Positions 1 through 64,000 of a stretch of 64,000 bases of DNA are shown here, one piece after another. This stretch comes from Sandarakinorhabdus cyanobacteriorum (GTDB taxonomy: Bacteria; Pseudomonadota; Alphaproteobacteria; Sphingomonadales; Sphingomonadaceae). The stretch is from NCBI RefSeq assembly GCF_002251755.1, contig NZ_NOXT01000111.1, positions 1 through 64,000 on the forward strand, in the 5' to 3' direction. Each line of letters starts with the position of its first letter. Positions within the stretch are counted from its first letter, which is position 1. The notes beneath the pieces were generated by a model. The model was not told the origin of the DNA. It worked only from the letters and a program-made list of their open reading frames with translations, and did not search any database. A program made the translations under genes and the position numbers.

Positions 1-61
1 CGCTACCCTCATAACCTACACCACCTGCCGGGACGCGACCGGGTCTAGGAAGGAAAGCCAA

Positions 62-82
62 GCCCCGGATCATGCCCGGGGC
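62..82. terminator. GC-rich hairpin upstream of the PepSY gene
   Basis: A 7-bp inverted repeat (GCCCCGG / CCGGGGC) with a 7-nt loop lies in the first 159 bases of the window. It has no T-run, so it would be a weak intrinsic terminator at best. Upstream of it, frame 1 stays open from base 1 to a TAG at 46-48 and could be the tail of a preceding gene, but 15 codons are too few to identify it. Nothing else is recognisable between 1 and 159. Confidence 0.3.
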
Positions 83-159
83 GACGGGTGGTGTGGCGTT
101 GCGGCAGGTCAGCAGGGGGCAGGGGTGACGGCCGGCGCTCACCCGGCTACACCGGCGCC

Positions 160-816
160 ATGCTTTCGCCGCGCGCCACCCGCACTGTCCGTTGGCTCCA
201 CCTTTGGGGTGGGGTGATTGTGGGCATCCAGATCATCCTTTGGGTGGCATCGGGGCTGGTGATGGTGGCCCGGCCGATGGACACGGTGCGCGGCACCGAT
301 CTGCGCAAGACTGCTCCCACCTCGCTGGCGATGCCGGCGCGGCTGCCGGCGCTGGCGGGGGTTGAAAAGCTGGAGCTGGGCCAGCTGCTCGGCCGGCCGG
401 TGTGGAAGCTGACCGACGGGCAGGGCAAGCGCCTGATCGATGCCGCGACCGGCCAGCCCATTGCCATCACGGCGCGCGAGGCCGAAGCGGTGGCGCGGGC
501 GGGGACGATGATGACTGGCCCGGCGGTCGTCACGCCGGTCACGCCCGCACAGCCGGCCAGCGACTGGCGCGAGACCACGGGCTTCCGCGTCGAATTTGAC
601 GATGACACCCGCGTCTATATCAACAGCCAGGGCGAGATTGGTGCCGTCCGCACGCCGTGGTGGCGTTTCTATGATCTGTTCTGGGGCCTGCACATCATGG
701 ACTGGAGCGAACGTGAGAACACCCACCACCCGCTGATCATCATCGCCACGCTGCTGTCGCTGGGCGTCGTCCTCACCGGGGCGCTGCTCACCGTTCGGCA
801 TTTCTGGCGGCGCTGA
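160..816 (+). CDS. PepSY domain membrane protein
   Basis: This 218-residue protein has a transmembrane helix near residues 17-38, a periplasmic region of about 150 residues and a second helix near residues 192-213. The segment before the second helix (FDDDTRVYINSQGEIGAVR, then WWRFYDLFWGLHIMDW) is typical of PepSY-type membrane proteins, which often accompany TonB-dependent siderophore receptors; whether such a receptor precedes it lies outside the window. An upstream in-frame start at 88 would add a basic, non-membrane leader, so the ATG at 160, which leads directly into RWLHLWGG, is preferred. The stop overlaps the next start by one base (TGATG), suggesting one transcript with the channel gene. 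The molecular function is not known. Confidence 0.8.
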   Translation: MLSPRATRTVRWLHLWGGVIVGIQIILWVASGLVMVARPMDTVRGTDLRKTAPTSLAMPARLPALAGVEKLELGQLLGRPVWKLTDGQGKRLIDAATGQPIAITAREAEAVARAGTMMTGPAVVTPVTPAQPASDWRETTGFRVEFDDDTRVYINSQGEIGAVRTPWWRFYDLFWGLHIMDWSERENTHHPLIIIATLLSLGVVLTGALLTVRHFWRR

Positions 817-1460
817 TGGCGACACCGATCAGTCCCTTGGCGCTTCCCGTGCCGATCGAACCGGTGCTGGCCGCGCTCGACATGGCGGGTGTCGCGGTGT
901 TTGCCGTGTCGGGCGCGCTCGCCGCCGCGCGGATCAAGCAGACCATTGTGACCTTCGCCTTCTTCGCCGCCGTCACCGGCATTGGCGGCGGCACGCTGCG
1001 CGATCTGCTGATCGGTGCGCCGGTGTTCTGGGTTGGCCGGTCGGATTATCTTGGTGTGTGCCTCGTGGCGGCGGCGGCGGTGTGGATGCTGCGGGCGGAC
1101 CGCTGGCAGCTGAACGCGCTGCTGTGGTTCGATGCGGTCGGGCTGGGCGCCTATTCGGTGCTGGGCGCGGCCAAGTCCCTCAGCCTGGGCGTGCCGCCGC
1201 TGCCGGCGGTGGTGATGGGCGTGCTGTCGGCCACGTTCGGCGGGATTGTGCGCGATTTGCTGGCGGGCGAGCCGTCGATCCTGTTGCGGAAGGAGATTTA
1301 TGTTTCGGCCTCGGCGCTGGGGGCGGGCGTGTATGTCGGGCTGACGTTGCTGGGCGTGGCGGCTTGGCCGGCGGGGCTGGCCGGGGCGGCGGCGGGTTTT
1401 GGCTTGAGGGCGCTGGCCATTCGCACCGGATTGAAGCTGCCTGGGTATCGGGACGATTGA
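816..1460 (+). CDS. TRIC-family (UPF0126) cation channel-like membrane protein
   Basis: This is a 214-residue, almost entirely hydrophobic protein with about seven predicted helices. It shows the internal duplication typical of the UPF0126/TRIC family: the glycine-rich motif GGGTLRDLL at residues 57-65 recurs as GGIVRDLL at 142-149. Prokaryotic TRIC homologues form trimeric potassium-permeable channels in the inner membrane, but the physiological role here is inference. The start overlaps the stop of the PepSY gene by one base. The gene ends just before a cluster of GC-rich hairpin repeats that separates it from the convergent sppA. Confidence 0.85.
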   Translation: MATPISPLALPVPIEPVLAALDMAGVAVFAVSGALAAARIKQTIVTFAFFAAVTGIGGGTLRDLLIGAPVFWVGRSDYLGVCLVAAAAVWMLRADRWQLNALLWFDAVGLGAYSVLGAAKSLSLGVPPLPAVVMGVLSATFGGIVRDLLAGEPSILLRKEIYVSASALGAGVYVGLTLLGVAAWPAGLAGAAAGFGLRALAIRTGLKLPGYRDD

Positions 1461-1490
1461 GGGGGAGGCGGCAAGGACGGTCCTGCGCCG

Positions 1491-1536
1491 CCCCCTCCGC
1501 CTCCCGTTGGTCGGCACCTCCCCCAGAGGGGGAGGA
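1491..1536. repeat. GC-rich hairpin repeat, family A, partial copy
   Basis: This segment ends in the hairpin CCTCCCCC-AGAG-GGGGAGG (about 1517-1535) and closely matches one arm of the longer palindrome at 7698-7806, including GGTCGGCACCTC and the pyrimidine-rich CCCCCTCCGCCTCCC. It sits between the convergent ends of the TRIC-like gene and sppA, so a bidirectional transcription-end role is plausible. Just upstream (about 1470-1495) is a second imperfect palindrome around AAGGACGGTCCT. Confidence 0.65.
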
Positions 1537-1554
1537 TGTTGTGCGGCCGGCGTG

Positions 1555-1603
1555 GCCCCTCGGTCGCCTGCGGCGCCACCTCCCCAAACGAGTTTGGGGA
1601 GGA
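1555..1603. repeat. GC-rich hairpin repeat, family B
   Basis: A block reading GCCCCTCGGTCGCCTGCGGC is followed by a perfect 11-bp hairpin, CCTCCCCAAAC / GTTTGGGGAGG, with a 2-nt loop. The same arrangement occurs twice more at 38149-38262. It lies six bases beyond the 3' end of sppA, so it could end that transcript. Confidence 0.7.
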
Positions 1604-1608
1604 CGTTG

Positions 1609-3528
1609 TCAGTGTTGCGCGCCGATAAGGCGGGCCAGCCAGTGTTCGGCCTTGGCCTGCGCGGCAGGGCGGGGGCTGCCGGCGACGGCGCATTCCACGC
1701 AGGCGGCCTGCATGGTGGCGCTGCGGCCGCTGGCCATGGTGCCGAGATCGGCCACTGCGGCCGCCATGCGCAGGCGGGAGGCTTGCATCAGCCGAGCCCA
1801 GGGGTCACGGGCCTGGGCCTGTTCGTCTGCCTCGGCCTTGCCAAAGCTTTCCAGTGCCTTCTGCCATTCCGGCACCGGCTTTTCGATAACGATCACCCGG
1901 GGTTCGCCCTTGATACCAGCCTTGGCAGCGGCGGCCTTCACGGCGGCATCCAGCGTGCCGAACTTGTCGACGAGCTTCAGCTTCTGCGCTTCGGCGCCGG
2001 CCCAAACGCGGCCCTGCGCGATGCGGTCAACCTCGGCCACCGGCAGTTTGCGGGCGGTGGAGACGACGCCGAGGAAGCGGCGGTAGATATCCTCCACCCC
2101 CATTTGCAGCACCTGGCGCACCTCGGGCGACAGGCCGGCGACCACATCAGGCTCGCCGCTGTAGGGCGTGGTCTTCACGCCATCGGCGTTGATGCCGATC
2201 TCGTTCAGGGCGCGCGGGAAGCTCGGCAGGATGGCAAACACCCCGATCGAGCCGGTGATGGTGGAGGGCTGGGCATAAATTTCGTCCGCCGCCGTGCCGA
2301 CCCAGTAACCGCCGCTGGCCGCCACCGGGCCAAAGCTGGCCACCACCGGCAGGCCATCGGCCTTGGCGGCAAGCAGGGCGGCGCGGATTTCTTCGGATGC
2401 GGTGACGGAGCCGCCGCCCGAATCCACCCGGACGACCAGTGCCTTGATATCGGGTTCCTTCTCCAGCGCTTCTTCCAACGCGGCGCGGATGGTGGCGCTG
2501 CCGGCGGTGCCGCGCGGGGCCTCGCCATCAACGATGTTGCCGGTGACATAGACAACGCCGACCGCATCGCCCTTGCTCTTGGCCTGGCCGCCGATGGCGT
2601 TCAGATAATCGTCAAGGCTGACGCCCGCAAAATGGCCCCAGTCGGCCAGCTCATCCTCGCCGACCAGCTTGATCATGGCGGCATCGAAATCATCGCGGCT
2701 GCCCAGTTGATCAACCAGCCCGGCATCCTGCGCGGCGCGGGCGCCATCGCCGCCAAAGCGGCCCAGCCGCTGCGGCAGCTGGGCGATATAGGCCGGGATA
2801 TCGGCCTTGGGCCGCAGGCGCCTGGCCTCGGCCAGCCAGCTTTGCCACAGGCTGTTCACCAGGGCCTGATCGGCGGCCTTGGCTTCGGGCGACGCGCTGG
2901 CGCGGGTGTAAGGCTCGACAAAGCTCTTGTAGGTGCCGACGCGGAACACGTTCACATCAATGTTGAGCTTGTCCAGCGCGCGGGCGAAATAGAGGTTAGA
3001 GCCGCCCGGCCCGGTGATGATCACGCCGCCCAGCGAGTTGGCCCAGATGCGCGTGGCCGGCGCGGCGAGCAGCCAGCTGTCATCGGTATAGGCGGTGGCC
3101 CAGGCGTGGATCGGCTTGCCCGTCTTGCGGAAGCGTTCCAGCGCGGCGACCACGGTTTCGATGTTGGCCTGGCCGGCGCCCATGAAGCCATCCAGTTCCA
3201 GCACCAGCGCCTTGATGCGCTTGTCGGCCGCGGCGGCATCGATGGCGCGCACCAGATCGCGGGTCTGCACTTCGGCCGGCACATTGCCGCTGGCGGCGTT
3301 GAACGGGGTGGTTTCGCTGGCCTGATCGACAATGGCACCATCGAGCGCGATCACCAGGGCGCCGCCATCAGGCACCCGCGCGACCTTGCCCGACGACAGC
3401 GCCGCCGACAGCGCGATGAAGAAGATCGCCAGCAACAACAGGACCAGCAGATCCTTGATGCCGACCACAATGCGCCACAGCGTGCCAAGCAATTTCAACG
3501 GACTTCGCCTCGATAGGGGTGATCGCAT
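1609..3528 (-). CDS. sppA: Signal peptide peptidase SppA, 67K type
   Basis: SppA is a membrane-anchored serine protease that degrades cleaved signal peptides. The 639-residue product has one N-terminal transmembrane helix near residues 27-44 and two tandem SppA/ClpP-like domains, matching the long enterobacterial type. The Ser-Lys dyad is recognisable: a lysine in VGTYKS (about residue 201) in the first domain and a serine in AASGGYW (about residue 405) in the second. The start at 3528 (MRSPLSRRSP) is preferred over 3570 because it places the basic segment directly before the helix. It ends facing the TRIC gene across hairpin repeats. Confidence 0.93.
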   Translation of the reverse strand: MRSPLSRRSPLKLLGTLWRIVVGIKDLLVLLLLAIFFIALSAALSSGKVARVPDGGALVIALDGAIVDQASETTPFNAASGNVPAEVQTRDLVRAIDAAAADKRIKALVLELDGFMGAGQANIETVVAALERFRKTGKPIHAWATAYTDDSWLLAAPATRIWANSLGGVIITGPGGSNLYFARALDKLNIDVNVFRVGTYKSFVEPYTRASASPEAKAADQALVNSLWQSWLAEARRLRPKADIPAYIAQLPQRLGRFGGDGARAAQDAGLVDQLGSRDDFDAAMIKLVGEDELADWGHFAGVSLDDYLNAIGGQAKSKGDAVGVVYVTGNIVDGEAPRGTAGSATIRAALEEALEKEPDIKALVVRVDSGGGSVTASEEIRAALLAAKADGLPVVASFGPVAASGGYWVGTAADEIYAQPSTITGSIGVFAILPSFPRALNEIGINADGVKTTPYSGEPDVVAGLSPEVRQVLQMGVEDIYRRFLGVVSTARKLPVAEVDRIAQGRVWAGAEAQKLKLVDKFGTLDAAVKAAAAKAGIKGEPRVIVIEKPVPEWQKALESFGKAEADEQAQARDPWARLMQASRLRMAAAVADLGTMASGRSATMQAACVECAVAGSPRPAAQAKAEHWLARLIGAQH

Positions 3529-3582
3529 GGCAATATAGGGTGGCGCCCGGCGAAGGCAACCACCCGGCAATGTCGCACTGGA

Positions 3583-3807
3583 TCAATACAGGTCAAACCG
3601 GGCGCGGCAGCCATCGCGCACACGGATCACGCCGCCTTCAAAGCGCCAGCTGCGCCCTTCGATGCACTCCCCGCCCAGCACCCGGCCCAGCCGCACGCGG
3701 CGCGCGCCGGGGGCGGGGCAGGCGGCGGGGCGCATGGCGGGCCTTGGTGGTTGTTGATGCGCGAAAGGTGCACCGCCATGGCTTGCGCAAGTCTGAACGG
3801 GGTTCAT
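3583..3807 (-). CDS. Small DUF3011-type protein
   Basis: This 74-residue protein has a C-terminal half that matches one half of a DUF3011 repeat: RLGRVLGGECIEGRSW, then IRVRDGCRARFDL. The two cysteines, the EGRSW and the GCRA motif are the conserved features. There is no signal peptide in the ORF as called, although most DUF3011 proteins I know of are exported; the N-terminal 35 residues are rich in Pro and Ala and have no recognisable fold. Its ATG overlaps the stop of the DUF815 gene by four bases (ATGA), which implies translational coupling. Function is unknown. An alternative start exists at the internal Met about 24 residues in. Confidence 0.6.
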   Translation of the reverse strand: MNPVQTCASHGGAPFAHQQPPRPAMRPAACPAPGARRVRLGRVLGGECIEGRSWRFEGGVIRVRDGCRARFDLY

Positions 3808-4634
3808 TGCCGTAGCGGCACGCCTTGTGCGCCGGCCTGTTCGACGGTGAACTGCCAGGCCACCCGGCCCGAGCGGGCACCGCGCGCCACGGCCCAGGCC
3901 AGCGCGGCGGCGGGATCGAAGGCAAGGCCATGGGCCTTTGCATAGGCGGCGCACATGGCGAGATAATCGGCCTGATCACACGGGTGGAAGCCCAGGCGCA
4001 GGCCAAAGCGATCGGCCAGCGCCAGATGATCATCGGCGGCGTCGCGCGGGTTGATGGCATCATTGTCGGCCATGCTGCGCGGCACAAGCTGGCGGCGATT
4101 GCTGGTGACGATCAGGCGGACATGATCGGGCCGCGCCTGCACCCCGCCATCCAGCAGGGAGCGCAGGGCGTGCACCTCGGCCGCATCGGCACCGAGCGAG
4201 ACATCATCGAGGAACAGCAGGAACGGCCGCCGCACATCGGCCAGCGCGGCAAACAGGCCGGGCAGGCTGGCCAGCGCCGGCAGCATCACCTGCACCAGCG
4301 CGATGTCGTGCCCGCCGGCCAGCAGATCGGCGACCACGCTGCGCGCCAGGCTGGATTTGCCCATGCCGCGCGCGCCCCACAACAGCGCATCATGGGCGGG
4401 CAGGCCGGCCGCATGGCGGTGGCTGTTCTCCAGTAGCGCTGCGGCCTGGGCGCCAACCCCCTGATACAGCGCCAGCGGCGTGGTGCGGGCCGGGGGCAGG
4501 GCGGTGAGGCCGCTGCCGGACCAGCCGAACCAGTGGCCACGGGCCGGATTGGCGGCAGCGGGTGCGGGCGGGTAACGCCGTTCCAACGCGGCGGCGATGC
4601 GTTCGAGCAGCATGTGGGTCTTGTCGATTGTCAT
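3804..4634 (-). CDS. DUF815 AAA-type ATPase
   Basis: This 276-residue protein belongs to the DUF815 family of P-loop ATPases. It shows a Walker A-type motif (LLWGARGMGKSSLAR, about residues 85-99), an acidic Walker B strand (FLLFLDDVSLG, about 137-147) and a sensor-1-like strand LIVTSNRR near 174. The later segments GFHPCDQADYLAMC and ARSGRVAWQF are characteristic of the family. No biochemical role is established. It is divergent from yajC, and its stop is coupled to the small DUF3011 gene. The start at 4634 is likely; an internal Met eight codons in is an alternative. Confidence 0.85.
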   Translation of the reverse strand: MTIDKTHMLLERIAAALERRYPPAPAAANPARGHWFGWSGSGLTALPPARTTPLALYQGVGAQAAALLENSHRHAAGLPAHDALLWGARGMGKSSLARSVVADLLAGGHDIALVQVMLPALASLPGLFAALADVRRPFLLFLDDVSLGADAAEVHALRSLLDGGVQARPDHVRLIVTSNRRQLVPRSMADNDAINPRDAADDHLALADRFGLRLGFHPCDQADYLAMCAAYAKAHGLAFDPAAALAWAVARGARSGRVAWQFTVEQAGAQGVPLRQ

Positions 4635-4678
4635 CGCGCACCTGATATGGGCTGGGTCGCCACGCGGGTCGGGCGCGG

Positions 4679-4707
4679 TTGCACGTGTCTGTGCAAGCCG
4701 CTAGAGC
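4679..4707 (+). promoter_or_regulatory. Putative yajC-secDF promoter with an overlapping palindrome
   Basis: A TTGCAC -35-like hexamer (4679-4684), a 17-base spacer and TAGAGC (4702-4707) lie about 45 bases upstream of yajC. The -35 hexamer is also the left arm of an inverted repeat TTGCAC-N6-GTGCAA (4679-4696), which could be an operator. This is pattern matching only. Confidence 0.4.
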
Positions 4708-4751
4708 CTGTGGCCAAGTTTGGTTTCCAGCCTATTGAAAGCGAGACAGCG

Positions 4752-5096
4752 ATGTTTGCAAGCCCGGCCTATGCCCAGGCAACTGGCGGCGCGGCGGCGG
4801 CCGGCGGCACGGCCGCTCTGATCGGCTTCCTGCCCTATCTGGCCATTTTCGCCATTTTCTATTTCCTGATCATCCGCCCGCAGCAGAACCGCGTGAAGCA
4901 GCATCGCGCCATGGTGGATGCGGTGAAGAAAGGCGATGACGTGGTGACCGGCGGCGGCATCATCGGCAAGGCGCTGCGCGTGACCGACAACGAGGTTGAG
5001 GTGGAAGCCGGGCCGAACGTGCGCTTTGTCGTGCTGAAGGCGACCCTGGCCGATGTGAAGCCGCGCGGAATGCCGGCGGCGGCGAACGAGAAATAA
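4752..5096 (+). CDS. yajC: Preprotein translocase subunit YajC
   Basis: YajC is a small inner-membrane partner of SecDF in the Sec translocon. The 114-residue product has a short periplasmic N-terminus (MFASPAYAQATGG), one transmembrane helix near residues 21-41 followed by the family signature IIRPQQNRVKQH, and a cytoplasmic domain with GDDVVTGGGIIGKA. The ATG at 4752 is chosen because longer in-frame extensions run into low-complexity non-membrane sequence. secD begins four bases after the stop and secF follows, the usual order. Confidence 0.95.
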   Translation: MFASPAYAQATGGAAAAGGTAALIGFLPYLAIFAIFYFLIIRPQQNRVKQHRAMVDAVKKGDDVVTGGGIIGKALRVTDNEVEVEAGPNVRFVVLKATLADVKPRGMPAAANEK

Positions 5097-5100
5097 GCCC

Positions 5101-6696
5101 GTGCTCGACTTTCCGAAGTGGAAAATCTGGTCGATCTGGTTGACGATCGGCCTGTGCGCGCTGCTGGCGCTGCCCAACGCGCTGCCGCCGTCGATGCTGG
5201 CCAGCATCCCCGATGGCTTGCCGAAAAGCCAGCTGCCGCTGGGGCTTGATCTTCGCGGCGGTTCGCACCTGATGCTGGAGGCGCTGCCGACCGACGTTGA
5301 AAAGGCCAAGCTGGAAAGCCTCGAAGAAACCGTGCGCGGCGAGTTGCGCGCGGCCGAAGGCGGGGCCATCGGCATCAGCGACCTGTCGCTGGCGGGCAAT
5401 CGCCTGAGTTTTTCGGTCACCGAACTGGCCCGCACCGATCAGGCCGTGCAGATCCTGAACAAGGTGACGGCGCCGCTTGGCCTTGGCGCATCGCGCGAGG
5501 TGGAGGTTGCCCGTGGCAGCGTGCCGGGGCAGATCGTCCTGACGCCCACCCAGGCCGGCATCAACGCCGCGGTGGACAGCGCGATGGCGCAGGCGGTGGA
5601 AGTGATCCGCAAGCGCATCGACGAGCTGGGCACGCGTGAACCCACCATCGTGCGCCAGGGTGCCACCCGAATCGTGGTGCAGGTGCCCGGCCTGCAGGAT
5701 CCGGAAGCGTTGAAGGCGCTGCTCGGCAAGACCGCCAAGCTGGAATTCAAGCTGGCCGATGTGACCGCCGACCAGGTGGAGGTGAGCCAGGGCCGCGCCC
5801 CGCCCGGCAGCCAGATCCTGCCCGTGCAGGATGGTGGTACCATGGTGGTGAAGCGCCGTGCGATCATTTCGGGTGACCAGCTGGTCGATGCGCAGGTGTC
5901 GACCGATCAGAATGGCGCGCCCGCCGTGTCGTTCCGCTTCGACAGCACGGGTGGCCGGCGCTTTGCCCAGGCCACCACGGAAAATGTCGGCAAGCCCTTT
6001 GCCATCATCCTTGATGGCGTGGTGATTTCGGCGCCGAACATCAACGAGCCGATCCTGGGCGGCAGCGGCATCATCATGGGCAATTACACCGTGCAGTCGG
6101 CCAATGAACTGGCCATCCTGCTGCGGTCGGGCAAGCTGCCGGTGGAGCTGAAGGTGGTGGAAGAGCGCACGGTCGGCCCTGATCTCGGCGCGGATTCCAT
6201 CCGGGCCGGCGCCATCGCCTCGATCGTGGCGGTGCTGGCGGTCGCCCTGCTGATGGTGGTCACCTATGGCCGTTTCGGCGTCTATGCCGTGGTGGCGCTG
6301 TTCTTCAACGTGATCATGATCCTGGGCATCATGTCGGCGGCGGGCTTCACGCTCACCCTGCCGGGCATTGCCGGCATGGTGCTGACCATCGGCGCCGCGG
6401 TGGACGCCAACGTGCTTATCAATGAGCGCATCCGCGAGGAGCAGCGCAAGGGCAGGGGCGTGGTGGCCAGCATCGAGACCGGCTTCAAGGAAGCCAGCCG
6501 CACCATCTGGGATGCGAACAGCCTGAACATCATCGTTGCCATCATCATGTTCGCCTTTGGCTCCGGCCCGATCAAGGGCTTTGCCGTGGTGCTCTCCATC
6601 GGGATTGCCACATCGGTGTTCACCGCGGTGACGCTGGTGCGGCTGATGGTGTCGCGGTGGGTCGCATCATCGCGCCCGCAGTCGTTGAGCATCTGA
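5101..6696 (+). CDS. secD: Protein translocase subunit SecD
   Basis: SecD works with SecF to use the proton-motive force for late steps of Sec export. The 531-residue protein starts with GTG. It has an N-terminal helix (about residues 10-30), the conserved GLDLRGG motif at 48-54, a large periplasmic region and a C-terminal five-helix RND-type channel domain (about 360-520), which contains GAAVDANVLINERIREE. It lies four bases after yajC and 18 bases before secF, so the three genes are almost certainly one operon. Confidence 0.96.
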   Translation: MLDFPKWKIWSIWLTIGLCALLALPNALPPSMLASIPDGLPKSQLPLGLDLRGGSHLMLEALPTDVEKAKLESLEETVRGELRAAEGGAIGISDLSLAGNRLSFSVTELARTDQAVQILNKVTAPLGLGASREVEVARGSVPGQIVLTPTQAGINAAVDSAMAQAVEVIRKRIDELGTREPTIVRQGATRIVVQVPGLQDPEALKALLGKTAKLEFKLADVTADQVEVSQGRAPPGSQILPVQDGGTMVVKRRAIISGDQLVDAQVSTDQNGAPAVSFRFDSTGGRRFAQATTENVGKPFAIILDGVVISAPNINEPILGGSGIIMGNYTVQSANELAILLRSGKLPVELKVVEERTVGPDLGADSIRAGAIASIVAVLAVALLMVVTYGRFGVYAVVALFFNVIMILGIMSAAGFTLTLPGIAGMVLTIGAAVDANVLINERIREEQRKGRGVVASIETGFKEASRTIWDANSLNIIVAIIMFAFGSGPIKGFAVVLSIGIATSVFTAVTLVRLMVSRWVASSRPQSLSI

Positions 6697-6714
6697 TCGG
6701 GAAAGGAAACGGCC

Positions 6715-7662
6715 ATGCCTTTGAAACTTGTTCCCGACAACACCAACATCGGGTTTGTCAAACTCCGCTTCATCGCCTTTGCGCTGACGCTGCTGCTCAC
6801 CATTGGTGCCGCCGGCCTGCTGGCGGTGCGCGGCCTCAACCTGGGCGTCGATTTCGTCGGCGGCCTGACCATGCAGGTCGAATTTGCCCAGGCGCCGGCC
6901 ATCGACACCCTGCGCGAGCGGGTGGACCGGGTGGGCGTGGGCGACAGCGCCCTGCAGGAATTCGGCAATGATCGCACCATCCTTATCCGCCTGCCGTTGC
7001 CGGAAGGCGACCAGAGCGCGGTGCAGCGCGTGGTTGGCAAGGTGCGCACCGCGCTGGAGAAGGATTATCAGGGCGTGAAGTTCGCCCGCGTCGAAAGCGT
7101 GTCGGGCAAGGTTTCGGATGAACTGATCAAGGATGGTCTGTGGGCCGTTGGCCTGTCCATGCTGTTCGTCGCGCTGTTCACCTGGTTCCGCTTCGAATGG
7201 TATTTCGGTGTCTCCACCGTGGTGGCGCTGGTGCACGACGTGGTGGTGACCCTGGGCTTCTTCAGCCTCACCCAGCTGGAGTTCGATCTCAACATCGTCG
7301 CTGCCGTGCTGACCATCATCGGCTACAGCCTCAACGACAAGGTGGTGATCGATGACCGGGTGCGCGAAAATCTGCGCAAATATCGCCAGATGGACATCAA
7401 GCAGATCATCGATCTTTCGGTGAACGAAACCCTGCCGCGCACGGTGATGACCTCGGTCACGCTGCTTGCCGCACTGGTGGCACTGCTGATCCTTGGCCCG
7501 GAAGTCATCTTCGGCTTCACCGCTGCCATGGTGCTCGGCATCGTGGTCGGCACCTATTCGTCGATCTTCGTCTCCTCCTCGCTGCTGATCAGCCTGGGCG
7601 TGAAGCCCCGGGCGGCGGCGGTGGAGGACAAGCGCGCGGCAGGGGCCGAACGGATCGGGTGA
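6715..7662 (+). CDS. secF: Protein translocase subunit SecF
   Basis: This is the SecD partner, 315 residues. It has an N-terminal helix near 20-40, the GVDFVGG motif at residues 44-50 (the counterpart of GLDLRGG in SecD), a short periplasmic domain and five C-terminal helices containing GYSLNDKVVIDDRVREN, the conserved polar motif of the SecF channel. It is the last recognised gene of the yajC-secD-secF operon; a long palindromic repeat begins 35 bases beyond its stop and probably marks the transcript end. Confidence 0.96.
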   Translation: MPLKLVPDNTNIGFVKLRFIAFALTLLLTIGAAGLLAVRGLNLGVDFVGGLTMQVEFAQAPAIDTLRERVDRVGVGDSALQEFGNDRTILIRLPLPEGDQSAVQRVVGKVRTALEKDYQGVKFARVESVSGKVSDELIKDGLWAVGLSMLFVALFTWFRFEWYFGVSTVVALVHDVVVTLGFFSLTQLEFDLNIVAAVLTIIGYSLNDKVVIDDRVRENLRKYRQMDIKQIIDLSVNETLPRTVMTSVTLLAALVALLILGPEVIFGFTAAMVLGIVVGTYSSIFVSSSLLISLGVKPRAAAVEDKRAAGAERIG

Positions 7663-7697
7663 GGGTCTGAACCTCAACCAGACGGTACGCAAAATGG

Positions 7698-7806
7698 TCC
7701 TCCCCCTTTGGGAGAGGTGCCGACCGCAGGGAGGCGGAGGGGGCCTGCAAGGCCTGTCCTCGCCGGCCCCCTCCGCCCTGCGGGCACCTCCCCCAGAGGG
7801 GGAGGA
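7698..7806. repeat. Long imperfect palindrome, family A repeat
   Basis: Two arms of about 48 and 42 bases (7698-7745 and 7765-7806) are imperfect reverse complements, starting from TCCTCCCCC and meeting at GGAGGGGGCC/GGCCCCCTCC. Each arm can also fold on itself (the outer right hairpin is CCTCCCCC-AGAG-GGGGAGG). One arm matches the copy at 1491-1536. It sits between convergent secF and the small ORF after the FMN oxidoreductase, consistent with a bidirectional terminator-like element. Confidence 0.7.
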
Positions 7807-7813
7807 TTTCAGG

Positions 7814-7927
7814 TCAAACCGGCGCGCCGCAGGGCCCGAAGGCCATGCACCACTGGCTCATCAGGCCCATGACGATGGCGCCGGCCAGCCAGATCAGGCG
7901 GGTGCGGGCGTTGAGTTCGACGTTCAT
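7814..7927 (-). CDS. 37-residue putative membrane micro-protein
   Basis: The frame encodes 37 residues beginning MNVELNARTRLIW. It contains one predicted transmembrane helix (about residues 11-30, LIWLAGAIVMGLMSQWCMAF) and a short tail with a second cysteine (GPCGAPV). Its ATG overlaps the stop of the upstream FMN oxidoreductase by four bases (ATGA), the same coupling seen between many real gene pairs in this window, which is the main reason for calling it. No homologue is recognised and the function is unknown. It could still be a chance ORF. Confidence 0.5.
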   Translation of the reverse strand: MNVELNARTRLIWLAGAIVMGLMSQWCMAFGPCGAPV

Positions 7928-8871
7928 GCCGCAGCACCCGTAATGCGGGCCTTGGCGGCGTTGTATTCGCGCACCAGGCGGGCCACCATCTCGGCCGCCG
8001 GCACCACCTGCTTCACCGCGCCAATGCCCTGGCCGCAGCCCCAGATGTCCTTCCAGGCCTTGGCTTCGGTGTTGCCGCCGCTGCCGAAGTTCATCGCCGA
8101 CGGGTCGCTGGTCGGCAGATTGTCAGGGTCCATGCCGGCCTTGACGATCGACGGGCGCAGATAATTGCCGTGCACGCCGGTGAACAGGTTGGAATAAACG
8201 ATGTCCGACGAGGCGCTTTCGGTGATCATCTGCTTGTAGCCTTCGGCGGCGCGGGCTTCTTCGGTCGCGATGAAGGCGCTGCCGATATAGCCGAAATCGG
8301 CGCCCATCGCCTGGGCGGCCAGCACGGCATCGCCGGTGGCGATCGAGCCCGACAGCGCCAGCGGGCCATCGAACCATTCGCGGATTTCCTGGATCAGAGC
8401 GAACGGGCTGGTGGTGCCGGCATGGCCGCCAGCGCCTGCCGCCACGGCGATCAGGCCATCGGCGCCCTTTTCCACCGCCTTGCGGGCAAACTTGTCGTTG
8501 ATGATGTCGTGCATCACGATCCCGCCATAGCTGTGGATCGCTTCGTTCACATCCTCGCGCGCGCCCAGCGAGGTGATGATCATCGGCACCTTGTATTTCA
8601 CGCAGAGTTCCAGATCGGCCATCAGCCGATCGTTGGAGCGGTGGACGATGAGATTGACGGCGTAGGGCGCATCATTGGGCCCCAGCTCGCGGTTCAGCCG
8701 CTGCAGCCATTCCTCGAACTGTTCAATGGGCCGGGCGTTGAGGCTGGGGAAGCTGCCGATCACGCCGGCCTTGCACTGGGCAATCACCAGTTCCGGCACC
8801 GAAATGATGAACAGCGGCGAACCGATGACCGGAATGGACAGGCGGCCGGCCCAGGCAGCAGGAATCGACAT
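7924..8871 (-). CDS. Nitronate monooxygenase-like FMN oxidoreductase
   Basis: This 315-residue TIM-barrel flavoprotein belongs to the 2-nitropropane dioxygenase / nitronate monooxygenase family, which oxidises alkyl nitronates using FMN and oxygen. Family hallmarks are GSPLFIIS near the N-terminus, GAGGHAG at residues 146-152 (FMN phosphate loop) and SGSIATGDAVLAAQAMGAD from residue 174 followed by GSAFIATEE. The exact substrate cannot be read from sequence. It is followed by a coupled 37-residue ORF. Confidence 0.87.
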   Translation of the reverse strand: MSIPAAWAGRLSIPVIGSPLFIISVPELVIAQCKAGVIGSFPSLNARPIEQFEEWLQRLNRELGPNDAPYAVNLIVHRSNDRLMADLELCVKYKVPMIITSLGAREDVNEAIHSYGGIVMHDIINDKFARKAVEKGADGLIAVAAGAGGHAGTTSPFALIQEIREWFDGPLALSGSIATGDAVLAAQAMGADFGYIGSAFIATEEARAAEGYKQMITESASSDIVYSNLFTGVHGNYLRPSIVKAGMDPDNLPTSDPSAMNFGSGGNTEAKAWKDIWGCGQGIGAVKQVVPAAEMVARLVREYNAAKARITGAAA

Positions 8872-8901
8872 GGCTAATCTCCCCAGTGTGTGGAGAGAGG
8901 C

Positions 8902-9837
8902 TTAGCCGTCGTGGCCCCAGATTGCCACCTCATCCTCGTCGCAGGCTGTGGCGCGGGCGCGGAACATGCCGGGCGTGGAAAAGGCCCAGCCCGGCCGGCC
9001 ATCGGTGCCGATGTAGATGATGCCACCGGTGCCGCCCAGCGCCTGCACATCGGCCAGCGCCCGCGCCGCGGCCTCTGCCGCCGAAAGCCCGGCCAGCCGC
9101 ACCAGCGCGCCCATTTCATGGCCCACCCCGGCGCGGATGAAGGCTTCGCCCGACCCGGTGCAGGATGCAGCCAGGCTGCGATCATCGGCGATGGTGCCGG
9201 CGCCGATCAATGGGCTGTCGCCGATCCGGCCCCAGCGCTTGCCGGTGAGGCCGCCGGTGGAGGTGGCCGCCGCCAGATGGCCATGGGCATCGCGCGCCAC
9301 CGCGCCGACCGTGCCATATTTCAGATCGGCATCGAACACATCCTCGCCCCGCGCTGCCGCCGCCTTCATGGCCTGCAGCGCCCGCCAGCGGCTTTCCACC
9401 CGGAACCAGCCGGGCTCCACCTGCTCAAGCCCCTGTTCCAGGGCAAACACATCGGCGCCATCGCGGGCCAGCAGCACGTGGGAGGATTTCTGCATCACCG
9501 CGCGCGCCAACTGCACCGGGTTCTTCGTGCGCGTCACCCCGGCGACGGCACCGGCCTTGCGGCTCGCCCCGTCCATCACGGCCGCATCCAGTTCGGTGCG
9601 GCCCTCGGCGGTGAACACCGCGCCGCGTGCCGCGTTGAACAGCGGATGATCCTCCAGCGCGCTCACCGCGGCGACCACGGCATCAACGGCGGTGCCGCCC
9701 GCCGCCAGCACCGCCTTGCCAGCGGCAAGCGCCGCAGCGAGGCCGGCACGACAGTCCGCCTCCGGCCCCGGCAGGGTATCGGGCGTCAACTGTCCGCAGC
9801 CGCCGTGGATGACCAGAGACCAGACGGGTGGATTCAT
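8902..9837 (-). CDS. Isoaspartyl peptidase / plant-type L-asparaginase
   Basis: This 311-residue Ntn-hydrolase precursor cleaves itself into alpha and beta subunits, exposing a threonine nucleophile. The expected site is KYGTVGAVARD, putting the nucleophile at about Thr176. RIGDSPLIGAG (around 204-214) and the N-terminal LVIHGGCG fit the family. Substrates in known homologues are isoaspartyl dipeptides and asparagine. The start at 9837 is chosen because further upstream in-frame sequence overlaps the tRNA gene at 9859-9935. It may share the tRNA promoter. Confidence 0.88.
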   Translation of the reverse strand: MNPPVWSLVIHGGCGQLTPDTLPGPEADCRAGLAAALAAGKAVLAAGGTAVDAVVAAVSALEDHPLFNAARGAVFTAEGRTELDAAVMDGASRKAGAVAGVTRTKNPVQLARAVMQKSSHVLLARDGADVFALEQGLEQVEPGWFRVESRWRALQAMKAAAARGEDVFDADLKYGTVGAVARDAHGHLAAATSTGGLTGKRWGRIGDSPLIGAGTIADDRSLAASCTGSGEAFIRAGVGHEMGALVRLAGLSAAEAAARALADVQALGGTGGIIYIGTDGRPGWAFSTPGMFRARATACDEDEVAIWGHDG

Positions 9838-9858
9838 GGGAATGTCCGATTGCGGGAG

Positions 9859-9935
9859 TGGTAGCAGCGGGCAGACTTGAACTGCCGACCTCCGGGTTAT
9901 GAATCCGGCGCTCTCACCAACTGAGCTACGCTGCC
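9859..9935 (-). tRNA. tRNA-Met (CAT anticodon), elongator type
   Basis: The minus strand folds as a full 77-nt cloverleaf: acceptor GGCAGCG/CGCTGCT with a G1-U72 wobble, D-stem GCTC/GAGC, anticodon loop TTCATAA, T-arm GGCAG-TTCAAGT-CTGCC and an encoded CCA end. The anticodon is CAT. The G1-U72 pair argues against the initiator, which has a C1-A72 mismatch. An Ile2 (lysidine-modified CAT) identity is not excluded. Position 31-39 in the anticodon stem appears as an A-C mismatch. Confidence 0.93.
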
Positions 9936-9955
9936 ACACGGTCGCGGGAGGCGCT

Positions 9956-9984
9956 GCTATAGTGGCGGCTCCCGTGCCGGTCAA
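9956..9984 (-). promoter_or_regulatory. Sigma-70-type promoter of the tRNA-Met gene
   Basis: On the minus strand TTGACC (9984-9979), a 17-base spacer and TATAGC (9961-9956) form a near-consensus promoter. It would start transcription about 14 bases before the tRNA 5' end. It is one of the best promoter matches in the window. Confidence 0.7.
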
Positions 9985-10002
9985 CCGGGTTTCAGGTGGG
10001 TT

Positions 10003-10884
10003 TCAGAAGTTGTAGACCAGCGTGGCGCGGGTGACCGTATCGGTGTTTTCACGGCCCGGCGGCGGATTGCCTTCGTTGTTGATCTGCAGGCTGAGCCGCG
10101 CCGAAAGCCGGCCATTGAGCTTTGCCGAAAGCTGGGTGAGGGACAGAAGCGAGCTGTTCACATTGTCGGCATAATAAGTGGCGGTTTCGGTGACTGACAG
10201 GTTGGGCGTGATCAGCCATTTCCCGTTCACGGCGGCGCGCGCTGCCAGCACGCTTTCGCTGATGCCGTTGGTGAACAGCGTTTGCCGCAACGCCGGGCCG
10301 CCATCCAGCGCGATGGTCAGCCGCTTGCCATCGACCAGCCGGTAACCAAGGCCGAGGGCTTGCGTGAAGCGGCTGGAAAAGCCGGTGAACCGGTCCTGCT
10401 CGAAGCTCAGGGCGAGCACGGCGAAGCCGCGCGGGCTGAACTTCCAGTTGCCTTCATAGCCGGCGAAATAGCGTTCGCGCGAGGTGACGCCCTGATCCTC
10501 CTGATAATCCACCTGGCCGCGCAGCCCGTGCTTCCAGCGCCGGGTTTCCTTGGTGAGGTTGATGCCGACAGCCAGTCCGCGGTTTTCGGTGTTGCCGCTC
10601 GAGATGAAGCCGCCCAATTCGCCATTGCCGGTCCAGCCCTGGAAAATGCCCTGAGCTGCCAGCCGCTCTTCCCGCGCACGGGCGGCGGCGGTGTTGATGG
10701 CGGCGACCTTGGCATCGATTTCGGCGATGCTGGCCGGGTTGGTTTTCCGGGCGATATCAGCCACCACATTCAATTGATCGGGATTGGCGGCGGCGGCATC
10801 GATCATCGCGGCCACCGGCGGCGGGATGGGTTCGGCCAGCGCCGGGGCGGCGAACAGCGACAGGGCAAGAACAAGGGCGCGCAT
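10003..10884 (-). CDS. DUF481 outer-membrane-type protein
   Basis: This 293-residue protein begins with a clear signal peptide (MRALVLALSLFAAPALA, cut near residue 17). After a helical stretch of about 60 residues comes a DUF481 domain, which in known proteins forms a beta-barrel-like outer-membrane structure: alternating strands such as WTGNGELGGFISSGNTENRG and a C-terminal aromatic residue (LVYNF). The role is unknown; members are sometimes salt- or stress-induced. The longer frame up to 11079 overlaps the divergent dioxygenase, so the signal-peptide start is preferred. Confidence 0.82.
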   Translation of the reverse strand: MRALVLALSLFAAPALAEPIPPPVAAMIDAAAANPDQLNVVADIARKTNPASIAEIDAKVAAINTAAARAREERLAAQGIFQGWTGNGELGGFISSGNTENRGLAVGINLTKETRRWKHGLRGQVDYQEDQGVTSRERYFAGYEGNWKFSPRGFAVLALSFEQDRFTGFSSRFTQALGLGYRLVDGKRLTIALDGGPALRQTLFTNGISESVLAARAAVNGKWLITPNLSVTETATYYADNVNSSLLSLTQLSAKLNGRLSARLSLQINNEGNPPPGRENTDTVTRATLVYNF

Positions 10885-10981
10885 GATGGCCTTTTGGCCA
10901 GCCGGGCACGGCGCGGTCAACAGCCTGTATCCGTATTCTTGGGGACTGGCACGCCGGCAAATTCCGGGGCAAAGGGGAGCC

Positions 10982-11908
10982 ATGACGCTTTCTGCCGATA
11001 TCAAGCCGATCCCGCTTTCCCTGGTTGACACTGATCTGGCCGCAGCGGCCGCCGGCTTTGGCGATGCCTTTGCCCGCACCGGTTTCGCCGTGGTTTCGGA
11101 TCATGGCATCGATCAGGGCCTGATCGATCGCGCCAATGCCGCCACCAAGGCCTTCTTTGCCCTGCCGGAAGACGTGAAGCGCGCCTATGTCGTGCCCGGC
11201 GGCGGCGGCCAGCGCGGCCTAACCCCGTTCGGGATCGAGGCGGCCAAGGGCCATGCGAAGGCCGATCTGAAGGAATTCTGGCATGTCGGCCGCGAACTGC
11301 CGGCCGGCCACCCTTACGCCGATGTGATGCCGCCCAATCTGTGGCCGGCCGAGGTGCCGGAATTCCGCCCCTCCGTGTGGGCACTGTTCGATGCGCTGGA
11401 TCAGGCCGGGGCCAAGATGCTGCGCGCCATTGCAGTGCACCTGGGTCTGGCGCCGGATTTCTTCGTGGACCCGGTGCGCGACGGCAATTCGATCCTGCGC
11501 CTGCTGCATTATCCGCCGGTGCCGCCGGAAACAGCCGGGGCGATCCGGGCCGGCGCGCATGAGGATATCAATGTCATCACCCTGTTGCTCGGCGCCGAGG
11601 AGGCCGGGCTGCAATTGCTGGGCAAGGATGGCCAATGGCGCTTCATCGATGCGCCGCCGGGCAGCCTGGTGTGCAACGTGGGCGACATGTTGCAGCGGCT
11701 GACCGGGCACCGGCTGCCGTCGACCACCCATCGTGTCGTCAACCCGGCGCCGGAACGCATGGGCGTGCCGCGCTATTCAACGCCCTTCTTCCTGCATTTC
11801 CGCCCGGATTATCTGATCGAGGCGCTGCCCGGTGGACCGCAGGAGGAACTGGCGATCACCGCCAATGATTATCTGATGGAACGGCTGCGCGACATCAAAT
11901 TGCTGTAA
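10982..11908 (+). CDS. Isopenicillin-N-synthase-like Fe(II)/2-oxoglutarate dioxygenase
   Basis: This 308-residue non-heme iron oxygenase has an N-terminal DIOX_N region (SLVDTDLAAAAAGFGDAFARTGF) and a jelly-roll oxygenase domain. The iron ligands His-X-Asp...His are visible as GAHEDIN (His193, Asp195) and THRVVNP (His250). Arg251 would be near the 2-oxoglutarate or substrate carboxylate. A GGGGAG ribosome-binding site precedes the ATG. Substrate is unknown: bacterial members include ethylene-forming and flavonoid-type enzymes. It is divergent from the DUF481 gene and runs toward an alkaline phosphatase gene 23 bases downstream. Confidence 0.88.
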   Translation: MTLSADIKPIPLSLVDTDLAAAAAGFGDAFARTGFAVVSDHGIDQGLIDRANAATKAFFALPEDVKRAYVVPGGGGQRGLTPFGIEAAKGHAKADLKEFWHVGRELPAGHPYADVMPPNLWPAEVPEFRPSVWALFDALDQAGAKMLRAIAVHLGLAPDFFVDPVRDGNSILRLLHYPPVPPETAGAIRAGAHEDINVITLLLGAEEAGLQLLGKDGQWRFIDAPPGSLVCNVGDMLQRLTGHRLPSTTHRVVNPAPERMGVPRYSTPFFLHFRPDYLIEALPGGPQEELAITANDYLMERLRDIKLL

Positions 11909-11931
11909 CAGCCTTGGGGCAGGGGTTTTTC

Positions 11932-13428
11932 ATGATGATGCGTGCATTGCTGCTGGCCGCCGTGCTGGCGGGCCCGGTTGTGGCCGCGCCGGCGCTCGAC
12001 ACGCCGGTGAAGGATCAATGGTGGGCCGATGGCCGCGCCGCGCTGGAGGCCCGGCTGAAGGTCGTCAACCGGCCGAAGCGGGCAAAGAATGTCATCCTGA
12101 TGGTGGGCGATGGCATGGGCATTGCCACCATCACGGCGGCCCGCATCTTTGATGGCCAGCGCCCGATCGATGGCCGGGCCCCTGCCAGCGGCGAGGAAAA
12201 CAGCCTAGCGTGGGACCGGATGACTAACACGGCGCTGGTCAAGACCTACAACAGCAACGCCCAGGTGCCCGACAGCGCCGGGACGGCCAGCGCCTTCAAC
12301 ACCGGCGTCAAAACCCGCATTGGCGTGATCAATTTCGGCGCCGATCAGGGCCCCGAAGCCTGCAAGACGCCCGAGAAACTGCCGCGCACCCTGGCGGAAA
12401 TGGCACGGGCGCAGGGCATGGGGCTGGGCATCGTCACCACCACCCGGATCACCCATGCCACGCCGGCTGCCGTGTATGGCCATGTGCCCAACCGCAATTG
12501 GGAAGGAGCCGATCGGGCCTATCCCGCCGCCGATCGCGCGTCGGGCTGCGCCGATCTTGCCACCCAGCTTGTGCGGTTCAAGGGCGGGTTCGATGTGGCG
12601 CTGGGCGGCGGCGGCGCGCGCTTCCTGCCTGCTGGCAAGGGCGGTACCCGCGACGATGGCCGCAACCTGATCGATGAATGGCTGCAGGCCTGGCCCGGCG
12701 GCCGGTTCGTCGCTGATGCCAAGGGCCTGCGGGCGCTGGCGGTGGCGGATGTCGCGCCGGTGCTGGGCCTGTTCAACGCCGATCACATCAGCTTCGAAGC
12801 TGACCGCAAGGACGAGGTCGAGCCTGGCCTGCCCGAATTGGCGCGCTTTGCCCTGGCCAAGCTGCAGGCCGGAGCCAAACAGCGCGGCGGCAAGGGCTAT
12901 TATCTGATGATCGAAGGCGGGCGCATCGATCATGCCCATCACGCCAGCAATCCCTATCGCGCGATGAAGGAAGCTCAGATGTTCAGCGCCACCGTGGCCG
13001 AGGTGCTGAAGACGGTGAACCTGGATGAAACGCTGGTGCTGGTCACGGCCGACCACAGCCATGTGCTGACCATCGCGGGCTATCCCCAGCGCGGCAACGA
13101 CATCCTGGGCTATATCAAGCCGCCGGCGGCCGGCGGTGAAAGCGACGGGGCGTTGAGCAAGGAAGGCTATGCCCTTGATGATCGTGGCCAGCCGATGACC
13201 ACCCTGAGCTATGCCAACGGGCCGTTCCTCAGCCGTGGCCTGTCACGCATGCTGCCGCCCAATGATCCCAATTATCTGGCCATCAAGACCTATGGCACCG
13301 ACAGCGAAAGCCATGGCGGGGAGGATGTGGCGCTGTTTGGCGAGGGCCCGCGTGCCGATCTGGTGCGCGGCGTGATGGAGCAGAATCTGATCTTCCACAT
13401 CATGGTGGAGGCGTTGGGTTGGCGATAG
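11932..13428 (+). CDS. Alkaline phosphatase (PhoA-type)
   Basis: This is a roughly 498-residue periplasmic phosphomonoesterase with a signal peptide (about residues 1-19, ending VVAAPA). The metal-binding strand NVILMVGDGMG (Asp60) and the nucleophile motif PDSAGTASAF (Ser115) are intact, and IDHAHHASNPYRAM plus VTADHSHVL supply later zinc ligands. Three consecutive ATG codons (11932, 11935, 11938) make the exact start uncertain. It would release phosphate from organic esters; no Pho-box was recognised upstream. Confidence 0.92.
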   Translation: MMMRALLLAAVLAGPVVAAPALDTPVKDQWWADGRAALEARLKVVNRPKRAKNVILMVGDGMGIATITAARIFDGQRPIDGRAPASGEENSLAWDRMTNTALVKTYNSNAQVPDSAGTASAFNTGVKTRIGVINFGADQGPEACKTPEKLPRTLAEMARAQGMGLGIVTTTRITHATPAAVYGHVPNRNWEGADRAYPAADRASGCADLATQLVRFKGGFDVALGGGGARFLPAGKGGTRDDGRNLIDEWLQAWPGGRFVADAKGLRALAVADVAPVLGLFNADHISFEADRKDEVEPGLPELARFALAKLQAGAKQRGGKGYYLMIEGGRIDHAHHASNPYRAMKEAQMFSATVAEVLKTVNLDETLVLVTADHSHVLTIAGYPQRGNDILGYIKPPAAGGESDGALSKEGYALDDRGQPMTTLSYANGPFLSRGLSRMLPPNDPNYLAIKTYGTDSESHGGEDVALFGEGPRADLVRGVMEQNLIFHIMVEALGWR

Positions 13429-13464
13429 TTGGGGGTTGGCGGTGATCGGGTGGCCGAACGTGCC

Positions 13465-13572
13465 TCAGCCGCCAAGCAACCAGCCAACAACACCGCCGGC
13501 AGTTGCGCCCACGATCAGGCCGACCACCCAGACGATCCGTGAATTCTGGGTATGCTGAAACCAGTTCCCCAT
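13465..13572 (-). CDS. 35-residue putative glycine-rich membrane micro-protein
   Basis: The short frame begins MGNWFQHTQNSRIVW, followed by a hydrophobic glycine-zipper-like helix (VVGLIVGATAGGVVGWLLGG) to the stop. It fills an otherwise empty 250-base stretch between alkaline phosphatase and truA, reading in the truA direction. The composition, with an amphipathic start followed by a small-residue membrane helix, is like known short membrane proteins. No convincing ribosome-binding site or homologue was recognised, so the call is tentative. Confidence 0.45.
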   Translation of the reverse strand: MGNWFQHTQNSRIVWVVGLIVGATAGGVVGWLLGG

Positions 13573-13679
13573 GGCGACCGTAACTTCACGTTATTTTCAC
13601 GCCATGAGTTGCAATTTCCGTGCCATCGCCGGGTCGTTGTCCAAGTGCCTGATACTGTTCGGCGGGCACCGAACGCCGT

Positions 13680-14441
13680 TCAGGGCAGTGTAAAGCCAAC
13701 CGACAAATCGGGGTAGCTGGCGCCGACAAAGCACAGGCCATCGGGCGGCGCATTGATGCCCAGCGCGGCGCGGTCGCGTGCGGCCAGCGCTGCGGCCAGA
13801 TCATCGCTGCTCCATTTGCCCTGGCCCACCAGCTTCAGGCAGCCGACCATCGATCGCACCTGGTGATGCAGGAAGGAACGGGCGGCGGCAAAGACCAGCA
13901 GCTCATCCCCCTCCCGCCGCACATCCAGCCGATCGAGCGTGCGCAGCGGCGAATTGGCCTGGCATTGGGCGGATCGGAAGGTGGTGAAATCATGCCGGCC
14001 CACCAGCCGTTGCGCGGCGGCGTGCATGGCATCGGCATCCAGCGGCGCCGGCACCCGCCAGGCCATCCCCGCCGCCAATGCCAACGGCGCGCGCCGGTTG
14101 ATGATGCGATAGATGTAACGGCGCTGGATGCAATCAAAGCGCGCATGCCAGCCCGGCGCCTCGGCACACTCAAGGATGGACACCGGCTGTGGTTTCAGCC
14201 GGGCATTCAGCGCCTCCATCAGGCGGAAGGGCGTGAACGGCCGCTCGATCTCGACATGCGCCGGCATCGCGCTGCCGTGCACCCCGGCATCGGTGCGACC
14301 GGCGGCCACCACCTCGGTCTTTTCACCGCAGATGCTGAACAGCGCATCCTCGATGGCCTGCTGCACCGACCGGCCATGGCCCTGCCGCTGCCAGCCCTGG
14401 AACGGCCGGCCATCATATTCCACCGTCAGCCGGAAACGCAT
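13680..14441 (-). CDS. truA: tRNA pseudouridine synthase A
   Basis: TruA converts uridines 38-40 in the tRNA anticodon arm to pseudouridine. The 253-residue protein has the N-terminal [17 protein letters not shown] motif and the catalytic [11 protein letters not shown] with Asp51. The C-terminal half contains [11 protein letters not shown], a family signature. Its ATG overlaps the fmt stop by one base, so it is translated with fmt and lies at the end of the tolB-pal-fmt-truA group. Confidence 0.95.
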
Positions 14442-15346
14442 CACGCAACCTGCGTGCCCGCCGGCACCCGCCAGCCGTTGAGCAGCGCCTTGACCGGCAT
14501 CGCCGGCTTGCCGGCGCGCTGCACCAGCGTTGGCCGCAGCGCGTCGGCAGCGGTGCCAATGAGCAGCCGGTCATCCAGCGTCACACCCGGTGCGGCGGCG
14601 GCCGGTTCCACTTCGGCGGCCAGGATCTTCACCCGCTCGCCCGCGATGGTCAGCCAGGCGCCCGGTGCCGGGTTGAAGGCGCGCACCCGCCGTTCGAGCT
14701 CGACCGCCGGCAGGGCGCAATCGAGATGGCTTTCCGCCTTGTCGATGCGGGTGGCGATGGTCACCCCGGCGTCGGGCTGCGGCACGGCGGCACGCGGCAG
14801 GGTCAGCACGTCCACCAGCAGCTCGGCCCCCATTGTGGCCAGTTCGGCAAACAGATCGCCGCTGGTCTTGCCCGCCACCGGCGTCTCGCGAACGGCCAGC
14901 ATCGGCCCGGTATCAAGTCCTTCTTCCATCTGCATGATGGTCACGCCGGTCACGGCATCGCCAGCCAGGATCGCCCGCTGGATCGGCGCCGCCCCGCGCC
15001 AGCGCGGCAGGATGGAGCCGTGGATGTTGAGGCAGCCAAGGCGCGGCGCGGCCAGCACCGCCGGCGGCAGGATCAGGCCATAGGCCGCCACGGTCGCGAC
15101 ATCGACATCGCGCGCCACGTCCAGAAATTCCGCCACCGCAACGGGCTCGCGGAACGTGCGCGGGGTGAACACCGGGATGCCCAGTGCCTCGGCACGGGCG
15201 TGCACCGGGCTGTTCATCAACTGCTTGCCGCGCCCGGCCGGCTTGGGCGCGCGTGTGTAAACCGCCACGATCTCGTGCCCGGCCGCCTGCATTGCCTCAA
15301 GCGCCGGCACTGCAAAAAAAGGCGTGCCCATGTGGATGATCCGCAT
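14441..15346 (-). CDS. fmt: Methionyl-tRNA formyltransferase
   Basis: Fmt formylates initiator Met-tRNA. The 301-residue product has the formyl-folate domain with catalytic residues in [13 protein letters not shown] (Asn107, His109) and [10 protein letters not shown] (Asp145), and a C-terminal OB-fold tRNA-binding domain (about 205-301). The start at 15346 ([11 protein letters not shown]) is preferred. Peptide deformylase (def), often adjacent to fmt, is not next to it here; instead pal lies upstream. Confidence 0.95.
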
Positions 15347-15389
15347 GAGCACGCGCTCTATCGGGTTATGCAGTCCGGGGGAAGGGCGC

Positions 15390-15938
15390 TCAGCGCCCCA
15401 TCACCACCGTCACGGCGCGGCGGTTCTTGGCCCAGGCGGCTTCATCGCTGCCATCCACCGCCGGCCGTTCCTTGCCATAGGAAATGGTGGCGAGCCGGGC
15501 GACATCAATGCCTTGCGTGGCCAGGAAATTCTTGGCGCTGTTGGCGCGGCGGTCACCCAGGGCCAGGTTGTATTCGCGGGTGCCGCGCTCGTCGGTATGG
15601 CCTTCCAGCGTCACCCGCACAGCCGGGTTCTGGCGCAGCCACTGGGCATGGCGGGCCAGCACCGCCTTGGCCTCGGCATCCAGTTCATAGCTGTCATAGC
15701 CGAACAGCACCGTGTCGCTGCCGGTCTGGGCGCGCAGATCCTCCTGGCTGCCGGGGGCATAGGCCGGCTGCACCGGGGCGGCGGTTTCGGTAACCGGAAT
15801 CGGATCGGCATTGGCCACCGGGGTCACCGGCTGGGCGGTTTCCGGCGGCTTTTCCAGCGCCACCGGCTGCTTGCCGGCGCAGGCGGCCAGGCCCAGCGCC
15901 AGTCCGGCGATCAGGGTGAAGCGGGGCAGGTTCGTCAT
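15390..15938 (-). CDS. pal: Peptidoglycan-associated lipoprotein Pal
   Basis: Pal is an outer-membrane lipoprotein that binds peptidoglycan and TolB. The 182-residue precursor has a lipobox ending LAAC at Cys20, a Pro-rich linker, and a C-terminal OmpA-like domain with DTVLFGYDSYELD and the peptidoglycan-binding GHTDERGTREYNLALGDRRA signature. It starts 23 bases after the tolB stop. CpoB/YbgF, often found after pal, is absent. Confidence 0.95.
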   Translation of the reverse strand: MTNLPRFTLIAGLALGLAACAGKQPVALEKPPETAQPVTPVANADPIPVTETAAPVQPAYAPGSQEDLRAQTGSDTVLFGYDSYELDAEAKAVLARHAQWLRQNPAVRVTLEGHTDERGTREYNLALGDRRANSAKNFLATQGIDVARLATISYGKERPAVDGSDEAAWAKNRRAVTVVMGR

Positions 15939-15961
15939 GCTGGCTCCTTTCATTCGAAACA

Positions 15962-17281
15962 TCATGGCAACAACGGCGACCAGGCCGGATCGGATGCATC
16001 CAGCGGTGTGGCAAGGCGCCGCTCGTTCAATCCGGAAATATCGACCGACCACAGGCCCGAACGGCCACCCCGGTCGCCCCTGGCAAACAGGATCACCCGG
16101 CCATTGGGCGACCAGGTCGGGCTTTCATCCTGATAACCGTTGGTGAGCAGCCGTTCACTGCTGCCATCGGGTCGCATCACACCAATGCCGAAGCGGCCGG
16201 CACCGATGCGGGTGAAGGCGATATAATCGCCGCGCGGGCTCCACGCCGGGCTGGCCGACCGGCCCTCGCCAAAGCTGATGCGGTGCTGGTTCGAACCATC
16301 GGCGTTCATCACATAAATCTGCTGGCTGCCGCCGCGATCGCTTTCAAACACGATCTGGCTGCCATCCGGGCTGTAACTGGGCGACGTGTCGATGCCGGCC
16401 CCGGTGGTCAGCCGCGTCGTCTGCTTGGTGGCGAGGTTGAAGCGATAGATATCGGCATTGCCGCCCACCGACATGGAAAACACCAGATTGTGCCCATCCG
16501 GCGAAAAGCGCGGCGCAAAGGTCATGGTGGCAAACTGGCCCACCGCCTCCTGCCGGCCGCTGCCCAGTGTATAAAGCCACACGCGCGGCCGGTTGTTTTC
16601 AAAACTCATGTAGGTGATGGTCTGCTGTTCCGGCGCGAAGCGCGGGGTGAGCACCAGATTCTGGCCGGAGGTGAGGAACCTGTGGCCGGCGCCATCCTGG
16701 TCCATGATTGCCAGCCGCTTGATCCGCTTGGTGCGCGGGCCGGTCTCGCTCACATAGACGATCCGGCTGTCGAAATAGCCGCTTTCGCCGGTCAACCGCG
16801 CATAGACGAGATCGGCGCATTTGTGCGCCGCCCGCCGCCAGCCCGCCGCGGTGGTGACAAAGCCCTGGCGGGCAATTTCGCTGCCGGCAAACACATCATA
16901 GGCATAACAGGCGAGCGTGATGCCGCCATCGGCATTGGCGGTCACCGTGCCGGTCACCAGCGCCTGCGCTGCCACCGTGCGCCAGGCCGGGAAATCCGGC
17001 TTCACCACCTCGTCCAGCCCCACCGCCGTTGTGTAGGCCGCCGGATCGATCGGCCGGAACAGGCCCGAGCTCTTCAGATCATTGGCGATCACCTGCGCCG
17101 CCCGCTCGCCCAGCGCCGTGGTGGTGCCGGCTTCGGTGTTGCCGCCATTGCCCGGTGCAAAGGCCGGCACCGCGATCGGCATCGGCTGCATCAGGCCGGC
17201 GTTGATGTCCACTCTGAGCGGCGTCTGCGCCAGCACGGCGGCCGGAAGAGACAGGGCAAGCATGAACGGAATCAGGCGCAT
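15962..17281 (-). CDS. tolB: Tol-Pal system protein TolB
   Basis: TolB is a periplasmic beta-propeller protein linking Pal to TolA. The 439-residue precursor has a signal peptide (about residues 1-18, ending AVLA), an N-terminal alpha/beta domain and repeated WD40-like PD40 blades (for example [63 protein letters not shown]). It is the first gene of tolB-pal-fmt-truA and is separated from tolA by about 4.5 kb of unrelated genes. A TAGACT -10-like hexamer ends six bases before its ATG. Confidence 0.95.
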
Positions 17282-17393
17282 GGCTTCAGTCTATCACCAC
17301 GCCCGGCTGAACGGGAGATAAATGGCAGCGATTGACGGCATCGCCGCCGCCGGCCACGCTGTGGCCAACCAAGAAGAACAAGGGGGGATCATC

Positions 17394-19079
17394 ATGCACA
17401 GCTGCGCCCGGTTGCTGGCAGTTTGGCTGGCCGGCAGCATCACATCGCCGGCCCTGGCGGCCGATCTGTTGATCCATGGCGGCCCCATTCTCACCATGGC
17501 GGGCGAGCGGCCACACCAAGTCGCCGCCGTGGTGGTGGAGGGCGGGCGCATCGCCTTTGCCGGTCCGCTTGGCCAGGCGCAGCAGCTGGCTGGCCCGACC
17601 ACGCCCCGGCTTGATCTGAAGGGCCGCACCCTCATCCCCGGCCTGGTGGATGCCCACAGCCATTTCATGATGGCGGTCGATCTTGCCCGCCGCGTCAATG
17701 TCTCGGGCGCGCCGGTGGGCGATGTTGCCAGCATCGCCGGGCTGGTGGCGAAACTGGCCGCCGCCGAACCCGGCCTTGCGCTTGGGCCGGGCGAATGGCT
17801 GGTCGGCTGGGGCTATGATGTCAGCCTCTTGAGCGACCAGCGCGAACTCACCCGCCGCGATCTGGATGCCCGCTTTCCCGACCGGCCGGTGCTGATCATG
17901 CATGTCTCCAGCCACGGCGCCGTGCTCAACAGCGCCGGGCTCGCCGCGCTCGGCATCACGGCCGACACGCCGGCGCCCACAGGCGGCCTGATCCACCGCG
18001 AAGCCGATGGCCGTACCCCGAATGGCCAGATCTGGGAAAGTGCGCTGGCACTGGCCGGCCCGGCGCTGAAGCCGCCCGGACGCGCCGAGCGGCTGAAGAG
18101 CCTGGCGGCCGTGCAGGCACTCTATGCGAAAAATGGCTACACGCTGGCCAACGATGGTTTCACCCACATCGCCGATCTTGATCTGCTGCAGACCGCGGCG
18201 GGGCAGGGGCGGCTGATGCTCGACATCGTCGCGCTGCCCAGCTTTGTCGACTTGAAGCGTTGGCTGGGCAATCCGGGCTATGCGTTTGGCACATGGCACA
18301 ACCGGCTGAAGCTGCAGGGCATCAAGATTGCCCAGGATGGCAGCCCCCAGGGCCGCACTGCTTATCTGTCAGAGCCTTTCCTCGTGCCCGGCCCCAATGG
18401 CGAGGCCGGCTGGCGCGCCCAGCCGATCCAGCCCTTTCCGGCCTTCCTCGCCACCGCCCGCGCGGCCACCAGCGCCGGCCTGCAATTGTTCATCCACGCC
18501 AACGGCGATGCCGCCATCGATGATGTGATCAAGGCGGTCGAAACCCTGGGATTGCCCGCCGATCACCGCAGCATCATCATCCACAGCCAGGTGCAACGCC
18601 CCGATCAACTGCCCCGCTACGCCGCGCTGGACATCACCCCAAGTTACTTCACCAATCACGCCTATTTCTGGGGCGATGTCCACCGCCGCCAACTGGGCGA
18701 AGCCCGCGCTGCCCACATTTCCCCCATCCGCAGCGCCCTCGCCCTCGGACTGCACGCCAGCAACCACAGCGATTTCATCGTCACGCCATTGGACCCGATG
18801 TTCATCCTGTGGACCAGCATGACCCGCACCACCCGCAGTGGCTTTGTTTTGGGGCCTGACCAGCGCCTCGACGCCTGGAACGGCCTGAAAGCCCTGACTA
18901 TCAACCCGGCCTGGGCCTATCGCGAAGAGGGCAGGCGCGGCAGCATCGAGGTCGGCAAGCTGGCCGATTTCACCCTGCTGAGCGCCAACCCGTTGGTGAC
19001 GCCGCCGGCACAAATCCGGGAGATAAAGGTGGTGGGGACGATGAAGGAAGGGCGGTTCCTGTGGGAGGCGGGGCGGTAG
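17394..19079 (+). CDS. Exported amidohydrolase, YtcJ-like
   Basis: This 561-residue metal-dependent hydrolase of the amidohydrolase-3 (YtcJ-like) group has a signal peptide (about residues 1-22, ending SPALA), unusual for many cytosolic members. Metal ligands appear in LVDAHSHFM (His88, His90), and later in HANGDAAI and ASNHSDFIVTPLDPM; the C-terminal SIEVGKLADFTLLS closes the beta-sandwich typical of the superfamily. The substrate is unknown. It is divergent from tolB, and a hairpin repeat with a short T-run begins nine bases after its stop. Confidence 0.87.
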   Translation: MHSCARLLAVWLAGSITSPALAADLLIHGGPILTMAGERPHQVAAVVVEGGRIAFAGPLGQAQQLAGPTTPRLDLKGRTLIPGLVDAHSHFMMAVDLARRVNVSGAPVGDVASIAGLVAKLAAAEPGLALGPGEWLVGWGYDVSLLSDQRELTRRDLDARFPDRPVLIMHVSSHGAVLNSAGLAALGITADTPAPTGGLIHREADGRTPNGQIWESALALAGPALKPPGRAERLKSLAAVQALYAKNGYTLANDGFTHIADLDLLQTAAGQGRLMLDIVALPSFVDLKRWLGNPGYAFGTWHNRLKLQGIKIAQDGSPQGRTAYLSEPFLVPGPNGEAGWRAQPIQPFPAFLATARAATSAGLQLFIHANGDAAIDDVIKAVETLGLPADHRSIIIHSQVQRPDQLPRYAALDITPSYFTNHAYFWGDVHRRQLGEARAAHISPIRSALALGLHASNHSDFIVTPLDPMFILWTSMTRTTRSGFVLGPDQRLDAWNGLKALTINPAWAYREEGRRGSIEVGKLADFTLLSANPLVTPPAQIREIKVVGTMKEGRFLWEAGR

Positions 19080-19087
19080 AAGAGGAT

Positions 19088-19121
19088 GCCTCCGGCGGGC
19101 AGGGGCGAGGCCCCTGCACCC
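19088..19121 (+). terminator. Hairpin repeat, family C, left copy (terminator-like)
   Basis: A 34-base unit contains the perfect hairpin GCAGGGGC-GAG-GCCCCTGC and is followed after a few bases by GGTTTT. It lies just after the amidohydrolase stop on the coding strand. An exact inverted copy occupies 19766-19799. The position suggests a shared repeat used as an intrinsic terminator. Confidence 0.65.
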
Positions 19122-19250
19122 GTTGGTTTTCTGGCGGTCGGGTGGCGCGCAAGTCCGCTTTCGCCGCCAAGCCCGGCCATTCACGCCCCCATGCTGCCCC
19201 TCTGAAAACGGCCGTTGACGGGCGTGGTGCCAAGGCTACCATCTGAAGCC

Positions 19251-19634
19251 ATGAGGGCACTACTACTCGCGGCGATGATTGTTTGCTCCGGGTGTTCAGA
19301 CGTCTGCCGGAATACAGTGGTTTCGCGCAGCCCCTCGCCGAATGGCAAGCACGCCGCGGTGCTGTTCCAGCGTGATTGCGGAGCAACCACAGGTTTTTCC
19401 ACTCAGATCTCTGTAGTGAAAGCCAGCGGCACTCCTTCCGGAGCCGGAAATGCATTCAATGCAGATGATGATCATGGTGCCGCGCGCGTCGGCAGTTGGC
19501 ACGAGTCGTGGGCCGAAACGCGGTGGCTTTCAGAGGACCGTCTCCTCGTTCGGTACGCCGCGAAATCGCGAGTTTTTAGTCGAAACGAGCGAGTCTCGGA
19601 TGTGAGCATCACCTATCAAGTGGTAGGCAGATAA
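19251..19634 (+). CDS. Small lipoprotein of a conserved uncharacterised family
   Basis: This 127-residue predicted lipoprotein begins MRALLLAAMIVCSGC, so the lipidated residue would be about Cys15. The mature part has CRNTVVSRSPSPNGKHAAV, FQRDCGATTGFSTQISV and ADDDHGAA, which I recognise as the signature of a widespread family of short proteins of unknown function. Base composition and codon use are less GC-rich than in neighbouring genes. It sits alone between convergent genes and between two inverted copies of the same hairpin repeat, so acquisition by transfer is plausible. The in-frame start at 19215 is less likely because it would hide the signal peptide. Confidence 0.72.
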   Translation: MRALLLAAMIVCSGCSDVCRNTVVSRSPSPNGKHAAVLFQRDCGATTGFSTQISVVKASGTPSGAGNAFNADDDHGAARVGSWHESWAETRWLSEDRLLVRYAAKSRVFSRNERVSDVSITYQVVGR

Positions 19635-19765
19635 CGTCGATTACCAGTCCCAAGCGGACGGTCTCCAAACCACCAAAAACCGACACCAAGCCGTTTCCAC
19701 GAGATCACCGTAAACCGGCAGGTTGCGGCCCTGTCCCACGCCACATGGACCACTCCAAAACAAAT

Positions 19766-19799
19766 GGGTGCAGGGGCCTCGCCCCTGCCCGCCGGAGGC
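19766..19799 (-). terminator. Hairpin repeat, family C, right copy (terminator-like)
   Basis: This is the exact reverse complement of 19088-19121. Read on the minus strand it begins six bases after the S9 peptidase stop and its hairpin is followed by TTTGTTTT, a plausible intrinsic terminator tail. The stretch 19635-19765 between the lipoprotein and this copy holds no recognisable gene. Confidence 0.65.
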
Positions 19800-19804
19800 C
19801 TTCG

Positions 19805-21730
19805 TTACTTCTTCAGATATTTGTCAAACCACGCCAACGTCCGGGTCAGGGAATCCAGCTGGTTTTCGCGCTTGGCAAAGCCGTGGCCTTCCGCCGGGTA
19901 GAAGATGGTTTCCACCACATTGCCCTTGGCCTTCAGGATATCGGCCACTTCCTGGGCCTGGCCACGCGGCACCCGGATGTCGTTTTCGCCCTGCAGGCTG
20001 AGCAGCGGCACTTTGGCGGCCTTGATGTAGGTGAGCGGGGAGGAGGCTTCATAGACGCCCTTGAACTCGTCCGGCGCGCCGATCAGGCTGCGTTGATAGG
20101 CTTGCAGATAGGCGTCTTCATGTTCCCACATGGTGCGCCAGTTGATGATGCCGAACAATTGCACGGCCGCCGCGAAGGCGTCGGGCGCCTTGCCGATGGC
20201 CATCAGGGTCATGAACCCGCCGTAGGAGCCGCCGGTGATGCCGATGCGCTTGGGATCGACATAGCCGGTGGCGACCATGAAATCGCGGGCGGCGAGCACG
20301 TCTTTCAGATCGCCGCCGCCCAGATCCTTGCGGTTGGCTTCCTGGAACGCGCGGCCATAGCCGGTGGAGCCGCGGAAATTGGGCTGGATGACCATATAGC
20401 CATGGCTGGCAAACAGCGCGGCGTTGCGGGAGAAGCCGTCCTGGCTCTGGCCGGTGGGGCCGCCGTGGGGCAGCACAATGGCCGGGGCGCTGGCATCGCG
20501 CTTCAGATTGGCCGGCATGGTGAGCACGGCGCTGATCAGCGTGCCATCAAAGCTCTTGAAGGAGACGATTTCGGATTTGGGCAGGGCTTCCGGCGACACG
20601 CTGGCCAGCGCTGTCTGGGTGAGGGGGCGGGCGCTGCCGCTGGCCAGGTCGAAGCGGAACAGATCGGTGGGCGTATCGGCCCCGGCATGGATCAGCAGCA
20701 AGCTGCGGCCATCGGGGGCAAAGGCCTTGCCACTGGCGGCGTTGAGGCCGGGCGGCAGGGCCAGCGGGGTCTGCACCAGGCTGTCCACATCCACCAGCGC
20801 GAGGCTGGAGCGGCCATCGCGGTTGGTGCGCACCAGCATGGCCTTGCCGTGCATGGCCACGGCCGCTTCCTCCCACGGCGTCGCCGGCAGCCAGCGCACG
20901 CTGCCCGACGCGGCATCAAGCACACCGGCATGATCCTGGCCGCTGCCCTCGTCGCTGGTGATGGCGATGCGGCTGCCATCGGCGCTGGCGCCGGCAGCCG
21001 AATAGACCACGCCCTTGCGGCCGATCAGCTGCTTGGCGGCGCCCGTGGCGACATCGATGCGCCACACCGATCCTTCGGCGCCCGCCGTCTGGCTGCGGTT
21101 GGCGATCAGGGCCTTGCCGCCATCAACAAAGGCGACGGCCTGCCAGTTGAAGCTCGGGTCCGCCTCATCGGTGAGCAGGCGCAGCTTTCCCGCTTCGATG
21201 ATGGCGATATTGGTCTGCGCCGCGCCGCGCTTCTTGTGAGCTAACACCAGCGCATCGCCGGTGGGCGCGGGCAGGGCATCGCCTTCGGCCACATCGGGGG
21301 TGGCAGTGATCTGTTCCACCGGTCCGCCGGCGGTCGGCACGCGATAAATGTCGCCATATTCATCGCCGCCCTTGTCCTGATCGAAATAGAGCCACTTGCC
21401 GTCGGCCGAAACGGCCAGGCCATATTGGCCATCGTCCGATACGGTCATCTGCACCGGCCAGCTGCCGCCGGCGGCCATGCGCCAGACGTTGGGCCGGCCA
21501 GTAAGATTGGTGGTGACAAAGATCTGCTGCCCGTCCGCGCTCCACACCGGGCCGCCCAGCGACCGGCTGAAGGCGAGATCGGCAACGCTGAGCGGCCGGG
21601 CCAGCGGATTGGCGGGGGAGGTGAGGCTGGCCGGATCGGTGACCGGGCGGTCGGGGGTGGGCACCGGCTTTGGTGCCGCCAGCGCCGTGGTCGCAGCGAG
21701 CATCACGCCCAGGCTCAACATGGCTTTCAT
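19805..21730 (-). CDS. Exported S9-family prolyl oligopeptidase-like peptidase
   Basis: This roughly 641-residue serine peptidase has a signal peptide (about residues 1-18, ending TTALA), an N-terminal beta-propeller region with WSADGQQIFVTTN-type blades, and a C-terminal alpha/beta-hydrolase domain. The catalytic serine is in GGSYGGFM (about Ser502), with Asp in GENDIRVP and His in EGHGFAK. Members are acylaminoacyl or dipeptidyl peptidases; specificity here is unknown. It starts 18 bases after the tolA stop, in the position where tolB would be expected, so it is probably co-transcribed with tolQRA. ATG 21736 is an alternative start. Confidence 0.9.
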   Translation of the reverse strand: MKAMLSLGVMLAATTALAAPKPVPTPDRPVTDPASLTSPANPLARPLSVADLAFSRSLGGPVWSADGQQIFVTTNLTGRPNVWRMAAGGSWPVQMTVSDDGQYGLAVSADGKWLYFDQDKGGDEYGDIYRVPTAGGPVEQITATPDVAEGDALPAPTGDALVLAHKKRGAAQTNIAIIEAGKLRLLTDEADPSFNWQAVAFVDGGKALIANRSQTAGAEGSVWRIDVATGAAKQLIGRKGVVYSAAGASADGSRIAITSDEGSGQDHAGVLDAASGSVRWLPATPWEEAAVAMHGKAMLVRTNRDGRSSLALVDVDSLVQTPLALPPGLNAASGKAFAPDGRSLLLIHAGADTPTDLFRFDLASGSARPLTQTALASVSPEALPKSEIVSFKSFDGTLISAVLTMPANLKRDASAPAIVLPHGGPTGQSQDGFSRNAALFASHGYMVIQPNFRGSTGYGRAFQEANRKDLGGGDLKDVLAARDFMVATGYVDPKRIGITGGSYGGFMTLMAIGKAPDAFAAAVQLFGIINWRTMWEHEDAYLQAYQRSLIGAPDEFKGVYEASSPLTYIKAAKVPLLSLQGENDIRVPRGQAQEVADILKAKGNVVETIFYPAEGHGFAKRENQLDSLTRTLAWFDKYLKK

Positions 21731-21748
21731 GATCATCCCCCCGGTTGG

Positions 21749-22537
21749 TCAGGTCATCTCTTCCGGATCAAAATTGATCTCGACCGATTGCCACAGTTCA
21801 TACAGGTCTGGCGGCAATTTCAAGGGCTGGCAGCGCAGCACGGCACGTCGGGCGGTTTCGGCAAAGGCGCGGGCATAGTCGGCGTTGGCGGCGGTCATGC
21901 CGGTTGGCGTGCCGGCCACCGGCAGGCCGATCACCCGGCCATCACGGCCATATTGTACGCTCACCACCACGGTCATGCGCCGCACGTCGCGACCGCCCAC
22001 CGGCGGATTCCAGCACGGCGCGACCTGGGCGCGGATCGATTGGGCCAGGGTGGCGGCGGCGCGTGGATCGATGGCGGCCTTCGCTGGCGCGGCGGCGTTG
22101 ATGTCCTTGGCCAGTTTCGAGGTGTCGAGCGTCTTTTTCGGCGCCTTGGGCAGGCTCTTGTCAATGAGACTGGCAAGGCTGGAGGTGTCGAGCGCCGATG
22201 GCGGGGCCTTGGTGGGTGTGGATTTGGGCTTCTGCTCCGGCTTGGGCTTCACCGGCTCGGGCGGCGGCACGGCATCGGCCTTCACCGGTTCGGGCGCAGG
22301 TGCAGGTTCGGCTTCGGCCGGTGCAGCGGCCGCCTCCTGCGGGGCGGCAGCGATGGACGGCTGCGGCGGCTCCGGCACACGAGGCGCATCGGCGATGGTC
22401 ACCAGTTCCACCGCGACCGCATCATCGGGGCTGGGCATCAGCTGCATCTGCCTCTGCCAGGCCAGGCTCAGGATCGCCAGCAGCGCGGCATGCGCCACCA
22501 GCGCCGCACCGATGCTGATGCCTTCCTGCCGGGTCAT
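21749..22537 (-). CDS. tolA: TolA-like energy transducer
   Basis: This 262-residue inner-membrane protein has one N-terminal helix (about residues 9-27), a long Pro/Ala/Lys/Glu-rich periplasmic stretch (about 50-125) and a compact C-terminal TonB/TolA-like domain containing [13 protein letters not shown], then [15 protein letters not shown]. It would transmit proton-motive force from TolQR to TolB/Pal during cell division. Its ATG overlaps the tolR stop by four bases. Confidence 0.9.
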
Positions 22538-22982
22538 TGCGCGCTGCCAGGCCCCGGTGCCGGCGCGCCATCGGTGACCAGCGCGACCTTCCTGAAGCCG
22601 GCGCTGTTCACCTCGCCCACCACCGCCATCACCCGGCCATAATCGAGCCGGCGATCGGCGCGCACATAGACGCGGGCTTCATCGCTGCGGGCCTGGCGCA
22701 GGGCCGACAATTTGGCGGGCAGGGCGGCCGAAGCCACGCCAAGCCGGTCGACAAAAATCTCGCCGCGGTCATTGAGGCTGATCTGGATCGGCGTGTTGTC
22801 CTGCGGCAGGCTCTGGGCGCGGGCGTCGGGTAGATCAACCGGCACGCCGGCGACCAGCAGCGGCGCTGTCACCATGAAGATGATCAGCAGCACCAGCATC
22901 ACGTCCACCAGCGGCGTCACGTTGATCTCGGCCATCGGCTGGCGCCGGCTGCCGCGCTTCAGGCCGGGGCTGCCCATGCCCA

Positions 22983-22983
<1 letters not shown>
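22534..22983 (-). CDS. tolR: TolR/ExbD-type biopolymer transport protein
   Basis: TolR is the 149-residue partner of TolQ in the proton-driven motor. It has a short cytoplasmic N-terminus with [20 protein letters not shown], in which the single transmembrane helix (about residues 24-43) carries the conserved aspartate of the [15 protein letters not shown] motif, followed by a periplasmic ExbD fold ([25 protein letters not shown]). Start overlaps the tolQ stop by one base and stop overlaps the tolA start by four. Confidence 0.94.
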
Positions 22984-23689
<706 letters not shown>

Positions 23690-23690
<1 letters not shown>

Positions 23691-24142
23691 CAGGCGTCCT
23701 GGGGCATGAGCAGGTTGAACCGGGCGATCCATTCGGCCGGCTGGCGGCGCGGCCGGCCGGCGGGATCGAGAAAGGCGGCGGTGAGTGTGGCTTCGGTGAG
23801 CGTTTCGCTGTCCCGAAGGATGCGCTGGGCGATGCGGCAGGCGGCAGCCCGTACGCCGAGCAGGCGGGTTTCGATGCTGAGCACATCATCCAGCCGCGCC
23901 GGGCGCAGCCATTTGATCTGCATTTCGGTGACGGCATAGGCGCCCAGCCCGGCCTTCACCGCCGCGCCGTGATCAATGCCGCCAACCCGCAGATATTCGG
24001 TGCGGCCACGCTCCATGAAATGCAGATATTTGGCGTGATACATGATGCCCGCCGTGTCGGTATCCTCGAAATAGACGCGGGCCATCAGACGGTGGATGCC
24101 GCCATCGAGCGCGCCGGAGGAGGGCTGGGGGATCATGGCCAT
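23690..24142 (-). CDS. ybgC: YbgC-type acyl-CoA thioesterase
   Basis: This is a 150-residue hot-dog-fold thioesterase, normally the first gene of tol-pal operons. The family motif VYFEDTDTAGIMYHAKYLHFMERGRTEYLR includes the active-site aspartate. In known cases it hydrolyses acyl-CoA and may link the Tol system to phospholipid synthesis. The start at 24142 (MAMIPQPSS) is chosen; a Met two codons later is equally possible. It precedes tolQ with a one-base overlap. Confidence 0.92.
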
Positions 24143-24174
24143 CAGATAGGGGGGCAGGGGAGAGAAGCGCAACG

Positions 24175-24206
24175 AAAAAGGCGCCGATGGCAGTGCCACC
24201 GGCGCC
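24175..24206 (-). terminator. Intrinsic terminator of the rplS transcript
   Basis: On the minus strand a strong hairpin (outer arms GGCGCCG / CGGCGCC, inner arms TGGCA / TGCCA) ends in a run of five T. It begins 27 bases beyond the rplS stop. On the plus strand the hairpin is followed by only three T, so it mainly serves the leftward transcript. Confidence 0.8.
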
Positions 24207-24232
24207 CTTTCGGCAGGCTGAACGGCGCCGGA

Positions 24233-24604
24233 TTATTCCGGACGCGCGTCGCGCTTTTCCACGATGCGGGCGCTCTTGCCGCTGCGGCCACGCAGATAAT
24301 AGAGCTTGGCGCGGCGGACGACACCACGGCGCACCACTTCGATGCTCTCGATGCTCGGGCTGTACAGCGGGAACACGCGCTCCACGCCTTCGCCGAACGA
24401 AATCTTGCGAACGGTGAACGAGCTGCCAATGCCCTTGTTCGAACGGGCAATGCACACGCCTTCATAATTCTGGACGCGGGTGCGCTCGCCTTCAACCACC
24501 TTCACGCCGACGCGCAGCGTGTCGCCAGCGCGGAATTCGGGGATCTTGCGGGTTTCGGTCAGCTTGGCAATCTGTTCGGCTTCGATCTGCTGGATGAGAT
24601 TCAT
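24233..24604 (-). CDS. rplS: 50S ribosomal protein L19
   Basis: L19 lies at the 30S-50S interface. The 123-residue protein is full length and collinear with the family: [15 protein letters not shown] at the start, [41 protein letters not shown] and [17 protein letters not shown]. It starts one base after the trmD stop and closes the rpsP-rimM-trmD-rplS cluster, followed by a strong terminator. Confidence 0.97.
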
Positions 24605-24605
24605 C

Positions 24606-25337
24606 TCATTCCTCTTTCTTCTGTTGTCGCGCGCCAGAGGGCGGTTGGACCCGACCATCCCCATGATGGTCCCACAAGTCCGGCCGCCGTGACCGTGTGT
24701 CCGCTTCGGACTGCGCGCGCCGCCAGCGGGCGACGCGTGCATGATCCCCCGATCGCAACACTTCGGGGATCGCAAGGCCCTCCCATTCGGGTGGCCTTGT
24801 ATAGTGCGGATGTTCCAGAAGGCCGCTTTCGTGGCTTTCCTCGACCCCGCTTGAAGCCGCGCCCATTACACCGGGCAACAGACGGACGCAAGCATCCATC
24901 ACCACCAGCGCCGCCATCTCGCCGCCCGACAGCACATAGTCGCCAATCGACACTTCCTCGATGGCGCGGCGCTGGAAAATCCGCTCGTCAAAGCCTTCGA
25001 AGCGGCCGCACAGGATGATGGCGCCGGGGCTTGTCGCCAACGCCCTGACACGGCCTTGCGTGAGGGGCCGGCCGCGGGGTGTCATCGCCAGCACCGGCCG
25101 GCCATCGGCCACGCTGTCCAGCGCAGCGGCCACCACATCGGCCTTCAGCACCATGCCCGGCCCGCCGCCAGCCGGCGTGTCGTCCACCGTGCGGTGCCGA
25201 TCGGCGGCGAAATCGCGGATGTTGACGGCGTTCAAGGCCCAGGTGCCGTCAGCCAGCGCCCGGCCGGCGAGGCTGTGGCCCAATGGCCCGGGAAACATGT
25301 CGGGATAAAGAGTGAGGATCGTCGCGCGCCAGCTCAT
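24606..25337 (-). CDS. trmD: tRNA (guanine-N1)-methyltransferase TrmD
   Basis: TrmD makes m1G37 in tRNA using SAM; it is a SPOUT-fold enzyme. The 243-residue product has [16 protein letters not shown] at the N-terminus, [12 protein letters not shown] and [16 protein letters not shown] in the trefoil-knot SAM site, and [13 protein letters not shown]. The trmD start overlaps the stop of the vapC toxin gene by four bases (ATGA), so its translation may now be coupled to vapC rather than rimM. Confidence 0.96.
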
Positions 25338-25711
25338 GGCTGCATCCAGTCTTCCACCATCAGGCCGGGCACATCGGCGAAATCGGCGAGATTGGCGGTG
25401 ATCACCGTCAACCCCAGCGACAAAGCATGGGCGGCGATCAGCCGGTCATAGCTGGCCCGGCGGAAGGGCTGGGTGGCATAGGCGCGCGCGGCGGCCTCGT
25501 CGAACGGGATGACTTCGATCACCGACAACAGGCGTCGCAGCACCTCCACCTCGGCCGTCCGCAAGCCGATCAGCATCTCGCCCAGGCAGATGCTGGATGT
25601 CACCACCGATCCTGCCGGGCACTGGCTCAGCCGCCGCAGCGCGTGCGGCGCATTGCCCTGCAAGAGGTAGATGCCAACGTTGCTGTCCAGCAACCACTGC
25701 CGGCGCGTCAT
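25334..25711 (-). CDS. vapC: VapC-type PIN-domain toxin
   Basis: This 125-residue PIN-domain ribonuclease is probably the toxin of a VapBC pair. The acidic active-site residues are visible: Asp9 (LLDSNVG), Glu45 (LGEM), Asp89 ([10 protein letters not shown]), with Asp110 as a candidate fourth ligand in TANLADF. Known VapCs cut initiator tRNA or the sarcin-ricin loop; the target here is unknown. The gene overlaps the antitoxin by four bases upstream and trmD by four bases downstream. Confidence 0.92.
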
Positions 25712-25983
25712 CCCTGGGTCTTTGCGGCCCGTTCGGCCGCTTCGCGCGCCATCCGTTCCGATGGTCGCTCGTCAAAACTGCGGTCCGTGATCGGCTTGAT
25801 GCCGGGGCAGGCCCCGTAAATGCCATCCAGGTTGATCAGCGGCACCTCGGCCGGCACTGGCTCGATCACCCAGCGGCCGGCCTCCTCGCGCACCTCGACC
25901 AGCGTGCCGGGCGGCGGCGCAAAGCTGGCCGGCAGCCGCACGGCAGCGCTGTTGCCGGATTTGAAGATCTTGGTGCGGGGCAT
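25708..25983 (-). CDS. vapB: VapB-type antitoxin (AbrB/MazE-like fold)
   Basis: This is a 91-residue antitoxin. The N-terminal half has the swapped-hairpin DNA-binding signature PRTKIFKSGNSAAVRLPASF and EVREEAGRWVIEPV; the C-terminal half is acidic and Arg/Ala-rich, as expected for toxin binding. Members normally repress their own operon, and a palindrome lies directly upstream. The pair sits between rimM and trmD. Confidence 0.88.
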   Translation of the reverse strand: MPRTKIFKSGNSAAVRLPASFAPPPGTLVEVREEAGRWVIEPVPAEVPLINLDGIYGACPGIKPITDRSFDERPSERMAREAAERAAKTQG

Positions 25984-26000
25984 GGTGGCGCAGCCTTTGG

Positions 26001-26017
26001 ATATACAGCGCGTATAT
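26001..26017. promoter_or_regulatory. AT-rich palindrome upstream of vapB (putative operator/-10)
   Basis: ATATAC-AGCGC-GTATAT forms a perfect 6-bp inverted repeat about 18 bases before the vapB ATG and immediately after the rimM stop. It is strikingly AT-rich for this chromosome and includes TATA sequences that could serve as a -10 box. The natural reading is an autoregulated vapBC promoter. Confidence 0.55.
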
Positions 26018-26018
26018 A

Positions 26019-26513
26019 CTAGGCGAGCCAGACGCGGTCAATGACGAGGGCGTCATCGGTTTCGGTCACCACATCGGCGACGAAGGGCACCATCACGCTG
26101 CCGCCGGCATCGCGGCTGATGTCCAAAATCTCCGAAGCGCCGAAATTCTCGACCGATTTCACCGTGCCAACCGGCGCACCGGTTTCGTCCAGCACGCGGC
26201 GGCCGATATAATCGGCGACATAATATTCGCCTTCGGCCAGCGGTGGCAGCGCCGCGCGCGGGATCGCCAACTGCAGCCCGCGCAGGGCCTCGGCGGCGTT
26301 GCGATCGGTGATGCCGTCCAGCCTGGCGATGGCCATGCCCGGCTTGTCCGGCCGCACGGTCTGAACGGCAATCACCCGCCCGCCCACATCAAAGCGGGCG
26401 TGGCGGGTGATATTGTCGAGGGCATCGGTGAACAGCTTCAGCCGCACCTCGCCCTTGATGCCATGGGCGCCGGCAATGGCGGCCAGCACGATCGTGGGTG
26501 CCGCCATCGCCAT
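26019..26513 (-). CDS. rimM: 16S rRNA processing protein RimM
   Basis: RimM binds S19 and helps mature the 30S head. The 164-residue protein has the N-terminal barrel motif IAGAHGIKGEVRLKLFTD and the PRC-barrel region YYVADYIGRRVLDETG followed by MVPFVADVV. It starts six bases after the rpsP stop. Its own stop touches the AT-rich palindrome of the vapBC pair, which separates it from trmD. Confidence 0.95.
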   Translation of the reverse strand: MAMAAPTIVLAAIAGAHGIKGEVRLKLFTDALDNITRHARFDVGGRVIAVQTVRPDKPGMAIARLDGITDRNAAEALRGLQLAIPRAALPPLAEGEYYVADYIGRRVLDETGAPVGTVKSVENFGASEILDISRDAGGSVMVPFVADVVTETDDALVIDRVWLA

Positions 26514-26519
26514 TGCTCC

Positions 26520-26966
26520 TTATTCGGCGGTTTCGCCTTCGGCAGCGTCGGCAGCCGGGGCTTCTTCGGCCGGGGCAGCAGCGGCAGCGGCGGCTTCGGC
26601 GGCGGCCGCAGCGGCGGCTTCAGCAGCTTCGGCTTCCTTCTGGGCGGCCAGTTCGGCGCGTTCCTTGGCCTTGGCGCCCGGTTCGGCCTTCTTCGGGTTG
26701 TTCTTGGCGGCGCGGGTGCGCAGGCCAGCGGCGTCCAGGAAGCGGGCGACGCGGTCGGTCGGCTGCGCGCCAACGCCCAGCCAATAGGCCGCGCGCTCGC
26801 CATCCAGCGTCACGCGGTTGGCGTCGTCACGCGGCAGCAGCGGGTTGTAGGTGCCGATCTTTTCCAGGAACTTGCCGTCACGCGGAGCGCGGGTGTCGGC
26901 CACGACGATGCGATAGAAGGGGCGCTTCTTCATGCCGCCACGGGCCAGACGAATTGCAATAGCCAT
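26520..26966 (-). CDS. rpsP: 30S ribosomal protein S16
   Basis: The first about 85 residues match S16 ([20 protein letters not shown], then [11 protein letters not shown]). The protein is 148 residues, longer than the 80-90 of many bacteria, because of an Ala/Glu/Lys-rich tail (about residues 98-148). Such tails are known in alphaproteobacterial S16 and are probably disordered. A GGAAGGAAG Shine-Dalgarno lies upstream. It is 47 bases downstream of ffh. Confidence 0.96.
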
Positions 26967-27013
26967 TTGATCTTCTTCCTTCCAGTAATCCGATTGAAAT
27001 CAGGGTTTTGCGA

Positions 27014-28498
27014 TTATTTCCTGCCGAACTTGTTGAAGCCGGGTGGCAGATTTCCCATGCCGGGGCGACCGAACATCCGGCCCAGCGCCCCCATGTCGAT
27101 AGCCCCGCCGGGGTCACCGCCCGGCGCGCCGCCTTCCGGCCCGGGTGCACCGCCCATGCCCGAAAGCATCTTCATCATGCCCTTGATGCCGCCCATCTTC
27201 TTCAGGCGCTTCATGGCATTGGCCATTTCCTGGTGCATCTTCAGCACCTTGTTCACATCCTGCACCGTGGTGCCGGAACCGTTGGCGATGCGGATCTTGC
27301 GCTTGGCGGTGAGGATCTCCGGCTTGGCGCGTTCCTTCGCCGTCATCGACAGGATGATCGCTTCCATCCGGTCGAGCAGCTTGGGGTTGATGGCGCCGCT
27401 GTCCATCGCCTTCTTGGCGGCGCCCATGCCCGGCATCATCGCCGCCAGGCCCGAAAGCCCGCCCATCTTCTTCATCTGGCCCAGTTGCTGGCGCAGATCG
27501 TCCATGTCGAACTGGCCCTTGGCCAGCTTCTCCGCCATCTTCTCGGCCTGTTCGGCTTCGAAATTGGCAGCGGCCTTTTCCACCAGGCCAACAATGTCGC
27601 CCATGCCCAGGATGCGGCCGGCAACGCGATTGGCATCAAAGGCTTCCAGCGCGTCCAGCTTTTCGCCGGTGCCGGCAAAACGGATCGGCGTGCCGGTGAC
27701 GCTGCGCATCGACAGGGCCGCACCGCCGCGGGCATCACCGTCCATCCGGGTCAGGATCACGCCGGTCAGGGCCACGCGCGCCTTGAAGGCAGCGGCGACA
27801 TTCACCGCGTCCTGGCCGGTCAGGCTGTCGACCACCAGCAGGATTTCATCGGGGTTGGTGGCGCCGGCAATCGCGGCCATTTCGGCCATCAACGCCTCGT
27901 CCACGCCCAAGCGGCCAGCGGTGTCGAGCAGCACCACATCAAAGCCCTGCAGGCGGGCCGACTGGCGGGCGCGCTCGGCAATCTGCACCGGCGTCTGGCC
28001 GGGGATGATGGGCAGGGTGGCAATCTCGGTCTGTTCGCCCAGCACACGCAGCTGTTCCTGGGCGGCGGGGCGGGCCACGTCCAGGCTGGCCATCAGCACC
28101 TTCTTGCGTTCCCGCGTGCCCAGCCAGCTGGCCAGCTTGGCGGTGCTGGTCGTCTTGCCCGAACCCTGCAGGCCGACCATCATGATCACCGCCGGCGGGG
28201 TGACATTGATCTTCAGCGGCGGCACATCCTCGCCGCCCGACAGCAGCTCCACCAGGCAATCATTGACGATCTTGACGACCTGTTGGCCCGGCGTGACCGA
28301 CTTGATCACCTCGGCGCCGATGGCGCGCTGGGTGGCGGCCTCGATGAAATCCTTCACCACGGGCAGGGCAACGTCAGCCTCAAGCAGCGCCACGCGCACT
28401 TCGCGCATGGCGGCGCGCACGTCGATCTCGGTCAACGCACCGCGCCCGCGCAAGCGGTCGAATATGCCGCCAAGCCGCTCGGAAAGACTGTCGAACAA
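27014..28498 (-). CDS. ffh: Signal recognition particle protein Ffh (TTG start)
   Basis: Ffh binds signal sequences and SRP RNA and docks with FtsY. The 494-residue protein has an N domain (FDSLSERLGGIFDRLRGRG), a GTPase G domain (GLQGSGKTTSTAKLA, DTAGRLGVDE, TRMDGDARGG) and a Met-rich M domain (about residues 320-490). A TTG at 28498 is the best start: AGGAGG lies nine bases upstream, and the protein begins precisely at the conserved FDSLSERL. The reading frame extends further but without family similarity. Confidence 0.95.
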   Translation of the reverse strand: MFDSLSERLGGIFDRLRGRGALTEIDVRAAMREVRVALLEADVALPVVKDFIEAATQRAIGAEVIKSVTPGQQVVKIVNDCLVELLSGGEDVPPLKINVTPPAVIMMVGLQGSGKTTSTAKLASWLGTRERKKVLMASLDVARPAAQEQLRVLGEQTEIATLPIIPGQTPVQIAERARQSARLQGFDVVLLDTAGRLGVDEALMAEMAAIAGATNPDEILLVVDSLTGQDAVNVAAAFKARVALTGVILTRMDGDARGGAALSMRSVTGTPIRFAGTGEKLDALEAFDANRVAGRILGMGDIVGLVEKAAANFEAEQAEKMAEKLAKGQFDMDDLRQQLGQMKKMGGLSGLAAMMPGMGAAKKAMDSGAINPKLLDRMEAIILSMTAKERAKPEILTAKRKIRIANGSGTTVQDVNKVLKMHQEMANAMKRLKKMGGIKGMMKMLSGMGGAPGPEGGAPGGDPGGAIDMGALGRMFGRPGMGNLPPGFNKFGRK

Positions 28499-28719
28499 GG
28501 GCCGAGGCCTCCTGTGGTGGGTGATATGCCTCCAAACAGAAACGCGCCGGCGGGCGAAAACTCGCTGGCCGGCGTGCATCCTCGGACGCATGAGCCCTGC
28601 CATGGGCTCGGGGCTGCCATAGGCGCTCGGGCTGGCAGCGTCAAGCGGCAGCGGCGCGACGCGCTGACCGCCGGTTTGCCATTGCAAGTTTCATCATGCT
28701 ACACCCTCCGCGCACGCCA

Positions 28720-31053
28720 ATGTCTGATCTCTTGCCAATCCCCGCTCCCGTTCAGCGCCGCTGGCGCACACGCTTGCGTGAATGGCTGGGGCCTGCCCTG
28801 CCGGCCCATCTCAAACGCGAATTCACGCAGGAACTTGGCAAATATTTCCTGCCGTTCCTGGTGGGCGGCAGTGTGGCGGCCTCACTTGGCCTTGCCGTCT
28901 CCTTTCATTTTGGCAGTTCATTGGCGATCGCGCTGGCAATTCTTGCCGTGAACGGTTTCCTGCTGGTGGTGCTGGCGTGCTGGAATGCCCGCTTGCCGCT
29001 TGCCGACGATCAGGTCGACGCGATCGAGAACCGCTATACCATGGGTGTGCTGCTGGCCTCTGCCGGGTTGGGCGGCATGGTGCTGGCGGTGTTTGCCGCC
29101 AATGCGCCGATGGTGCTGCAGGCCCTTTTGGTGATGGTGGCGCTGGCGGCGCTTGGGGTGGGCAATGGCAGCGGTCCCGGCCGGCCGCTGGCCACCTTGT
29201 GCCAATCGGTGGCGCTGGGCGTGCCCACGGCGCTGGCCACCTTGCTTTACTGGCCATCGCCGTGGAACCTCAACAGCTTCATCGGCATTGCCGTCTATGC
29301 GCTGGCCTGTGTGGTGTTGTCGTTGCGTTCCTATGCCACCCAATCACAGCTGCTGATCACGCGTGACGAGCAGCGCAACGAACGGCTGCGCATCAACACC
29401 GCCCTGCAGCATCTGAACCAGCCGATGGTGCTGCTCGACGATGATCTGTCGATCGTGCTGATCAACCAGAGCGCCCGCACCCTGCTGGGTCTGCCGGCCG
29501 ATGATGCGACGCCGCTGCCCGCATTTCCCGAAATGATGGCGACCGCTCCGGCGCTTGCCAGGGCCTCGGGGGATCGCGACGAGTTTCTGTCCCACGCCGC
29601 GCTGCTGGTGGCCGCCCGCCAGCCGTTCACTGGCGTGCTGCGCCTGAACGATGATCGCACCATGGATCTGGAATGCATTCCGGTGCCGGGTGCCGGCTGG
29701 GTGGCGATGTTGCGGGACACCACCACCGAGCGCAACGCCATCGCCGAGCTGAACCGCGAGTTGCGCCGTTGCCCGCTGACCGGCCTGCCCAACAAGCGGG
29801 CCTTTGGCGAGGAGCTGGAACGCCGGCTGGCGCGGGATGACCGGTTGAGCCTGCTGCTGATCGATCTGGATGGTTTCAAGCTGGTCAACGAGCGTCATGG
29901 CCAGACCGTGGGTGACCGCATGATCACCCGCATCGGTTTCCGCCTGCGCACCGCCGATCCCAATCTGGTGGTGGCGCGGCTGCCGGGCGACAAGTTTGCC
30001 GTGATCCTGCCGGGCGCCAGCGCGGATCAGGCGATCAGCCTGGCCCGGTCGCTGATTGAAACCATCGACACGCCGGCGCGCTTTGGCGATGCCGAAGTGT
30101 CGGTGGGGGCGGCCGTGGGCATCGCCATTGCACCCGATCACGCCATGCTGGCCGAAGCCCTGCAGCGGGCCGCCGATCTCGCCCTGCGCGATGCCAAATC
30201 CGAACCCGGCAACCAGATCAGGCTGTATCATGCCGCCCTGTCGGATGATGCGGCCCAGATGGCCAAGCGCGAAGCGCAGGTGCGCGCCGTCATCCGCAAC
30301 AACCAGGTTGATGTGGCCTATCAGCCGATGCTCGACCTGGTGTCAGGCCGGGTGGTGGCAGTGGAGGCGCTGGTGCGCATGCCGGCCGGCACCATCCATC
30401 CCGACACGCCGATCGATTCCAACCACATGGTCGCCATTGCCGAAGCGCGCGGCCTGATCAGCCAGCTGCGTCGCCAGGTGTTCCGCCAGGCGGCGGCCAC
30501 GGTCGCGGCGCTGCCCAGCAGCATCGGCCTGCGGGTGAATGTGTCGGTCAATGATTTGAAATCGCCCGATGTGGTGGACGAGATCCTGGCCGATACCGCG
30601 TCCGCCGGCATCGACCATCAGCGGATCGCCATCGAAATCACCGAATCCGCGCTGATGACCGATGAAGCCGCCTCGCTGGCCAATCTGCAGCGGCTGGTGG
30701 CGATGGGTTCGGGCGTGGCGATGGATGATTTCGGCTCCGGCTTCTCGTCTCTGGAACGGCTGGGCCGGCTGCCGATCAATGCGGTCAAGATTTCGGGCAG
30801 CCTGCTCACCGGTGCCACCGCCAATCCCGTTTCGGCCAGCATTTTCCGCGCGGCCGCCAGCCTGGGCCAATCGCTGGGCGTGCTGCTGGTGGCCGAAGGG
30901 ATGGAAACGCCGGCGGAACTGGAACTGGCGCGGGCCGCCGGCATTTCCCGGGCGCAGGGGTTCCTGTTGTCCCAGCCAGTGCCGGCATCCGGGCTGCGGG
31001 CGGCAATCAACGCCGCCGAAGCCGCCGCTGCCACCCTGGCCCGCGCCGCCTGA
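28720..31053 (+). CDS. Membrane GGDEF/EAL cyclic-di-GMP protein with degenerate GGDEF motif
   Basis: This 777-residue protein has about six N-terminal transmembrane helices (residues 40-210), a PAS-like segment (about 225-330), a GGDEF domain and an EAL domain. The cyclase signature is PGDKF (about residue 422) rather than GGDEF, so diguanylate cyclase activity is doubtful. The EAL domain keeps EALVRM (about 548), MDDFGSGFSSLERL, a catalytic-type EGMET and QGFLLSQP, so phosphodiesterase activity is plausible. It is divergent from ffh. An alternative ATG lies at 28696. The 28499-28719 stretch holds only the divergent leaders and an inverted repeat GAGCCC/GGGCTC. Confidence 0.88.
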   Translation: MSDLLPIPAPVQRRWRTRLREWLGPALPAHLKREFTQELGKYFLPFLVGGSVAASLGLAVSFHFGSSLAIALAILAVNGFLLVVLACWNARLPLADDQVDAIENRYTMGVLLASAGLGGMVLAVFAANAPMVLQALLVMVALAALGVGNGSGPGRPLATLCQSVALGVPTALATLLYWPSPWNLNSFIGIAVYALACVVLSLRSYATQSQLLITRDEQRNERLRINTALQHLNQPMVLLDDDLSIVLINQSARTLLGLPADDATPLPAFPEMMATAPALARASGDRDEFLSHAALLVAARQPFTGVLRLNDDRTMDLECIPVPGAGWVAMLRDTTTERNAIAELNRELRRCPLTGLPNKRAFGEELERRLARDDRLSLLLIDLDGFKLVNERHGQTVGDRMITRIGFRLRTADPNLVVARLPGDKFAVILPGASADQAISLARSLIETIDTPARFGDAEVSVGAAVGIAIAPDHAMLAEALQRAADLALRDAKSEPGNQIRLYHAALSDDAAQMAKREAQVRAVIRNNQVDVAYQPMLDLVSGRVVAVEALVRMPAGTIHPDTPIDSNHMVAIAEARGLISQLRRQVFRQAAATVAALPSSIGLRVNVSVNDLKSPDVVDEILADTASAGIDHQRIAIEITESALMTDEAASLANLQRLVAMGSGVAMDDFGSGFSSLERLGRLPINAVKISGSLLTGATANPVSASIFRAAASLGQSLGVLLVAEGMETPAELELARAAGISRAQGFLLSQPVPASGLRAAINAAEAAAATLARAA

Positions 31054-31056
31054 GGA

Positions 31057-31968
31057 TCAGGCGGTTCCCACCAGTGCGGCGGCAAAATCCTGCGGCGTGA
31101 ACGGCTGCAGATCGTCCATGCCTTCGCCCACGCCGATGGCATGGATGGGCAGGCCGAATTTCTCCGCCGCCGCCACCAGCATGCCGCCGCGCGCCGAACC
31201 ATCCAGCTTGGTCATCACCAGCCCGGTGACGCCAGCCACCTGGCCAAACACCTCGATCTGATTGAGCGCATTCTGGCCGGTGGTGGCATCCAGCACCAGC
31301 AGCACATCATGCGGCGCGGCCGGATCAAGCTTGCCGATCACGCGCTTCACCTTGGCCAGTTCGTCCATCAGGCCGGTCTTGTTCTGCAGGCGGCCGGCGG
31401 TATCGATGATCAGCACATCAATGCCTTCGTCCATCGCCCGCTTCACCGCGTCAAAGGCCAGGCTGGCGGCATCGCCGCCCTGATCGCCGGCAACGATGGG
31501 CACACCCACCCGATCGGCCCAGATCTTCAACTGGGCGATGGCGGCGGCGCGGAACGTGTCGCCGGCGGCCAGCATCACCTGCTTGCCGTCCGCCTTGAAC
31601 AGGCGGGCCAGCTTGGCGATCGTCGTCGTCTTGCCGCTGCCATTCACGCCGACCACCAGGATCACCTGGGGTTTGCGGATGATGGCCAGCGGGCGTGCCA
31701 CCGGCGCCAATATCTGCGCGACCTCGTCGGCCACGACGGCGCGCACGCCATCATCGTCAATGCCCTTGGCATATTTCTGATCCGCCAGCCGCTCGCGGAT
31801 GCGGGCGGCGACGCGCGGGCCGAGATCGGCGGCGATCAGGCCTTCCTCGATGGCGTCCAGCCGCTCCTCGTCCAGCGGCAGCGTGCCGGTGGCCAGGCCG
31901 GTGATGTTGTTGGCCAGCTTCTTCGTCGATTTCGACAGGCCTTCGGTCAGGCGGCCAAACCAGCTCAT
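31057..31968 (-). CDS. ftsY: SRP receptor FtsY
   Basis: FtsY is the membrane-associated SRP receptor GTPase. At 303 residues it lacks the long acidic A domain of E. coli FtsY. It has the N domain (LTEGLSKSTKKLANNI) and G domain motifs GVNGSGKTTTIAK (107-119), AGDTFRAAA, DTAGRLQNKTGLMDEL and TKLDGSARGG. Its ATG overlaps the dapF stop by four bases. In many alphaproteobacteria mtaB lies between dapF and ftsY; it is absent here. Confidence 0.95.
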   Translation of the reverse strand: MSWFGRLTEGLSKSTKKLANNITGLATGTLPLDEERLDAIEEGLIAADLGPRVAARIRERLADQKYAKGIDDDGVRAVVADEVAQILAPVARPLAIIRKPQVILVVGVNGSGKTTTIAKLARLFKADGKQVMLAAGDTFRAAAIAQLKIWADRVGVPIVAGDQGGDAASLAFDAVKRAMDEGIDVLIIDTAGRLQNKTGLMDELAKVKRVIGKLDPAAPHDVLLVLDATTGQNALNQIEVFGQVAGVTGLVMTKLDGSARGGMLVAAAEKFGLPIHAIGVGEGMDDLQPFTPQDFAAALVGTA

Positions 31969-32774
31969 GCGTAACGCTCCAGATCCACCTGGCCGGTGAA
32001 GGCCACTTGTGCCGGCCCGGCGAGCAGAAGATGGCCATCGGCGCGCCGGGTCACCACCAGATCGCCGCCCGGCATCGTCACCTGCACCCGGTCTGCCAGC
32101 AGGCCGCGCCGCTGCCCGGCCGCCACCGCCGCCACGGCGCCCGTGCCGCAAGCCAGCGTCGCCCCGGCACCGCGTTCCCACACCCGGAGGATGATGGCTT
32201 CGCGCGACAATATCTGCATCACGCCCACATTCACCCGCTCGGGAAACACCGGGTCATGCTCGATCACCGGGCCGATTTCGGCCAGCGGCACCGCCCAGGC
32301 ATCGGGCACCACGAAGACGGCATGGGGATTGCCGACAGACAGCGCCGCCGGATTGGCCAGGCCATTCCAGGCCAGGGGCAGGGCGCTTGTGTCCATCGCA
32401 AAGGCCAGCGGCACGGCCTGCCAGTCCCACTGCGGCGGGCCCATGTCCACCTCGGCCCCCTCGCTGCTGCCGATGCTTTCCAGCGCGCCGCCAGCGGTTT
32501 CGATGCGCTGATGCCCGCCGAGCAGCGTGGCGGCGGCCCGGCTGCCATTGCCGCACGCCGCCACCTCGCCGCCATCACTGTTCCAGAAGCGCAGGCGCAC
32601 ATCGGCAGTCGCGCTGGGCTCGATCAGGATCAGCTGGTCAAAACCGATGCCGGTGTGGCGGTTGGCAAGGCCGCGCACCTGCGCCGCGGACAGCGCCACA
32701 GGCGCCTCGCGGGCATCCAGCACCAGAAAATCATTGCCCAGGCCGTGCATCTTGATGAAGGGGCGCATCGCCAT
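31965..32774 (-). CDS. dapF: Diaminopimelate epimerase
   Basis: DapF converts LL- to meso-diaminopimelate for lysine and peptidoglycan synthesis. The 269-residue protein has the two active-site cysteines in AACGNGSRA (Cys74) and LACGTGAVA (Cys208), plus KMHGLGNDFLVLD near the N-terminus and VGNPHAVFVV. ATG 32768 is an alternative start two codons in. The stop overlaps the ftsY start. Confidence 0.95.
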   Translation of the reverse strand: MAMRPFIKMHGLGNDFLVLDAREAPVALSAAQVRGLANRHTGIGFDQLILIEPSATADVRLRFWNSDGGEVAACGNGSRAAATLLGGHQRIETAGGALESIGSSEGAEVDMGPPQWDWQAVPLAFAMDTSALPLAWNGLANPAALSVGNPHAVFVVPDAWAVPLAEIGPVIEHDPVFPERVNVGVMQILSREAIILRVWERGAGATLACGTGAVAAVAAGQRRGLLADRVQVTMPGGDLVVTRRADGHLLLAGPAQVAFTGQVDLERYA

Positions 32775-32783
32775 GGCGGCGGG

Positions 32784-33617
32784 TTAGCCGCTTATGGCCC
32801 CATCCGGCAAGTCATACTCACCGCGGATGACGGTGCGGGCGCGGCCAGCCAGCTGCACCCGGTCCCCGGTCAGCGTGCAGACCAGCCGGCCGCTGCGCGT
32901 GCTGGCCTGCAGTGCGGTGAAGCTGGCGCGCTGGAACCGCCGGGCCCAGAAGGGGGCAATCACGGCGTGAGCCGAACCGGTCACCGGGTCCTCGTCCACG
33001 CCGCAGGCCGGCACGAACACCCGACTGATCACATCGGTGGCCTCGCCGGGTGCGGTGGCGATCAGCATCAGGTCAACGCCCGGTGCGAGTGCGAGAATGG
33101 CGCGATAATCGGGGCGGAGCCCGCGCACATCATCGGGCAGATCAAACACCGCCACCAGATAATCCTCCCCGCGCGCCCAGACTTCGGCCGGGGTGGCACC
33201 CAGCGCGGCGGTGACGGCGGCGAGGCCGGCGCCGGTGACTGGCTGGGTGGCGGGCCAGGCCGGCAGGTCCAGCACCAGGCCATCCGTGCCGCGCGCAACG
33301 GTCAACAGGCCGGCCTTGCGGGTGCGGAAGCGCACCGCCGGCAGATCGGGCAGGGCCTCCAGCACGACATGGCCGCTGGCCAGGGTGGCATGGCCGCACA
33401 ACGCAACCTCCAGCGCCGGCGTGAACCAGCGCAGCTCGAAATCCGCATCGGCAGCAGTGGCCGGCACCAGAAAGGCGGTTTCCGACAGATTATTGTCAGC
33501 CGCGATGCCCTGCAGCACGGCATCGGGCAACCAGCGATCCAGGAACATCACGGCGGCCGGGTTGCCGGTGAACGGGCCATCGGCAAAGGCATCCACCTGC
33601 GTGAGGCTGATGCGCAT
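32784..33617 (-). CDS. PhzF-family isomerase-like protein
   Basis: This 277-residue protein of the PhzF/DapF-like fold has a duplicated beta-barrel. Signatures are VDAFADGPFTGNPAAV at the start, NNLSETAF with the catalytic-type Glu46, and GVDEDPVTGSAHAVIAPFW. In PhzF that glutamate catalyses a proton shift in phenazine synthesis, but most homologues, including this one with no phenazine genes nearby, have unknown substrates. Its start overlaps the pdxH stop by one base. Confidence 0.88.
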   Translation of the reverse strand: MRISLTQVDAFADGPFTGNPAAVMFLDRWLPDAVLQGIAADNNLSETAFLVPATAADADFELRWFTPALEVALCGHATLASGHVVLEALPDLPAVRFRTRKAGLLTVARGTDGLVLDLPAWPATQPVTGAGLAAVTAALGATPAEVWARGEDYLVAVFDLPDDVRGLRPDYRAILALAPGVDLMLIATAPGEATDVISRVFVPACGVDEDPVTGSAHAVIAPFWARRFQRASFTALQASTRSGRLVCTLTGDRVQLAGRARTVIRGEYDLPDGAISG

Positions 33618-34204
33618 CAGGGATAGACCAGCCCGTGGGTCCAGCCATCGCCCGCGCGAAGATAGGCCTCACGCTCGTGCCAGCGGCCGTCGCGGGCCTG
33701 CCAATATTCGATGCGCGCCGGCATCACCCGCCAGCCGCTCCAGTGCGGCGGGCGCGGCACAACATCGGGAAACTGCCGGTCATAATCGGCCAGCCGGGCT
33801 TCGAAGGTGGCACGGTCGGGCAAGGGTGCGCTCTGCAGGCTGGCCCAGGCGCCGAGCTGGCTTTCGCGCGGCCGGGTGGCGAAATAGGCATCGGCTTCCG
33901 CTTCGATCACCAGCGCCGCCGTGCCGCCGATGCGCACCTGGCGCTGCAGCGACTTCCAGTGGAAGTTCAGGTGGACACGCGGGTTGGCGGCAATCTCGCG
34001 GCCCTTCTGGCTGGTGAGATTGGTGTAGAAGACAAAGCCGCGTTCATCCCAGGCCTTGAGCAGCACGACCCGCAGGCTCGGCGCACCATCGGCATCGGCG
34101 GTGGCCAGCGCCATGGCGTTGGGATCATTGGGCTCACTGGCTTGGGCCTCGGCGAACCAGTCGGCAAAGCGGGTGAAGGGAGCGTTGTGGGGCAGGATGG
34201 TCAT
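33617..34204 (-). CDS. pdxH: Pyridoxamine 5'-phosphate oxidase
   Basis: PdxH oxidises pyridoxine or pyridoxamine phosphate to PLP using FMN. The 195-residue product has NAMALATADADGAPSLRVVLLK (N-terminal FMN segment), FYTNLTSQKGREI, the PLP-channel motif RPRESQLGAWAS and the C-terminal WSGWRVMPARIEYWQ. ATG 34204 (MTILPHN) is preferred over 34210. It overlaps phzF-like downstream, so the two are probably co-expressed. Confidence 0.93.
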   Translation of the reverse strand: MTILPHNAPFTRFADWFAEAQASEPNDPNAMALATADADGAPSLRVVLLKAWDERGFVFYTNLTSQKGREIAANPRVHLNFHWKSLQRQVRIGGTAALVIEAEADAYFATRPRESQLGAWASLQSAPLPDRATFEARLADYDRQFPDVVPRPPHWSGWRVMPARIEYWQARDGRWHEREAYLRAGDGWTHGLVYP

Positions 34205-34246
34205 GCGCACGGGTTAGCCGGCCAATGGCCCCCTGTCATCCTGCCA

Positions 34247-34561
34247 TCACGCCGCGCACTTGATGCAGCGCGTTGCCGTGGGCAGGGAGGCGAGACGGGC
34301 CGGCGCGATATCAGCGCCGCAATTGCTGCACACGCCATAGTCGCCGGCGTCGATCCGCGCCAGCGCCGCCATGATCTGCTCGGCCTCGTGGATATGGGCA
34401 ACCTCCAGCCCCTCGTTGGTGGCCAACGCCTCCAGATCGCCGACCTGATCGGCGAACTTGGGGGACAGCGGCTGGATGGTTTCCTGTTCCAACCGGGCGA
34501 TTTCGGCCTGCAGTTCGGCGAGGCGGGTGCGCAGCGCGGCGGCGATCTGTTCGGTGGTCAT
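34247..34561 (-). CDS. TraR/DksA-type zinc-finger protein
   Basis: This 104-residue protein has an N-terminal helical coiled region (about residues 5-70) and a C4 zinc finger: CSNC (Cys78, Cys81) and CIKC (Cys99, Cys102). It is shorter than canonical DksA, and its coiled-coil tip would need checking for the acidic pair that acts on RNA polymerase. It may modulate transcription, but that is inference. Its ATG overlaps the YdcH-like stop by four bases. Confidence 0.85.
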   Translation of the reverse strand: MTTEQIAAALRTRLAELQAEIARLEQETIQPLSPKFADQVGDLEALATNEGLEVAHIHEAEQIMAALARIDAGDYGVCSNCGADIAPARLASLPTATRCIKCAA

Positions 34562-34806
34562 GCCTTCTCTCCTTCCAGGATGGCGGCGATCTGATCGAGC
34601 AGCGCCAGCCGTTCCTTTTTCAGCGCTTCGGCGTGGGCATCGTCCATGGCCGGTGTAACGCCGGTTTCACTGCGGCGGATATCGTCATCCAGCGCGGCAT
34701 AACGATCGGCGAGCAAGCGGAAATGGCGATCGGTCGCCTTCAGCGCCCGCAACCGCGGCGCATCGGCCGGAAACAGGTCTTGAAGATCATGCGGCAAGTG
34801 GCTCAT
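34558..34806 (-). CDS. YdcH/DUF465-like small protein
   Basis: This 82-residue protein is predicted to be mostly helical. The N-terminal HDLQDLFPADAPRLRALKATDRHFRLLADRYAALDDDIRR and the terminal ALKKERLALLDQIAAILEG match DUF465/YdcH proteins, whose function is unknown. The start at 34806 is chosen because a GGGAGG ribosome-binding site precedes it, while the longer frame lacks one. It is coupled to the downstream DksA-like gene. Confidence 0.82.
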   Translation of the reverse strand: MSHLPHDLQDLFPADAPRLRALKATDRHFRLLADRYAALDDDIRRSETGVTPAMDDAHAEALKKERLALLDQIAAILEGEKA

Positions 34807-34943
34807 GGCGTCCTCCCATTTGGATTGTTGCTTGCAATGTGGGCCTTGCCGGGCGGCTTGTGCATCGTGGGGAATGCGTAGGGCGCCACATTGCCTTCCT
34901 GTAACAATTATCGTAAGCGCCACCCGTTCAGGAGGCCCCCGCC

Positions 34944-35792
34944 ATGATCCGTGTTTCCGCTCTTGCCATTGCCCTCATCGCCAGCCCGCTCGCGGCCCAG
35001 ACAGCGCCCGCCCCGCCGGCCGGGATGCGCCCGCCGGCGCCCAAGGCGTGGACGTTGGGTATTGGCATTGCCCCGGTGGTCGCCCCGGCCTGGCAGGGCA
35101 GCCGTGATACTGCCCTGTCGATCTTCCCGGACGTTCGGCTGAACTATAAGGACAGCGTCTTCTTCTCGGTGCCCGACGGCCTGGGCTGGAACGCGGTGAA
35201 CCAGGATGGCTGGAAGCTGGGCCCGCTGGCCAAGCTGCGCTTTGGCCGGCAGGAATCAACCGGCGGTTCGCCGTTCCTGGTCAGTGGTGGCTCGACGGCG
35301 TTGCGCGGCATGGGCGATGTTGATCTGGCCGGCGAATTCGGCGGCTTTGCCCAGAAAAGCCTGGTTGGCGGCAAGCTCAGGCTGCGGGCCGAGCTGCGCC
35401 AGGGTGCGGGCGGCCATGATGGTGTGGTGGCCGATACCAGCATCGGCTGGAACGACCGCAAGCGCGATGGCAGCCTGTTGTGGGGCATCACGGCCCGCGC
35501 CACCTGGGCCGACAGCGATTACACCAATGTCTATTTCGGCGTGAACCCGTTCCAGGCCCGCGGCACCGGCCTGCTGGTCAGCCGCACCGGCAGCGGCCTG
35601 GTCAGCGCCGGGGTGAGCGGCAATCTGATCAAGCCGCTGGGCCGATATGGCAAGCACGGCATCATCACCTTGTTCACCAGCTATGACCGGCTGGGTGATG
35701 TTGTGGCGGATTCCAGCCTGATCCGCCAGCGCGGCCAGCGCGACCAGATCGCGGTCGGTCTCAGCTATGGCTATCGCTTCAGCTGGAACTGA
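34944..35792 (+). CDS. MipA/OmpV-family outer membrane protein
   Basis: This 282-residue beta-barrel protein has a signal peptide (MIRVSALAIALIASPLAAQ). The sequence shows alternating amphipathic strands and family features GIGIAPVVAPAWQGSRDTALSIFPD near the mature N-terminus and GLSYGYRFSWN with a terminal aromatic pair at the end. MipA-like proteins have been linked to murein hydrolase scaffolding and to osmotic response; the role here is unproven. An AGGAGG Shine-Dalgarno precedes the ATG. Confidence 0.87.
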   Translation: MIRVSALAIALIASPLAAQTAPAPPAGMRPPAPKAWTLGIGIAPVVAPAWQGSRDTALSIFPDVRLNYKDSVFFSVPDGLGWNAVNQDGWKLGPLAKLRFGRQESTGGSPFLVSGGSTALRGMGDVDLAGEFGGFAQKSLVGGKLRLRAELRQGAGGHDGVVADTSIGWNDRKRDGSLLWGITARATWADSDYTNVYFGVNPFQARGTGLLVSRTGSGLVSAGVSGNLIKPLGRYGKHGIITLFTSYDRLGDVVADSSLIRQRGQRDQIAVGLSYGYRFSWN

Positions 35793-35801
35793 GCCGCCGC
35801 T

Positions 35802-36458
35802 TCAGGCCGCCGGCCGGTCGTTCCACAATGCCGGGAACAGCCGCTTGAACCCCTCCACCTTGGGGATATCGTTCCAGACGATATAGGGCTGCGTCGGGTG
35901 GGCGCGCAGATAATTCTGGTGGTAATCCTCCGCCGCATAGAAGGGTTTGGCGCCTTCGAATGTGGTGACGATCTTCGGCTTCCAGGTGCCGGCCTTTTCC
36001 AGCTGGGCAACATAGGCGCGGGCGATCCGCTCCTGCTCGGGGCTGCGCGGGAACAGGGCGGTGCGATATTGCGGGCCTTCATCCGGCCCTTGGCGGTTCA
36101 GCTGGGTGGGATCATGCGCCACCGAAAAGAACACCCGCAGCAGCGTGCCGTATGACACCACGGCCGGATCATAGGTGACCTCCACCGCCTCGGCATGGCC
36201 GGTGAGGCCGGAGCCGACGACCTGATAGACCGCCGTTGCCCGTGCACCGCCGGCATAACCCGAGACGGACGCGGTGACGCCCTTCACCCGTTCAAACACC
36301 GCCTCCACACCCCAGAAGCAGCCGCCGGCAAATACCGCCTTCTGCAGGCCGCCCTTGGCCAGCGGCGCATCCACGGCCGGCGCCGGGGCCAGCACCATGC
36401 GTTCGGCCGCCACCGCCGGAGAGGCCAGCAGCGCCAGGGCGATCAACAGCGGCTTCAT
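35802..36458 (-). CDS. msrA: Exported peptide methionine-S-sulfoxide reductase MsrA
   Basis: MsrA repairs the S-epimer of oxidised methionine. The 218-residue protein has a signal peptide (about residues 1-18, ending SPAVA) and a catalytic GGCFWG motif with Cys47, followed by GYAGG and a C-terminal AEDYHQNYL. The signal peptide points to a periplasmic location, unlike the usual cytosolic MsrA. The start overlaps the msrB stop by four bases, so the pair is one unit. Confidence 0.93.
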   Translation of the reverse strand: MKPLLIALALLASPAVAAERMVLAPAPAVDAPLAKGGLQKAVFAGGCFWGVEAVFERVKGVTASVSGYAGGARATAVYQVVGSGLTGHAEAVEVTYDPAVVSYGTLLRVFFSVAHDPTQLNRQGPDEGPQYRTALFPRSPEQERIARAYVAQLEKAGTWKPKIVTTFEGAKPFYAAEDYHQNYLRAHPTQPYIVWNDIPKVEGFKRLFPALWNDRPAA

Positions 36459-36946
36459 GCGACTTTCCCCGGAACAAAGCTGAGCGACAGGCCATTGATG
36501 CAATAACGCAGGCCCGTGGGCCTTGGCCCATCATCGAACACATGGCCCTGGTGCCCGCCGCAGCGGCTGCAGTGCACTTCGGTGCGGACCATGAAATAGC
36601 TGGTGTCGCGCGTGGTGCCGATGGCCGCCTGGTTGATCGGCTGCCAGAAGCTCGGCCAGCCGGTGCCGCTGTCAAACTTGTGGGCCGAGCTGAACAGCGG
36701 CAGCGCGCAGCCGCGACAGACGAAGGTGCCGCTGCGATGCTCCTTGTTGAGCGCGGAGGTGAACGGCCGCTCCGTCGCCTCCTCGCGCAGCACGGCATAG
36801 GCATCGGCGCCCAGCCGGCGCTTCCACTCTTCCGGCGTGAAGCTGACAGCGAAGCGCCCGCCCTTGGCAAGCGCGGGCGTGGCACCCAGGAAGGCGGCGG
36901 CGGGCAGGGCGGAGACCAGCCCCAGAAGCGTGCGTCGATCCATCAT
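36455..36946 (-). CDS. msrB: Exported peptide methionine-R-sulfoxide reductase MsrB
   Basis: MsrB repairs the R-epimer. The 163-residue protein starts with a Tat-like or Sec signal (MMDRRTLLGLVSALPAAAFLGATPALA), with the RR near the start. Zinc cysteines are at 77/80 (CRGC) and 126/129 (CSRC). The catalytic cysteine is Cys149 in RYCINGLSLSF. Together with the downstream exported msrA it forms a periplasmic methionine-repair pair encoded as two separate proteins. Confidence 0.93.
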   Translation of the reverse strand: MMDRRTLLGLVSALPAAAFLGATPALAKGGRFAVSFTPEEWKRRLGADAYAVLREEATERPFTSALNKEHRSGTFVCRGCALPLFSSAHKFDSGTGWPSFWQPINQAAIGTTRDTSYFMVRTEVHCSRCGGHQGHVFDDGPRPTGLRYCINGLSLSFVPGKVA

Positions 36947-36977
36947 GCCACCATATACGCACGGGTGATGTGAACCG

Positions 36978-38129
36978 TTACTTGCGGTTTTGCCGCAGCC
37001 AGGTCGCTCCCTGATTTTGCGCCAGCGCCACCAGATCCTCCATCACCACCTGCATGTCGATCAGGTGCAGGCCCCAGGCGGCGATGATCTGGCCGCCGAT
37101 CATCACGTCGCCGTTGATCGTATCGGTGCGCGGATCGGCCGGATCGGCATTGATGCCGATGGACAGGACATTGGCATTGTCACGCGCCATGCACTCCCCG
37201 GTGAGCAGGCCGGGCAGCGCCACGAACGGGGTGTAGATGTTGCGGCCCTTGGCCCATTTCGGCACCGGCGTGCCATTGTCCACAATACCGGTGCGGTTGA
37301 CCATCAGCGGCCGCAGCGTGGCGCGACCACCGGCCAGCGCCGCCGGATTGGTGCAGGCCACGGCCATTCCGGCCGGCGCAGATGCAGGCGGGCGGCCAAA
37401 CAGGCTGGCCGGCGGGACTGCCATCGTGTCGCGGAAGCTGACCCAGGCCAGGGCACAGCCGGTCTGATCGGCAGCGCGGCACAGCGGGGTGGCCTTGAAA
37501 TCCCCGCCCACATCGGCGCCCTGCGGCACCAGCACATTGGTGCCGGCCAGATAGGCGGCAATCATCTGCCGGGCCACCGGCTTGCCTTCGATTTCGTTGG
37601 CGATCAGCGCCTTCAAGACGCCGCTGCCCTGGCTGTGACCGATCAGGGCGACGCCGCGCCCCTTGTTGTCGTGCTTCAGATAATCGTCCCACGCCGCCTT
37701 CACATCGGCATAGGCCATGGCCCGGTCACCCCCGTCACCCTTGCCCATCAGCCGGTCGCGCAGCGCCGCCAGCGTGACCTGGCGGTAGAGCGGCGCGAAC
37801 AGGCGGCAGGCCTGGCGGAACGGTGTGGCCTGGGCGAGCGCCACCGTCTTTTCCGCCGGATCGGCCACCATGTCGCTGTTGGGCCCCGGATCGGTCGACA
37901 CGGTGGGATAGACGTAGAAACAGTCGATCTTCGGCTTCTTCGCCGCCGGCAGTATGTCGAGGGTGACGACGGCATCAGCGGCGACGCGGCTGACACTGGC
38001 ATCGCCGCTGCACGGATCGGCGGCACCGGGACGGCACAGCCAGCTTTCCGGCTTGCGGTAATCCGGCGCTTCGGCGGCGACGACCGGGGCGGCGAGCAGG
38101 GCGAGGAGGGGAAGAAGGGGGAGCTTCAT
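36978..38129 (-). CDS. DUF3089 alpha/beta-hydrolase (lipase-like), exported
   Basis: This 383-residue protein has a signal peptide ([20 protein letters not shown]) and DUF3089 hallmarks: [32 protein letters not shown] and the nucleophile elbow GHSQGSG (Ser166). DUF3089 members are alpha/beta-hydrolases with unknown natural substrates. The start at 38129 is chosen because the upstream extension is made of repeat sequence and lacks family similarity. Inverted family-B hairpins lie between this gene and the end of the upstream fadB-like gene. Confidence 0.84.
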
Positions 38130-38148
38130 CGTTTTGTCCTTATTGATG

Positions 38149-38198
38149 GCCCCTCCGTCGCCTTCGGCGCCACCTCCCCATTCAAAGAATGGGGAGGA
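38149..38198. repeat. GC-rich hairpin repeat, family B (direct copy)
   Basis: The block GCCCCTCCGTCGCCTTCGGC followed by the hairpin CCTCCCCATTC-N-GAATGGGGAGG matches 1555-1603. It pairs with an inverted copy 15 bases away, so the whole 38149-38262 segment is a long palindrome. It lies between the fadB-like stop and the DUF3089 start. Confidence 0.7.
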
Positions 38199-38212
38199 CC
38201 TTGAAGCACGAA

Positions 38213-38262
38213 TCCTCCCCAAACTTGTTTGGGGAGGTGGCGCCGCAGGCGACGGAGGGGCC
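38213..38262. repeat. GC-rich hairpin repeat, family B (inverted copy)
   Basis: This is the inverted counterpart of the 38149-38198 copy, with its own 11-bp hairpin CCTCCCCAAAC / GTTTGGGGAGG. It is even closer to the 1555-1603 copy, sharing the AAAC/GTTT hairpin tips. It begins eight bases after the fadB-like stop in the direction of transcription and could end that transcript. Confidence 0.7.
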
Positions 38263-38269
38263 TTTGGCC

Positions 38270-40309
38270 TTATTTCCACCCATCCTTCAGCACCGGCGAC
38301 TCCTCTTCGCCCATTTGTTCCAGCACGGCGATGATGCGGTCGCGGCCCACGTCCTTCTCCGCCCAGAACATCGGGCCGCCGCGATAGACCGGCCAGCCAT
38401 AGCCGTTGATCCAGACGATATCGATGTCGCTGGCGCGCTGGGCCTTGCCTTCGGCGAGGATGCGGGCGCCTTCGTTCACCATCGGGAACAGGCAGCGTTC
38501 CAGGATTTCCTGATCGTCGATGGTGCGGCGGTTGATGCCCTTTTCGGCGGCATAGGCATCGATGATGGCCAGCGCCTCCGGATTGGGCGTGCGGTTGCGC
38601 TGCTCGTCATAGACGTAAAAGCCCTTGCCGTTCTTCTGGCCGCGCAGGCCCGCTTCACAGAGGCGATCGCGCACGGTTTCGCCCTTCGACGTTTCCGCAT
38701 TCCAGCCAATGTCGAGGCCGGCGAGATCGCTCATCTGGAACGGGCCCATCGGGAAGCCGAAATCGGTCAGCACGCGGTCGATATCGGCCGGTGCGGCGCC
38801 TTCCAGCATCAAGAGATTGGCCTGTTGCTGGCGGCGGGCCAGCATGCGGTTGCCGATGAAACCATGACACACACCGGCGACAACCGCGATCTTGCCGGTG
38901 GCCTTGCCAATGGCCATTGCGGTGGCGAGGACCTGAGGATCGGTCTTGGCACCGCGCACGACCTCCAGCAGGCGCATCACATTCGCCGGCGAGAAATAAT
39001 GCATGCCGAGCACATATTCCGGGCGGTTGGTGGCCGACGCAATCTCGTCCACATCCAGATAGGAGGTGTTGCTGGCCAGGATGGCGCCGGGCTTGGCGAT
39101 CTTGTCCAGCTTGCCGAAAATATCCTTCTTAATGGCCATATTCTCGAACACGGCCTCGATGATGAGGTCGCAATCGGCGAGGTCTTCCAGGTTCAGTGAC
39201 GGGGTGAGGCGGCCCATGCGCGCTTCGACCTCGCTCTGCGGGAAGCGGCCCTTGTCGGCGCTGTTCTGGTAATTCTTGCGGATGATGCCAACACCGCGGG
39301 TCAGCGCCTCTTCCTTCATCTCGACGATGGTGACGGGGATGCCGACACTGAGGAAGTTCATCGAAATGCCGCCGCCCATGGTGCCGGCGCCGATCACGCC
39401 AACCTTCTTCACCGGCAGCGGTTGCACATCGGCGGGCAGCCCATCGATCTTGGCGGCAGCGCGCTCGGCGAAGAAGACATGGCGCTGGGCGGCCGATTGC
39501 AGGCCGGTCATCAGCTTCATGAACTCGGTGCGCTCCACCTTCAGGCCTTCGTCAAAGGGCAGGGCGACCGCGGCTTCGATACACTTGATATTGGCTTCCG
39601 GCGCTTCGAAGCCCTTGAAGGCCTTGGCGTTCTTCGCCCTGAACTCGGCAAAGAAGGGGGCCAGGCTGGCCGCGTCGCCGCCCAGCTTGCTGGCATCGTC
39701 GCGCACCTTCTTCAGCGGGCGGCCTTCCGCCACGACCCGGCGGGCAAAGGCGATGGCGCCAGCGGTCAGGTCGCCATCCACCACCTCATCAACCAGGCCG
39801 GTGGCCAGCGCGTCCTTCGCGCCCATCTGGGCGCCGCTGGTCACCATTTCGGTGGCCTTTTTCGCGCCAACGATGCGCGGCAGGCGCTGGGTGCCGCCGG
39901 CGCCGGGCAGCAGGCCCAGCTTCACCTCCGGCAGGCCGAACTTGGCCTTGGCGTCGCTGACCCGGTAATGCGCGCACAGCGCCACTTCAAGGCCGCCGCC
40001 CAGCGCGGTGCCGTGGATGGCAGCGATCACCGGCACCGGGGCCGATTCCATCGCATCCTGCACCGCCGGCAGGGACGCGCCACGCGGCGGCTTGCCGAAT
40101 TCGCTGATGTCGGCCCCGGCGATGAAGGTGCGGCCAGCGCACGCCAGCACGGCGGCCTTCACGGCTGAATCGGCGGCAATCGCGGCAAAGGCACCGGCAA
40201 GGCCATCGCGCACATCGGCCGACAGCGCGTTCACCGGCGGCGAATTGACCGTGACGACGGCGATCTCGCCATCCTTCGAAAGATCGACAACCTGGTTGAT
40301 CGCGGCCAT
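38270..40309 (-). CDS. FadB-type bifunctional enoyl-CoA hydratase / 3-hydroxyacyl-CoA dehydrogenase
   Basis: This 679-residue fatty-acid beta-oxidation enzyme has an N-terminal crotonase domain (about residues 10-190, with [17 protein letters not shown] and [14 protein letters not shown]), an NAD-binding domain beginning [15 protein letters not shown] (about 305-320), and C-terminal dehydrogenase helices ([15 protein letters not shown], then [14 protein letters not shown]). No thiolase gene (fadA) is adjacent. An ancillary enoyl-CoA isomerase activity is common in the family but not shown here. Confidence 0.92.
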
Positions 40310-40370
40310 GACACTCCCCTTTGATGTGAATTTTCCGGCAGGCTAGCAGCAGTTTGGTGACATTGCAGCC

Positions 40371-40399
40371 TTGTGGATAGGCTAGTGTTTGCATAAAGT
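40371..40399 (+). promoter_or_regulatory. Putative promoter of divIC, possibly leaderless
   Basis: TTGTGG (40371-40376), 17 bases, then TAAAGT (40394-40399) ends seven bases before the divIC ATG. Transcription would begin at or next to the start codon, and no ribosome-binding site is visible, so the mRNA may be leaderless. Confidence 0.45.
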
Positions 40400-40406
40400 T
40401 CGCGCC

Positions 40407-40739
40407 ATGGCCGTGAAGCTCAGCCTGAAAGAGATGCTCGTGCGCTCTGCGCTGCCGGTCGGCTGCGTGGTGGTGGCCGGCTATTTCGCCTGGCACGCCG
40501 TCTCGGGGCCGACCGGCTTTGCCGCCTGGCACGATTATCAGGCGCAGCGTGCCAAACTGGAACAGGCGGTGCAGAACAGCCATGAACAGCGCGCGGCGCT
40601 GCAGCAGCGGCTGGTGTTGCTGGATCCGCGCCATGTCGATCCCGATCTGGCCGATGAACTGGTGCGCAAGAACCTGGACATGGTGCGGCCTGATGAGGTG
40701 ATCGTGCCGCTGCCGCCGGAACCTGCTGCGGCCAATTGA
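40407..40739 (+). CDS. Septum formation initiator (FtsB/DivIC-like)
   Basis: This 110-residue single-pass membrane protein has a short basic N-terminus, a helix near residues 13-32 and a coiled coil (about 45-75, QAQRAKLEQAVQNSHEQRAALQQRL), followed by HVDPDLADELVRKNLDMVRPDEVIV, the FtsB/DivIC signature. It would belong to the FtsQLB divisome complex. It precedes the pyruvate dehydrogenase operon, a common arrangement in alphaproteobacteria. Confidence 0.88.
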   Translation: MAVKLSLKEMLVRSALPVGCVVVAGYFAWHAVSGPTGFAAWHDYQAQRAKLEQAVQNSHEQRAALQQRLVLLDPRHVDPDLADELVRKNLDMVRPDEVIVPLPPEPAAAN

Positions 40740-40796
40740 AATCTCGGCCGAATTGGCCGCTGGTAACCATTGAGGTTCACGGGCCGAATTGTGTGC

Positions 40797-40825
40797 TTGT
40801 GGGCGGCGCCTGCGACATTTTATAC
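40797..40825 (+). promoter_or_regulatory. Putative pyruvate dehydrogenase operon promoter
   Basis: TTGTGG (40797-40802), a 17-base spacer and TTATAC (40820-40825) lie about 30 bases before the probable pdhA start. The -10 is a good match. No operator was recognised. Confidence 0.45.
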
Positions 40826-40857
40826 CGGGGCGTCCTCAAGGGAGAAGGGTGACCATC

Positions 40858-41906
40858 TTGGCACGCAGCACAGGCCGCAAGGCCGCATCCGCACCGGCCG
40901 TTCCCAATTGGCCGCGCCCTGACGAACCGGAACGGTTCGTCGCCAGCAAAGAGCAGCTGCTCGACATGTATCGCCAGATGGTGCTGATCCGCCGCTTTGA
41001 GGAGCGGGCGGGCCAGCTTTATGGCATGGGCCAGATCGGCGGTTTTTGCCACCTCTATATCGGCCAGGAGGCCGTGGTGGTGGGCATGCAGGCCGAACTG
41101 GTGCGCGGCGACAGCATCATCACCGGGTATCGCGACCATGGCCACATGCTGGCCTGTGGCATCGATGCCAAGGCGGTGATGGCGGAATTGACCGGCCGCG
41201 CCGCCGGCATCAGCCGCGGCAAGGGCGGCTCGATGCACATGTTCTCGGTCGAGCACGGGTTTTTCGGCGGCCATGGTATTGTGGCCGCCCAGGTGCCGCT
41301 GGGCGCCGGGCTGGGCTTTGCCCACAAATACAAGAATGATGGCCATATCGCCGTGACCTATTTCGGCGATGGCGCGGCCAACCAGGGCCAGGTTTACGAG
41401 GCCTTCAACATGGCCGAGCTGTGGAAGCTGCCGGTGATCTTCGTCATCGAGAACAACCAATATGCCATGGGCACATCGGTGAACCGCGCCAGTTCCGAAG
41501 ACCAGCTCTATCGCCGGGGCGAAAGCTTCCGCGTGCCTGGCCTGCAGGTGGACGGCATGGATGTGCTGGCGGTGCGCGGCGCGGCGAAAACGGCCATCGA
41601 ATGGGTGCGCGCCGGCAACGGGCCGCTGCTGATGGAAATGAAGACCTATCGCTATCGCGGCCATTCGATGAGCGACCCGGCCAAATATCGCAGCCGCGAG
41701 GAAGTGCAGGCGATGCGCGAGAAAAGCGACCCGATCGAGGGGTTGAAGAATGAAATCCTGGACGGCGGTTTTGCCGATGAAGCGGCCTTGAAGGCCATCG
41801 ACCGGGCGGTGCGTGATGAGGTGGCCGAAAGCGCCGATTTCGCGCTGGAGGCGCCCGAACCCGCCCTGTCCGAACTCCACACCGACGTGCTGCTGGGAAC
41901 CTACTG

Positions 41907-41907
<1 letters not shown>
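40858..41907 (+). CDS. pdhA: Pyruvate dehydrogenase E1 component, alpha subunit
   Basis: This is the thiamine-diphosphate-binding half of the E1 heterotetramer, about 349 residues. [17 protein letters not shown], the magnesium/TPP motif [28 protein letters not shown] and the phosphorylation-loop-like [16 protein letters not shown] are all present. A TTG at 40858 (LARSTGRK) is the likely start, with AAGGG eight bases upstream; a GTG at 40849 is the alternative. Its stop overlaps the pdhB start by one base. Confidence 0.93.
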
Positions 41908-43265
<1,358 letters not shown>

Positions 43266-43270
43266 AGCAT

Positions 43271-43924
43271 ATGCAAACCCGCATCGCCGTGATGATCGAC
43301 GGCAGCTATTTCAACCGCGTGTCGAACTTCTACAAGTTTGAACATAACGCCGCGCGGCGGCTATCGCTGTCGGGCCTGATGGAATTCATCCGCGTCGCCA
43401 CCGCCGACATGGAAGATGTGTCGCGCAGCCGGGCGCGCGTGGTGGAGGCGCATTATTTCCGCGGCCGTTACACCGTGCGCGATCTGGAAGACCGGGCCCG
43501 CAGCGCCAATTTCGTCGAGGAATCGCTGCGCAACGACCGCGTGTTCGATCAGATCCTCGCCGCCAGCAACATCACCCCGCACTTCACCCGCATCGACACC
43601 AACAGCGAGCCGCCCAAGGAACAGGGCATCGATGTCTGGCTGGCGCTGGAGGCGTTCGATCTGGCCGTGTCTGACCGCTGCGACGTGGTGGCGCTGGTGG
43701 CTGGCGATGGCGATTTCGTGCCGCTGGTGAAGAAGATCAACGCCATCGGCAAGCGCGCCCTGGTCGTCGCTTGGGGCATGAAATCCGAACAGGGCGCCGA
43801 AGTGCGCTATTCCGGCGCGCTAGCCGGTGCCGCCGCCTATTTCCTCGACATGGCCGACCTGATCGACAATCCGGACGACGACGAACAGCGCGCCCTGGTT
43901 GATCAGCTTTTTGTGGACAATTGA
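43271..43924 (+). CDS. NYN-domain (LabA-like) putative RNase inside the pdh operon
   Basis: This 217-residue protein has the NYN/PIN-like nuclease fold signature: [12 protein letters not shown] with an aspartate near residue 9, [17 protein letters not shown], then [18 protein letters not shown], which supplies further acidic metal ligands. NYN proteins are related to RNA-processing PIN nucleases; substrate is unknown. It begins five bases after pdhB and its stop is one base before pdhC, so it is almost certainly transcribed with them. There is no obvious enzymatic link to pyruvate dehydrogenase. Confidence 0.88.
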
Positions 43925-43925
43925 T

Positions 43926-45196
<1,271 letters not shown>

Positions 45197-45200
<4 letters not shown>

Positions 45201-45517
45201 CGCGATCAAGCGCTGGGCTGTGGCTTTCCCGGCTGGGATCGGTCGTATTCATTCTTTTGTCGGCGGGCGCAGTAATGTCTGTCACAGGCAATGACACACT
45301 GGGCTACGACAAGTTCGGTTCGGACTTTCGCTGGGCAGCCGGGATAGCGCTGGTTGGCCTTCTGGCCGCTGCTATCGCGTGGAAAGTTCGGGTCGTCGGC
45401 TGGATCGGCATTGCTATGGGGCTTGGCTTCGCTTTGCTCATTGCATCAATGCGTGACCAATACAGAAATGGTCCCGGCCCAGACCAAGTAACCGTGACCC
45501 TACCAGCACACGAGTAA
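45197..45517 (+). CDS. Small multi-pass membrane protein of unknown function
   Basis: This 106-residue protein with a GTG start overlaps the pdhC stop by four bases (GTGA). It has three predicted helices (about residues 10-30, 45-62, 66-84) and a polar C-terminus. Codon usage is less GC-rich than the flanking pdhC and lpdA genes, hinting at a recent arrival. I recognise no family. Its place within the operon suggests co-expression, but the function is unknown. Confidence 0.65.
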
Positions 45518-45522
45518 AGCAG

Positions 45523-46917
45523 ATGACCACCTCGCATGATCTCGTCATCCTCGGCTCCGGCCCTGGCGGCTATGTCGCCGCCATCCGCGCGGCGCAGCTT
45601 GGCCTGAAGGTCGCCATCGTCGAGCGCGAGCGGCTGGGCGGCATCTGTCTCAATTGGGGCTGCATTCCGACCAAGGCGCTGCTGCGCACCAGCGAAATCT
45701 ATCATTATATCACCCACGCCGATGCCTATGGGCTGTCGGTGGAAAAGCCGTCGTTTGACCTCAAGAAGGTCACCGACCGGTCCCGCAAGGTGGCGGCGCA
45801 GCTGAACAGTGGCGTCAAATCGCTGATGAAGAAGAACAGGATCGAGGAGGTGGAAGGGCAGGGGCGGCTGACCGGGGCGACCAGCGTTTCCGTCACCACG
45901 GCGAATGGCGAGCGGGTGCTCAGCGCCAAGAATGTCATCGTCGCCACCGGCGCCCGCGCCCGCGATCTGCCGGGCGTGGCGGCGGACGGCAACCGCGTCT
46001 GGACCTATCGCCACGCCATGGTGCCGCCAGCCATGCCGACCAAGCTGCTGGTGATCGGATCGGGTGCGATCGGCATCGAATTCGCCAGCTTCTACAGCGA
46101 CATGGGCGCAAAGGTGACCGTGGTGGAGATGCTCGACCGCATCCTGCCGGTGGAGGATGAGGAGGTTTCAGCCTTTGCCCAGAAGGCGCTGACCAAGCAG
46201 GGCCTGACCATCGTCACTGCTGCCAAGGTGAGCGACGTGACGCCGGGCCCCGATGGCGTGACGGCCACCATCACCACCGCCGATGGCAAGGCGACGACCG
46301 ATCAATACAGCCATGTGATTGTTGCCATCGGCATCGTGCCAAACACGGAAAATATCGGGCTGGAAGGCTTAAGCGTCGTCACCAACCGCGGCCATATCGT
46401 GACGGACAGCATGTGCCGCACCAACGTCCCCGGCCTTTATGCCATTGGCGATGTCACCGGCCCGCCATGGCTGGCGCACAAGGCCAGCCATGAAGGCATC
46501 ATCGCGGTGGAGCATATCGCTGGCGGCCACCCGCATGCGATGGACGTGAGCCGCATTCCGGGCTGCACCTATGCCCGGCCGCAGGTGGCCAGCATCGGCC
46601 TGACCGAAGCCAAGGCCAAGGCCGCCGGCCACAATGTGCGCGTCGGCAAATTCCCCTTCATCGGCAATGGCAAGGCCATCGCGCTGGGGGAGGCGGAAGG
46701 CTTTGTGAAGACGGTGTTTGATGCCACCACCGGGCAGTTGCTGGGCGCCCACATGGTTGGCGCCGAGGTGACCGAGCTCATCCAGGGCTATGCCATCGCC
46801 ATGGGGCTGGAAACGACGGAGGCGGAGCTGATGCACACCATCTTCCCGCACCCGACGCTTTCGGAAATGATGCACGAAAGCGTGCTCGACGCCTATGGCC
46901 GGGCGCTGCATTTCTGA
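45523..46917 (+). CDS. lpdA: Dihydrolipoyl dehydrogenase (E3)
   Basis: This is a 464-residue FAD disulfide oxidoreductase that re-oxidises dihydrolipoamide in the pyruvate dehydrogenase complex. FAD-binding GSGPGGYVAAIRAAQLG, redox disulfide GGICLNWGCIPTKALL, NAD-binding GSGAIGIEFASFYSDMGA, and a C-terminal HTIFPHPTLSEMMHESV with the catalytic His-Glu pair are all intact. It follows the small membrane protein by five bases; its stop overlaps the next gene start by one base. Confidence 0.96.
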   Translation: MTTSHDLVILGSGPGGYVAAIRAAQLGLKVAIVERERLGGICLNWGCIPTKALLRTSEIYHYITHADAYGLSVEKPSFDLKKVTDRSRKVAAQLNSGVKSLMKKNRIEEVEGQGRLTGATSVSVTTANGERVLSAKNVIVATGARARDLPGVAADGNRVWTYRHAMVPPAMPTKLLVIGSGAIGIEFASFYSDMGAKVTVVEMLDRILPVEDEEVSAFAQKALTKQGLTIVTAAKVSDVTPGPDGVTATITTADGKATTDQYSHVIVAIGIVPNTENIGLEGLSVVTNRGHIVTDSMCRTNVPGLYAIGDVTGPPWLAHKASHEGIIAVEHIAGGHPHAMDVSRIPGCTYARPQVASIGLTEAKAKAAGHNVRVGKFPFIGNGKAIALGEAEGFVKTVFDATTGQLLGAHMVGAEVTELIQGYAIAMGLETTEAELMHTIFPHPTLSEMMHESVLDAYGRALHF

Positions 46918-47288
46918 TGCCCATGCTGGCCGCCCTGATCGTGGCGGCCAGCGGAACCGCTGCGTTGATGCCGCCGGGGTGGAGCGTGTCCTGCCCGCCG
47001 AGGCGGCAGCCTGACGAGATTGTGGTCTGCGCGAATCGCGAACCGCCGCCGTCGCCCTATCGGGCACCGTTGCCGGTGCGGCGCGAATTCGGCGCGCGCG
47101 GCACACTCAGCGTCTCGAACGAACGCAACCGCCTGCTTGGGCCTGATGTCGGCACCGCTGGCACCTGTTCCGGAACCTGGGGCTCGGGCGGGGCCTTCGG
47201 GTGCAAATACAACGAGTTCAAGGCCAATGTGAACCAGGCGGCCGGGTCGCGCGATCCGCGCGGCCGGGTTTATGAGGCCAAGCCCTGA
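46917..47288 (+). CDS. Small exported protein of unknown function
   Basis: This 123-residue protein starts in a one-base overlap with the lpdA stop. It has a hydrophobic N-terminus (MPMLAALIVAASGTAALM) that could be a signal peptide, then SCPPRRQPDEIVVCANREP and later GTCSGTWGSGGAFGCKY; the paired cysteines suggest disulfides outside the cytoplasm. I do not recognise a characterised family, although similar short proteins occur in sphingomonads. After its stop, TGCGGCA-GCC-TGCCGCA forms a hairpin (about 47294-47310) without a T-run. Confidence 0.6.
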   Translation: MPMLAALIVAASGTAALMPPGWSVSCPPRRQPDEIVVCANREPPPSPYRAPLPVRREFGARGTLSVSNERNRLLGPDVGTAGTCSGTWGSGGAFGCKYNEFKANVNQAAGSRDPRGRVYEAKP

Positions 47289-47481
47289 ATACGCCTGCGG
47301 CAGCCTGCCGCACCCAAAGATGACAGAAGGGCAATGTTTGGCCCTTGCATACAAGACCGTTCTTATCTTAAACCCCGCTTATCGGTTGGCCACCGCGGTA
47401 ACTGCCCTTACCGCCGGCCTGTCCGGCACGGGCGCAGCCATCACTCCCCCCTGTTTGTGATGTCTGCGCCCGTTTCCGTGT

Positions 47482-48183
47482 TCAGACGGCCTTCAACTGG
47501 CCCGGCACCTGCACCGGCTCCGACTCCCAGTCCACCGACAATGCTTCGAACTTGCCCGTGTCGTGGTTCAGCACGCGCAGCACGCCTTCAGCGATATCGA
47601 ACAGCGCACCTTGCAGGTGGAGTTCGCCCCTGGCTTCGGCGGCGGCGATGAACGGGAAGCTGCGCAGATTGTCGATCGACAGGCGGATCGAGGCCAATTC
47701 CAGCGCGCTGCAGGCATCGATATCGGGCGAAAGCTGGGCAGCCGCCCGGATCGTGTCGCGGGCCGGGGCAATCTGGCTCATCCAGCGGTTGATGAAGCCG
47801 CCCTCGCCGGGCTGGGCATTGTCGAACGTGCCTTCCAGGCTGGCCTTGATGCCGCCACAGCGGGCATGGCCCAGCACCAGGATATGATGCACCTTCAACT
47901 GGGTAACGGCATATTCGATCGCGGCCGACGTGCTGTGCTGGCCATGGGTGGGATCGGGATCGAAGTGCGGCACCAGATTGGCGACATTGCGCACCACGAA
48001 CATCTGGCCCGGCTCGGTGTCGAAAATCCGCGTCGGGTCCACCCGGCTGTCGGAACAGCTGATCACCAGCACGCCGGGGGCCTGGCCCTTGTCGGCCAGG
48101 GCGTCATAGCGGCGGCGCTGTTCCTGGTAAGCACCGGTGCGGAACCGGCGATAGCCTTCCAGAAGGGCTTTGAATTCAGGCAT
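47482..48183 (-). CDS. Beta-class carbonic anhydrase
   Basis: This 233-residue zinc enzyme interconverts CO2 and bicarbonate. Zinc ligands are Cys43, His106 and Cys109 (SCSDSR and GHARCGG), with the Asp45-Arg47 dyad. The start at 48183 (MPEFKALLEGY) is preferred to 48204. It faces a hydrophobic intergenic stretch (47289-47481) in which only a hairpin and a 46-codon ORF of doubtful value are seen. Confidence 0.94.
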   Translation of the reverse strand: MPEFKALLEGYRRFRTGAYQEQRRRYDALADKGQAPGVLVISCSDSRVDPTRIFDTEPGQMFVVRNVANLVPHFDPDPTHGQHSTSAAIEYAVTQLKVHHILVLGHARCGGIKASLEGTFDNAQPGEGGFINRWMSQIAPARDTIRAAAQLSPDIDACSALELASIRLSIDNLRSFPFIAAAEARGELHLQGALFDIAEGVLRVLNHDTGKFEALSVDWESEPVQVPGQLKAV

Positions 48184-48254
48184 GGTTTTCCCCTGTTTCT
48201 GCACTGATTGCGCGCCATGCTAAACCGTTATGGCTGCACCGTCATCCGCCATGG

Positions 48255-48283
48255 TTGGCATTGGTCGCAACAGCCGCTAATCC
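48255..48283 (+). promoter_or_regulatory. Putative lipA promoter, possibly leaderless
   Basis: TTGGCA (48255-48260), 17 bases, then TAATCC (48278-48283) ends six bases before the lipA ATG. Initiation would fall on or near the A of the start codon. No Shine-Dalgarno is apparent. Confidence 0.45.
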
Positions 48284-48289
48284 TGCCGC

Positions 48290-49240
48290 ATGAGCGAGCC
48301 AGTCCTTGATCTGCCCACCACTCCGTCTGGCCTTCCGCGCAAGCCGGACTGGATCCGCGTGAAGGCGCCAACCAGCAAGGCCTATAACGAGACGCGCGCG
48401 CTGATGCGCAGTCTCAAGCTCAACACCGTGTGCGAGGAGGCGGCCTGCCCCAATATCGGGGAGTGCTGGAGCCAGAAGCACGCGACGGTGATGATCCTGG
48501 GCGACACCTGCACCCGGGCCTGCGCCTTCTGCAACGTCAAGACCGGCATGCCGGGCAAGGTGGACGCGGCCGAACCCGGCCATGTGGCCGAAGCCGCGGC
48601 GCGCATGGGGCTGCAGCATATCGTCATCACCTCGGTTGACCGGGATGATCTGCCCGATGGCGGCGCCAGCCAGTTCGTGAAGGTGATCAGCGAATTGCGC
48701 CGGCAGACGCCGGAGACCACGATCGAGATCCTGACCCCCGATTTCCGCAACAAGATGGACCGGGCAGTGGAGATGATCGTTGAGGCCGGGCCGGATGTGT
48801 ATAACCACAATCTGGAAACCGTGCCGCGCCTGTATCCCACGATCCGGCCGGGCGCGCGCTATTATCATTCGCTGCGCTTGCTGGACAAGGTGAAGCAACT
48901 GAGCCCGACCATCTTCACCAAATCCGGCCTGATGGTGGGGCTGGGCGAAACGCCGCTGGAACTGCACCAGGTGTTTGACGACATGCGCTCGGCCGGGGTC
49001 GATTTCCTAACCGTTGGCCAATATCTGCAGCCGACGCCGCGCCACGCGAAGGTGATGGAGTTCGTGACGCCAGCAACGTTCAACACCTATGCCGCCGTGG
49101 CGCGTTCCAAGGGTTTCCTGCTGGTTGCCGCCTCGCCGCTCACCCGCTCCTCCTATCACGCGGGCCGGGATTTTGCCGAAATGCAGGCGCGGCGAAAGGC
49201 GCAGGCGGCAGGGACCGGCAGCGCCGCTAAGCGGAGCTGA
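48290..49240 (+). CDS. lipA: Lipoyl synthase
   Basis: LipA is a radical-SAM enzyme that inserts sulfur into octanoyl groups to make lipoyl cofactors, including those on PdhB and PdhC here. The 316-residue protein has the auxiliary-cluster cysteines 48, 53, 59 ([12 protein letters not shown]) and the radical-SAM cysteines 74, 78, 81 (CTRACAFC). LITER-like HNLETVPRL and the C-terminal [10 protein letters not shown] fit. Its stop overlaps the ratA start. Confidence 0.96.
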
Positions 49241-49695
49241 TGCCCAAGCACCGCGAAGTCAGAACCCTGGCCTGGTCGGCCACCGAGATGTTCGATCTGG
49301 TGGCCGATGTTCGCCGCTATGGCGAATTCCTGCCCTGGGTGCAGGGCATGCGGGTTGGCCCGCCACAGGCACTGCCCGATGGCAAGACCGTGCTGGTGGC
49401 CGACATGGTGGTGGGTTTTCGCATGATCCGCGAGAAGTTCACCAGCCGGGTGACGCTGGACCGGCCGGCCCATGTGCATGTCGACTATCTCGATGGGCCG
49501 ATGAAATATCTGTTCAACGACTGGACCTTCCGCGACCGGCCGGGCGGCGGCTGCGAGATTGATTTTGCCGTGGATTTCCAGTTCCGCAACCGCGCCTTCG
49601 AAGCGCTGGCCGGCATGTTCTTCACCGAAGCCTTTGAAAAGATGGTGGCCGCCTTTGTGGCGCGGGCGGAGGCGCTGTACGGGCCCAGGGGTTGA
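49240..49695 (+). CDS. Coenzyme-Q-binding / RatA-like START domain protein
   Basis: This 151-residue protein has the Coq10/RatA START-like fold: RTLAWSATEMFDLVADVRRYGEFLPWV at the N-terminus, FTSRVTLDRPAHVHVDYLDGP, and a long C-terminal helix. Such proteins bind ubiquinone-like ligands, and E. coli RatA has been described as blocking ribosome subunit joining; which role applies here is unclear. The start overlaps the lipA stop by one base. Confidence 0.88.
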   Translation: MPKHREVRTLAWSATEMFDLVADVRRYGEFLPWVQGMRVGPPQALPDGKTVLVADMVVGFRMIREKFTSRVTLDRPAHVHVDYLDGPMKYLFNDWTFRDRPGGGCEIDFAVDFQFRNRAFEALAGMFFTEAFEKMVAAFVARAEALYGPRG

Positions 49696-49701
49696 AATAG
49701 G

Positions 49702-50199
49702 TTAGGGCTTGAGCAGGTTCAGCGCCACCAGCGCTGCCTGGCGCCGCACTTCGGCACGGCCGAGATCGCCGAACTGTCGGGTATCGGCCACCACGCTTTC
49801 CGGATCCTGCCCGCGCAGCGCCCGGGCGAACACCACCATGCCCACCGGCTTGCCCGGCGTGGCGCCGCCGGGACCGGCGATGCCGGTGATCGACACGGCG
49901 ATATCGGCCGGGCTGTGGGCCAGAACGCCCTGCGCCATCGCCCAGGCGGTGGCCGGCGAAACGGCGCCAAAGGTGGCGAGCACATCCTCCGACACGCCGA
50001 GCAATTCCATCTTGGCCTCGTTGGAATAGGTGACAAAGCCGCGATCAAACACGTCGGACGAGCCAGGGATTTCGGTGAGCGCGGCGGCGACCAGCCCCCC
50101 GGTGCAGCTTTCGGCCACGGCAATGCGGCGGCCCAGGGCCCGGTTTGCCGCCAGCACCTGCTCGGCCAGCGTGACCAGTTCGGCGTCCATCCCGCTCAT
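49702..50199 (-). CDS. CinA C-terminal-type nicotinamide-nucleotide amidase
   Basis: This 165-residue protein corresponds to the amidase domain of CinA/PncC, which deamidates nicotinamide mononucleotide. Signatures include [37 protein letters not shown] and [18 protein letters not shown]. The N-terminal domain of full CinA is absent, as in the stand-alone PncC type. Its ATG overlaps the ispDF stop by four bases. Confidence 0.9.
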
Positions 50200-51341
50200 T
50201 TCGGAAGTCGCACGCTGGCCATGGCCTGGGCGGCAATGCCCTCCTGCCGGCCGGTGAAGCCAAGTTTTTCGGTGGTGGTCGCCTTCACGCTGACCCGGTC
50301 GATGGCAAGCCCGAGGATTTCGGCCATGCGCGCGCGCATCGCCTCCCGGTGCGGGCCGATCTTGGGCCGCTCGCAGATCAGCGTCACATCCACATGGTCG
50401 ATGATGCCGCCGCGTTCGCGCACCAGCTGGGCGGCGTGGGCGAGAAACTGATCAGACGCGGCGCCGCGCCAGCGTTCGTCGCTGGGCGGGAAATGATCGC
50501 CAATGTCACCGGCGGCGATGGTGCCCAACAATGCATCGGTGAGGGCATGGAGGCCGGCATCGGCATCGCTGTGGCCCACCAGGCCGGCATCATGCGGGAT
50601 TTTCACCCCGCACAGCCAGACATTATCGCCGGGGCCGAAACGGTGCACATCAAAGCCGGACGCGGCGCGGGAGGAATAGACGGTCATGGCCTCGGCTTTG
50701 GCAAAATCATGCGGCTCCGTCACCTTGAAAGCGCGTTCGTCGCCCGGCGTGATGACAACCGCGAGGCCGGCGGCGAGCGCGATGGCAACCTCGTCCGTCT
50801 GCCCCGGCGCGGCGGCACGGTGGGCAGCGAGGATGGCCGGGAAGCGGAAGGCCTGCGGGGTCTGCACGCGCCACAGATTGTCGCGATCGACACTGCCGGA
50901 AAAGCGACCGTCGGCGCCGCGGCGCAGGCTGTCCACCTGGGGCAGGGCGGGGCAGGCACCCTCCACCGCCGGATCAGCAAAGGCGGCGATCAGCGCATCG
51001 ATCACCGCGGCCGGCACAAAGGCACGGGCGGCATCATGCACCAGCACGACATCGGGGGGATCAGCGGCCAGCGCCTCCAGCCCGGCGCGCACGCTGTCCT
51101 GCCGTGTGGCACCGCCGGCAACCGGAGGGGGCAGGACCAGGCCGGCGACGGATGTTTCATACAGCGCGCGGCATTCGGGATTGATCACCACCGTGACGCT
51201 GGTGATGCCGGGATGGTTCAACAGGCCGGTCACGGCGTGGCGCAGCAGGGGTTGCCCGGACACGTCACGATATTGCTTGGGCATGCCACCGCCGGCCCGG
51301 ATGCCGGCACCAGCCGCGACGATAAGGGCACTGATGCGCAT
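50196..51341 (-). CDS. ispDF: Bifunctional IspD/IspF (MEP isoprenoid pathway)
   Basis: This 381-residue fusion has an N-terminal cytidylyltransferase (IspD, about residues 1-220, with [32 protein letters not shown]) and a C-terminal cyclodiphosphate synthase (IspF, about 225-381, with [10 protein letters not shown], metal-binding [18 protein letters not shown] and [13 protein letters not shown]). IspDF fusions are known in alphaproteobacteria. It is divergent from dusB and coupled to cinA. Confidence 0.95.
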
Positions 51342-51407
51342 GATGCGGGCACATATCGGGCCTTCGCCTTGTGGAAAAGGGCCAATCTGCGCTATGGCCC
51401 CGCCACA

Positions 51408-52424
51408 ATGAGCCTGCTTGCCCCTATCCAGATCGGCCCGAACCGCATCGATATTCCGGTGATCCTGGCACCGATGACCGGCGTGACCGACATGCCGTTC
51501 CGCACGCTGGTGCGCCGCTTTGGTGCAGGGCTGACCGTGACCGAGATGATCGCATCGGAAGCGATGATCCGCGAAACACGGCAGAGCATCCAGAAGGCGG
51601 CCTGGCACCCATCGGAAGAGCCGGTTTCCATGCAGTTGGCCGGCTGCGAGCCGCAGCGCATGGCCGAAGCCGCCAAGCTCAATGAGCAGAAGGGCGCTGC
51701 CATCATCGATATCAACATGGGCTGCCCGGTGAAGAAGGTGGTGAACGGCCATGCCGGATCCAGCCTGATGCGCGACCTGCCGCTGGCCTCCCAGTTGATC
51801 CGTGCCACCGTGAAGGCGGTAAAGCTGCCGGTGACGCTGAAGATGCGCATGGGCTGGGATCATAACAGCCTCAATGCCCCGGAACTTGCCCGCATTGCCG
51901 AGGGTGAGGGCATCCAGCTGATCACCGTGCACGGCCGCACCCGCTGCCAGCTATACAGCGGCACCGCCGATTGGGCCTTTGTGCGCAACGTGAAGAATGC
52001 CGTGCAACTGCCTGTGATCGTGAATGGAGACATTTGTTCCATCGACGATGCCAGGGCGGCGCTGGCCCAGAGCGGGGCCGATGGCGTGATGATCGGGCGT
52101 GGTGCCTATGGCAAGCCGTGGCTGCTGGCGCAGGTGATGGCAGCGCTGACCGGGCGGGATGTGCCGGCCGATCCCAGCCTTGCCGAACAACATGCACTGG
52201 TGAAGGAACATTATGCCCTGATGCTCGAGCTTTATGGCGAGTTGAACGGCGTCAACCTCGCCCGCAAGCATCTGGGCTGGTACACCAAGGGCCTGCACGA
52301 CAGTGCCCAGTTCCGCAACGCGGTGAACGAGGTGACCAGCAGCGCCACCGTGCTGGCGATGATCGACCGGTTTTACGACAATCTTCTGGCGGCACCGCCG
52401 GCAACGCTGGAGCGCGCGGCCTGA
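51408..52424 (+). CDS. dusB: tRNA-dihydrouridine synthase B
   Basis: This 338-residue FMN-dependent tRNA reductase has the TIM-barrel start [20 protein letters not shown], catalytic Cys106 in [22 protein letters not shown] and [11 protein letters not shown]. Start ATG 51408 is supported by the family; the frame continues upstream but through non-homologous sequence opposite ispDF. dusB precedes the ntr genes, as in alphaproteobacterial nifR3-ntr clusters. Confidence 0.95.
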
Positions 52425-52503
52425 CGGCCTGTCGCATTGCTGCAACGGTGCAGCGTATCACTGTGTTCCCGATGCAACAGCAATCGGCTATCCTGTCGGC
52501 ATC

Positions 52504-54822
52504 GTGGCAGTCGAATCGCGCACCCTGAACCCGGCTCTTCGACGCCGGCGTGGCCCATTGGCCCGCCTGGCGGTGCGCGGCCGGCGTGTTGCCCGCCGCG
52601 CGGTGCGTGTCACCCGCAGCAGCGGCTTCTATCCCCGGCTTGAGCTTCTGGCCGCTGTGCTCACCATCGTGGCCGGCTGGACCAGCTATGCCTATCTCAC
52701 GCGCAGCGGCTTGCCGGCCAATGGCGCGTCGCAGCCGCTGGTGGCCTTGCTGGTGGTGGCCAATCTGGTGCCTGCGATGCTGCTGGTGGTGCTGATCGGC
52801 CGGCGCGTCGCCATATTGGTCACCAACCGCCGGCGCGGCCTGGCAGGGGCGCGGCTGCACCTGCGTCTGGTCGCGCTGTTTGCCTCGATCGCGGCGGTGC
52901 CAACGCTGCTGGTGGTGGTGTTTGCCTCGCTGCTGTTTCAGTTTGGCGTGCAATTCTGGTTTTCCGATCGGGTGCGCACCATCCTCGATGGCTCCAACCA
53001 GGTCGCGCAGGCCTATGTGGAGGAGAACCGCCAGCGCATCGCCGATGATATCGTGGTGATGGCGGCTGACGTGGCCTCCTATGCGCGGGATTTTGGCGAA
53101 GGTTCGGCGTTGTATCGCCGGGGGCTTGATTTCCAGGTCGCCGGCCGCACGCTCACCGAAGCAGCGGTGGTGCGGCGGGGGCCGGGTGGGCTGCAGCTGG
53201 TTGCGGTGAGCAAGGTCAACCCGGCCGATGTGGGCAACCATCTGGCCGATATCGATCTTGGCCGGGCCGGGGCGGCGCCGGTGACCTTGATTGGCACCGG
53301 TGAGGACCGGGTGGAGGCTGCGGTGGCCGTGCCCGGCCAGCCCGGCACCTTTCTTTATGTCAGCCGCAAGGTGGACCCGGCCGTGCTGGCGCGCGCCAAC
53401 AAGGCGGCGGGCGCGCTGGACGAGTATAAATCCCTGATCGAACGCAGCCGGGTGATGCAGTTGCGCTTCAACCTGGTGTTGATGGCGGTGTCCCTGCTCA
53501 CGCTGATCGTTGCCATCTGGTTCGCCCTTTGGCTGGCCAACCGGCTGGTGGAGCCGATTGCGCGCCTGGCCTTTGCTGCCGAGCGGGTGGGGGCCGGCGA
53601 TCTGGATGCGCGCGTGCCGGTGCGCGGCGATGCCGACGAGATTGGTGTGCTGGAACGCGCCTTCAACCGCATGACCAGCCAGTTGAAGAGCCAGCAGGCC
53701 GCCCTGCTGTCGGCCAATGGCGAGCTCGACACGCGGCGGCGTTTTACCGAGGCGGTGCTGTCGGGCGTTTCGGCCGGTGTGATGTCCATCGCGCCGGATG
53801 GCGAAGTGCGGGTGGCCAATGCCTCGGCCGCCGCCCTGCTGGCCATGCCGCAGCGGCTGTTGCGCGGCCAGTTGCTCAAGGATGTGGCGCCGGAACTGGC
53901 CGATCTTCTGGATCAGGCGCGGCAGACGGGCGATGCCGCCGGCCAGGTGCGCATCCAGCGGGATGGCGAAACGCAGACGCTGGCGGTGCGCATCGGTGCG
54001 GCCGGGGAGGGCGAGGGCGGTGATGCCGGCTTCGTGCTGACCTTTGACGATATTTCGGCCCAACTGGCCGATCAGCGCCGCGCGGCCTGGGCCGATGTTG
54101 CCCGCCGCATCGCGCACGAGATCAAGAACCCGCTCACGCCGATCCAGCTGGCCGCCGAACGGCTGCAGCGCAAGTTTGGCCGCCAGATCGCCGAGGATGG
54201 TGATACGTTCACCACGCTGACCGGCACCATCGTGCGCCAGGTGGGCGACCTCAGGCGCATGGTGGATGAGTTTTCCGAGTTCGCCCGCCTGCCCAAGCCG
54301 GTGTTTGCGCCCGACCAGTTTGACCGGCTGGTGCGGCAAGCGCTGGTGCTGCAGGAGGTGGCCTTCCCGGCCATCCGGTTCAGCCTGAACGGGGAGACGG
54401 CCAGCGCCATCGTGTGCGACCGCCAGCAATTGAGCCGCGCCGTGACCAATCTGATCAAGAATGCCGCCGAAAGCGTGACGGCGCGGCTGGAGGCCGATGG
54501 CGGCAGCGGCGCGCCCGGCCAGATTGCCATCGACATCGCAGAAGCGGGCGAGAAGGTGCGGCTGAGCATCACCGACAATGGCCTGGGCTTTCCTGCCGAA
54601 GACCGGCAGCGCTTGCTGGAACCCTATGTCACCACCCGGGCGCGCGGCACCGGCCTGGGCCTCGCCATCACTGCCAAGATCATCGAGGATCATGGTGGCA
54701 GCCTGGAACTGGCCGACAATCCCGATGGGCCTGGTGCGCGGGTAATCGCCACCTTGTCGCGCGCTCTCGCCCCCGAACCCCAGCAGGCGCTGCCGATGGC
54801 CGCCCTGATCGCCCCCGTTTGA
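52504..54822 (+). CDS. ntrY: NtrY-type membrane sensor histidine kinase
   Basis: This 772-residue sensor starts with GTG. It has N-terminal helices (about residues 45-67, 78-100, 118-140), a periplasmic region, another helix near 320-345, a HAMP domain (RLVEPIARLAFAAERVGAG), a PAS region (about 410-510) and the kinase core: RRIAHEIKNPLTPI with the phospho-acceptor His538, N-box NLIKNAAESV, and ATPase boxes DNGLGFP and GTGLGLAITAKIIEDHGG. NtrYX regulates nitrogen, redox or envelope responses in alphaproteobacteria; the signal here is unknown. Confidence 0.93.
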   Translation: MAVESRTLNPALRRRRGPLARLAVRGRRVARRAVRVTRSSGFYPRLELLAAVLTIVAGWTSYAYLTRSGLPANGASQPLVALLVVANLVPAMLLVVLIGRRVAILVTNRRRGLAGARLHLRLVALFASIAAVPTLLVVVFASLLFQFGVQFWFSDRVRTILDGSNQVAQAYVEENRQRIADDIVVMAADVASYARDFGEGSALYRRGLDFQVAGRTLTEAAVVRRGPGGLQLVAVSKVNPADVGNHLADIDLGRAGAAPVTLIGTGEDRVEAAVAVPGQPGTFLYVSRKVDPAVLARANKAAGALDEYKSLIERSRVMQLRFNLVLMAVSLLTLIVAIWFALWLANRLVEPIARLAFAAERVGAGDLDARVPVRGDADEIGVLERAFNRMTSQLKSQQAALLSANGELDTRRRFTEAVLSGVSAGVMSIAPDGEVRVANASAAALLAMPQRLLRGQLLKDVAPELADLLDQARQTGDAAGQVRIQRDGETQTLAVRIGAAGEGEGGDAGFVLTFDDISAQLADQRRAAWADVARRIAHEIKNPLTPIQLAAERLQRKFGRQIAEDGDTFTTLTGTIVRQVGDLRRMVDEFSEFARLPKPVFAPDQFDRLVRQALVLQEVAFPAIRFSLNGETASAIVCDRQQLSRAVTNLIKNAAESVTARLEADGGSGAPGQIAIDIAEAGEKVRLSITDNGLGFPAEDRQRLLEPYVTTRARGTGLGLAITAKIIEDHGGSLELADNPDGPGARVIATLSRALAPEPQQALPMAALIAPV

Positions 54823-54840
54823 TGAGGACCATCCCATATC

Positions 54841-56241
54841 ATGGCGCTTGATATCCTGATCGTTGATGATGAAGCCGATATCCGCGACCTGGTCGCCGGC
54901 GTGCTGGCTGATGAGGGGTTTGAAACCCGGGTGGCGGCCAACAGCCAGCAGGCGCTGGCGGCGCTGGCCGAACGGCGGCCGAGCCTGGTGATCCTGGACA
55001 TCTGGCTGCAAGGATCGGCGATGGACGGGATCGAGCTGCTGGATGCGATGAAGGCGCGCGATCCCACTTTGCCGGTGGTGATGATTTCCGGCCACGGCAC
55101 GCTGGACACCGCGGTCGCTGCCATCAAGCGCGGCGCCTATGACTATATCGAGAAGCCCTTCCAGGCCGAACAACTGCTGCTGGTGGTGCGGCGGGCGACC
55201 GAAACCGAACGGCTGCGCCGCGAATATCAGGCCCTGAAGGAACGCGTGGGCTATGACATTGAGCTGACCGGCACCTCGCCGCAGATCAATCAGGTGCGCG
55301 CCACCCTGAAGCGGGTGGCGGCCACCGGCAGCCGCGTGCTGATCACCGGCCCGGCCGGCAGCGGCAAGGAGGTGGCGGCGCGGCTGTTGCACCAGTGGAG
55401 CACGCGCGATTCGGCGCCGTTCGTGGTCGTGTCGGCCGCGCGGATGACGCCGGAGCGGGTGGAAGAGGCGTTGTTCGGCGTGGAGGACGGCGGCGAGAAT
55501 GTGCGCGCCGGCCTGTTCGAGCAGGCGCACGGTGGCACGCTGTTTCTGGACGATGTGGCCGACATGCCGATCACCACCCAGGCCAAGATCTTGCGGGTGT
55601 TGACCGAGCAGGTGTTCCAACGCGTGGGCGGTGCCCGCTGGGTGAGGGTGGACGTGCGGGTGATTTCGGCCACCAGCCGCGATCTTTCGGCCGAGATTGC
55701 CGCCGGGCGCTTCCGCGAGGATCTCTATTACCGGCTGAATGTTGTGCCGGTGCGCATGCCGCCGCTGTCGGAACGGCGGGAGGATGTGGCGGAATTGGCG
55801 CGTTACTATCTGGCGCGCTATGCTGCCGAGCGCGGCACGGCGACCCCGGTGTTGACCGACAACGCGCTGGCGGCGCTGCAAACCTATGACTGGCCGGGCA
55901 ACGTGCGCCAGCTGCGCAACGTGATCGAGCGCACGTTGATCCTGGCGCCAACAACGCGCGTGGCCGAAATCGATATCGACATGCTGCCGCAGGAGGTGAC
56001 GGCCGAACCATCGCGCCTGGTGCCCGGCCAGGCGGTGCGATCGATCATGGGCACCCCGCTGCGCGAGGCGCGCGAGGCGTTCGAACGCGAATATCTGCGT
56101 GCCCAGATCAGGCGGTTTTCCGGCAACATCAGCCGCACTGCCGCCTTCATCGGCATGGAACGCAGCGCCCTGCACCGCAAGCTGAAGGCGCTGGGCCTGG
56201 CCGACGAGCAGCCGGAGGGGGGCGACGAGGTGGACGAATGA
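54841..56241 (+). CDS. ntrX: NtrX-type response regulator
   Basis: This 466-residue regulator has a receiver domain (residues 1-120; ILIVDDEADIRD, phosphorylated Asp near 53 in VILDIWL), an AAA+ domain (Walker A GPAGSGKE near 160; Walker B LFLDDVADMP) and a C-terminal Fis-like helix-turn-helix (SGNISRTAAFIGMERSALHRKL). The sigma54-contacting GAFTGA loop is not present (the corresponding region is GENVRAGLFEQAHGG), as expected for NtrX rather than NtrC. It follows ntrY by 18 bases. Confidence 0.93.
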   Translation: MALDILIVDDEADIRDLVAGVLADEGFETRVAANSQQALAALAERRPSLVILDIWLQGSAMDGIELLDAMKARDPTLPVVMISGHGTLDTAVAAIKRGAYDYIEKPFQAEQLLLVVRRATETERLRREYQALKERVGYDIELTGTSPQINQVRATLKRVAATGSRVLITGPAGSGKEVAARLLHQWSTRDSAPFVVVSAARMTPERVEEALFGVEDGGENVRAGLFEQAHGGTLFLDDVADMPITTQAKILRVLTEQVFQRVGGARWVRVDVRVISATSRDLSAEIAAGRFREDLYYRLNVVPVRMPPLSERREDVAELARYYLARYAAERGTATPVLTDNALAALQTYDWPGNVRQLRNVIERTLILAPTTRVAEIDIDMLPQEVTAEPSRLVPGQAVRSIMGTPLREAREAFEREYLRAQIRRFSGNISRTAAFIGMERSALHRKLKALGLADEQPEGGDEVDE

Positions 56242-56347
56242 CCACCTTCACCTTCCTGTGACGAAAGGGATATTTGAAATGCGGCAGGGCAGTGTCTATG
56301 GCGGAAGGGTGGCGTGTTGATCGCCCAAGAAGAACAGGGATGACCCG

Positions 56348-56587
56348 ATGGCCGACAAGTCGAACAGTTTGCAGGATGTGTTCCTGAACACCGTGCGCAA
56401 GACGCGCACCCCGGTGACGATGTTCCTGGTGAACGGCGTGAAGCTGCAGGGCGTCATCACCTGGTTCGACAATTTCTCGGTGCTGTTGCGCCGTGACGGC
56501 CACAGCCAGCTGGTGTACAAGCACGCCATCTCGACGGTGATGCCGGCCACCCCGCTGCAGCAGTTCGAGGCCGAAACCGAAGAGTGA
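56348..56587 (+). CDS. hfq: RNA chaperone Hfq
   Basis: This 79-residue Sm-like hexameric RNA chaperone aids small-RNA/mRNA pairing. Sm1 [26 protein letters not shown] and Sm2 [12 protein letters not shown] are complete. The short C-terminus is typical of alphaproteobacteria. The upstream 106-base gap may include a promoter (TTGAAA near 56274), only weakly supported. hflX follows directly. Confidence 0.97.
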
Positions 56588-56594
56588 GACAGGT

Positions 56595-57935
56595 TTGAGT
56601 CATCAACCAGCCGGCCCCCCGACCGGCCCAAATCAACTGACCATTGCAGGCTTTGACGAAGCGCGGGGTTTGCGCACCGGCGCGCTTGCCTTCGTCATCC
56701 TGCCGCAACTGGGCGGGGCCCATGGTCTGCGTTCGCCCGATGCCAAGCTGGCCGAGGCGGTTGGCCTCACGCGCGCCATCAATCTGCAGGTTGTCCATGC
56801 CGAGGTGGTGAAGCTGCGCAGCGCATCGGTCTCGCACCTGATGGGCAGCGGCCAGATCGATCGGCTGGCCGGGCTGGTCGCGGCCCTGTGTGCCGAGGTG
56901 GTGATCATTGACGGCCCGGTGAGCCCGGTGCAGCAGCGCAACCTCGAAAAGGCGTTGAAGGCCAAGGTGATCGACCGCACCGGCCTGATCCTCGAAATCT
57001 TTGGCGAGCGCGCCAGCACGGCCGAAGGCACGTTGCAGGTGGAACTGGCGCATATGCAATATCAGGCCAGCCGGCTGGTGCGCAGCTGGACCCACCTGGA
57101 GCGGCAGCGCGGCGGCTTCGGCTTCCTGGGCGGCCCTGGCGAATCGCAGATCGAAACCGACCGCCGGCTGATCCGCGACCGCATCGCCCGGTTGCGCAAG
57201 GAGTTGGAGGAGGTGCGGCGCACCCGCGGCCTGCACCGGCGCAACCGGCAGAAGGCGCCGTGGCCGGTGGTGGCGCTGGTCGGCTATACCAACGCCGGCA
57301 AATCCACCCTGTTCAACCGGCTGACCAGTGCCGAGGTGCGCGCCGAGGATCTGCTCTTTGCCACGCTTGATCCGACCATGCGTGCCATCCGGCTGCCGGG
57401 GCATGACAAGGTCGTGCTTTCCGACACGGTGGGGTTTGTCTCCAACCTGCCGACCCAGCTGGTGGCGGCGTTCCGGGCCACGCTGGAAGAGGTGCTGGAG
57501 GCCGATCTGATCGTGCATGTGCGCGACATCAGCCATCCGGACAGCGATGCGCAGGCGCAGGATGTGATCGACGTGCTCAGTGATCTGGGCCTGGCGCCCG
57601 ACCAGCGCGAGACACCGATGCTCACGGTTTTCAACAAGATTGACGCGCTTTCTGCAGAAGAAGTTGAACTTGTGCGGGCACAGGCTGGCGATGACGCCAT
57701 CCCGGTTTCGGCCTTGACCGGCGAAGGGATCGAGCGCCTACAGGCCGCGATGGACACGGCGCTGCGGGCGGGTGCGCGGGTGCACAGCATCACCCTGCCT
57801 TTGAGCGACGGCCGGCGCATCGCCTGGCTGCACGGCCATGGTGAGGTGCTGGCGCAGGCCAGCGACGACATCAGCATCACCATCGATGTGCGGCTGGACG
57901 ACAAGGACAAGGCCCGGTTTGACGCGCTGCATTGA
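56595..57935 (+). CDS. hflX: GTPase HflX (TTG start)
   Basis: This 446-residue ribosome-associated GTPase acts in stalled-ribosome rescue and heat response. The N-terminal HflX domain (about 40-190, with LMGSGQIDRLAGLVAAL) leads to an acidic/basic helical linker and a G domain with GYTNAGKST (P-loop), DTVGFVSNLPTQLV and FNKID. The start is a TTG at 56595, seven bases after hfq. It is the usual partner downstream of hfq. Confidence 0.93.
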   Translation: MSHQPAGPPTGPNQLTIAGFDEARGLRTGALAFVILPQLGGAHGLRSPDAKLAEAVGLTRAINLQVVHAEVVKLRSASVSHLMGSGQIDRLAGLVAALCAEVVIIDGPVSPVQQRNLEKALKAKVIDRTGLILEIFGERASTAEGTLQVELAHMQYQASRLVRSWTHLERQRGGFGFLGGPGESQIETDRRLIRDRIARLRKELEEVRRTRGLHRRNRQKAPWPVVALVGYTNAGKSTLFNRLTSAEVRAEDLLFATLDPTMRAIRLPGHDKVVLSDTVGFVSNLPTQLVAAFRATLEEVLEADLIVHVRDISHPDSDAQAQDVIDVLSDLGLAPDQRETPMLTVFNKIDALSAEEVELVRAQAGDDAIPVSALTGEGIERLQAAMDTALRAGARVHSITLPLSDGRRIAWLHGHGEVLAQASDDISITIDVRLDDKDKARFDALH

Positions 57936-57986
57936 TGCGGCGCAATTCGGGCTTTTCGGCGCGCCCCGGCTTTGGCAATAAAGGGC

Positions 57987-59072
57987 ATGTCTGTGCGTTT
58001 CTCCCGTGTTCTCGGCATTTTGATCGCGCTTTTGGCGGCGCCCGCCTGTGCCGATGAAGCGCGCGTGTCGCCCGAGCAGCAGGCGGCCTTTGCCGAATGG
58101 CTGAATGTCTATCGCGCCGAAGCGACTGCGCGCGGGTTGAAGCCGGAATGGCTTGATGCGACCCTGGCCGGCGTGACGCTGGTGCCGCACGTGATCGGTG
58201 CGGATCGCAGCCAGCCCGGCACGGCCGCGCGGCCGGTGCGTTTCCCCGATTATCTCGCCGCCAAGTTCCGCGGCGATCGGGTTGTTCATGGCCAGCGTCA
58301 GTTTGCCGCCAACCGTGATCTGCTGGCCCAGGCTGAAGCGGCCAGCGGCGTTCCGGCCGCGATCATTGCCGCCATCTGGGGCATCGAAACCAGCTATGGC
58401 CGGGTGATGGGCCGGCATGACCTGCCGTCGGCGCTGGCGACCCTGGCGTTTGAAGGCCGCCGGCGCGACTTGTTCACCCGCGAACTGGACGCGGCGGTGC
58501 GCATCGTGGGAGAAGGCCATGCCAGCCGGGCGGTGATGAAGGGCAGTTGGGCTGGTGCCTTTGGCCAGACGCAATTCCTGCCCAGCTCCTATCTCAGCTA
58601 TGGCCGTGACGGTGATGGCGATGGCCGGGTTGATCTGTGGGCCAGCCAGGCCGACGTGTTTGCCTCCATCGGCCATTATCTGGCGAAAAGTGGCTGGCAG
58701 GCCGGCGAGGGCTGGGGGTTCCGCACGCTGCCGCCTGAGGGTTTTGACCGGGCCAGCGTGGCCGCAACCGAGCCGCCGAGCCGCTGCGTTGCCCCGCTGT
58801 CACGCCATTCGGCGCTGAAGCCGGCGCGGGAATGGCGCGCGCTGGGCTTCACGCCGGTGAACGCGAGCTGGCCGGCTGATGATGTGCCGATGAGCCTGAT
58901 CGAGCCGGATGGGGCGGGGCAGGGCGCGTATCTCGTCACCCGCAGCTATCGCGCCATCCTGGGCTACAACTGCTCCAATCTTTATGCCATGTCGGTCACC
59001 TTGCTGGCCGACGCCATCAGCCTGCCGCAGCCGGTTGCACCGCTGCAGGTGGCAACCACGGGCGCGCAATGA
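57987..59072 (+). CDS. Lytic murein transglycosylase (MltB-like)
   Basis: This is a 361-residue exported peptidoglycan-cleaving enzyme. A signal peptide (about residues 1-22, ending APACA) precedes an MltB-type domain with the catalytic glutamate in IWGIETSYG (Glu134) and MKGSWAGAFGQTQFLPSSYL. It yields anhydro-muropeptides. The C-terminal Cys-containing TRSYRAILGYNCSNLYAMSVTLLAD fits the family. It begins a cell-wall group with rlpA and a PBP-type carboxypeptidase. Confidence 0.9.
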   Translation: MSVRFSRVLGILIALLAAPACADEARVSPEQQAAFAEWLNVYRAEATARGLKPEWLDATLAGVTLVPHVIGADRSQPGTAARPVRFPDYLAAKFRGDRVVHGQRQFAANRDLLAQAEAASGVPAAIIAAIWGIETSYGRVMGRHDLPSALATLAFEGRRRDLFTRELDAAVRIVGEGHASRAVMKGSWAGAFGQTQFLPSSYLSYGRDGDGDGRVDLWASQADVFASIGHYLAKSGWQAGEGWGFRTLPPEGFDRASVAATEPPSRCVAPLSRHSALKPAREWRALGFTPVNASWPADDVPMSLIEPDGAGQGAYLVTRSYRAILGYNCSNLYAMSVTLLADAISLPQPVAPLQVATTGAQ

Positions 59073-59986
59073 GGCGCATTGGCCTTGTGGCGTCATTGCT
59101 GCTGGCCGCCTGTTCGGGACGGTCGCCAGCGCCACGGCCAACCCCGCCGCCGCCACGCCATCATGCTCAGCCGGCAAAGCCGGAACCGAAACGCGGCATG
59201 GACCTTGCGGATGACACCAGCGCGGTGGCGCGCGATGCGGCCAGGCTGGGCAATTGGCCGGTCAAGATCGGCAAGCCCTATCAGGTGGCCGGGATCACCT
59301 ATTATCCGGCCGATGACCGCAACTATCGCGAGGAAGGAGTGGCCAGCTGGTATGGGCCAGGCTTTCATGCCGGCAACACTGCCAACGGCGAGCGTTATGA
59401 CCAGGATGATCTGACGGCGGCCCACCGCACCCTGCCGATGCCAAGCTGGGTAGAGGTGGAAAATCTCGACAATGGCCGCAAGCTGACCGTGCGGATCAAC
59501 GACCGCGGGCCGTTCGCGCGCGGCCGCATCATCGATCTGTCGCGCAAGGCCGCCCAATTGCTGGCGGTCGATCGGGCCGGCACCGCGCGTGTGCGGTTGA
59601 CCCGCGTGTATCCGGCCGGCCGGTCCGACAATCCGCCCCTTGTGGTGGCATCGGCCCCGGCCGCGCCCGTGGCGGCCGCGCCGGCACCGGCCGTGACCAT
59701 AGTGGCATTGCCGCCATCCCCGGCGGTGCGGCCGGCGGCGCGTGCCGCGAGCGGCGGCGAATGGCTGGTGCAGGTGGCCGCCTTGTCCGACGCCGGGCGG
59801 GTGGCCTGGCTGTCCGGTTATCTTGCCAGCTTTGGACCGGTGGTGACCCAGCCTGGTCCCAATGGCCTGGTCCGCGTGCGGCTGGGGCCGTTCGGCAATG
59901 AAGCCATGGCCAGCGCGGCGCTGGCGCAGGTGCGCGGCGCCGGCTATGTCGATGCACGCGTGATTCCGCCGCAGACCGCCCGTTGA
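59069..59986 (+). CDS. rlpA: RlpA-type septal lipoprotein with SPOR domain
   Basis: This 305-residue lipoprotein (lipobox LAAC at Cys15) has a double-psi barrel RlpA domain (about residues 90-175, GVASWYGPGFHAG, GERYDQDDLTAAHRTLPM, VRINDRGPFARGRIIDLS) and a C-terminal SPOR domain (about 230-300) that binds denuded peptidoglycan at septa. In some bacteria RlpA is a lytic transglycosylase; the activity here is not shown. Start overlaps the upstream stop by four bases. Confidence 0.92.
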   Translation: MRRIGLVASLLLAACSGRSPAPRPTPPPPRHHAQPAKPEPKRGMDLADDTSAVARDAARLGNWPVKIGKPYQVAGITYYPADDRNYREEGVASWYGPGFHAGNTANGERYDQDDLTAAHRTLPMPSWVEVENLDNGRKLTVRINDRGPFARGRIIDLSRKAAQLLAVDRAGTARVRLTRVYPAGRSDNPPLVVASAPAAPVAAAPAPAVTIVALPPSPAVRPAARAASGGEWLVQVAALSDAGRVAWLSGYLASFGPVVTQPGPNGLVRVRLGPFGNEAMASAALAQVRGAGYVDARVIPPQTAR

Positions 59987-60024
59987 GGCAGTCGGCGCCA
60001 ACCCCAAAGGGAAGTGTTTTGACG

Positions 60025-61173
60025 ATGCGTCTTGCTGTTGCTGCTCTTGTTGCCGCTGTCGCTGCGGCGCCAGCCGTTGCCCAGGCCTATGACACGGCGG
60101 CGCCGATCGCCTTCATGAAGGATCTGCAGACCGGTCGCATCCTGTTTGCCAAGGATGCGGACAAGCGCATGCCGCCGGCTTCCATGGCCAAGATGATGAG
60201 CGTCTATGTCGCCTTCAAGCTGATCAAGGCTGGCGAAGCCAACCTGGACCAGATGGTGATGGTGCGCGAGGATACCTGGAAGAAGTGGAACAACCAGGGC
60301 AGCACCATGTTCCTGGATGTGAATTCCCAGGTGAGCGTGGAAAATCTGCTGCACGGCATTGTCACCCTGTCGGGCAATGATGCCTGTGTCGTGCTGGCCG
60401 AAGGGCTGGGCGGCACAGAGGCCAATTATGTGGCCCTGATGAACCGTGAGGCGCAGCGGCTTGGCCTGAAGGGCAGCCATTTTGCCAACACCAACGGCTG
60501 GCCTGATCCGGGCGAGTATGTGACGGCGCGGGATCTTGCGATGATTGCCGAAGCCACCATTCGCGATTTCCCCGATCTTTATGCGCGTTTCTATCAGAAG
60601 GAAGGCTTCACCTGGGGCAAGACCATGGGCAGCGGCCAGGCCATCACCCAGGGCAACCGCAACCCGCTGCTTGGCAAGGTGCCGGGCGCCGATGGCCTGA
60701 AGACCGGCCACACCGAAGAGGCCGGCTATGGCTTCACCGGTTCGGCCGTGCAGAATGGCCGCCGCATCGTGATGGTGGTGGCCGGGCTGAAGAGCTTTGG
60801 CGAACGCGTGTCGGCCAGTGTCGATTTCATGAACTGGGGCTTTGCCGCCTGGCAGAATATCCCGCTCGGCAAGAAGGGCCAAGTGATGGGCAAGGTGGCG
60901 ATCGACGGCGCCGCCGATGCGCAGATTGATGCGGTGGCCGGCAAAGATCTGTTTGTCACCCTGCCGCGCGGCTTTGCCATGGAGCGCAAGACCAGTGTGC
61001 AGCCGCTGGCAGGCCTGAAGGCACCGCTGAAGGCCGGCCAACAGGTGGGCTGGCTGGTGGTGACCATGCCCGGCCAGCAGCCGGCGCGCGCGCCGCTGGT
61101 GACGCCGGTGGCGATCGAGGAAGCCGGCATGTTCCGCCGCGCCATCAATTGGTTGATGGGCCTGTTTGGCTGA
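60025..61173 (+). CDS. D-alanyl-D-alanine carboxypeptidase (PBP5/6-like)
   Basis: This 382-residue penicillin-binding protein trims D-Ala from peptidoglycan stem peptides. It has a signal peptide (about residues 1-20), SXXK PASMAKMM (Ser53, Lys56), the SXN-type LSGNDACV, and KTG in GLKTGHTEEAGYG, plus a C-terminal beta domain and an amphipathic tail (RAINWLMGLFG) that probably anchors it to the membrane. A TTG lies upstream at 59983, but the ATG 60025 with the signal peptide is preferred. Confidence 0.94.
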   Translation: MRLAVAALVAAVAAAPAVAQAYDTAAPIAFMKDLQTGRILFAKDADKRMPPASMAKMMSVYVAFKLIKAGEANLDQMVMVREDTWKKWNNQGSTMFLDVNSQVSVENLLHGIVTLSGNDACVVLAEGLGGTEANYVALMNREAQRLGLKGSHFANTNGWPDPGEYVTARDLAMIAEATIRDFPDLYARFYQKEGFTWGKTMGSGQAITQGNRNPLLGKVPGADGLKTGHTEEAGYGFTGSAVQNGRRIVMVVAGLKSFGERVSASVDFMNWGFAAWQNIPLGKKGQVMGKVAIDGAADAQIDAVAGKDLFVTLPRGFAMERKTSVQPLAGLKAPLKAGQQVGWLVVTMPGQQPARAPLVTPVAIEEAGMFRRAINWLMGLFG

Positions 61174-61778
61174 TGCTGCGGGGTCGCTTCATCACGCTGG
61201 AAGGCGGGGAGGGGAGCGGCAAGTCCACGCAGGCGCGCCTGCTGGCCGACGCCATCGGCACTCGCGGGCACGAGGTGGTGTTGACCCGCGAGCCAGGCGG
61301 CACCGCCGGCGCCGAGGCGATCCGCAGCCTGTTGGTGAGCGGCGAAACCGATCGCTGGACGCCCTGGAGCGAGGCGCTGCTGATGACGGCGGCGCGGGTG
61401 GATCATGTCGCCCGGGTCATCCGGCCAGCGCTGGAACGCGGCGCGATGGTGATTTGTGACCGCTATGTCGATTCGACCCGCGCCTATCAGGGTGCCGGCC
61501 ACGGCCTGTCCGATGCGGTGTTGACCCAGCTGCACGCCGACGCCGTGGGCCTGTGGCCGGATCTGACCCTGGTGTTCCAGCTGGACGAGGCCGAAGGGCT
61601 GGCGCGGGCGGCAGCGCGCGGTGGGGACGCCCGTTTCGAGGCGTTTGGCCGCGAATTTCATGCCCGCATCAACGGCTTCTTTGCCGAACTGCCTGCCCTG
61701 GACCCGGCCCGCTGCCGGGCCATTGATGCATCGGGCAGCGTTGCCGATGTGGCCGCCCGCATCATGGCGGTGCTGTGA
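61173..61778 (+). CDS. tmk: Thymidylate kinase
   Basis: This 201-residue P-loop kinase makes dTDP from dTMP. P-loop EGGEGSGKST (residues 10-19), the TREPGGT loop and the nucleoside-binding CDRYVDSTRAYQG are intact. Its start overlaps the carboxypeptidase stop by one base, and holB starts in a four-base overlap with the tmk stop. Confidence 0.95.
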   Translation: MLRGRFITLEGGEGSGKSTQARLLADAIGTRGHEVVLTREPGGTAGAEAIRSLLVSGETDRWTPWSEALLMTAARVDHVARVIRPALERGAMVICDRYVDSTRAYQGAGHGLSDAVLTQLHADAVGLWPDLTLVFQLDEAEGLARAAARGGDARFEAFGREFHARINGFFAELPALDPARCRAIDASGSVADVAARIMAVL

Positions 61779-62743
61779 CTGGGCTGATCGGCCATGATGC
61801 CCAGATCGCGGCCTTCATGGCGGCTTTTGCTGGTGGCCGGCCGCACCATGCCTGGTTGCTGGTCGGCCAACAGGGGCTGGGCAAGGCGCGCTTTGCCCGC
61901 GCGGCTGCCACCTGGCTGCTGGCTGGTGCGCCACCGCAATTTGACGTGCCGGAGACCAGCGAGGCGGCACGCCTGATGGCGGCAGGATCGCACCTGGATT
62001 ATCGCCTGATCGAACGCACGACCGGGAAGACTGGCAAGCTGCGCGCCGAAATCGTGATCGGCCAGATCGTGCGCCGGCCCGACAGCGAGGGCCAGCCGCT
62101 GCGCGAATTTCTGTCGGGGACGCCCATGCTCGGCCCCCGCCGGGTGGTGGTGATCGATGCGGCTGACGACATGAACCGCAACACGGCCAATGCCTTGCTG
62201 AAAAGCCTTGAAGAGCCGTCGGAAGATACGGTGTTTCTGCTGATCAGCCATTCGCCCGGCCGGTTGTTGCCAACCATCCGGTCCCGCTGCCGCACTTTGC
62301 GCTTTTCGCGGCTGGCCGATGCCGAGGTGCGCCGGGTCCTGGCTGGCGCTGATCTGGATGGCGAGGATGAGGATCTGCTGGTGGACCTGGCCGCCGGTTG
62401 CCCAGGCCGGGCGCTGAGCCTGGCGGGGGCCGGCATCACTAGCCTGTCGCGCGATCTGGCGGCATTGGTGGGGCAGCCGGTGGAGCGGGCCAATCCGGCG
62501 GCGCTGGCGCTGGCCAAATCGCTGTCTGCCAAGGGGCGGGAAGGGCGCTATGCCGCCCTGCTCGATCGGGTGCCGGCGATGATCGCCACGCAGGCCCAGC
62601 AACTGCATGGCGCCGCGCGCGAGAAGGCGATTGCCGAATGGGAACAGGCGAGCAGGCTGGCGCGCGAGGCGATGCCGCTGCAGCTGGAACCCAGCCAGGT
62701 GGCCTGGCGATTGGCGATGCACCTGGCATCGGTGCCCAACTGA
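61775..62743 (+). CDS. holB: DNA polymerase III delta-prime subunit
   Basis: Delta-prime is part of the clamp loader. The 322-residue protein starts with GTG and has an AAA+-like fold with VGQQGLGKARFARAAATWLL and LLKSLEEPSEDTVFLLISHSPG, then SRCRTLRFSRL. Cysteines forming a zinc site in the E. coli protein are not obvious here. The tmk-holB-metG order is common in proteobacteria. Confidence 0.92.
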   Translation: MTGLIGHDAQIAAFMAAFAGGRPHHAWLLVGQQGLGKARFARAAATWLLAGAPPQFDVPETSEAARLMAAGSHLDYRLIERTTGKTGKLRAEIVIGQIVRRPDSEGQPLREFLSGTPMLGPRRVVVIDAADDMNRNTANALLKSLEEPSEDTVFLLISHSPGRLLPTIRSRCRTLRFSRLADAEVRRVLAGADLDGEDEDLLVDLAAGCPGRALSLAGAGITSLSRDLAALVGQPVERANPAALALAKSLSAKGREGRYAALLDRVPAMIATQAQQLHGAAREKAIAEWEQASRLAREAMPLQLEPSQVAWRLAMHLASVPN

Positions 62744-62780
62744 CTTGAAACGGCCGCGCTGATGCCGCATTGGCCACGGC

Positions 62781-64000
62781 CATGAGCAAGCCGCGTTTCT
62801 ATGTCACCACCGCCATCGCCTATCCGAATGGCCGTCCGCACATGGGCCATGCCTATGAGGCGATTGCCACCGATGTGATCGCCCGGTTCAAGCGGCTGGA
62901 CGGCCATGACGTGCGCTTCCTGACCGGCACGGACGAGCATGGCCTGAAGATCGACCAAGCGGCCCGTGCTGCCGGCATGAACCCGCAAGCCTATGTCGAT
63001 CAGATGGTGGCGCCGTTCCGCGCGCTGGACGAGCAGCTTGGCATCAGCTTTGACCGCTTCATTCGCACCACCGATGCCGATCACAAGGCGTTGGTGCAGG
63101 CATTGTGGCAGCGCATGGCCGCCAATGGTGATCTTTACCTTGGCCGCTACGAGGGTTGGTATTCGGTCCGCGACGAGGCCTATTATGACGAGGCCGAGCT
63201 GGTGGAGGCCCAGGATGCCGCCGGCGCCACCATCAAGCTGTCGCCGCAGGGCACGCCGGTGGAATGGACGGTGGAGGAAAGCTGGTTCTTCAAGCTGTCC
63301 GCCTATCAGGAGCGGCTGCTGACCCTGTATGACAGCAACCCCGCCTTCATCCAGCCGCAAAGCCGGTTCAACGAGATGCGCGCCTTTGTGGCCGGCGGCC
63401 TTTCGGACCTGTCGGTCAGCCGCACCTCGTTCAGCTGGGGCATCCCGGTGCCGGGGGATGAGCGGCATGTCATGTATGTCTGGCTGGATGCGTTGGCCAA
63501 TTATCTGACCGGGGCCGGCGGGCTGGACGGCGAATGGTGGCCGGCCGATTTGCATATCGTTGGCAAGGATGTGGTGCGGTTCCACACCGTCTATTGGCCG
63601 GCCTTCCTCATGTCGGCCGGGATCGCACTGCCCAAAACCGTGTTCGGCCATGGTTTTTTGCTAAACCGCGGCGAGAAAATGTCGAAGACGCTGGGCAATG
63701 TCGTCGACCCGGCCGATATGGCCACCCGCTTTGGCGTTGACCGGCTGCGCTGGTACCTGTGCCGCGAGGTCCCCTTTGGCGAGGACGGCAGTTACAGCGA
63801 CGAGGCCATTGTCGAGCGCACCAACGCCGATCTGGCCAACGGCATCGGCAATCTGGCGCAGCGCAGCCTGTCGATGGTGGCCAAGAATCTGGGCGGCTTG
63901 ATGCCGGTGCGCGGCCAGCCTGGCGACAGCGAACTCCGCCTGAAGGAGGCGTTCCATGCCGGGACCGAAGCCTATTTCGCGGCCATGAATGCTCTTGCGC
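62781..64000 (+). CDS. metG: Methionyl-tRNA synthetase (truncated by window end)
   Basis: About 406 codons of MetRS are visible and no stop is reached, so the C-terminal anticodon-binding region is cut off. The class I signatures are HMGH (HIGH, near residue 20) and EKMSKTLGNVVDP (KMSKS). The zinc-knuckle cysteines of the E. coli enzyme are missing in the GWYSVRDEAYYDEAEL region, matching the zinc-free bacterial MetRS subgroup. It follows holB by 37 bases. Confidence 0.95.

Follow-up and report, generated by a model that had tools for sequence, protein, structure and literature searches.

The NYN domain has been characterized as a nuclease in proteins of different architecture. In the available part of its report, the stand-alone, CRISPR-associated NYN protein of B. 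fragilis is described as a Mn2+-dependent ssRNA nuclease in which the D13A substitution abolished RNA cleavage, and aspartate triads are listed for this protein (D13/D118/D143), for MARF1 (D358/D426/D452) and for VPA0982 from Vibrio parahaemolyticus (D14/D92/D115) (PMC11346440). The NYN domain of MARF1, according to the accessible text of another report, is a Mn2+/Mg2+-dependent endoribonuclease with an acidic pocket consisting of Asp358/426/427/452 (PMC6294520). VPA0982 has been solved structurally (PDB 2qip), and the title of its entry gives the function as unknown. With respect to RNA and the pyruvate dehydrogenase (PDH) complex, the available text of a study on the Chlamydomonas chloroplast reports that PDH E2 binds psbA mRNA, and its authors suggest that RNA binding may be old in E2 proteins (PMC3570535).

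Here we describe a gene encoding a stand-alone NYN protein of 217 residues in the pdh operon of Sandarakinorhabdus cyanobacteriorum, contained in a 64,000-nucleotide stretch of DNA (the window). The lineage comprises light-harvesting freshwater bacteria, in which the gene of a probable RNA-cutting enzyme stands between two core pdh genes. The protein resembles VPA0982 in fold and in the DVG and SGDGDF motifs, the latter protein being shorter (162 residues). It resembles B. fragilis NYN in standing alone and in its aspartate triad as judged by the published positions, but that protein is part of a type III CRISPR locus (PMC11346440), whereas CRISPR genes are absent between the pdh genes here. 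In MARF1 the fold of the NYN domain is similar, but the domain is one portion of an animal protein of 1742 residues that also contains RRM and LOTUS domains. Our literature searches found no description of an NYN gene within a pdh operon, which is not proof of absence from print; in one proteomics paper an NYN protein and PdhB are reported, each as its own spot. It is therefore the genomic setting that we did not find described, the family itself being known.

The NYN gene is located between pdhB and pdhC

The gene order at the locus is ftsB-like, pdhA, pdhB, NYN gene, pdhC, a 106-codon open reading frame (ORF) and lpd (Table 1). The initial annotation had put the gene inside the pdh operon, separated by 5 bases from pdhB upstream and by 1 base from pdhC downstream, and its coordinates, strand and spacing proved exact. 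The end of the gene is invariant among the 9 main-clade genomes listed. The GGTGA string at the end of pdhB may be the ribosome-binding site of the NYN gene, and by eye most main-clade genomes have the same or a similar string, contributed by the pdhB end, ahead of the NYN start. No clear Shine-Dalgarno string was seen by eye before pdhC, either in the window or at the junctions of the relatives, and for this reason translation of pdhC may require the NYN gene to be translated as well. In the source genome (G000, 3.53 Mb) the gene is present in a single copy, with a weak second NYN-like match elsewhere that stays below the cut-off.

Table 1. Coordinates of the pdh genes, the NYN gene and its two junctions in the window.
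Feature	Position	Strand	Details
pdhA, PDH E1-alpha	40789..41907	+	first pdh gene; TIGR03182 502 bits; last base is first base of pdhB
pdhB, PDH E1-beta with N-terminal lipoyl domain	41907..43265	+	NF008854 748 bits, cut-off 454
pdhB stop / NYN start junction	43261..43271	+	GGTGA of pdhB end directly 5' of NYN ATG
NYN-domain protein gene	43271..43924	+	217 aa; ATG 43271, stop 43922-43924; from ORF, Pfam, fold match, alignments
NYN stop / pdhC start junction	43913..43928	+	last four NYN codons GTG GAC AAT TGA
pdhC, PDH E2 dihydrolipoamide acetyltransferase	43926..45200	+	TIGR01349 470 bits, cut-off 445; ATG 43926
lpd, E3 dihydrolipoyl dehydrogenase	45523..46917	+	TIGR01350 580 bits

The protein has a predicted NYN fold with an intact acidic site

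PF01936 (NYN) matches residues 4-173 with an E-value of 1.3e-13 (52.1 bits, cut-off 24.2), which confirms the NYN assignment made initially. It was the only Pfam model to match at E <= 0.1; the YacP/Rae1 NYN family, which we take to have its own Pfam model, gave no match. LabA-like bacterial proteins (TIGR00288) share the Pfam domain, the aligned part being 119-188, but the score is far under the cut-off of that family (33.4 bits vs 178.45), and among the matches listed the general alphaproteobacterial NYN genes lie away from pdh. A sequence search of solved structures detected VPA0982 weakly (E 0.12 with the single sequence, 0.016 with a profile). The AlphaFold model, predicted from 11 genus sequences, was of moderate quality (mean pLDDT 77, pTM 0.77), with pLDDT < 50 at residues 65-87 and 112-117. 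With this model VPA0982 ranked first in Foldseek (E 9.7e-9). In a second structure aligner it scored Z 16.5 over 156 residues at 19% identity, followed by the mouse and human MARF1 NYN domains (Z 13.9 and 13.6; PDB 5yaa, 6fdl), and the next unrelated row, among the families in the list, had Z 8.2.

The acidic residues D10 (VMIDGSYF), D121 (GIDVWLAL), D146 and D148 (AGDGDF) are all present, in line with the earlier impression of an intact PIN-like site. In the HMMER alignment D121 and D146 fall on the aspartates of the DVG and SGDGD motifs in VPA0982, a mapping that assumes an inferred tag offset of 3 residues, and D10 was assigned only from the start of the Pfam match at residue 4 and the fold match from residue 1. 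Judged from these alignments, D10/D121/D146 would be the counterparts of the published triads, and we propose them as the catalytic residues. All 10 Sandarakinorhabdus-group sequences that extend over D10 keep the triad, and all 11 keep D121/D146; the acidic site therefore shows no sign of inactivation in the main clade.

The gene occurs in two related genera

Sixteen of 60 relatives (own genome included) matched the NYN protein at E 0.001, the close ones in the public set being Sandarakinorhabdus (S. rubra, S. limnophila, strain AAP62) or Sphingomonadales/Alphaproteobacteria MAGs. Twelve of the matches fall in the 24 Sandarakinorhabdus-group genomes, 5 of which are < 90% complete or > 5% contaminated; the remaining four lie in other genera and are weak hits of the general NYN kind. 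The pdhB-NYN-pdhC arrangement was seen with both flanks in 10 of the 12 genus carriers, and in G005 and G014 a contig edge leaves one flank visible. The pdhB-pdhC junction could be read in 9 of the 12 non-carriers, while G002, G016 and G023 returned no pdhB at E 1e-80. In six of the nine (G004, G006, G012, G018, G019 and G021) the first 4 bases of pdhC overlap the end of pdhB, and in three (G007, G008 and G013) a gap of ~270-450 bases contains other ORFs. Since half of the genus genomes show no match, the gene is dispensable to the group, and because the gene-free sister species with a clean pdhB-pdhC overlap serve as natural controls, a direct genetic test is feasible.

When 397 family genomes from 96 genera were searched with a profile, 11 carriers in 2 genera were found. 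In the second genus, g51, five carriers were found among the matches listed, all with the gene in the pdhB-pdhC slot (both flanks seen in 4/5, one contig ending there), and their copies are 41-45% identical to the NYN protein. Among 385 class genomes, the own genome alone matched at E 1e-15. A wider profile (A2) run on 346 order genomes recovered the own genome, 3 of the genus and 2 of g51 at E <= 1e-104, and beyond those six nothing better than 3.5e-9; in 299 phylum genomes, the own genome aside, nothing was better than 6.3e-8. In 181 class genomes PF01936 matched in 109 and pdhB in 139. Among the matches listed (150 each), 98 alphaproteobacterial genomes have both genes, and G000 is the only one where they are close (1.2 kb), the next pairs listed being 12.6, 15.8 and 20.1 kb apart. 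In 75 loci retrieved around weaker NYN hits, no pdh or lpd match was present. The gene is thus not limited to this strain, and its placement is more than chance, since several species and a second genus share the position. A wider expectation that pdh operons often contain NYN genes is nevertheless wrong: among the genomes sampled the trait belongs to two related genera, and elsewhere it looks rare.

An rpoB tree of 29 genomes unites the nine sampled genus carriers in a single clade (95/97) and places g51, with modest support (91/88), as the sister group of Sandarakinorhabdus plus G026. Presence and absence of the gene require two changes on this tree, hence a single early acquisition followed by loss in G026 and in the other Sandarakinorhabdus, or two independent insertions into the same slot. 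The NYN tree recovers these groups too. The pdhB tree, in contrast to that of rpoB, puts G017 among the non-carriers, so that the gene or the operon may have been transferred. Plasmid- or phage-borne spread was rejected: the protein had no match in plasmid and phage collections (E 1e-3) or in viral contigs.

The gene is under purifying selection and codon-adapted

Compared to G000, main-clade dN/dS values were 0.086-0.187 for the NYN gene (7 comparisons), 0.076-0.147 for pdhB (7), 0.110-0.130 for pdhC (6) and 0.076-0.125 for lpd (6); the pdhA rows of G011 (0.62) and G020 (0.37) were left out, their frames being mis-cut (GC3 0.42-0.64 in four of seven pdhA rows). The NYN gene is therefore under purifying selection resembling that on pdhB, and is not a passenger in the main clade. 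Its dN/dS rises to 0.35 with G017 and 0.70 with G076 of the second genus, indicating that the protein was freer or changed on the deeper branches; dN to G017 and to the second genus was 0.31 and 0.55 for NYN, against 0.16 and 0.17 for pdhB.

The codon adaptation index (CAI) of NYN, with each genome's own rpoB as the reference, exceeded that of pdhB in 9/10 carriers computed (0.589-0.743 in those nine), and in G020 the two values (0.477 vs 0.480) were taken as equal. Amino-acid-matched z-scores were 0.5 to 3.0. Codon adaptation is thus about equal to or above that of the pdh genes, a trend rather than more, because rpoB is the sole reference and the gene is short. It argues against a rarely made toxin. 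A type II toxin-antitoxin system was rejected on other grounds: the gaps of 5 and 1 bases leave no room for an antitoxin gene.

We lean, with modest confidence, towards a constitutive, metal-dependent NYN endoribonuclease that is co-translated with PDH and has resided in the pdh operon since the ancestor of Sandarakinorhabdus and its sister genus. From its domain and acidic site, the protein would be a small stand-alone NYN-type (PIN-like) endoribonuclease requiring a divalent metal. Its gene would have entered the pdhB-pdhC junction, or been inherited there, in an ancestor of both genera. The tight start-stop spacing would have it translated within the PDH polycistron, so that its amount may track that of PDH, and the enzyme would presumably work in constitutive RNA processing or decay, not as a toxin. 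Points that weigh against this reading are the moderate quality of the model, Asp to Glu changes in two of the five second-genus copies, the lack of the gene in half of the genus genomes and its fast divergence from G017 and the second genus. A selected, codon-adapted RNase-like gene between E1-beta and E2 suggests that RNA turnover is tied by dosage to the entry of carbon into the TCA cycle.

Is the NYN gene a nuclease cargo?

If the junctions of the operon accept single accessory genes, the NYN gene might be a defence-type or selfish nuclease cargo, for example an anti-phage one. We consider this unlikely. The pdhB-pdhC slot of G008 (L114) holds a DUF4268 ORF (27.5 bits vs cut-off 27), the ORFs in G013 and G007 belong to no family above cut-off, and in G026 (L120) ~990 bases contain two hydrophobic ORFs together with a short sequence similar to the pdhC start (MPFDVTMPALTATMESGT), as if an insertion had duplicated that start. 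Because relatives hold other ORFs there, the slot is tolerant of extra genes, and this tolerance is the main support for a cargo; DUF559-like ORFs in the pdhC-lpd slot point the same way. PADLOC models also matched the protein weakly, namely HEC-09 (27 bits, E 7.1e-7; no cut-off given) and NYN (E 5.2e-6), and the genomes lacking the gene showed no match. The main points against it are the length of residence and the constraint: the gene occupies the same slot in two genera, its tree agrees with that of rpoB in outline, its dN/dS is as low as that of pdhB, and searches of the plasmid and phage collections (E 1e-3) and of viral contigs gave no match.

Does the putative nuclease act on its own operon?

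The initial annotation suggested that the enzyme could tune the mRNA of the operon or respond to metabolic state, the second of which we take as conjecture. In such self-regulation, which we regard as improbable, the NYN nuclease would cut the pdh polycistron and set the E1:E2 ratio. The gene does stand exactly between E1-beta and E2, and its synonymous variation is reduced (0.196 vs 0.277 expected from amino-acid-matched codons of its neighbours, z -4.45; pdhA was left out of the test). However, synonymous variation was lowered also in a control, the 3' part of fadJ (window 38270-39050, last 260 codons; z -3.7 and -4.7), and the reduction in NYN fits codon adaptation. A column-shuffle scan for conserved RNA structure revealed nothing special in the NYN gene (mean z -0.10) or at its junctions, the strongest windows lying in gap-rich pdhC linker stretches and in pdhB. 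With this null result, tuning of the operon's own mRNA is left without support, and the sequence itself points to no particular substrate. An overlapping gene behind the low synonymous change was rejected as well: forward alternative frames contain stops in nearly all species, and an antisense in-register frame, open in several genomes, has stops in G000, G009 and G011 and is not conserved.

Could the protein be a partner of PDH?

After a variable stretch, the C-terminal end of the protein (LFVDN, LFVES, LFVAD or IFLPD; window 43904-43921) is kept between genera, with F214 invariant, and could be a docking motif. A tie between NYN and PDH is conceivable by analogy with the Chlamydomonas E2. 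Such a motif might dock an RNase dedicated to PDH in these two related, mostly phototrophic genera, whose synthesis would keep pace with that of E1-beta and E2 and which would couple acetyl-CoA supply to the decay or processing of specific mRNAs, a specialization to which we give a low probability; if true, it would be a bacterial RNase counterpart of the RNA-binding PDH E2. A non-catalytic PDH partner or translation spacer, whose NYN fold would bind RNA or protein, we find more doubtful still. The putative docking end and the RNA-binding E2 of the chloroplast (PMC3570535, in the part available) are compatible with it, as are the second-genus copies (n=5), two of which have Asp to Glu changes, at D10 in G217 and at D121 in G262 (loci L066, L068), that could weaken catalysis. 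It is at odds with the full triad in all main-clade copies.

Finally, a neutral passenger ORF without function, which the absence of the gene from half of the genus might suggest, is very improbable, being ruled out for the main clade by dN/dS and opposed by a triad and slot kept in two genera. The gene does not replace a general NYN gene either, as carriers with and without a second NYN gene both occur.

Phototrophy and the pdhC-lpd junction

Phototrophy was considered as the reason for the presence of the gene and rejected, carriers and non-carriers being alike. Reaction-centre genes were found in 27/29 genomes, namely 16/17 carriers (absent in G005, 75% complete) and 11/12 non-carriers (absent in G019). 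G019 is 100% complete, yet lacks the reaction-centre L/M genes.

The pdhC-lpd junction, compared in the window (45197-45517) and at L101, L104, L107, L111-L114, L116, L118, L119 and L122, is even more variable than the pdhB-pdhC junction. The gap is 0-36 bases in some species and ~290-640 bases with unrelated ORFs in others. Several of these ORFs are alike, and the G018 copy is a DUF559 member (3.9e-38) flanked by GC-rich repeat-like sequence, in a family scan that covered this ORF and the window ORF only. The latter, the 106-codon ORF (window 45197-45517), was absent from all other genomes compared, and its CAI is very low (0.116); it is either a recent arrival or a spurious ORF.
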